From Myxococcales bacterium (GTDB lineage: Bacteria; Myxococcota_A; Bradymonadia; UBA7976; UBA1532), in assembly GCA_947488215.1 (NCBI GenBank), contig CANLBD010000005.1, positions 1-33,311 of the forward strand: DNA of 33,311 nucleotides, written 5' to 3'. Below the pieces are notes generated by a model. That model did not search any database. It was not told where the DNA came from and saw only the letters and a program-made list of their open reading frames with translations. The position numbers and the translations under genes were made by a program. The stretch's first letter is position 1. The number at the start of each line of letters is the position of its first letter. Below are positions 1 to 33,311 of this stretch, piece after piece.

Positions 1-48
1 GGCCTTGTCGGCGGCGGCCTTGTCGGCGGCGGCCTTGTCGGCGGCGGC
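1..48. repeat. 15-bp tandem repeat (ggccttgtcggcggc x3), cut by window edge
   Basis: Three consecutive copies at 1-15, 16-30 and 31-45; encodes AADKA repeats in the fliO-like gene. Confidence 0.85.
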
Positions 49-492
49 CCAAGACTGAGCCACGGCCTCCGAGCGGGGCAGCGTCACGACAACCGTCTCG
101 CCCACTTCGCGGACCTGAGCTGCAGCGACAACCGCCTCCGGTAAAGCGTCCTTCATACGCACGCGGAGCACCGCGCCCTGGGCGCCCTCAAGCGGGTGCA
201 GCAGCGCGCGGTGAATCGAGGCGTCCGGCATCTGCACCCAGCGGCGAGAGACCGAAGCGCCCGCAATCTCAATGTTGAAGACGTCTCGACCCACGGGCGT
301 GACGCGGACGTCCTCGAGCAGCAAGGGGGCGCGACCGCGAAAGACGAACTCCAGGGCGTCCTTGCGCGGCGTGAACGAGACCTCGGAGAGGGCGGCCTCG
401 CTCACCGCCTGAGCGGCCTGCGCGGCGCACGGCGCGCTCACCGCGCCGAAGAAAACCGAAGCCCCGAGAACCATCGTCGCCAACGACCGCAT
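1..492 (-). CDS. fliO: FliO-position protein, partial (runs off window at base 1): signal peptide, AMIN-like beta domain, AADKA repeats
   Basis: Open frame on minus strand with no stop to base 1, so absent from the ORF track. Reads MRSLATMVLGASVFFGAVSAPCAAQA...KDALEFVFRGRAPLLLEDVRV...VVVTLPRSEAVAQSWAAADKAAADKAAADKA. RBS AAGGGG lies just 5' of the ATG at 492 (alternative ATG at 510). Position after fliN is the canonical fliO slot. Confidence 0.6.
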   Translation of the reverse strand, partial: MRSLATMVLGASVFFGAVSAPCAAQAAQAVSEAALSEVSFTPRKDALEFVFRGRAPLLLEDVRVTPVGRDVFNIEIAGASVSRRWVQMPDASIHRALLHPLEGAQGAVLRVRMKDALPEAVVAAAQVREVGETVVVTLPRSEAVAQSWAAADKAAADKAAADKA

Positions 493-541
493 AATCACCC
501 CTTGACTCATCGCGGGTCTTGCCCGCCGTTCGAGTCAGGGT

Positions 542-561
542 GATTGCAGGCCGCGTGCCAA
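542..561 (-). promoter_or_regulatory. sigma54 (-24/-12) promoter upstream of the fliO-like gene
   Basis: Minus strand reads TTGGCACGCGGCCTGCAATC: GG at 559-558, N10, GC at 547-546. Lies between fliN and the fliO-like gene. Confidence 0.75.
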
Positions 562-572
562 CCGCCGCGAGT

Positions 573-860
573 TCAGTCCCGGAGGCGCTGAATCCGCTCG
601 AGCGGGGAGACAATTTCGGTCAGGCGGACGCCGAACTTTTCGTTGACCACGACCGCCTCGCCCCGCGCGATGACCTTCTCGTTGACGAGGATCTCCAAGG
701 ACTCGCCCGCGAGCTTGTTGAGCTCGACGACGGAGCCGGAGTTCAGCGCGAGCACATCCTTGATGAGCATGCGCACCTTGCCGAGCACGACGGCGACGTC
801 GAGCTCGACGTCATAGAGAAAGTCGATGTTCCGCGGGGCTTCGGCCATTGGGGCCTCCAT
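573..860 (-). CDS. fliN: Flagellar motor switch protein FliN
   Basis: SpoA-type domain: VELDVAVVLGKVRMLIKDVLALNSGSVVELNKLAGESLEILVNEKVIARGEAVVVNEKFGVRLTEIV. Confidence 0.95.
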   Translation of the reverse strand: MEAPMAEAPRNIDFLYDVELDVAVVLGKVRMLIKDVLALNSGSVVELNKLAGESLEILVNEKVIARGEAVVVNEKFGVRLTEIVSPLERIQRLRD

Positions 861-898
861 GGTCCATACAGGGTGTCAACGGGCCGTCGACCGACCGA

Positions 899-1990
899 CT
901 ATTCCTTGACGGCGGGGTCCGGCATGCCGGGTCGCCGAGGCCGCTCGAGCTTACGCATGAGCGGCTTCACGACGCGCGCCGCCAAATAGCCCGCCTTGGT
1001 CGCCGGGCTCACCTCGAACTTGGGCGCGCCCTCGGTCGTCAGCAGGAGCGGGTCCGAGACCGACTGACCGAGCGTGACGACGTCTCCCACCTGCAGGGCA
1101 AGCAGGTCGCGAATGTTGATCTGCGTCTTGCCGAGCAGGACCGTCCCCTCGACGGGCACGTCCATCAAGTGCGTCAGGATCTGCTCGTGCCAGCTCGAGT
1201 CCGTGCTGGCGTTCTCCGCCTGAATGCCGCTCGACAAGTGCTGCCGGATAGGTTCGATCGTGCTGTACGGGATGACCACCTGCACGGTGCCGCGCAGGTT
1301 CTCCATCTCGAGCTCAAAGCTCGTGAGAACAACGACGTCGCTCGGCGGCACGACCGCGAGGAACTGCGGGTTGATCTCCGTCCGCATGTACTCGCCCTGC
1401 AGCGGAAAGACCGGCTGCCAAGCGCGCTGCAAGTCGTCGAGCAGCAGGTTGACGACCTTGCGGATGATCATCAGCTCAATGCCCGTGAAGTCGCGGCCCT
1501 CGACCTTCTCCTGGGCGTTCGTCGCGCCGCCGAAGAAGTTATTGAGGAACGCGAAGATGAGCTTCGCCTCGATGGCGAGGATACAAGAGCCGCGCAGCGG
1601 GTTTAGCCGGACGATGTTCAGGCAGCTCGGGATCGGCAAGTAGTTCAGGAACTCGCCGTACTTCATCAGGCTCGTGCTCTCCACGCTGACCTGAATGATC
1701 TTGCGGAGGCTGTTCGAGAGCGTGATGCGGAACTGACGCGCGAACCGGTCGTTGATGATGTCCAACGTCGGCATACGACCGCGGATGATGCGGTCCTGGC
1801 TCAGCAGGTCGTACTTGACCGCCCCAGCCCCGGAGTCGCCCCCACCTCCGCCGCCACCGCCTCCGCCGAGTCCAAGCGCGGCTCCACTCCCGCCGCCGCC
1901 ACCCGCCGCGGGCTCAGCCTCGATCTTGCCTTCGTTGACGGCTGAGAGCAGCGCGTCAATCTCAGACTGGGAGAGGATCTGGTCGGACAT
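899..1990 (-). CDS. fliM: Flagellar motor switch protein FliM with Gly-rich N-terminal linker
   Basis: N-terminal CheY-binding motif ILSQSEIDALLSAV, FliM core and C-terminal SpoA domain. Confidence 0.96.
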   Translation of the reverse strand: MSDQILSQSEIDALLSAVNEGKIEAEPAAGGGGGSGAALGLGGGGGGGGGGDSGAGAVKYDLLSQDRIIRGRMPTLDIINDRFARQFRITLSNSLRKIIQVSVESTSLMKYGEFLNYLPIPSCLNIVRLNPLRGSCILAIEAKLIFAFLNNFFGGATNAQEKVEGRDFTGIELMIIRKVVNLLLDDLQRAWQPVFPLQGEYMRTEINPQFLAVVPPSDVVVLTSFELEMENLRGTVQVVIPYSTIEPIRQHLSSGIQAENASTDSSWHEQILTHLMDVPVEGTVLLGKTQINIRDLLALQVGDVVTLGQSVSDPLLLTTEGAPKFEVSPATKAGYLAARVVKPLMRKLERPRRPGMPDPAVKE

Positions 1991-2049
1991 GGGCGAAAAC
2001 TAGCACAGCCCCGCGACGTTGTCGGGCCCGCCGTTCAATTCACGATCCA

Positions 2050-2706
2050 CTATTCGGGCCACATCCCGACGACCTTGATCTCGGGCGCCACGGCCTTCTT
2101 CGCGCGCTTGATCATCACCTTGCGGAGCTGCTCGATCTTCTCGGGGCCGCTCACGTCGGCCACACGCAGTCCGGAGAGCAACATGTTCACTTCGTAGCGA
2201 ATCTTCGAGACTTTGCCCTCGGTGGCCTTCTTCGCCTCCGCCTCGCCCTCGACCTCAACCGCGATCTTGCACTTCAGGAAGCGCTGCTCACCCGGCTCGT
2301 CGAGGTTGATCAAGAAGACCCCGAGACCGACGAGCGTCGTCTTCACCGCGTGGCCGTCAGCCGGTGCCTCGCCATGACCGTCCGCAGCCTCGCCGTGGCC
2401 GTCTGCGGCCTCGCCATGGCCATCTGCGGCCTCGCCGTGACCGTCCGCAGCTTCTCCATGACCTTTGTCTGCGTGCTCGCCCGCCGCGGCAGCAGCGGCC
2501 GCCGCAGGCTTCTTCTTCGCTTTGTCCTTGGGGTCTTCTTCTTCCTTGCCTTTGCCGAGCACGAACATCGCGCCCAGGCCGAGCACGGCGAGCATGTTCA
2601 CGGCGCCCAAGATGACGGGCAGCTTGCTGCCGCCCGCCTTCTTCCCTTCGGCGCCGCCCTCGCCTTCGGCGGCGGCTTCCTCTTTGGGTTTTTCTTCGCT
2701 CGCCAT
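2050..2706 (-). CDS. fliL: Flagellar basal body-associated protein FliL with His/Gly/Glu repeat linker
   Basis: Single TM (LPVILGAVNMLAVLGLGAMFVLG), FliL C-terminal domain (FLINLDEPGEQRFLKCKIAVEVE), position before fliM. Confidence 0.88.
   Translation of the reverse strand: MASEEKPKEEAAAEGEGGAEGKKAGGSKLPVILGAVNMLAVLGLGAMFVLGKGKEEEDPKDKAKKKPAAAAAAAAGEHADKGHGEAADGHGEAADGHGEAADGHGEAADGHGEAPADGHAVKTTLVGLGVFLINLDEPGEQRFLKCKIAVEVEGEAEAKKATEGKVSKIRYEVNMLLSGLRVADVSGPEKIEQLRKVMIKRAKKAVAPEIKVVGMWPE
2350..2460 (-). repeat. 21-bp tandem repeats encoding (HGEAADG)n in FliL
   Basis: Protein segment GHGEAADGHGEAADGHGEAADGHGEAADGHGEAPADGH. Confidence 0.85.
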
Positions 2707-2738
2707 AGTTCTCCCTACCGTGTCCTCTACCCTACAGG

Positions 2739-2774
2739 AAAAAAAAACCGCCCGCCGTGGGTCGCGGCGGGCGG
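2739..2774 (-). terminator. Intrinsic terminator, minus strand, 33 bp upstream of fliL start
   Basis: Perfect 10-bp stem ccgcccgccg (2748-2757) / cggcgggcgg (2765-2774), 7-nt loop, then nine T on the minus strand (A9 at 2739-2747). Confidence 0.92.
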
Positions 2775-3214
2775 TTCAGATTCACTCGGATTCGGTACAC
2801 GCTTCAAAAAGACAACAGCCATGAGCCGAAGTTCGGCGAGCAGTGGGTCAAACCGCCCGAAACGATGGCCTCGCACCGTCTCATGGAGACAAAAAATGGG
2901 TCGTACAACACAACTACACGAACACGTTGCTGTTGGGCGCAGCCTCCTTTCGTACGTTCATGTGCCCCACCTCAGCCGGGTCCTTCCCTGGTCCCTTCGT
3001 CGGCCGGCCGCCACCCGGCTCATGCTGCCTGGACCCGGAGCGACGCCTTCCGTGGCGCGCCATAGAACCGGGTAATCTGGTCCTTCCCTGGACCAGCCAG
3101 CATGAGCCGGGTGTTCGGGCGACCTCCCACGTCCGTGCGAAAAGCCGGGCCCCCTCGCCTTGCGAGAGAGCCCTGGCCGACGCTTTCGGTGGAGGAGCTC
3201 GTTCACTCACCGCT
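2775..3214 (-). ncRNA. Putative sigma54-transcribed structured leader or small RNA upstream of fliL
   Basis: Non-coding interval between a strong sigma54 promoter (3221-3241) and an intrinsic terminator (2739-2774); contains inverted and direct repeats; only Arg/Pro/Gly-rich ORFs without an RBS. Confidence 0.5.
3013..3112. repeat. Imperfect inverted repeat, 20-bp arms (19/20)
   Basis: acccggctcatgctgcctgg (3013-3032) versus ccagccagcatgagccgggt (3093-3112). Confidence 0.85.
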
Positions 3215-3220
3215 CACACA

Positions 3221-3241
3221 CCAATGCGAGCGGCGTGCCAA
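3221..3241 (-). promoter_or_regulatory. sigma54 (-24/-12) promoter reading toward fliL
   Basis: Minus strand TTGGCACGCCGCTCGCATTGG: GG at 3239-3238, N10, GC at 3227-3226. Immediately after the flgE stop. Confidence 0.8.
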
Positions 3242-3245
3242 TGAA

Positions 3246-4562
3246 TCAACGGATCAACTGAAAGACCTCCTGCAACAGAGAGTCCGCCGTCGTGATGGTC
3301 TTGACGTTTGCCTGGTAGGCCTTCTGGTAGGCGAGCAGGTCGATGAACTGGTCGCTGATCTCCACGTTCGATTGCTCGAGCGTGCCGCCCGCGATGGAGC
3401 CGCGGCCGCCCGTCTGCGCGACGCCGATGTTCGCCTGGCCGCTGTCGGGCGTCTCGATGTAGCGATTTCCGCCCACGGAGTTGAGGCCCGTCGGATCGTC
3501 AAATCGCGCCATCGCGACCTGCCCGAGCGTCAAGGTCTTGCCGTTCGTGAAGCCACCCGTGATCAAGCCGGCGGAGTTCACGCTGATGGTCTCCAAGTTG
3601 CCGGTGCCATAGCCATCCTGAGTCAGGAAGCTCGCGGCGCTCTCGGCGACCGTATTCCACTGCGTGCTGCCGCCGCGTCCGGTCCCGCCCGCGGCGATCG
3701 GGTCGCCCCAGTTGAAGTTCAGCGCCCCGGCGTTCGCGCCACCCGTCCACGGCACAGCCACCGGGTTCGGCGTCGTCGCGTTCTGCAGACGCCCCTGCCC
3801 GTCGAACGTCAGCTGGCCCAGGTTCGTCACGACCGGGGTGCCGGCGACGCCGCCCGCGATGTCACCGCCGTCGATCGCCATGTTCATGTCCCACACATCG
3901 GGGGCGGTGCTCACATGCGTCCCGTACACATCGACCTGATGGGAAGTCCCGAGGCTGTCGAAGACGACCATCGAGGTCTTGAAGGACGACGTCGTGTCCG
4001 CGTTCGCGATCTGGAAGCCCGGCGCCGGCACCACCGGGTCGCTGGGCCGCAGGTTCGCGTGGATCGTCATGTTGCTCGTCGCGAGCGGGTCAAGGCTCCG
4101 CCGCGTGACCTGAATATCGCCGAGCGTCGCCGTCAGGTTGCCCGTGGGGTCGGCGCCGTAGCCCTGCACACGGAAGCCGCTCTGGTTGACCAAGTTGCCC
4201 TGGTCGTCGAACCGGAACGAGCCCGCCCGCGTGAAGTAGTTCTGCGTCACGCCGCCCTGGGTGCCCTTGACGATGAAGAAGCCGTCACCGCTGATGGCCA
4301 TGTCGGTCGGGACGCCCGTGTTCTGCATCGCGCCCTGCGTGAACAGGCTCTCGACTCGGGCGAGCGACACGCCCTTGCCGACCTGGTTCGTGCCGCTGGT
4401 GCCGACGATGAACTGGCTGATCAGGTCTTCGAAGTGCGCGCGAGACGCCTTGAAGCCGGTTGTGTTCACGTTCGCGATGTTATTGCCGATGACACCGATT
4501 GCGGTGCCCGCGGCGCCGAGACCGGTGTTGGCGGTGTAGAGCGACGCCAGAATATTTCCCAT
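3246..4562 (-). CDS. flgE: Flagellar hook protein FlgE
   Basis: MGNILASLYTANTGLGAAGTAIGVIGNNIANVNTTGFKASRAHFEDL... and C-terminal SNVEISDQFIDLLAYQKAYQANVKTITTADSLLQEV. ORF track start 4652 is probably too long; AAAGGAA RBS precedes the ATG at 4562. Confidence 0.93.
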   Translation of the reverse strand: MGNILASLYTANTGLGAAGTAIGVIGNNIANVNTTGFKASRAHFEDLISQFIVGTSGTNQVGKGVSLARVESLFTQGAMQNTGVPTDMAISGDGFFIVKGTQGGVTQNYFTRAGSFRFDDQGNLVNQSGFRVQGYGADPTGNLTATLGDIQVTRRSLDPLATSNMTIHANLRPSDPVVPAPGFQIANADTTSSFKTSMVVFDSLGTSHQVDVYGTHVSTAPDVWDMNMAIDGGDIAGGVAGTPVVTNLGQLTFDGQGRLQNATTPNPVAVPWTGGANAGALNFNWGDPIAAGGTGRGGSTQWNTVAESAASFLTQDGYGTGNLETISVNSAGLITGGFTNGKTLTLGQVAMARFDDPTGLNSVGGNRYIETPDSGQANIGVAQTGGRGSIAGGTLEQSNVEISDQFIDLLAYQKAYQANVKTITTADSLLQEVFQLIR

Positions 4563-4648
4563 ACGGATTCCTTTCGTACGCCCGTTCCATGGGCGCCGTG
4601 GACGCGTGGTGCGGCGCTGTGCCGCGCGGCCATCCTGGCCTGTGCCTC

Positions 4649-5059
4649 TCAATCGAGAATGAGCGCGCTGTCTATCTGAGTAAAAACGTGATTCCTGAGC
4701 TCGCTGGGAGAGAGCGCCTTCGTCACGGTGCGTTGGGGCACGTCCACGACGAATGCCGCGTACCGCGCCATCAAAAGCCCCGTCTTTCCGCCACCCTTTG
4801 CGAGCGTGTCCATCCCAACGCCAATCTGGTCGAGCTCGACCTGGCCGAGCGGGATTCCGCGCATGTAAAGCGCCTCTTGAACCTCTGATGCGATCCGGAC
4901 GCGCCCGCCTCCGAGCTCGCCCGACAAGATGTCTTCGAATGAGATCCCACCGGACCGACCGCCCTCGAGCGCACCACGACGCTCCTCGACCCGGGTTGGG
5001 TCGACGATGGAGCGTGGGCCGCCGCGTGGCAGCAGGACGTTGAGACCGTCATTCGCCAA
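4649..5059 (-). CDS. Flagellar operon protein of the TIGR02530 type (between flgD and flgE)
   Basis: RIASEVQEALYMRGIPLGQVELDQIGVGMDTLAKGGGKTGLLMARYAAFVVDVPQRTVTKAL; canonical flgD-X-flgE position. Confidence 0.75.
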   Translation of the reverse strand: MANDGLNVLLPRGGPRSIVDPTRVEERRGALEGGRSGGISFEDILSGELGGGRVRIASEVQEALYMRGIPLGQVELDQIGVGMDTLAKGGGKTGLLMARYAAFVVDVPQRTVTKALSPSELRNHVFTQIDSALILD

Positions 5060-5062
5060 GCC

Positions 5063-5740
5063 TTACTCCCCCGAGACTTCGAGGACGTCGGACAGCTTCA
5101 GGCGGCGGTCACCGACCATCAGCTCCGGGTACCCCTGGTCGAAGCGCACGCCCGTCACCGTGCCTCGGACATAAGTGTCAACGCCCACGGCGCCGTTCTC
5201 GCCCTCGGCCTCGACCTCAACTTTGTAGCGACCCGGCACCATCCGGCGCCCGTTCATGTCTGTCCCGTTCCACGTGAACTCACCGCGTCCGTTCGCTGCG
5301 ACGGTCACCTCTTGGGTGTAGATGACCTCGCCGGAGTCGTCGCGCACGTTCACAGTCACCTTCTCAACGCTCGGGTCCGACACAGCAAAGTTCATGCTCG
5401 GCTGGTTCGACTCATCGAGCGACAGGTCGCTGCCTGTCGCGAGGACCTCTTTGCCGACGAACCGAATCGCCGACTGCGAGTTCGCCGACAACTGTCCGAC
5501 TGCCAGCGTGTCCACGCCGCGGTTCAAGTTCATGAGCTGCTCAAGCGTCGAGAACTGGGTGAGCTGCTGCATGTACTGGTCGCTGTCTTGCGGATTCAGC
5601 GGGTCCTGGTTGCCAATCTGAGCCACGAGGAGCTTCAGGAACTGTTCCTTTTCGATGGACGCCTTGCGGGTGTCCGACGCGCCTTCGAAGCCCGTCGCCC
5701 CCCCCGCTCGAAGCGCGTCAAGTGCGCCCACTGCTGCCAT
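5063..5740 (-). CDS. flgD: Flagellar hook assembly protein FlgD
   Basis: KEQFLKLLVAQIGNQDPLNPQDSDQYMQQLTQFSTLEQLMNLN and FlgD Ig-like C-terminus. Confidence 0.94.
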   Translation of the reverse strand: MAAVGALDALRAGGATGFEGASDTRKASIEKEQFLKLLVAQIGNQDPLNPQDSDQYMQQLTQFSTLEQLMNLNRGVDTLAVGQLSANSQSAIRFVGKEVLATGSDLSLDESNQPSMNFAVSDPSVEKVTVNVRDDSGEVIYTQEVTVAANGRGEFTWNGTDMNGRRMVPGRYKVEVEAEGENGAVGVDTYVRGTVTGVRFDQGYPELMVGDRRLKLSDVLEVSGE

Positions 5741-5757
5741 CGCTCACTCCTCTCTCA

Positions 5758-7050
5758 TCAAGCCGTCAGGTCGAGTCGTCCACGCGCGCCCCCGCTTCGG
5801 CCGCTGAGCGACCGCTGAGCCGGCGTGGCCTCCGCGACACCGTCCTCGAGCAAGACCGCTCCGTCTTCGTCCGGCCGATGCTCATCGCGTCGCCCCTGAC
5901 CAGACCGTTGGTCTTGCTGTCGAACCTCGACATGAACTGAATGCAGGCCCTGTGCCAACAGGTCCCGGCGGAGCTGGTCGAGGCCCTGAGCCACGAGATC
6001 CCGCACGCCCGCGTGCTCCGTCGTCACGTACAAACGCGCCTGAGTGCCCTCAAGCTCAAGGCGCACGTGCATCTTGCCGAGCTCTGCCGGCTCAAGCCGA
6101 ATCTCGGCGGCCGTCCGCCCCCCCTGGGTGACCATGCGCAGACCGTCGTCAATCTGACGCAGCACCGCCGACTCACTGACACCCTCGGGAAGCGCGGGCA
6201 GCGCAGAGACATACGTCGACAGGGGCGCAGCGGGCGTGGTCGTCACGGGCGCTTGGGTCGGCGTAAAGAGCTGACCCGGCGCAGCCCCCTCGCCCATGTG
6301 CCCGAGCTTGGCGTGCGCGTTCCGTTGCCCGCTGAGCACCGCGGCGAGGTCGGCCTCGGCCTTCACGTGCTGCGCCTCCGCGTTGAGCGTCAGAGTCGCC
6401 GTGTTTTCGGTGCCCTCGACCGTGTCCAGCTCCAGCGCCGCGTCGCCGTCATCAAGGCTGTCGAGCGATTCGCCGTCTGCAGTCCGTGCCCCGCGACCGC
6501 CGATCGTCACGCTCTCGGGTGTCGAGGTGTTGGCCGCCCCCCCGAACGTGGGCAGCGGCCCGGTGCGAGCCGCCAGCATCTGCGCGAGCTGCTGAGTAAA
6601 GGCCTGCTGCGTCCCAGCGCCCTGCAGAGCGTCGAGCGCAGCGCGCGCCCCCCCACCCTCGCTCGGCGCCCCTTGGAGCGCCTGAGTCCATGCGGCGAGG
6701 CCGGCGGCAGCCCCCTCCGCCGCGCTCGCCGAGCCCAGGAGGCCGCCTTTGAAGCCGCCGCCGCCTTGCCCTTGCAGAGCTTGGAGGGCGCTGAGCTGAG
6801 GCACCCGCACCTCGATCGCCCCCGCCATGCCGAGCATCGCAGACCGCGCCGCTTGGTCGAGCGACTGCGCGTCTGCGAACGCCTGCGCGCTCTCTACGGC
6901 GGCGACCTCGGCCGCGCTCAGCGCCGCACCAAAAGCGGCCGCTTGGCTCGCGTGCGCGGGGCCACCGCCGCCTGCGGTCGGCGTCATGGCCGGGCCAGCC
7001 CCGACGTTCAAGTTCATGCTCGGCATCACGTCCATGTGAGGCTCCCGCAT
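5758..7050 (-). CDS. fliK: Flagellar hook-length control protein FliK
   Basis: C-terminal Flg_hook signature AEIRLEPAELGKMHVRLELEGTQARLYVTTEHAGVRDLVAQGLDQLRRDLLAQGL; low-complexity N-terminus; precedes flgD. Confidence 0.88.
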   Translation of the reverse strand: MREPHMDVMPSMNLNVGAGPAMTPTAGGGGPAHASQAAAFGAALSAAEVAAVESAQAFADAQSLDQAARSAMLGMAGAIEVRVPQLSALQALQGQGGGGFKGGLLGSASAAEGAAAGLAAWTQALQGAPSEGGGARAALDALQGAGTQQAFTQQLAQMLAARTGPLPTFGGAANTSTPESVTIGGRGARTADGESLDSLDDGDAALELDTVEGTENTATLTLNAEAQHVKAEADLAAVLSGQRNAHAKLGHMGEGAAPGQLFTPTQAPVTTTPAAPLSTYVSALPALPEGVSESAVLRQIDDGLRMVTQGGRTAAEIRLEPAELGKMHVRLELEGTQARLYVTTEHAGVRDLVAQGLDQLRRDLLAQGLHSVHVEVRQQDQRSGQGRRDEHRPDEDGAVLLEDGVAEATPAQRSLSGRSGGARGRLDLTA

Positions 7051-7081
7051 CGTGGCGAGCCCGGTCGGGCCCGCGGTGTTT

Positions 7082-7822
7082 CTATTCGCTCTCGCCGGCC
7101 TCCATGGCCTGCTTCTTCTTGAGGCGCGCCAGCTTCTCCGACAGGCGCGCCGCCTTCGCCGGGTCGATGCTGCCGAGCACCTTCGCCGTCGTCTTGTCCT
7201 TGAGCTTGCCGAGCACCTCGATCACCAAGTCTTCGTCCATCTCGGGCGCGACCTTGGCGATCTCGGCGGGCTTCATCTTCTCGAAGACGCGCGAGAGCCG
7301 CTCGACCGCCTCTTTGCGACGCCCCGCCTCCTCGCCGTCGTCGACCTTGGCCTTCTCCGCGTCGACCTTCTTCTTGTCCTCGGCCTCTTTCTTGGCCTTC
7401 TCGGCGGCCTCGTCGCGCGCCTTGAGCGTGCTCGACAGCTCCGTCTGGACCATGCGGAGCGCTTTGATCCGCAACTCCAGGTCGAGCTGTGACTTCTTCA
7501 GGCGCTTTTCCCGCAGCGCGACCTCTTTCTCGCGACGCGCGACCTCTGCGAGGCGCTTCTCCGTCTGCTTGAAGATACGCAGGCGCGTCGGGTCATCGAG
7601 CGGGGCGGTCGGGTCAAGCCGGTCCTCGGGGTTCTCCGGGTTCTCAGGCTCCGGCGCGGGTTCCGCATCCGGCTCAGGCGCAGCGTCGACCTCCGCGTCG
7701 CTGTCGGGCGCCGAAGGCGCTCCGCTCGCGGGTGCGCTTGCTGGCTCGGCTTGCGGCTGCGCCGACACGCCGAGCGGCGCACCGAGCGCGAGCAACAACA
7801 ACAGGTTGCGGGTCACGCTCAT
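7082..7822 (-). CDS. Secreted coiled-coil MotE-like protein (MgtE_N-type C-terminus)
   Basis: N-terminal signal peptide (LLLLLALGAPLGVSAQ), coiled coil, C-terminal MKPAEIAKVAPEMDEDLVIEVLGKLKDKTTAKVLGSIDPAKAARLSEKLARLK. Confidence 0.78.
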   Translation of the reverse strand: MSVTRNLLLLLALGAPLGVSAQPQAEPASAPASGAPSAPDSDAEVDAAPEPDAEPAPEPENPENPEDRLDPTAPLDDPTRLRIFKQTEKRLAEVARREKEVALREKRLKKSQLDLELRIKALRMVQTELSSTLKARDEAAEKAKKEAEDKKKVDAEKAKVDDGEEAGRRKEAVERLSRVFEKMKPAEIAKVAPEMDEDLVIEVLGKLKDKTTAKVLGSIDPAKAARLSEKLARLKKKQAMEAGESE

Positions 7823-9201
7823 CGGACACCGCCCGCCGCTGCCGGCGCCGCCTGCTGGGGTGCGGGCGCAGACGCGATGGCTTGCAACATCTTGATGGCG
7901 TCGTCCGGCGTGGTCTTCTCGTGCATGCCCTGCCGAAGGAGCTTGTCGATGTTGCTGTTCTGCGCCACCGCACGATCAATCGTCGGGTTGGCGCCTTTCT
8001 GGTAGGCGCCGATGTTGATCAAGTCCTCGGCCTTGCGGAACGCGGCGATCAGCTCTTTGACCTGGCCAGAGGCCTGACGGTGCTCCGGCTTCGCGACGTC
8101 TGACATGACACGGCTCGCGCTCACCATGACATCGATCGCGGGGAAGTGATTGCGCGCCGCGATATCACGACTCAGGACCACGTGGCCGTCGATGATCGAC
8201 CGCACAGCGTCGCCGATCGGATCGTTCATGTCGTCCTGCTCGACGAGCACCGTGTAGAGGCCGGTGATCGACCCCGCGCCGTCACACGTGCCCGCGCGCT
8301 CGAGCAAGCGCGGGAGCAGCGCGAACACGCTCGGGGTATAGCCGCGCGTCGCCGGGGGCTCGCCGACGGCCAAGCCGATCTCGCGCTGCGCCATCGCGAA
8401 GCGCGTCACGGAGTCCATCATGAGCAGCACGTTCTTGCCCTGCTCTCGAAAATACTCGGCGATCGTCGTCGCCAGCCACGCGCCGCGGATACGCACGAGC
8501 GGCGCCGTGTCGCTGGTCGCACACACGACCACGGAGCGTGCCAATCCGGCGGGCCCCAGGTCCTTCTCGATGAACTCCCGCAGCTCGCGGCCTCGCTCGC
8601 CGATCAGCCCGATGACGTTGACGTCCGAGACGGCGTTGCGCGCCATCATGCCAAGGAGCACCGACTTGCCGACGCCCGAGCCCGCCATGATGCCGACGCG
8701 CTGGCCTCGCCCGCAGGTCAGCAGCGTGTCAATCGCGCGAATGCCGAGCCACATCGGCTGTCGGATCGTCTTGCGCGTGAGCGGGTTGGGCGGGGATGCG
8801 TACAGCGGCATCTCGCGGCCCGAGGTGGGCAGCGGCTTGCCGTCAAGGGGCTGACCGAGACCGTCAATGACCCGACCGAGCATCGAGTCGTTCACCGTGA
8901 CGGTCGCCAGCGCCTTGCGGGAGCGCACGTGCGCGCCCATCTTGACACCGCCGATGTCACCGAGCGGCATCAGCAGCGCCGTGTTGTCGCGAAACCCGAC
9001 GACCTCGGCCGCGATGGGCGGCCCCGACTCGGCAGTGATCTCGCACAGCGAGCCCACGCTGGCGTCGGGGACCGTCGCCTCGACCACCATGCCGACGACC
9101 TTGCTGACCTTGCCCGCGCGCAGCGTGAGCGGGACCTTGCGGATGCTCTGCTCCAGCGCGCTCAGGTCAAGGTCGAAGTCCTCGGCGTTCAGGATCGGCA
9201 T
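7819..9201 (-). CDS. fliI: Flagellar protein export ATPase FliI
   Basis: Walker A GIMAGSGVGKSVLLGMMAR, Walker B NVLLMMDSVTRFAMAQREIGLAVGEPPATRGYTPSVF. Confidence 0.97.
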   Translation of the reverse strand: MPILNAEDFDLDLSALEQSIRKVPLTLRAGKVSKVVGMVVEATVPDASVGSLCEITAESGPPIAAEVVGFRDNTALLMPLGDIGGVKMGAHVRSRKALATVTVNDSMLGRVIDGLGQPLDGKPLPTSGREMPLYASPPNPLTRKTIRQPMWLGIRAIDTLLTCGRGQRVGIMAGSGVGKSVLLGMMARNAVSDVNVIGLIGERGRELREFIEKDLGPAGLARSVVVCATSDTAPLVRIRGAWLATTIAEYFREQGKNVLLMMDSVTRFAMAQREIGLAVGEPPATRGYTPSVFALLPRLLERAGTCDGAGSITGLYTVLVEQDDMNDPIGDAVRSIIDGHVVLSRDIAARNHFPAIDVMVSASRVMSDVAKPEHRQASGQVKELIAAFRKAEDLINIGAYQKGANPTIDRAVAQNSNIDKLLRQGMHEKTTPDDAIKMLQAIASAPAPQQAAPAAAGGVR

Positions 9202-9941
9202 CAGCGCGCCCCGCCCGTGAGCAAGGCGTCCTGCACCTCGCCGACACGCACAGCGACGCGGCCATCGATCGACCCGGTGCGGGTCTCGACGCGAAAGTCA
9301 CCGTGCTCAAGGCTCTCGTCCACCATCACCTTGACGCGGAATGCATCCCCCATGCCGACGGCGAGTTCAGCGCGGCGCTCCGTCAAGTAGCCGTGGTCTG
9401 GAGCGCTGCAGTGCACCACGACCTCGTCGCGCTCGTCGAGCGCGGCCATGGCCTCGCGCACGAGCCCGAGCAGCGTCTCGGGTCGAATACTGACCTCGTG
9501 ACGCACGACGCGCTCTGCAACCTTGCACGCCAAGCTGATCAGCGTGAAACGGTTGCGGTCGACGAGCTGCTTGCTGACCCCCTCGAGCTGGTCAAGAGCG
9601 GCCGCGTACCGCTCCTGCAGCACCTGCAGCTCCGCCATCACCTGGGCTTTGCCCTCTTCGAGGCCGCGCAGCACGGCGTCCTCGTAGATCGACTGCACCA
9701 AGTCCGCGGGCACCTCGAACACAGGCGGCTCCGCTGGCGGCGGCGGCGGCGGCGGCGGCGGGGGTGGCGGCGGCGGTGCGGCCTGCACGGGCGGTGGCGG
9801 CGCGGGGGGCGGCGGTGGCTTCGGGCTCAGGTCCTCAAAGACCATCGGCTTGACGTCGCTCGGCTCAGCCGCGACGGCCCCCTCGCGAAAATCGACGCTC
9901 TGGACCTGACTCGAACCGGCGTCCCGCCGCAGCACGGCCAT
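9201..9941 (-). CDS. fliH: Flagellar assembly protein FliH with polyproline linker
   Basis: FliH-type C-terminus (ISLACKVAERVVRHEVSIRPETLLGLVREAMAAL...DFRVETRTGSIDGRV); 1-nt TGATG overlap with fliI. Confidence 0.9.
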   Translation of the reverse strand: MAVLRRDAGSSQVQSVDFREGAVAAEPSDVKPMVFEDLSPKPPPPPAPPPPVQAAPPPPPPPPPPPPPPAEPPVFEVPADLVQSIYEDAVLRGLEEGKAQVMAELQVLQERYAAALDQLEGVSKQLVDRNRFTLISLACKVAERVVRHEVSIRPETLLGLVREAMAALDERDEVVVHCSAPDHGYLTERRAELAVGMGDAFRVKVMVDESLEHGDFRVETRTGSIDGRVAVRVGEVQDALLTGGAR

Positions 9942-9944
9942 GGA

Positions 9945-10958
9945 TTAGACGAACTCCTCGGCCGCGCCGGCCTTCGCGATGATGATCTTGCCCTCGGCCT
10001 CGAGCCGCAGCGCGAGCTGTGTAATCGACGCCTGCGCCTTCTCGACCTCGGAGATCTTGACCGGCGGCATGACCTCCATGTCCTCGCGCAGCATCTGCAC
10101 AGCACGGGCGGACAGGTTCGCGAACACGCGCTCCTTGATGGCGTCTGGCGCGGTCTTGAGCGCGAGCAGGAGCGTCTGGTTGTCGACCTCTTTCAGCAAG
10201 GTCTGAATACCGCGGGCGTCGATGTTCACGAGGTCCGCGAACACGAACATGTTGTTGCGGATCTCCTCGGCGAGCTCCGGGTCGATCTCCATCAGCTGCT
10301 CGAAGATGCGCTCCTCGTGCTGCTTCTCGATGTTGTTCAGGATCTCGGCGACCATCACGACGCCCGAGGTCTCCTCGCCGCCGCTGACCACCAGGCCCTT
10401 CATCTCGCTGAGCAGCGCGTTCTCGACGTCCCGCAACGTCTTCGGGCTCACCGTGTCCAGGCTCGCCATCCGCAAGCAGACCTCGACCTGCGTCTCGACA
10501 GGCAGCTGCGAGAGCACGAGCGCGCTCTTCTCGGCCTTGCTGTAGGCCATGATGAGCGCGATGGTCTGCGGATGCTCCTTGCGGAGCAGGTTCGCCAGCG
10601 TCCGCGCGTCGACGGGGTCGAGCGCGTTGAGCTGCATCTGGTTCTCGGTCGCCATCTCCTCGGCGAGGCGGCGACCCTCATTGCCCATGTTCTTCTCGAG
10701 CAGCGCCTTGAAGTAGCTCTCACCCCCCTCGAGTCGGAGCGGGTCACCCTTCTGGAGCAGCGCGTAGTAGTCGATGAGGATGCGCTCCTCATCGTCGGGC
10801 GTGAGCATGGTGAGGTTCATCATGCCCTTGTTGAGGAACTTGATCTCGTCCTTGCCGAGCTTCTTGAACAGCTCGCCGGCGACGTCTTCACCCAGCGTCA
10901 GCATGACGAGGGCGGCCTTGATCTCGGGGGGGATATCGCCTGCGAGCTCGTTTTCCAT
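9945..10958 (-). CDS. fliG: Flagellar motor switch protein FliG
   Basis: LLRKEHPQTIALIMAYS and C-terminal charged motor helix region RGIQTLLKEVDNQTLLLALKTA. Confidence 0.97.
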   Translation of the reverse strand: MENELAGDIPPEIKAALVMLTLGEDVAGELFKKLGKDEIKFLNKGMMNLTMLTPDDEERILIDYYALLQKGDPLRLEGGESYFKALLEKNMGNEGRRLAEEMATENQMQLNALDPVDARTLANLLRKEHPQTIALIMAYSKAEKSALVLSQLPVETQVEVCLRMASLDTVSPKTLRDVENALLSEMKGLVVSGGEETSGVVMVAEILNNIEKQHEERIFEQLMEIDPELAEEIRNNMFVFADLVNIDARGIQTLLKEVDNQTLLLALKTAPDAIKERVFANLSARAVQMLREDMEVMPPVKISEVEKAQASITQLALRLEAEGKIIIAKAGAAEEFV

Positions 10959-10997
10959 CGTTCGACTCTCTCACGCGGACACTTCAGGCCGCGTCGC

Positions 10998-12626
10998 TCA
11001 CCCTTGGTAGCGCGGGCGCAGCCAGTACCGCAGGACCGCCGCGGCGACGTCGGGGTTCGCCACCGCGAACTCTCGAATCTTCTCGTTGACGGTCAGCTCT
11101 CGCTGCTCGAGTTGGGCCACGGCTTCCTCTCCAGGCAGGGCCGGAGGCGGCTCCGGCTCGGGCAGGGCGCCCTCTTCGACAATCTCCTCGATCTCTGCCG
11201 GGGGCGGCGGCGCCGTCAGGAAGGCGACCACCGGGCGGAGGACCACGAAGACAATCAGCAGAAGGAACACGAGAATCAAGCCGTAGTTGATGGCCTTGTC
11301 AATGAGCGCCTGACGCTCGGCGCCGGCGCGCGCCGCCACGAACTCGTCCGGGCTCTCCTGGAACTGCAGGTTGGCGACCTCGATCTGGTCGCCTCGCTGC
11401 GTGTCGAGCTCGACGGCCTTGGCCACCAGCGACGTGATCGTCTCGATCTCGGCGGGCGTGCGGGCCTGGTACTCCTTGGTCGCCGCCGCGTCCGAGCCCT
11501 CCGCGGGCGGCACCTCTTTGTACATGCCGTCGACGAGCACCGCGACCGACACTCGCGAGAGCTTGATCTCGGGGACCTCGACCTGGCGCGTGACCTTGCT
11601 GATCTCGTAGTTGATGGTCTGCTTCTCGCGGCTCGAGTTACTCGCATCACCGACGCGGATGACGCCCTGTGCCACGTTCGGATCGTTCGCCGGCGCGCCG
11701 GGGGCGCCACCGACGCGGTCGGCGCCGTTCGCGCGCGTCTCGCTCAGGTTCTCTTCACTGCGCGCCACCTGCTGCTGCGGATCAAAGAGCTCTTCGGTCC
11801 GCTGCTCCTTAGTGAAATCGAGCTTCACCCGCACCCGCACGACCGCTTTACCACGGCCCACGGCCTTCTCGAGGACCTCGGTCGCCTTCTGCTCGAGCTC
11901 CTTCTCAACGTTGCGCTGGTAGTCGACGTTGCGCTGCAGGTCGGCGAGCTGCTCTTCGTTCGCGGGCTTCAGGACCTTGCCGGCCTGGTTCACGACCGTC
12001 ACGTTATCCGCGTCAAGACCCGGCACAGCGCCCGCCACAAGATTGACGATGCCCGTCACCTGCTTGGGCCGGAGCGTGCCACCCGGCTTCATGTTCAGGA
12101 TGACCGACGCCGTCGCCGGCTTCTGGTCCTCGACGAAGAGCTCGTCCGGCGGCAGCGCCAAGTGAACGCGCGCAGCCTTGATCTCCTCGATGGCCTCGAT
12201 CGTCTTGGCGAGCTCGCCCTCAAGCGCGCGACGCTTGTTGAGCTGAATGACCTCCTCCGGCATGCCGAACATGTCGGCGCCGTCGAAGAGCTTGTAGCCC
12301 GGGTTGGCGTCAATCGGCCCGTCCGCAGCGAGCATGATGCGCAGCGCGTCGGCCTGGTCGGCGGGCACGAGAATCGAGGAGCCCCCCTTCTCGACCGTGA
12401 ACGGCACCTTCTCCTCTTTGAGGCGGTCCGCGATCTTGCCCGCGTCCTCCTGCTTGAGCTCGGTGTAGAGCGGCACCATCTCAACGCGGGTGCCGTACCA
12501 AGCCAGCGCGCCGACAACGGCGAACATCAGCAGAGACACGACGATGATCGCGATCTTCTGGACCGTCGTCAGCCGCTCGCCGAGGGCGGCGATGCGCTCT
12601 TTCATTCGCTGCAGGATCTCGTTCAT
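10998..12626 (-). CDS. fliF: Flagellar MS-ring protein FliF
   Basis: PLYTELKQEDAGKIADRLKEEKVPF, EGELAKTIEAIEEIKAARVHLALPP, two TM segments. Confidence 0.97.
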   Translation of the reverse strand: MNEILQRMKERIAALGERLTTVQKIAIIVVSLLMFAVVGALAWYGTRVEMVPLYTELKQEDAGKIADRLKEEKVPFTVEKGGSSILVPADQADALRIMLAADGPIDANPGYKLFDGADMFGMPEEVIQLNKRRALEGELAKTIEAIEEIKAARVHLALPPDELFVEDQKPATASVILNMKPGGTLRPKQVTGIVNLVAGAVPGLDADNVTVVNQAGKVLKPANEEQLADLQRNVDYQRNVEKELEQKATEVLEKAVGRGKAVVRVRVKLDFTKEQRTEELFDPQQQVARSEENLSETRANGADRVGGAPGAPANDPNVAQGVIRVGDASNSSREKQTINYEISKVTRQVEVPEIKLSRVSVAVLVDGMYKEVPPAEGSDAAATKEYQARTPAEIETITSLVAKAVELDTQRGDQIEVANLQFQESPDEFVAARAGAERQALIDKAINYGLILVFLLLIVFVVLRPVVAFLTAPPPPAEIEEIVEEGALPEPEPPPALPGEEAVAQLEQRELTVNEKIREFAVANPDVAAAVLRYWLRPRYQG

Positions 12627-12642
12627 GGGCGCTCGTCTCCGC

Positions 12643-13014
12643 TCAGATGCTCATCCGCATCACTTCGTGATAGGCCTCGACCATCTTGTTTCGCACCTTC
12701 GTCAGCATGCGGAACGACACGTCGGCCTTGTCGAGCGCGAGCATGGTCTCGTGCAGGTTGCCGGAGCGCCCTGTGACCATGTTCGCGACCGCGGTGTCGG
12801 CCTCTTTGTTCACGTCGTTCACCTGATGAATCTGCGCTGCCAAGTAGTCGCTGAACGGTCTATGCACGCCGTGTGCCGACTCGTTCGCCTCGCCCGCGCT
12901 GACGCCTTCGACCTCGGTGTTCGCCGAGAGTCGCCGCTCGGGGCTCACGCCCGCCATGCCCATCGGGCTGCTGTAGGGCGTCATCATGTTGGGGAATCGA
13001 ACTGGGCCAGCCAT
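12643..13014 (-). CDS. fliE: Flagellar hook-basal body protein FliE
   Basis: MLALDKADVSFRMLTKVRNKMVEAYHEVMRMSI; between flgC and fliF. Confidence 0.93.
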   Translation of the reverse strand: MAGPVRFPNMMTPYSSPMGMAGVSPERRLSANTEVEGVSAGEANESAHGVHRPFSDYLAAQIHQVNDVNKEADTAVANMVTGRSGNLHETMLALDKADVSFRMLTKVRNKMVEAYHEVMRMSI

Positions 13015-13016
13015 CG

Positions 13017-13454
13017 TCAGCTCCCGATCTCGAAGGCGTTCTTCGCCATCTGCTTGATCGTCTGCACGGCGCTCACGTTCGCTTCATACGAGCGGGTCGC
13101 CGTGACCATGTTCGTCATCTCGCCGACGACGCTCAGGTTCGGGTACTCGACGTAGCCCTCACCGTTCGCGTCGGGGTGCTGTGGGTCGTAGACCATACGG
13201 CCCTGCCCCTGTTCCGCCTGCACCGACACCACCTCCGCCGACGCGACCTTGTCGTGCATCACGTCGCCGAGCACCTCATCGAAGGTCTGCGAGAGCGGGA
13301 CTGCGGCGACAATCGCGTGGCGCGGCTTGTAGGCGCCGCCCTCGGCGGTGCGCGTCGTGTCGACGTTCGCCAAGTTGCTGGCGGTGATGTTCATCCGAGT
13401 GCGCTGGACGGAGAGGCCCGACGCCCCAATCTTCATCGCGGTAAAGAAGTCCAT
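13017..13454 (-). CDS. flgC: Flagellar basal-body rod protein FlgC
   Basis: MDFFTAMKIGASGLSVQRTRMNITASNLANVDTTRTAEGGAYK and C-terminal NMVTATRSYEANVSAVQTIKQMAKNAFEIG. Confidence 0.96.
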   Translation of the reverse strand: MDFFTAMKIGASGLSVQRTRMNITASNLANVDTTRTAEGGAYKPRHAIVAAVPLSQTFDEVLGDVMHDKVASAEVVSVQAEQGQGRMVYDPQHPDANGEGYVEYPNLSVVGEMTNMVTATRSYEANVSAVQTIKQMAKNAFEIGS

Positions 13455-13867
13455 CAGCCACCGCTCCCTTCGGTGATGGCGTACTTCATCAGCGCCATCC
13501 GCTTGTTGTAGAAGACGGTGGAGGCCCGATACTGAATCTGGTTCTCCGACATCTTCGCCATCTCGTGGTCGAGGTCGACTGAGTTGCCGTCTAGGTTGGG
13601 CAGCGCGTACGTATCGAACTCGGTGCGCGCGAGCGCCTCGTCCGGCTCAGGCACCACGCTCAAGTGCCCACCATGCGTCTTCGCAATGTCTGCGGGCTGC
13701 TCACCGCTGAGCTGGCGCGCCAGCTCTTCGTCGAACTGCAGATCGAGCGGCGTGTAGTCCGGCGTGTCGACGTTCGCCAGGTTCGCGGAGATGACGTTTC
13801 CGCGCTCTAGGCGAAAGTCGAGGCTGCGCTCGAGGGTCGTTGTCAGTCGGTCGAAAAGTACGCTCAT
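13454..13867 (-). CDS. flgB: Flagellar basal-body rod protein FlgB
   Basis: MSVLFDRLTTTLERSLDFRLERGNVISANLANVDTPDYTPLDLQFDEEL; GGAGG RBS before the ATG at 13867 (track start 13882 lies at the predicted TSS). Confidence 0.95.
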   Translation of the reverse strand: MSVLFDRLTTTLERSLDFRLERGNVISANLANVDTPDYTPLDLQFDEELARQLSGEQPADIAKTHGGHLSVVPEPDEALARTEFDTYALPNLDGNSVDLDHEMAKMSENQIQYRASTVFYNKRMALMKYAITEGSGG

Positions 13868-13890
13868 GGGCGACCTCCACACGCAGGCTC

Positions 13891-13909
13891 AATGCGAGCC
13901 CCGTGCCAA
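13891..13909 (-). promoter_or_regulatory. sigma54 (-24/-12) promoter of the flgB operon
   Basis: Minus strand TTGGCACGGGGCTCGCATT: GG at 13907-13906, N10, GC at 13895-13894; predicted TSS near 13882. Confidence 0.85.
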
Positions 13910-13960
13910 GCCTCCCGATGTCCTGCGGGGGCCGCCCCTGCGCTGTGGAGCGTCGACCCC

Positions 13961-13978
13961 CTGACGCCCCAGCGTCAG
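13961..13978. other. Hairpin just after the TPR gene (ctgacgc-ccca-gcgtcag)
   Basis: Perfect 7-bp stem, 4-nt loop, no T-run. Confidence 0.5.
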
Positions 13979-13985
13979 CGCGACG

Positions 13986-16460
13986 TCAAAGCGTCGGCGG
14001 CGGCGAGAACCCCGCCTCTTCGAGCACCCGGGGCGACTCTCGACGGTTCCACCGCAGCAGATCGAGCTCAAGCTTCGCTAGGCGCTTGTAATCGCTCGGC
14101 TTCGGGTCGTTCACCAAGGCGTCGTAGATGCGCACAGCCGTCACGCGGTCTCCGAGCGCGTCGAGCGCGCGCGCCTTATGAAAGTTCGCCTCGTTCAGGC
14201 GCGCATCGTCCGGGTACTCCGCCATGAAGTCGCTCAGGTCGCGCACGATATCCGCCGGCGCGTCGCGCATCATCGACAGCTCCGCGAGCTGCCAACGCAG
14301 CGCGCGTCGCGCCGCGCTCGCCTTGCGCGCCGCGGCGTCGAGCTGAGCGTCCATGAGCTCAAGCTGCGTCCGCAGCGCGCGGTCCTCACGCTCGACCTGA
14401 CCGGTCTCACCGTAGAGCGCGGCGACCTCACCCGAGAGCGCGACCCGGTCTTCACCGGTGACTGGACCGTTCAACGCGAAGACGAGCATGTCGCGGGCCT
14501 CGTTGAGACGACCGCGCGCCCGTGCATCCGCCGCTTTGGCCCGCCAGTAGGGCAGAGTATCGAAGCGGTCGGGATACTTCTTGTCGAGCAGCTTCAGCAC
14601 CTCGCTCAGCTTGAAGGTGTCCCCGAGTCGTGCGAGCGCGCTCGCGAGCTCAACCAGCAGCGCCCCCTCGACATCGGGCTCAATCGTCGCCTCGTCGGTC
14701 TTGAGCCCCCGCTGCCAGACGCTCGCCGCCTCTTCCGTCAGCCCGAAGCGCGCCATCGCGCGTCCAGCGAGCAGGTGCATCCAGGGCCGCTGCGGGTGCG
14801 CTTCGAAGCGCGCGCGCTCACTGTAGTAGGTGCTCAGCGCAGCGAGCGGGCGGTCCTGCTTGACGTAGTTGTGGGTCAGCAGAGCGAGCAGGCGGTCCCC
14901 CAGCTGCGGCGAACGCTTCAAGAGTGCGTCCTGAGGGAACTTGCGCCACACCTCACGCACGCCCTCGTAGGCGGGCCGCAACAAGCCCCCCGCGAGATAG
15001 ACACGCGCCCGCTCCACAAAGAACTCAGGCGCGATGTAGGCGGTCGGGTCGGTGCGCTCGATCTGCCGCAAGATGCGTCGGCGCTCCTTGCCGTCGTTCG
15101 ACATGCGGACGGCCTGCAAAGCCGCGAGCTGCTGCGCCTCAGTGCTGGTCAGCGAGGCGGCGAGGTCGAGCAGGCGCGCTCGCCCCGCAAGCGGGTCGCT
15201 CCGCGTCGACAGCGATGCCAGGCGCACGCGCACGATGGACTGCGGGTGCACATCGCCAAACTGACGGAGAAACGCCTCGTAGTAGACCACCGCATCCGCG
15301 TAGCGCCCGAAGTAGACGCACAGCTCCCCCAGGTGGAACAGCGCCTCGGGGCGCGAGCGCACCAGGTCAGGCCACTGCCTCGCCGCGGCCTCGAGCACCT
15401 CAAGCGCCTTCAGCCACTCTTGGCGCTGATACGCCTGACCTCCCGCGAGCAGCACTGCCCCGCCGATGTTGATGTTCGTGCCCGGCATAGCCTTGAGCCG
15501 CTCAAGGAGCGCCTTCGCCGTCGCGTCGTTGCGTTGGTCGATCGCACTCCGAAGCTGCCCCGCGAGCACCCAGGGCTCCGCGTCGCTGCCCTTGAAGTTC
15601 GCGAGCTTCTCGCCGAGCACGACCTCGGCGCGCGCGGGGTAGCCCATCGGCTCGTAGCCGCGAGACTGCAAGAGCGCGAAGCGCGCCTTGCCCTCCATTG
15701 TCGGCGCGACACGCTCCGCCTCGTTGAGCGCCTCGACCATCGCGCTCAAGTCGGGCGCTCTGCCCTGAGCGCCGAGCGCGCCCATCACCTCACCGAGCGC
15801 CATCTTTGCGGCGACCTGCAAAGGTCCGCGCGGCGCGGCCTGCAGCGCCGCCTCACAGTCTGCGAGGCCTTCCGCAGGCTTCGGTCCGACCGCGCGTCGA
15901 ATGCACGCGTTCACTTTCTCGTGGGCCTCGCTCTCCCCCTCAACCTCCGCGAGCGATGGGCTCGGCGCCGCCGGCTCAAACCGGCCCGGCTTGAGGGGAT
16001 ACGGTCGAAAGGCGACCTCCTCCTCGATGGGATCGCTCAAGAAGCGGGCATAGCCCGCCTCGATGACCCATCGGCTCGGATTCTCAAGGCGCGCTGTCCG
16101 AACGGCGGTCACCTCGCCCGCCGGCGCCGCTCGAAGCGTGAGCCGAACGTCAAAGCCGCCCTTGCGGCGTCCGAGCAGGTCTACGCCCTCAATGACACCG
16201 CCCTTAAAGGTCCGCAGGAGCCGGTTGAAGCCCTCGGGGAGCTCAGACGCCGCGATCGTACACGTCGCTACGAGCGCCTGCTGAGCGCACGTCGCCGTAA
16301 AGCCAACGGGGACAGGCACCTCAAAGCGCCGATATTGGTCGAGCACATCGGGGAAGTCGTCGACGGGCGCGACCGGCTGCGCGGTCGCGACGCCCGGCGC
16401 GAGCAAGAGCAACCCGACAGTCAGCGCGAGACGCAACGGCACCACGACACACGCCTCCAT
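13986..16460 (-). CDS. Large secreted TPR protein with N-terminal beta-rich domain, in flagellar operon
   Basis: Signal peptide LRLALTVGLLLLAPGVATAQ, beta-type N-domain, then TPR-like repeats (FHLGELCVYFGRYADAVVYYEAFLRQFGDVHP...). 824 aa. Confidence 0.75.
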   Translation of the reverse strand: MEACVVVPLRLALTVGLLLLAPGVATAQPVAPVDDFPDVLDQYRRFEVPVPVGFTATCAQQALVATCTIAASELPEGFNRLLRTFKGGVIEGVDLLGRRKGGFDVRLTLRAAPAGEVTAVRTARLENPSRWVIEAGYARFLSDPIEEEVAFRPYPLKPGRFEPAAPSPSLAEVEGESEAHEKVNACIRRAVGPKPAEGLADCEAALQAAPRGPLQVAAKMALGEVMGALGAQGRAPDLSAMVEALNEAERVAPTMEGKARFALLQSRGYEPMGYPARAEVVLGEKLANFKGSDAEPWVLAGQLRSAIDQRNDATAKALLERLKAMPGTNINIGGAVLLAGGQAYQRQEWLKALEVLEAAARQWPDLVRSRPEALFHLGELCVYFGRYADAVVYYEAFLRQFGDVHPQSIVRVRLASLSTRSDPLAGRARLLDLAASLTSTEAQQLAALQAVRMSNDGKERRRILRQIERTDPTAYIAPEFFVERARVYLAGGLLRPAYEGVREVWRKFPQDALLKRSPQLGDRLLALLTHNYVKQDRPLAALSTYYSERARFEAHPQRPWMHLLAGRAMARFGLTEEAASVWQRGLKTDEATIEPDVEGALLVELASALARLGDTFKLSEVLKLLDKKYPDRFDTLPYWRAKAADARARGRLNEARDMLVFALNGPVTGEDRVALSGEVAALYGETGQVEREDRALRTQLELMDAQLDAAARKASAARRALRWQLAELSMMRDAPADIVRDLSDFMAEYPDDARLNEANFHKARALDALGDRVTAVRIYDALVNDPKPSDYKRLAKLELDLLRWNRRESPRVLEEAGFSPPPTL

Positions 16461-16484
16461 GCGATGGTCATGCCCATCTGAACA

Positions 16485-18122
16485 CTACGACGCGGTCTGC
16501 GCCAATTCAGCCTCAGTGACGGCGCGATTGCGCCCCCCGGCCTTTGCTCGGTAGACGCACTGGTCGGCGCGCTCAAAGACCTCTTTGAACTGCTCCCCTG
16601 GCCGCTTCGTCGCCACGCCGATGCTCGTCGTCACCGCGATGTTCAGGCCCGTATGAACAACGGGCTTTCGGTTCACGAGCGTTACCATCCGGTCGGCGAC
16701 GGCGCGCGCGATGTGGGCGTCGCACTCCGGCAGGACAAGCACGAACTCCTCGCCGCCATAGCGGGCGAGCATGTCGACCTCACGAATCCCGAGCTTGACG
16801 CGCTTCGCCGTCTCTTGGAGCACGGCGTCACCCGCCAGGTGTCCATAGGTGTCGTTGACGCGCTTGAAGTGGTCGAGGTCGAGCACGAGCACACTGAAGC
16901 CCCGCTCGGGGCGCCCCTCGGGGTAGAGCGTCGACTCCACCCACTCCGCCATCGCGCGCCGGTTCGGGACGCGCGTCAGCGGGTCGATGTTCATGACCTG
17001 AGTCGTCTCGACGAGCTTGCGCTCAAGGGTGTCGATCTGCGCTTGCGAGGTGCTCACCTGCGACGACAGCTCGCTGAGCTGCGCCCGCATCTTGCTCGCC
17101 TCAGCGGCGGCGTTGACCGTCTCGGAGACGAGCAGGTCTTGCAGCTCGCGCAGCTCGTTCAGCTCGGTCGCGTTCTCGAGACGCTGCCGAATCTGGAGCG
17201 CCGCTGTCTCAAACGCCGCCGAGCCGTGGGTCGCGAGCGCGAGCTGGTCGGCGAGAGACTTCAGCACGGTCTTCACAACATTGCGCTGGGCCTGCACCGG
17301 TGCGATCGACATCTCGACGCGCGCGAGGTGAGCGCTGAGCTCGCTCCGAAGCTCCTGCAAACCGCGCGCATCCGCATCCGGCAAGCGGGCGCGCAACGTC
17401 GTCACGGCCGCCTCAAGGTCCGACGGCGCGCCGCCGACCCGCACGACGTGCTCCGCGCACAGGTCCACAAGCGCGACGAGCCCTTCCAGCCGCCGCTGCT
17501 GGCTGCGCTGCGTGACCAGCTCCGCGGCCAGCGCCTTGCGTCGCTGCGCCACGAAGGCGACGATCGCGTCGAAGTGCGGCTGCGCGTCGTCCGCCGTGTT
17601 CGCCTGAGCGAGGCCCGCCAGCGCGGCGACCATCGCGTCGCGCGATTGACCCTCGGGGTCGGCGAGCGGTACGAGGCCTCGGCAAACCTCGGCGACACGG
17701 CGCAGCAAAGGGCCTGAATGCGCCGCTGGCGTCAGCTCCGGCTTCGCGCCGAACTCGACGAGCATGCGGTCGAGGCGCTGCGTGAGCGCGACGGCGGCGG
17801 TTGCGTCGAATCCGCCTGTCGGCCCAGCGACGCCCTTGACGGCCTCGGCGAGGCTTCGGACATCGGGGCTGTGGGCTGCAGCCTCGCGCGCGAAGTCCGC
17901 CAGCGCGAAGAGCAGCCCGGCGACCTCGGCGGCGCCCTCAAAGTCGACCGGCGCGGGCGGCGCGGTACTCCGACGGTAAGCCTGAGCGGCGACCCCGCGT
18001 TTCGTGCACAGGTCGGCGAACACCCGCTCGTAGTTCGGGGGCGTTGCGAGCATGCCGCGGCTGACCAACTCCATCATGGTGTCGCGCGCGATGCGTGCGA
18101 GCTTGTCCTGCGGGTCGTCCAC
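16485..18122 (-). CDS. GGDEF diguanylate cyclase with helical N-terminal region
   Basis: IDPLTRVPNRRAM, GFSVLVLDLDHFKRVNDTYGHLAGDAVL, active site ARYGGEEFVLVLPE, I-site RxxD (REVD) five residues before GGEEF. GTG start. Confidence 0.94.
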   Translation of the reverse strand: MDDPQDKLARIARDTMMELVSRGMLATPPNYERVFADLCTKRGVAAQAYRRSTAPPAPVDFEGAAEVAGLLFALADFAREAAAHSPDVRSLAEAVKGVAGPTGGFDATAAVALTQRLDRMLVEFGAKPELTPAAHSGPLLRRVAEVCRGLVPLADPEGQSRDAMVAALAGLAQANTADDAQPHFDAIVAFVAQRRKALAAELVTQRSQQRRLEGLVALVDLCAEHVVRVGGAPSDLEAAVTTLRARLPDADARGLQELRSELSAHLARVEMSIAPVQAQRNVVKTVLKSLADQLALATHGSAAFETAALQIRQRLENATELNELRELQDLLVSETVNAAAEASKMRAQLSELSSQVSTSQAQIDTLERKLVETTQVMNIDPLTRVPNRRAMAEWVESTLYPEGRPERGFSVLVLDLDHFKRVNDTYGHLAGDAVLQETAKRVKLGIREVDMLARYGGEEFVLVLPECDAHIARAVADRMVTLVNRKPVVHTGLNIAVTTSIGVATKRPGEQFKEVFERADQCVYRAKAGGRNRAVTEAELAQTAS

Positions 18123-18150
18123 GCGTCTGCGTCCCCTACCTGAGCCGCGC

Positions 18151-19146
18151 TCAGTCGTTCTCGTCCGGGGCCATCCAGCCCCGCTTCTTCAGCTTCTCGA
18201 CGAGCGTCGTCCGGTTCATGCGGAGCAACGTCGCGGCGCGATTCTTGTTCCACTCCGTGCGCTCGAGGGCCTGCTTGATGAGGCGGTCCTCCAGCGTATT
18301 CAGCATCTCGCGCAAGTCGAGCCCGTCCTCAGGCAAATCCTGAGCGAACGCGTCCTTCGGGGCGGCCTTGACCGCGCGCCCTTCGGCGACCTTCGGCGGC
18401 AGGTCCTCGATCTGCACGATCTCGTCCATGCAGAACACGGTCAGACGCTCGACCATGTTCTCCAGCTCGCGCACATTGCCGGGCCAGCCATACTCGCAGA
18501 GCTTTTGCAGCGCTTCGTCGCTGTATCCCTTCACGGAGCGCTTGCGCGTCGTCGCGAGCTTCTTGTTGAAGTGCTCAAGGAGCAGCGGCACGTCCCCCGC
18601 CCGCTCTCGAAGCGGCGGGAGCGTGACCGGCACGACGTTGAGTCGATAGAAGAGGTCCTCGCGGAAGCGCCCCGCGGCCACCTCGGCCTCGAGGTCCTTG
18701 TTTGTCGCGGCGACGATACGCACGTCGACCTCGACAGGGCGCGTGCCGCCGACCGGCTCAAACGCCCGCTCCTGAATGACGCGCAGCAGCTTGACCTGCA
18801 AGATCGCGCTCATCTCACCGATTTCGTCGAGAAAGATGGTGCCGTTGTGCGCGAGCTCGAAGCGGCCCTCTCGGCTATGCATCGCGCCCGTGAACGCGCC
18901 CTTGACGTGACCGAAGAGCTCACTCTCGAGCAGGTTCGCGGGGATGGCGCCGCAGTTCACCGGCACCATCGACTTCTTCACGCGCGGGCTGAGCTCGTGG
19001 ATCGCTCGGGCGACGACCTCTTTGCCCGTGCCGCTCTCGCCCAGGATCAAGACCGTGCTGTCGGTCTTAGCGACTTTCTCGATCAAGCGCAAAACCCGCT
19101 GGATCGCGGGGTCCTCACCGACCATCGGACGACTTAACTCGCTCAC
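18151..19146 (-). CDS. sigma54-dependent transcriptional activator (AAA+ and Fis-type HTH, no receiver domain)
   Basis: [30 protein letters not shown]-terminal [27 protein letters not shown]; begins directly at the AAA+ domain. Confidence 0.95.
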
Positions 19147-19198
19147 GCTCGCTCCGGACGCGGCCTATTTCGCCCCACTCTCAGGGACGCAACGATGC

Positions 19199-19239
19199 GT
19201 GTCAATGATTTGTCACCTTCATTTGCCTACATTTATGCT
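19199..19239. promoter_or_regulatory. Divergent promoter region: TTGACA-like -35 toward the activator gene; TTGTCA-N18-TATGCT toward dapF
   Basis: TTGACA on minus at 19205-19200; plus strand TTGTCA 19210-19215 and TATGCT 19234-19239. Confidence 0.4.
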
Positions 19240-19253
19240 GCTAGGGTCGGGCG

Positions 19254-20042
19254 ATGCAGTTCCGCAAGTACGAAGGCCTCGGCAACGACTTCATCGTCGT
19301 AGACACGCGCGCATGGTCGGCCGAGGCGCGAGACCTCGTGTCCCCGGAGCGCGCCCGCGCCCTCTGCGACCGCCACTTCGGCATCGGCGCGGACGGCGTG
19401 CTGCGCCTCGACCCTGCGTCCGACGCGGACGCGCGCATGCGCGTTTTCAATGCGGACGGCAGTGAAGCGGAGATGTGCGGCAACGGACTCCGCTGCGTCG
19501 CGCGGGCCCTCGCCGACGGCCGCGAGCGCCAAGGCGCCGTCACCGTAGAGGTCTTGACGGGGGCCGGACGCCTGACCGCGACCGTGACGCCCGAGACCGT
19601 CGAGGCCGATCTGGGCGTGGCCCGCGACGACGGCCGCCTGACGCTGGACGTTGACGGAGAGGTCGTTACGGGCCGCGCGCTCGACCTCGGGAACCCGCAC
19701 TTTGTCGTGGACGCGCCTGGCGGCCGCGACACCGCCGCCCGTCTGGGCCCGCGCCTGCAACGCCACCCCGCCTTTGCGCGCGGCGTCAACGTGTCCTGCC
19801 GCGTTTTGGACCACGACGGCGTGCTGGTGCTGCACGTCTGGGAGCGGGGCTGCGGGCTCACGCTCGCCTGCGGCACCGGCGGCGCCGCCACGGCCAGCGC
19901 CGCTTGGCTCGACGGCCTCGTGCCACGCGGCTTCGCGCGCGTGCGCCTGCCCGGAGGCGAGCTTACACTCATCGAGCGCGCGGGCCGCCTCGCGCAGCGG
20001 GGCCCCGCGAGGCTGGTCTATAGGGGCGAGATCGACGGCTAG
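19254..20042 (+). CDS. dapF: Diaminopimelate epimerase DapF
   Basis: QFRKYEGLGNDFIVVD, FNADGSEAEMCGNGLRC, and second catalytic Cys motif LACGTGGAA. Confidence 0.96.
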   Translation: MQFRKYEGLGNDFIVVDTRAWSAEARDLVSPERARALCDRHFGIGADGVLRLDPASDADARMRVFNADGSEAEMCGNGLRCVARALADGRERQGAVTVEVLTGAGRLTATVTPETVEADLGVARDDGRLTLDVDGEVVTGRALDLGNPHFVVDAPGGRDTAARLGPRLQRHPAFARGVNVSCRVLDHDGVLVLHVWERGCGLTLACGTGGAATASAAWLDGLVPRGFARVRLPGGELTLIERAGRLAQRGPARLVYRGEIDG

Positions 20043-20055
20043 CCGACACCGCTGG

Positions 20056-20077
20056 GCGAGGCGACGAAGCGCCTCGC
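20056..20077. terminator. Hairpin between convergent dapF and rplC
   Basis: gcgaggcg (20056-20063) / cgcctcgc (20070-20077), 6-nt loop; no clear T-tract. Confidence 0.4.
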
Positions 20078-20084
20078 GCTCGGG

Positions 20085-20759
20085 TCAGACGATCTTGCGC
20101 TTGACGGCGTGCTGGATGCGCACGACGCCGCCGTTCGGGCCCGGGACGGCGCCCTTGATCAGGAGCAGACCTTCGGCCTCGAGGAACTTCACGACGCGCA
20201 GGTTTTGCACGGTCACGCGGCTGTTGCCGTGCTGACCAGGCATCTTCTTGCCCTTGAAGACGTGCGCGGGGTAGGTGTTCGCGCCGATCGAGCCGCCGTG
20301 ACGGTGGTACTCGTGCTGGCCGTGCGACGCGCCCGAGCCGGCGAAGTGGTAGCGCTTGAAGACGCCCGAGAAGCCGCGGCCCTTCGACGTGCCGATGACG
20401 TCGATCTGGTCGCCCGCCTTGAACAGGCGGTCGCCGGCGAACGACTCGCCGACGGAGTACTTGGCGAGCGTGTCCGCATCGAGGCGGATCTCACGGAGCA
20501 CGGCCTTGACGAACTGCTTGTCGCCTTCCGTCTCGATGAGGCCGTTCTTCTCGAAGAAGCCCGCGACGGGCTTCGTCACGTTCTTGGCCTTGCGCTGGCC
20601 GAAGCCGATGACGACGGCGTTGTAGCCGTTCTCGCCCTCGGTGCGCTTCGCGACGACCTTGTTGCCGCGGGTGTCGATGACGGTGACGGGCACCTGCTTG
20701 CCGTCTTCGACGAAGATGGCGGTCATGCCGACCTTACGGCCGAGAAGTCCTTCCGGCAT
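20085..20759 (-). CDS. rplC: 50S ribosomal protein L3
   Basis: GLLGRKVGMTAIF, GTSKGRGFSGVFKRYHFAGSGASHGQHEYHRHGGSIGANTYPAHVFKGKKMPGQHGNSRVTVQNLRVV. Confidence 0.97.
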   Translation of the reverse strand: MPEGLLGRKVGMTAIFVEDGKQVPVTVIDTRGNKVVAKRTEGENGYNAVVIGFGQRKAKNVTKPVAGFFEKNGLIETEGDKQFVKAVLREIRLDADTLAKYSVGESFAGDRLFKAGDQIDVIGTSKGRGFSGVFKRYHFAGSGASHGQHEYHRHGGSIGANTYPAHVFKGKKMPGQHGNSRVTVQNLRVVKFLEAEGLLLIKGAVPGPNGGVVRIQHAVKRKIV

Positions 20760-20911
20760 GTCAACTGTCCTTTCTCGCGCGCTCCTGCCACGGAGCCGCT
20801 GACGGTCGAGTTCCCGCCCACGAGCGCGAGAGGTCCACCATTGGACGTCGCAGGGCGAGGCGCGACACGTTGCGCGCTCTCGCCCGCGATGTCAAGTCCC
20901 TCTGGCTGCGC

Positions 20912-22588
20912 TCAGAGCGCGAAGGGCATCGTGATGGGCATCGCGGGGCCGGAGAACTGCGGGAAGCGGAAGCCCCGCACCGTCGACTCCACGCAGTTAC
21001 CGACCGGCGTCCCTGAGAACGGCGACTGCGCTTGGGCGCTACTCACGCTGCCGTTCCCCTCGATCTTCATCTTGACCACCACGGTGCCGCTCGCGTCGGG
21101 CTGACGGTCCTTGCACGCGTTGACGGAGCCGAGGCCCTTCTTCACGACTGTCATGATCTGCGGCTTCGTCAAGCTCTCGGGCAACAGGGGATCCGCCGAC
21201 GCAGCAGGCGCTGCCGCCGCCGCGCCACCACCGCGCTTTGGTGCGGGTGACCCATCGAGCGCACCGAGCAGGTCGTCCACCTCGCCGCCGCTCTTCTTGG
21301 GCCGCGCCGGGGGCGGTTCAGCGGCTGCAGCGGGCTTCGGCGCTTGCGCGACGGCTGGCGGAGGCGCGTCTTCGGCACCGCCACCCGCGTTCGTCGCCGC
21401 GCGCGCGCCCCCACCGCTCCCGGCGACACGCGGGGCCCCTGCCGCGCCACCCGCAGCCCGACGCGCGTTCGGCTCGGCCGGCGGCGTGTTCTGCGCGATG
21501 GCCTCGGCAGGCAACGTCGCTGCCGCGGGGCTGGAAGCGACCTCTGTCGGCGGTGCCGTGACGGGCGCTTGGGTCACAGGTGCTTGCGTGCTGCCGACAG
21601 CGACGGCAACGGGCGTCGTCGACGCAGCGGGTGTGCCCTCAGCGGGCTTGTCGCTGCCCTTCATGACGAAGACGACCGCACCCGCCACAATCGCCGCGCC
21701 GGCGATGATGGCGACGTAGAGGCCGGTGTTGCTCTTCTTGCGCGCCACCAGTGAGGGCAGCGGCTGAGAGGCGATGGGCGACGGTGCCGCGGGCGCGAGT
21801 CCGACCGGCCCGAGGCCGAACGCGTCCCCCGTGCCGGACGACGTCGTCGATGGCCCGATCAGGCCTGAGATATCGATGAGGCCGGAACCATCCGAGCCGC
21901 CTGTGTTCGAGACGCTCCTGCGCGCCTCCGCCTCGCCCGCGAGGCTGTCAAGGCTGAAGAGCACCGAGTTCTCATTGCGCTGCGAGCGCAGCTTCTGCTC
22001 GCTCCCGCTGACCCGTGGGCTGCTCGCTGCTGCGCTCGTCGCCGCAGAATCGTCGTCGCCGAACAGGTTGCTCGCCGCCGCGCCCACGGCAGGTCGGTCG
22101 GACGTCATCACGTCGTCTTCGGCTTCGTCCGACGGGAAGAGGGACGCAGCAGCGGCGGGCTTCGCCTTCTCAGATGACGGCCGCGCGGCCGGGGCAGGTG
22201 CCGCTGCCGGGAACAGGTGAGAGAACTCCGTGACCGACGCGAGTCGAATCCAGTCCGCCATGCCCTCGGCCCACGTGAACGACTCTGCGTCCACCTCACC
22301 CCGCTCAAGCATCTGCTCGATGTCCGAGGGCGTGAAGGGACCCTTCTGCTCGCGCTGCACAACGATGTACCAAATACCGTCTGGCGCGGGTGACTCCATG
22401 GAGTCTGCGCCCGACGGGACGGACACGACGCGCGTCGCGTCCTCGCCTGCGTCCCCCGCCCCCTCTTCCTTCGCGCGGACGACGATGGTGTGCGAGCACT
22501 TCTTGCAGCGGATCTTGAAGACCTTGTTGCGGACCTTGTCGTCGCCGATTTGGTACTTCGCGCCGCAATTGTCGCAGACGATTCTCAT
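20912..22588 (-). CDS. gltJ: GltJ/AgmX-like protein: MJ0042-type zinc ribbon, GYF domain, TM, Pro/Ala-rich linker, C-terminal TonB-like (AgmX/PglI) domain
   Basis: MRIVCDNCGAKYQIGDDKVRNKVFKIRCKKCSHTIVV; WYIVVQREQKGPFTPSDIEQMLERGEVDAESFTWAEGMADW; TM LYVAIIAGAAIVAGAVVFVM; C-terminal LLPESLTKPQIMTVVKKGLGSVNACKDRQ...GTVVVKMKIEGNGSVSSAQ. Confidence 0.72.
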   Translation of the reverse strand: MRIVCDNCGAKYQIGDDKVRNKVFKIRCKKCSHTIVVRAKEEGAGDAGEDATRVVSVPSGADSMESPAPDGIWYIVVQREQKGPFTPSDIEQMLERGEVDAESFTWAEGMADWIRLASVTEFSHLFPAAAPAPAARPSSEKAKPAAAASLFPSDEAEDDVMTSDRPAVGAAASNLFGDDDSAATSAAASSPRVSGSEQKLRSQRNENSVLFSLDSLAGEAEARRSVSNTGGSDGSGLIDISGLIGPSTTSSGTGDAFGLGPVGLAPAAPSPIASQPLPSLVARKKSNTGLYVAIIAGAAIVAGAVVFVMKGSDKPAEGTPAASTTPVAVAVGSTQAPVTQAPVTAPPTEVASSPAAATLPAEAIAQNTPPAEPNARRAAGGAAGAPRVAGSGGGARAATNAGGGAEDAPPPAVAQAPKPAAAAEPPPARPKKSGGEVDDLLGALDGSPAPKRGGGAAAAAPAASADPLLPESLTKPQIMTVVKKGLGSVNACKDRQPDASGTVVVKMKIEGNGSVSSAQAQSPFSGTPVGNCVESTVRGFRFPQFSGPAMPITMPFAL

Positions 22589-22702
22589 GCTTGCGTCTCT
22601 CCCAAGCGACCGGTGTGCAGTGGTGCTCTGAACAGGTGACGGATGATAAACGGCGCGGCCCGAGCGGGCAAGCTACGCCGCCGTGATCGGGCGCACTGAA
22701 CG

Positions 22703-22724
22703 ATGAAACGCACGAGCGTTTCAT
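22703..22724. other. Perfect palindromic hairpin atgaaacgc-acga-gcgtttcat
   Basis: 9-bp arms at 22703-22711 and 22716-22724, between the 84-aa gene and the gltJ-like gene. Confidence 0.7.
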
Positions 22725-22795
22725 TCGGTCTTCGGTGAGTTCAAAGGACGCCGCGACGGGCGAGGCATACTGCCCCGCGAGACGCGACGTGGGGC

Positions 22796-23050
22796 TCAGC
22801 GAAGCGTCGCGTCCTTGGACGTCGAACGAAGCTGCGGCAAGAAGTCGCGCTTGAGCTTCAACAGCCGCTCGAACTTCGCCTTCTGGCGAGCGTCCGTGTA
22901 CAGCACTTGCGGCTTCTTGTACGCGCCCTCGATGAGCATGTCGTTGAAGTCATAGAACTTCGTCTTCTCGGTACCACCCGCAGGCGCCTGGGCCGAAGCC
23001 ATGGACGGGGTCAGCGAGAGCGCAAGCAGGACGCACATCAGAGTCTTCAT
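22796..23050 (-). CDS. cglF: Small secreted protein, CglF-like
   Basis: Signal peptide MKTLMCVLLALSLTPSMASAQ then FYDFNDMLIEGAYKKPQVLYTDARQKAKFERLLKLKRDFLPQL; located in the Glt-like operon. Confidence 0.5.
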   Translation of the reverse strand: MKTLMCVLLALSLTPSMASAQAPAGGTEKTKFYDFNDMLIEGAYKKPQVLYTDARQKAKFERLLKLKRDFLPQLRSTSKDATLR

Positions 23051-23067
23051 GGAGGCTCTCCTTTGGC

Positions 23068-24393
23068 TCAGGGCGCGGCGGTTGTGGCGGGCGCGGGCGC
23101 GCCGGAGGTCGGCTCGCTCGCGGGGACTTCAGGCGCCCCGGTCGGCGGTGCGCTCACGGGTGCCTCGGGTGCGCCGCTCGAAGGGGCTTCGGCAGCGGGC
23201 GCGGCGTCGGCAGCGGGCGCGGCGTCGGCAGAGGGCGCGCCCTCCGCGGGCTTCTCTTCGGTGGACGGCTGCTTCTGCAGGGTGTCAGCCTGCTCCAAGA
23301 ACTGAATCGTCGAGTTGATCGGGTCATTCGGCCCGACCTTCGCGACGTCGCGGTACTTGATGTAGAAGGCGAGCGCCTTCTTAGGCTGATTGAGCTGCTC
23401 TTCGTAGATCTTGCCGACGCGCAGGAGCGCCTCGGTGTTGTCCCCGCGGGTCTCTAGGCTGTCCTCGTAGGCCTTGGCTGCCTGCTCGTACTGCGCAGTG
23501 CCGTAGAGCGCATTCGCCTCGCCAATCGTCGCGACATAGCTCTTCGGGAACCGTGCACGCACCGCCTGAAACTGCGGGAGCGCCGCGGCATAGTCGAGGT
23601 AGTCGAGGTAGATGGACGCGACGTTCAAGCGCGCTTCGTCCATCGTCGCGTCGAGCGAGATGGCCTTCTCGAACTCTTCAACCGCGCCCGGGATGTCGTC
23701 GAGCGTGTAGTAGGCGAGTCCCAAGTTGTTGTGCGCGTGCGGGTTCTTCTCATCGAACGCGATGGCCTTCTTGAACATGAGCACCGCGAGCGGGAGCTCC
23801 TTCTGCTTCATGTAAATCAGGCCAAGATTGACGATCGCGGGCACGTTCTTCGGCTGAACCGCGAGCACTTCCTTGACGTACTTCAGCGCAGTCTGGGTGT
23901 CGCCCTTCGTCTGGTAGGCGGCGGCCAGGTTGTTGCGCGCCCCAAGGTCGTCGGGGTTTGCCCGGAGCACGGACTCGAACTCCGTGATCGCGTTCTCGAC
24001 CTCGCCCGAGACGAGCAGCGCACGCCCAAAGTCCAACTGGACCGCGCGAGGCACGTTGCCCTTCTCGATCACCTTGCGGTAGGCCTTCACGGCGTCCGCG
24101 CTTCGCCCGAGCTTGCCGTAGGCGAACGCGAGGTTCAGCCACGCGGCGTCGTAGCCAACATACGCGACCGTGGCGGCCTCGAAGCCCTTGGCGGCCGCCG
24201 TGTAGTCCGGCGGCGACTGCTCAAGACCTGCAATGCCCACGTTGAAGGCCTTGACGGCCGCGTCCGGAATGCCAGCGACCTTCTCGATGCGAGGCGGAGG
24301 CGGAGGGGCTTCCGACGTCTTGGTGGCGGGACCGCCGCCACAGGCGGCGAGCGCCGCAGCCGCCAGGAATGCGCCGATGCGCGCGCGCTTCAT
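23068..24393 (-). CDS. gltE: TPR lipoprotein, GltE/AglT-like, with Ala/Pro-rich C-terminal tail
   Basis: Lipobox AAALAAC; canonical TPRs (AWLNLAFAYGKLGRSADAVKAYRKVIE..., AHNNLGLAYYTLDDIPGAVEEFEKAISLD). Confidence 0.65.
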   Translation of the reverse strand: MKRARIGAFLAAAALAACGGGPATKTSEAPPPPPRIEKVAGIPDAAVKAFNVGIAGLEQSPPDYTAAAKGFEAATVAYVGYDAAWLNLAFAYGKLGRSADAVKAYRKVIEKGNVPRAVQLDFGRALLVSGEVENAITEFESVLRANPDDLGARNNLAAAYQTKGDTQTALKYVKEVLAVQPKNVPAIVNLGLIYMKQKELPLAVLMFKKAIAFDEKNPHAHNNLGLAYYTLDDIPGAVEEFEKAISLDATMDEARLNVASIYLDYLDYAAALPQFQAVRARFPKSYVATIGEANALYGTAQYEQAAKAYEDSLETRGDNTEALLRVGKIYEEQLNQPKKALAFYIKYRDVAKVGPNDPINSTIQFLEQADTLQKQPSTEEKPAEGAPSADAAPAADAAPAAEAPSSGAPEAPVSAPPTGAPEVPASEPTSGAPAPATTAAP

Positions 24394-27300
24394 TTCGACT
24401 GCTCCTTCGCCGCCGGAGCGGGCGTAGCGGGGGCCGGCGCGGCGGCCGGGGCCTCGGGCGCCGCAGGAGCGGCAGCCGACGCCGCCGGGGCAGTCGCGGG
24501 CTTCTCAATCTCCTCGACCTTGCCGTCGGGGCTCTTGATGTAGGTCGTCGAGAACGTCGCAATGACCGGGTGCTCGGAGTTCACCGTCGCGTCTTCCAAG
24601 ACCGGGAACGCCGCCGGCGAGACCTTGACGAGCAGCGAGGCCGAGCGGCGCGACCACTCGTTGTAGACGCGGTTCTTGTGCGCGAGCTTCAGCGCGCCCT
24701 GCATACCCTCGATGGCCTTCTCGTTGAGCGGCGTGGCCTTGTCGTCGAGCATCGCGCGGTAGACCACCTGCTCGTCCTCGTTCAGCTCCGCCGGAACCGG
24801 CAGGTCGAAGAGGCTCTTCGCGAAGAGGTAGTAGATCTCGCCGAGGCGGTACGAGGCGCCCGCGCTGATATCGAACGCCTTGTAGTCAAGGACCTCGAAG
24901 TTCGCCTTCTCGACCTTGCCGAGCAGCTCAGCCTTCTGAACGAGCGTGCGGCGCAGGACGTTGTCGGGGAACGCGACCTTGATGGCCTCGAAGTCGCCGT
25001 AGTCGTACTCGGCCAGCGCGAAGCGCGCCTGGGCTGCGGCCCGGGAGATGGGCTTCTTGCCCTTGGCCTCTTCGCTGAGCTTCTTGTAGGCGCCGAGCGC
25101 GAGCTCGAACTGCGACGCAGCGTCTTTACGCGCGGACTTGCTGCCCTGCTTCTGGACGGCCTTGCCCTTGCGGACGTAGGCGTCGACGGTGAGCTCCGGC
25201 TTCGACTTGGCGTACTTCTTCACGTAGTCGTCGTACGTCGTCAGCGCCTTCTTCCAGTCGCCCTTCTTCTCGTAGAGCTCCGCGATCTTGAGGATCACGT
25301 CGCCCGTGTCCTCGCGGTCCGGGAACTTCTTGACGTAGACCGAGAAGATCTCGATGGCCTTGTCGTTCTGCTGCAACGCGGTGCGGATCGCGCCGGCGTT
25401 GTAGAGCGAGTCGGCCATCTGCGGCACGTCGGGGAAGCTCGCCATCTTCTCGAAGTAGTCTGCGGCGCGCGCGAAGTCCGTCTGGCTCTCGTAGAGCGCG
25501 CCGAGGACGAAGTGCGCCTCGGTGGACTGCGGCGACTTCGGGTACTTCTTGATCAGGGTCTCGTACAGGTCGATGGCCTGCTGCGTCCGCTCGGCCCGCT
25601 CGGTGATCGCCGCCGCGTTGAAGAGCGCGATGGGCGCCTTCTCGTGGTCAGGGAACTCCTTGATGAAGCGCAGCATCTGCTCGGCGGCTTTGTCGTTCTC
25701 GCCGTTCTTGGAGAGCTCGGTCGCGTACTCGTTGATCGAGACGGCGATGACCTCCTCGAGCTGCTTCTTCGACAAGACCTCGTAGTTCTTGCGCTCAAGC
25801 ATGTAGCGGCCCCACCGCTCCATCTGGTCCCAGCGCTTGAGCCGGTAGTTGGAGTCGAACAGCACCGCCGCCGCGTGACCGGCGTACTTGTGCTGCGTGT
25901 GGTACTCCATGATGACCTCGAGGCGCTTGATGCCCTCGGAGTAGTGCCCCTTGTTGATGTAGATCTCGGCCGCGCGGAACGAGACGAAGGGCACCTCTTT
26001 GTCCTTCGGGTACTGCGTGACGTAGTCCTCGCAGGACTTCACGAACGCGTCCTCGGTCGCGTGCAGCGGGGTCTGAGGCTTGGGCTCGAACTTGTCGTTC
26101 GGGTCCTTCTTGACATACTCGATGTCTGCCTCGACCTCCATCTTGCCCTTGGCCTTGGGGTCGACCTTCTTGCCCTTGGCGGGCTTGGTCACAGGCCGCT
26201 CGGCGACGCCGGCGTCGAACATCTCCTCTTCGCGGCACAGAATGACCGCGTAGGCCGACTCGACGGAGTACTTGCCCTTCGCGTCGCGCTTGACGACCGC
26301 CGCGTAGTTGTCGGCGGCCTTCGCCCACTGCTTCGTCTGGAAGTAGTAGATTTCGGCGAGGAAGAACTGCTTCTCGTACAGCTCCTCTGGCTTCGCGTCG
26401 GGGAACGCTGCGAGGTACTTCTCGTAGTTCTCGGCCGCCTTGCGGTAGAACTTGTCGGCCTTCGCGACGAGGTCCTCGTTCTGCTGCGCGTGCTGGTGGT
26501 ACCAAGAGATCAGCCAGTCGAGCTGCTCCTCTCGATACTGCTTCGCCCGCGTCATCGCCTCTTCGTCGCCCTTGTTCGTGACGTACCACGACGAGCGTGG
26601 GTCGAACTCCGACATGAAGCGCGTGATGATCGCGTCCGTCTTGTCGATCTCGGCGGTCTTCGCCTCGACGTTCTCGAGCTTCTTGTACGCGCCCGTGATG
26701 CGCTCGGCGTACATCGGGAGCGACTTCGAGGTCTTATCGGCGCCGATCAAGTACTCGTAGACATTGATCTCGTCGTCCGTCTTGTCCTGCTTGTTGAAGA
26801 TGCCGGCGATCTTCTCCAAGTACTCAATCTCAAGCGGGCGCCCGCCCTGCGACTTGTAGTAGTCGCGGGCCTCCTTCCAGCCCTCCTCAAGCTCAGCGAA
26901 GCACAGCACGAGCGCGGCGTACGCCTGCTGCGTGAAGTAGACCTTGCGCTTGTCGCCGCCCTTCTGGAGCTCGACGACGTCTTGGAAGGCCTTGATGCCG
27001 TCGCGGTAGTCCTTGAGGTTGTAGTGGACGTACCCGAGCTTGTAGAGCGCGTAGGGGTACTGCCCGCTCTTCTTGTCCTCGAGGACCTTCATGTAGTTGG
27101 TCTTCGCGGCGACGAGCAGGTCCTGGTCGAAGTAGTACTCCGCGACGGCCAAGAAGGCGTCTGTCACGTACTTCGACTTCGGGTAGTCCTTCGTCAGGCG
27201 GAGCATGTAGCTCGCGCCCTCTTTCTTCTTGTCGGCGGAAATCAGACCACGGCCGAGGTAGTACATGACCTCGTCAATGCGCGCGTAGTTCGGGAACTCC

Positions 27301-27773
27301 TTGAGGAGCGCCTTGTACTCATCGAGCGCCTTCGAGTAGTCGGCCACGGGCTCATCCGGCGCCTTCTTGAGGGTACCGTCGAGGTGCGCCTTGTACTGCT
27401 TGTCGTACTCCTTGCGTGACAAGAAGTAGCGGTACTTGGCCTCGTCCCACTCCTTCTCGGCGATGCGGAACAGCAGGTCCGCCTTGCCCTTGTAGAGCGG
27501 GTCCTTCGAGAGGATGGCGCGCATCTCCTTGATGGAGCGCACGCGGACCTCGGAGAGCTTCTTCTCGGCGTCCTCGCGGAACTTCGCCCGCTCGTCCTCT
27601 TCAGCAACGCCAAAGGCGTCCTGCTGCTGGTCGGGACGAATCACATCTTTTTGCTTGGCCTCGCCGGTCGCGAGCTCGTCCTTAGACGCGTCTGCCTTTT
27701 TTTGGGCCTCGGCGTTCGGCGACAGGCCCAAGACCGCGGCGCCGAGAACGAGCCCCTGCAGGGAACGATTCAT
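24390..27773 (-). CDS. gltD: Large secreted TPR protein, GltD-like
   Basis: Signal peptide LVLGAAVLGLSPNAEAQ; many TPR/YbgF-type repeats; ATGA-type overlaps with both neighbours; Ala/Pro-rich C-terminus. Confidence 0.58.
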   Translation of the reverse strand: MNRSLQGLVLGAAVLGLSPNAEAQKKADASKDELATGEAKQKDVIRPDQQQDAFGVAEEDERAKFREDAEKKLSEVRVRSIKEMRAILSKDPLYKGKADLLFRIAEKEWDEAKYRYFLSRKEYDKQYKAHLDGTLKKAPDEPVADYSKALDEYKALLKEFPNYARIDEVMYYLGRGLISADKKKEGASYMLRLTKDYPKSKYVTDAFLAVAEYYFDQDLLVAAKTNYMKVLEDKKSGQYPYALYKLGYVHYNLKDYRDGIKAFQDVVELQKGGDKRKVYFTQQAYAALVLCFAELEEGWKEARDYYKSQGGRPLEIEYLEKIAGIFNKQDKTDDEINVYEYLIGADKTSKSLPMYAERITGAYKKLENVEAKTAEIDKTDAIITRFMSEFDPRSSWYVTNKGDEEAMTRAKQYREEQLDWLISWYHQHAQQNEDLVAKADKFYRKAAENYEKYLAAFPDAKPEELYEKQFFLAEIYYFQTKQWAKAADNYAAVVKRDAKGKYSVESAYAVILCREEEMFDAGVAERPVTKPAKGKKVDPKAKGKMEVEADIEYVKKDPNDKFEPKPQTPLHATEDAFVKSCEDYVTQYPKDKEVPFVSFRAAEIYINKGHYSEGIKRLEVIMEYHTQHKYAGHAAAVLFDSNYRLKRWDQMERWGRYMLERKNYEVLSKKQLEEVIAVSINEYATELSKNGENDKAAEQMLRFIKEFPDHEKAPIALFNAAAITERAERTQQAIDLYETLIKKYPKSPQSTEAHFVLGALYESQTDFARAADYFEKMASFPDVPQMADSLYNAGAIRTALQQNDKAIEIFSVYVKKFPDREDTGDVILKIAELYEKKGDWKKALTTYDDYVKKYAKSKPELTVDAYVRKGKAVQKQGSKSARKDAASQFELALGAYKKLSEEAKGKKPISRAAAQARFALAEYDYGDFEAIKVAFPDNVLRRTLVQKAELLGKVEKANFEVLDYKAFDISAGASYRLGEIYYLFAKSLFDLPVPAELNEDEQVVYRAMLDDKATPLNEKAIEGMQGALKLAHKNRVYNEWSRRSASLLVKVSPAAFPVLEDATVNSEHPVIATFSTTYIKSPDGKVEEIEKPATAPAASAAAPAAPEAPAAAPAPATPAPAAKEQSK

Positions 27774-29722
27774 TGCTCCGAAGCTCCCTTACAAATCTCA
27801 GTCAGGTTCGAGCGGTAGCTGTTGACCTCGTCGGTCCAATACTCGCCCTCAAACGGCCACGTCAGGTACTTGTCACCGACGAATATCGACGCCGAGCGCT
27901 CACTCGCGACCGCCTCGACCTTGACCTCGTCGCCCTTGTAGGACTGTTCAATCTGAGCGGCGAGCTCTTCGGCCTGGACCTCGTCGATCTCGATGCGGAT
28001 CTCGGAGAGCTTGACCTCGAGCTCCGTGAGCTCCTGGTCAAGCCGCTGCAGAATCTGGCTGATCTTGATGCCGAGGGCGATCTGGCCCTCTTTCTGTTGC
28101 GTCTCGACCGCCGAGAGCATCCGGTCCGCGAGCGCGCCGCCGAAGTCTTCACGCTTCGAAGAGAGCGCTGCGACCTCGCGACGGCGGTTACGCGCCGTGC
28201 CGTAGAGCTCGTTGAACTCAGCGTCCGCGAGGACCGCCATGCGAAGCAGGCGCGGCAGCTCGACACCCGCGCTGTTCTGCCCCAGCACGAAGGCCTTGTA
28301 GAGCGAGTCGGGCGTCACATACTCGCCCAAGTACTTTTGCAGCGGCGCCTTGAGCGCGAGGTACTTCTCCTCGATGCGCTTGACCGCGTCGTGCGCGTAG
28401 TCGAAGCGGCACGTGTTCATGAACACGGTCGCCTCGAGCAAGTGCGAGTCCGGCAGGAAGTAGTTCGTCCAGTCCGGGCCGTCCAGCGTGTGGAAGATGC
28501 CCATGCCGCGCCGCGTGTCGCCCTTGAGGAAGTACGACCACCCCATCTCGTAGAGCGCGCTCACGTAGTTCGTCGAGTCCGTGGGCACCTTGCGGTAGTA
28601 GAACACAGCGACGTCGTACAAGCCGACGGTGTACGCGATGCGCGCGAGCGCGAGGTACGACAGGTGCGCGATGCGAGGCTCGTTGCCGCGCTCAGCGGCG
28701 TCGACCGCCGCCTGGAACAGAGGTGATGCGACGATGAGCTTCTGAGCGCGCTCGTCGGTGTCGTCCTCACCCGCCTCCTGCACGACCATCAGGCCGAGCA
28801 AGTACTGCGCGCCGGCGTAGTCGTTGGCGTCCGAAGCGACCTGCGCCAGGTACTTACGGGCGTCTTCGAACCGGTTGTAGTCGAAGAAGAACTTGCCCAA
28901 GAAGTAGTTGAAGCTGTTCTGGACGTCCTTCGGCGCGTTGCCGATGAAGACGTTCCCGAGCTGCTCAAGCGTCACGGGGTTGTAGGCGATACGCTGGCTC
29001 ACGCGGCGCAAGCCCTTGAAGGCGTTGACGAACGGCGTGTTGTCGGGGCCCGCGTTCACGACCTCGTGGTAGACCTCAGCGGCGTTGCCGAAGAGGCCGA
29101 GCGCGAAGAGCGAGTCGGCCAGACCCAGCTTCGCCTCGAGCGCGCTGGGCTTCGTCGGGTCCGACTTCTGGATGAACTCGTCATAGAGCCGCGCGGACTT
29201 GACGTAGTTGCCGTCCTCGTAAGCGTCCCGCGCACCCTCGAGCGCCTGCGCGATCCGCTTGCCTTCCTCGGCGGCCATCTTCTGGCGCTCGAGCTCGGCG
29301 GCGCGTCGAGCCGCCTCACGGATGCGGTCCTCTTCCTCGATCGCGGCCTTGTCCTTGTCTTCCTGCTGGCGAAGGCGCTGCAGGTCGTCGACGGGCTCGG
29401 GCGCGGGCTCGGGCGCGGGCTCAGGTGCGGGCGCGGCGCTCCCGCCGCCCTTCATCATCGCCTCGATGACGGCCTTGGGCACGCCCGCAGCCTCAAGGCT
29501 CTTCAGGTCCTGAACCGTCAGGTTGAACGACGCGTTCGTGCTCTGGATCGTCTGAACGATGACCTGCGGGGGCAGGCCTGACTTGTGCATTTGAATGACG
29601 TTGTCGACCGTGATCGCCCAAGCGGGCGAGGTCGACGCGAGCGTCAGCAGAATGGAGAGCGCCGCGGTCCGAAGGCGCCCGCGACCCTGCCCGGCGTGTG
29701 TATTCCGGTGCATCGACGACAC
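27770..29722 (-). CDS. gltC: Secreted TPR/coiled-coil protein, GltC-like
   Basis: Signal peptide; ITVDNVIQMHKSGLPPQVIVQTIQ N-domain; PAPEPAPEPAPEP linker; TPR region; C-terminal YLTWPFEGEYWTDEVNSYRS. Confidence 0.6.
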   Translation of the reverse strand: MSSMHRNTHAGQGRGRLRTAALSILLTLASTSPAWAITVDNVIQMHKSGLPPQVIVQTIQSTNASFNLTVQDLKSLEAAGVPKAVIEAMMKGGGSAAPAPEPAPEPAPEPVDDLQRLRQQEDKDKAAIEEEDRIREAARRAAELERQKMAAEEGKRIAQALEGARDAYEDGNYVKSARLYDEFIQKSDPTKPSALEAKLGLADSLFALGLFGNAAEVYHEVVNAGPDNTPFVNAFKGLRRVSQRIAYNPVTLEQLGNVFIGNAPKDVQNSFNYFLGKFFFDYNRFEDARKYLAQVASDANDYAGAQYLLGLMVVQEAGEDDTDERAQKLIVASPLFQAAVDAAERGNEPRIAHLSYLALARIAYTVGLYDVAVFYYRKVPTDSTNYVSALYEMGWSYFLKGDTRRGMGIFHTLDGPDWTNYFLPDSHLLEATVFMNTCRFDYAHDAVKRIEEKYLALKAPLQKYLGEYVTPDSLYKAFVLGQNSAGVELPRLLRMAVLADAEFNELYGTARNRRREVAALSSKREDFGGALADRMLSAVETQQKEGQIALGIKISQILQRLDQELTELEVKLSEIRIEIDEVQAEELAAQIEQSYKGDEVKVEAVASERSASIFVGDKYLTWPFEGEYWTDEVNSYRSNLTEICKGASEQ

Positions 29723-29726
29723 CTCC

Positions 29727-30503
29727 TCAGATCAGGAAACCGAGGCCCAGGGAGAACTCAGCCGGGATCGACACGCCGCCCCCGAACTTCTGGAAGAAGT
29801 AGTGGCGGTAGTCCGTGCGGAGGTTGAAGTTGTCGTTGATGAACCAACGGAAGCCGAGGACCGTGTTACCCGCGGGCTTGACCTCGGGCTGCGGGTCGGG
29901 GTTGTTGGCGTCTTTCGTCGTGGTGTGAAAGACGCCTGCACCGAGGCCGACGTACGTCTCGAAGTGCGTGAGCTTGTTTCCGAGGACGCTGACCTTGCCG
30001 TAGATCGGCGCCCACAGGACCGCCACGTTGTAGAACATGTCGATCTTCTCTTGGATCTCCGCCTCCTTGAGGCTGATCTGCGGGTCTTCCTTGAGAAAGG
30101 TCGTCAGGTCGCTCGGATTCTGCAGGGCATAGGCGAACGACGCCTCGACCGCGAAGCTCTCGGAGAAGTGATACCCCGCTCGAAGGCCGAGCGGGAAGTA
30201 CGCGATGAAGTCGTCGTTCGGGATGGTCGAGAGCGCCGCGGTCACGTCGACGCGGCCGTCCTTCTCCACCAAGCGACGCTGGACGACGGAGACTTCGCGG
30301 CGCTTGCCCCAAAAGAGCGCGAGGTCCTCCTCGAGCGTCTTTTCGGCCTGTGTCGCCGTGGCGTCTGAGACGGCGCCGGCCGCGTCTGCGGCGGTGTCCG
30401 CGGCGGGGGCGGCGGCGTCGGCGGGCGCGGCGTCCTCAGCGAGGGCCGGGCTGGTGAACAGCAGAGCGGCGACGGCCGCAGAAAGAGACACGTTCACGTT
30501 CAT
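29727..30503 (-). CDS. cglE: Outer-membrane beta-barrel protein (CglE-like)
   Basis: Signal peptide MNVNVSLSAAVAALLFTSPALAED; amphipathic strands AGYHFSESFAVEASFAYAL, FETYVGLGAGVF, VLGFRWFINDNFNLRTDYRHYFF, terminal FSLGLGFLI. True start likely 30503 (track ORF 30794 overlaps the upstream gene). Confidence 0.6.
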   Translation of the reverse strand: MNVNVSLSAAVAALLFTSPALAEDAAPADAAAPAADTAADAAGAVSDATATQAEKTLEEDLALFWGKRREVSVVQRRLVEKDGRVDVTAALSTIPNDDFIAYFPLGLRAGYHFSESFAVEASFAYALQNPSDLTTFLKEDPQISLKEAEIQEKIDMFYNVAVLWAPIYGKVSVLGNKLTHFETYVGLGAGVFHTTTKDANNPDPQPEVKPAGNTVLGFRWFINDNFNLRTDYRHYFFQKFGGGVSIPAEFSLGLGFLI

Positions 30504-30520
30504 CTGCTCGAGCTCCCTGC

Positions 30521-31831
30521 TCAGTTCTTGAAGTACCAGAGTCGCCCGTCGCGGACGCTCGAACTCTCTCGGTTGAGGACCATCGGCACCGACCGCGTCA
30601 CGCCGCCCAGCTCGAGGCCGAGCTCCGCGGACACGAGCACCGGGCCGCTCGGGATCGCTGCGTTGTCCAGAGTCGTCTGGGCGGTCAAGCGCCAGTGACC
30701 CGTCACGAGGCTGCGCACCATCGGCTGCAAGTCGTCGTTCGTCTGGAAGTCGTCGGCGCGCTCCAAAAAGAGATACGCGCCACCCGTCTTGCATGCGAGC
30801 TCAGCCAAGCGCTTGTCGCGGCCGCGGCGGTAACCGGACCCAACGGAGGGCTGCAGGTGCATCACGATCACGGGCACGGGCGTCACAGCGCCGTCGAACG
30901 TGTGCCCCGCGAGCTTGGGGACCACCGCGTCGAGCCCGACGGTCGAGACGTCTCCGATGTTCTTGTCCGGGTCGTCCGACTCCTCGACGCCATCTGTGAA
31001 GAGGACGATGACCGGGTTGAGGTCGGGGTTCGCCTTGATGACGGCCTCGTACGTGCGGTCGAGCGCCGAAGCGAGGGGCGTCTGGCCCCCTTCCTTGCGA
31101 CCGATCTTGGCTAGGCCGTTCTCGCCTTCGGGTTCGGGGTTGGCGACGTCCGGGTTGTGCAGGACGTCTCGGTTACGCGTCGGCACCGCGAAGGCGTCCG
31201 TGAGCTCGGGCAAGCGATTTTGGAACGACACGAGGGAGAACCACGTCGACTCGGCCGGCAAGGCCTCGCTCAGCACGAAGTCCTGAAACCACGTGATGTG
31301 CTGCTCCTTCTCGTCCGACGCGGCCGCCGGCGCGAACGAGCCCGTGCGCGGGTCAAGCCCCTCGAGGCTGCCCGAGTTATCGAGCAGAAGCACGACGAGG
31401 CGGTCATCGTCCTTGCGGGCCTCGCCACCGTTCCATACGAACTCGAGGTTCTGCGGCTGCAGGTCGATGCCGACCCGCGCGCCGCCCGGCGCCTCAGGCT
31501 CGGCGACGCCCCGGTCCGCAGACTCAGCGCCGTCGATGTTCGGCGGCACGAACTGAAAGCTCTGCGGCGTCAGCGTGTCGCCGATCGACTTTGGCTCGCG
31601 CGCCAGCCGCTCGTTCGGGAGAAGCTGGACCTGCCCGACGTCCGTCGCGGCCATGACCAGCACGTTTAGGTCCACGAAGCTCAGATTCTCCGAGCCCTCC
31701 TGGGCGCACCCGCCCGCCACGAGCAGCTTCTGGAAGCTGCGTCGGGTCGGATCGAGCCCCACGGTCGAGTCACAGCCGAGCGTGACCGCAACCGTGCCCA
31801 GGATGAGCGTCGCCTCGAGTCGTCCCGCCAT
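30521..31831 (-). CDS. cglB: VWA-domain lipoprotein, CglB-like
   Basis: Lipobox VAVTLGC; MIDAS RLVVLLLDNSGSLEG; PVIVLFTDGVEES; 436 aa; first gene of the Glt-like operon. Confidence 0.65.
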   Translation of the reverse strand: MAGRLEATLILGTVAVTLGCDSTVGLDPTRRSFQKLLVAGGCAQEGSENLSFVDLNVLVMAATDVGQVQLLPNERLAREPKSIGDTLTPQSFQFVPPNIDGAESADRGVAEPEAPGGARVGIDLQPQNLEFVWNGGEARKDDDRLVVLLLDNSGSLEGLDPRTGSFAPAAASDEKEQHITWFQDFVLSEALPAESTWFSLVSFQNRLPELTDAFAVPTRNRDVLHNPDVANPEPEGENGLAKIGRKEGGQTPLASALDRTYEAVIKANPDLNPVIVLFTDGVEESDDPDKNIGDVSTVGLDAVVPKLAGHTFDGAVTPVPVIVMHLQPSVGSGYRRGRDKRLAELACKTGGAYLFLERADDFQTNDDLQPMVRSLVTGHWRLTAQTTLDNAAIPSGPVLVSAELGLELGGVTRSVPMVLNRESSSVRDGRLWYFKN

Positions 31832-31929
31832 TCTCAGGCCTCGTCCTTTCGCTCGTCTCGCACGTGTCGAACGCCGGAGGCGCGCGCCGCTTCAGCAGCT
31901 TCGCACCCTAGGCATGAACAGAACGCGGC

Positions 31930-32023
31930 TTGCTAGCATGGGCGGTCGGGGGTGTCAATGTAACGTCCCGGCGGCAAACCGGCGGCGATGGCATTGACAC
32001 AACCCCTCCGCAGTTCCTAGCCT
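31930..32023. promoter_or_regulatory. Back-to-back divergent promoters sharing CATTGACAC
   Basis: Minus: TTGACA (31958-31953)-N17-TAGCAA (31935-31930). Plus: TTGACA (31994-31999)-N18-TAGCCT (32018-32023). gtgtcaatg (31952-31960) and cattgacac (31992-32000) form a 9-bp inverted repeat. Confidence 0.55.
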
Positions 32024-32162
32024 GCCCCCTATCACCGGGAGCCCGCGGCGATGATTCAAGCGCGCAGGGCGCCCGACGCCGAAGTGAAAAAACTTGCACT
32101 GTCTCGCGCGTGTGCGGCGCGGACACTGACTTGAGACCGAAGACGGACGGGGAGACCACGGC

Positions 32163-33311
32163 ATGAACTATCGCGGCTGGCAGTTGTCGACTTGGGGCGT
32201 GACGCTCGGCGTCGCCGTCCTCGCCGGGGGGCTGACCTCGGGCTGCGACGAGGGCATCAAGTCCTCGGCTTCTCCGCGGATCGTCGCCGACCCTGACTCC
32301 GTCTCATTCGGCAAGGTCGCGGTCGGGAGCAGCGAGGATAAGCGCATCCAGTTCGTGAACGAAGGCACCGGTGACCTGATCATCACCGACTTCCGTCTCG
32401 AGATGGGCTCGCCGGACTACGCGCTCTTCTACTCGCCCGACGGCAACCCCGACGAGCAGTTCGAGGGCATCAACGGCGCGGGCGACGACGCCTTCCGCTA
32501 CCCGATTGTGCTCGGCCCGTCCGAGTCGTTCTACGTCTTCCTGAACTACAAGCCCACGGACAACGAGCCGGAGACCGGTCGGATCGAGATCGACTCGAAC
32601 GACAAGGAGAACCGGACGTACTCAATTCCGGTCGGCTCGGTTTCGGGCGCCGCCGAGATCAACGTGTCGCCGCTGTCGCACGACTTCGGCGCCGTCGCAG
32701 CGCCGGCCGAGGTCTCTCAGGACGTCGAGGTCTGCAACCGCGGTCAGCTGCCCCTGGACGTGCAGCGCGTGATTATCAACGGCTCGCAGGACTACAGCCC
32801 GCGTGTCAACGACCGCGACCCGCGGCGTGACGAGTCTGTGCTCGACGACCCGGACGGTGACGGCCAGCCGGGGCTCGCCCCCGGCGCCTGCTTCACGATC
32901 GTCGTGACCTACTCCCCGCAGTCCCCTGGACCAGATGCCGGCGACCTGATCATCGAGAGTGACGACGAGCAGAACCCTGCGGTCGTCGTCAACCTCGCGG
33001 CGAACGGCGCGACGCCCTGCATCGATGCCCTGCCGGGCGCGGTGGAGTTCCCGACGAGCTTGGTCAACCGCACGGACTCTCGGCCGCTCACGATTGAGAG
33101 CTGCGGCGGCGGTGAGCTCGAGGTCACGCGCATCGAGCTCGACCCGACCAGCGACCCCGCCTTCACGCTGCCCGCCGACACGCTGCCCATGCTGCCGTTC
33201 TCGCTCCCCGCGTCCTCGCCCGACGCCGCGCCGCCGAGCCGGCAGCTTCGAGTGGAGTTCACGCCCCGCGAGGAGCGCGTCTACAACGGCAAGGTGCTGC
33301 TCTACTCGAAC
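32163..33311 (+). CDS. Secreted lipoprotein with choice-of-anchor-D/ASH-like repeats, partial (runs off window)
   Basis: Open frame with no stop to window end (383 codons read). Starts MNYRGWQLSTWGVTLGVAVLAGGLTSGCDEG (lipobox), repeats VSFGKVAVGSSEDKRIQFVNEGTGDL, SHDFGAVAAPAEVSQDVEVCNRGQLPLDV. Confidence 0.8.
   Translation, partial: MNYRGWQLSTWGVTLGVAVLAGGLTSGCDEGIKSSASPRIVADPDSVSFGKVAVGSSEDKRIQFVNEGTGDLIITDFRLEMGSPDYALFYSPDGNPDEQFEGINGAGDDAFRYPIVLGPSESFYVFLNYKPTDNEPETGRIEIDSNDKENRTYSIPVGSVSGAAEINVSPLSHDFGAVAAPAEVSQDVEVCNRGQLPLDVQRVIINGSQDYSPRVNDRDPRRDESVLDDPDGDGQPGLAPGACFTIVVTYSPQSPGPDAGDLIIESDDEQNPAVVVNLAANGATPCIDALPGAVEFPTSLVNRTDSRPLTIESCGGGELEVTRIELDPTSDPAFTLPADTLPMLPFSLPASSPDAAPPSRQLRVEFTPREERVYNGKVLLYSN

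Follow-up and report, generated by a model that had tools for sequence, protein, structure and literature searches.

A conserved, folded RNA behind the flagellar hook gene flgE in a family of Myxococcota as a candidate CsrA decoy

In the flagellar gene cluster of a Myxococcales bacterium, a stretch of about 475 nt lies between the hook gene flgE and fliL and raises the question of what is made from it and what the product would do. The locus is part of the 33,311-nt stretch of DNA analyzed here (the window), and its features are collected in Table 1. A sequence-only reading of this DNA had offered two options: a leader that controls fliLMN by conditional readthrough, or a sigma54-dependent small RNA of the flagellar regulon. 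It had seen no convincing open reading frame (ORF), and we agree, the largest minus-strand ORF inside the leader being 98 amino acids long and without a Pfam match. A coding region in the leader was rejected: there is no Pfam match, and the covariation described below argues for an RNA. A mobile or repeated element was also rejected, since the leader sequence is present in a single copy in its own genome assembly. The RNA had no match to a known Rfam family at the gathering threshold; the weak matches (best E value of 0.004) mostly track the terminator hairpin.

Table 1. Positions of genes, RNA features, and candidate sites. Coordinates are those of the window unless a contig of the same genome is given.
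Feature	Position	Strand	Remarks
fliN	573-860	minus	
fliM	899-1990	minus	
fliL	2050-2706	minus	ATG at 2706
flgE	3246-4652	minus	
-24/-12 (sigma54-type) promoter-like site TGGCACGCCGCTCGCA	3225-3240	minus	one mismatch to TGGCACGNNNNTTGCW
Candidate small RNA	2739..3214	minus	~475 nt, directly 3′ of flgE; z -4.8; homologues behind flgE
Covarying core, model R1	2977..3145	minus	hairpin B, long stem C with hairpins C1 and C2, hairpin D
Hairpin B	3120..3147	minus	loop ACGGA (3132-3136); candidate CsrA site 1
Hairpin C1, CUGGUCC-AGGGAA-GGACCAG	3077..3096	minus	loop AGGGA (3085-3089); candidate CsrA site 2
Hairpin C2, GCGCC-ACGGAA-GGCGU	3043..3058	minus	loop ACGGA (3049-3053); candidate CsrA site 3
Hairpin D, GGGACC-AGGGAA-GGACCC	2978..2995	minus	loop AGGGA (2985-2989); candidate CsrA site 4
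AAAGGAGG	2943..2950	minus	possible fifth site or Shine-Dalgarno mimic; AGGAGG invariant in eight aligned RNAs
GACCCA motif 1	2897..2902	minus	linker
GACCCA motif 2	2844..2849	minus	hairpin loop
GACCCA motif 3	2758..2763	minus	terminator loop
Intrinsic terminator	2738..2777	minus	12-13 bp stem (2777-2745), GACCCA in loop, nine T
csrA, own genome	G000:C178:3980-4132		adjoins fliW
fliW, own genome	G000:C178:3463-3816		

As had been described, 33 nt separate the end of the intrinsic terminator from the fliL ATG, and the run of nine T also stands; the stem, however, is not a perfect 10-bp helix but was found to have 12 to 13 bp. A counterpart of the terminator was seen in 11 of 11 loci.

The region upstream of the terminator folds far better than its shuffles, in agreement with the structured leader proposed for it. 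The z score was −4.8 for positions 2739-3214 and −5.6 for positions 2900-3200, with no shuffle equally good in either case. Covariance analysis, which the sequence-only reading had named as a check, revealed a structure that is conserved in relatives and covaries strongly. In an alignment of ten sequences, the same from which the scored structure had been predicted, double-sided changes were found in 26 of 49 pairs, 59 cells carried double changes compared to 18.4 in shuffles, and 95.1% of cells were paired compared to 29 to 44% when the partners were slid. An independent test of the structure came from the covariance model R1, which was built from eight sequences. Its matches in G008 and G004, two genomes outside the training set (E values of 3e-20 and 3e-15), keep 46 of 48 and 46 of 49 pairs, respectively. 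Pairing of the conserved GGAGG (2943-2950) with a downstream UCUCC (~2877-2886) is possible in several of the RNAs, with an end pair that varies; it is absent in the others and thus not universal.

The relatives that carry the RNA are Myxococcota metagenome assemblies, and the genomes of the same family were recovered by DNA search. Across 378 genomes of the phylum, R1 gave no match outside the family; distant members with weak scores may have escaped the larger genome searches, whose filters were stricter. The gene order fliK-flgD-flgE-RNA-fliL-fliM-fliN recurs in genomes recovered by DNA search (tblastn with flagellar proteins). The RNA lies directly behind flgE in all 10 family genomes with a full flgE match, as well as in L085, a locus from Lake Baikal, and was found in 0 of 3 family genomes without such a match. 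One of these, G003, probably lacks both flgE and the RNA because of an incomplete assembly. The L085 RNA is without the long stem C and has few sites; hairpins A, B, and D and the terminator are kept. These results support the small-RNA option of the earlier reading: the RNA covaries, has a terminator of its own, and occurs in the family genomes with flgE and in no others of the family.

The sigma54-type promoter-like site reported after flgE is indeed present in the window, where it carries GG and GC at the right spacing for a −24/−12 element and predicts a transcription start near 3214, but it is conserved only in the window's sub-lineage. Close copies were seen in 4 of 11 loci (the window, G002, G009, and L085), where 52 to 68 nt separate them from the RNA core downstream, and the other seven gave background matches only, with five mismatches. 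For these seven loci, the flgE transcript is the probable source of the RNA. CJnc230 of Campylobacter jejuni is a precedent for an RNA of such origin (PMC11187230). In the whole window, sites with one mismatch to TGGCACGNNNNTTGCW number three compared to 0.27 expected. The two further ones, both on the minus strand, are located behind fliN (545-560) and in front of a flagellar rod-type gene (site at 13893-13908, gene at 13454-13882). A sigma54 activator-type protein is also encoded in the window (18151-19146).

The conserved loops of the RNA read A-N-G-G-A, with the second letter free, and are mostly hexaloops with a C-G closing pair. We counted such hairpins independently of model R1, with stems of at least 3 bp. 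The 11 RNAs contain 31 ANGGA hexaloop hairpins, compared to a mean of 1.6 and a maximum of 6 in 1000 dinucleotide shuffles, and their antisense strand contains 0. ANGGA is the commonest hexaloop type in these RNAs (31, with 7 for the next) and, among the five commonest, the only one present in all 11; G010 has one strict ANGGA hexaloop only. In the window, the stem of hairpin D includes one internal A-A mismatch, and a single instance of the tandem CCANGGANGG is present in the own genome, at the flgE-fliL RNA locus. No start codon was found at a conserved distance from AAAGGAGG. The consensus selected by CsrA in SELEX, RUACARGGAUGU, has its GGA within the loop of a hairpin (PMC7652899); the context C-ANGGAN-G fits it, and by this sequence criterion the ANGGA loops are candidate CsrA (RsmA) sites. 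Neither these hexaloops nor the linkage to flgE had figured in the sequence-only reading. Further ANGGA hexaloop hairpins stand on the minus strand at 7035, the start of fliK, and at 16460, the start of a gene for a TPR protein (13986-16460). Located at or just inside the start codons, they are possible CsrA targets.

All carriers of the RNA have csrA and fliW, close by each other on the same contig. CsrA residues L4 and R44, which we take to be the RNA-binding residues, and N55 were kept in 13 of 13 sequences examined. N55 is the residue that contacts FliW (PMC13407953). ANGGA hexaloop hairpins are also found in 41 of 66 flagellin leaders of the family, 46 in total compared to 2.0 expected, in a sample that includes paralogues and in which neither leaders nor family members are independent. 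The 66 leaders are what remained of 77 loci after removal of 11 where the start-codon pattern missed the start. In many leaders, the hairpin is located at the Shine-Dalgarno sequence (for example, GUC-AUGGAG-GAC and CAUGUC-ACGGAG-GACAUG), and several have a second ANGGA hairpin further upstream. Such pairs are comparable to the two CsrA sites in the hag leader of Bacillus subtilis. When an earlier subset was analyzed, leader hairpins were detected in 0 of 7 leaders of the sister family f2, which is without the RNA, and in 1 of 29 other flagellar genes. In the own genome, the leaders with ANGGA hairpins are at G000:C22 and C66 (L207-L213 and L215), and the flagellin at C22 (L207) has both sites; in relatives, such leaders occur in G002-G012. 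For a small assembly that is 67% complete, the 11 Flagellin_N matches of the own genome are many; flagellated relatives in the family have 5 to 12.

We propose, with a probability of about 0.68, that the product of the locus is a noncoding RNA of the flagellar regulon, with a conserved fold, that acts as a CsrA decoy and releases flagellin translation alongside FliW. The observations behind this reading are the conserved structure, the linkage to flgE, the enrichment of ANGGA hexaloops both in the RNA and in the leaders of flagellin genes, and the occurrence of csrA and fliW in these genomes; all of the evidence is sequence inference from metagenome assemblies. Since copies of the CsrA site are shared with flagellin leaders, the RNA is likely to titrate CsrA and to contribute to the timing of flagellin synthesis. 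Its own synthesis would coincide with that of the hook. In the window's sub-lineage, the RNA would start at a sigma54-type promoter of its own; elsewhere, it would probably be the 3′-terminal part of the flgE transcript, and its end would be set by the intrinsic terminator. CsrA dimers would bind to its hairpins with the hexaloop ANGGAN, the high-affinity CsrA site, of which there are as many as four, and would thereby be withdrawn from mRNAs. Most likely to benefit would be the mRNAs for flagellin, which have such hairpins in their leaders and in many cases at the Shine-Dalgarno sequence; upon expression of the hook genes, their translation would be released in parallel with FliW. Transcription with the hook genes, binding of CsrA, and the direction and timing of regulation are what we infer here. 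Because FliW already antagonizes CsrA, the RNA might alternatively be a target of CsrA or under its control.

Antagonism of CsrA has been ascribed to small RNAs chiefly in Gammaproteobacteria and to FliW in other bacteria. These systems are strongly anti-correlated, the small-RNA side having been gauged through BarA-UvrY (PMC4682653). A 2020 review left the joint use of FliW and small RNAs undetermined (PMC7652899). An RNA family in genomes with csrA and fliW makes this question directly testable. Located beside the hook gene and copying flagellin-leader hairpins, the RNA suggests a checkpoint between hook and filament. A further proposal, which in our estimate could go either way, is that two CsrA antagonists operate at once in this family of Myxococcota, FliW and a hook-linked decoy RNA outside Gammaproteobacteria, unrelated to CsrB, that couples hook formation to the release of flagellin mRNAs, while GACCCA binds another partner. 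Our literature search, which covered only a minority of subscription journals, turned up no report of an RNA of this kind from Myxococcota.

Several GGA-loop hairpins, an intergenic location, and an intrinsic terminator are shared with CsrB/CsrC and RsmX/Y/Z of Gammaproteobacteria, and titration of CsrA would be expected in both cases. As in the CsrB/RsmZ type, several loop GGA motifs are gathered in one noncoding RNA, and csrA has intact RNA-binding residues. However, the RNA did not match any Csr/Rsm family of Rfam, even at E = 10. Unlike CsrB and RsmZ, it has a multibranched fold with a long closing stem, a location behind flgE, a second module of GACCCA loops, FliW in its host, and, in some lineages, a sigma54-type promoter. 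RNAs of the CsrB type often have more sites, CsrB itself having 22 GGA (PMC7652899) compared to 7 to 15 per RNA here. The CsrA-FliW-flagellin partner switch of B. subtilis (hag) and C. jejuni (flaA) also involves csrA-fliW and flagellin leaders with CsrA-type sites, one of them at the Shine-Dalgarno sequence; what differs here is an extra RNA, beside the hook gene, that presents these hairpins as well.

The 3′ half of the RNA contains the motif GACCCA, with 32 copies in 11 RNAs compared to 2.2 in shuffles. It is often found at the 3′ side of hairpin loops, that of the terminator included. Repeated and partly single-stranded, the motif would suit a 3′-UTR–derived flagellar small RNA that acts mainly by base pairing, like CJnc230 (FlmE), with ANGGA recruiting CsrA for stability or matchmaking. 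The absence of a promoter of their own in 7 of 11 loci points the same way. CJnc230 belongs to the RpoN-dependent flagellar class and is likewise a noncoding RNA directly 3′ of flgE in a CsrA-FliW host (PMC11187230). It is set apart by its length (~98 nt versus ~475 nt) and its described structure of two stem-loops; it base-pairs with flgM and other mRNAs, and a CsrA-hairpin array is not among the features that we found described for it (PMC11187230). GACCCAU is perfectly complementary to the flagellin start AUGGGUC, which made an antisense role of GACCCA there attractive. However, this start was found in 0 of 10 sampled flagellins of G005, G006, and G010, whose RNAs carry GACCCA, and the idea is not supported. 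The ANGGA loops are, moreover, kept more consistently than any candidate seed, and we consider a mainly base-pairing RNA unlikely.

The strict linkage to flgE would also fit hairpins that make the 3′ end of the flgE mRNA a CsrA target, for control of stability or termination in the hook operon, rather than a decoy. This appears quite improbable given that four loci have a distinct sigma54-type promoter in the interval from flgE to the RNA and that several sites are located far from any translation start.

The remaining alternative is the conditional readthrough proposed earlier, with leader and terminator forming an attenuator or riboswitch for fliLMN. In its favor, the short interval between terminator and fliL contains TANNNT-like elements whose promoter scores are not above those of shuffles, and fliL follows the RNA in 8 of 10 genomes with model matches and in L085. 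In G008 and G004, however, flgE, the RNA, and the terminator are followed by an ATPase-like ORF and a convergent ABC transporter, respectively; these next genes are unrelated, fliL is not downstream, and both genomes have fliM on a separate contig. The RNA therefore travels with flgE, which argues against control of fliLMN as the conserved function; with RNA-to-fliL spacers that vary in length and content, and with loops carrying a protein-binding motif as the best-conserved positions, we regard this function as very improbable. Partial readthrough into fliL is possible in the window. FliL itself has a histidine-rich DGHGEAA stretch that is repeated and encoded by direct repeats (window positions 2350-2450).
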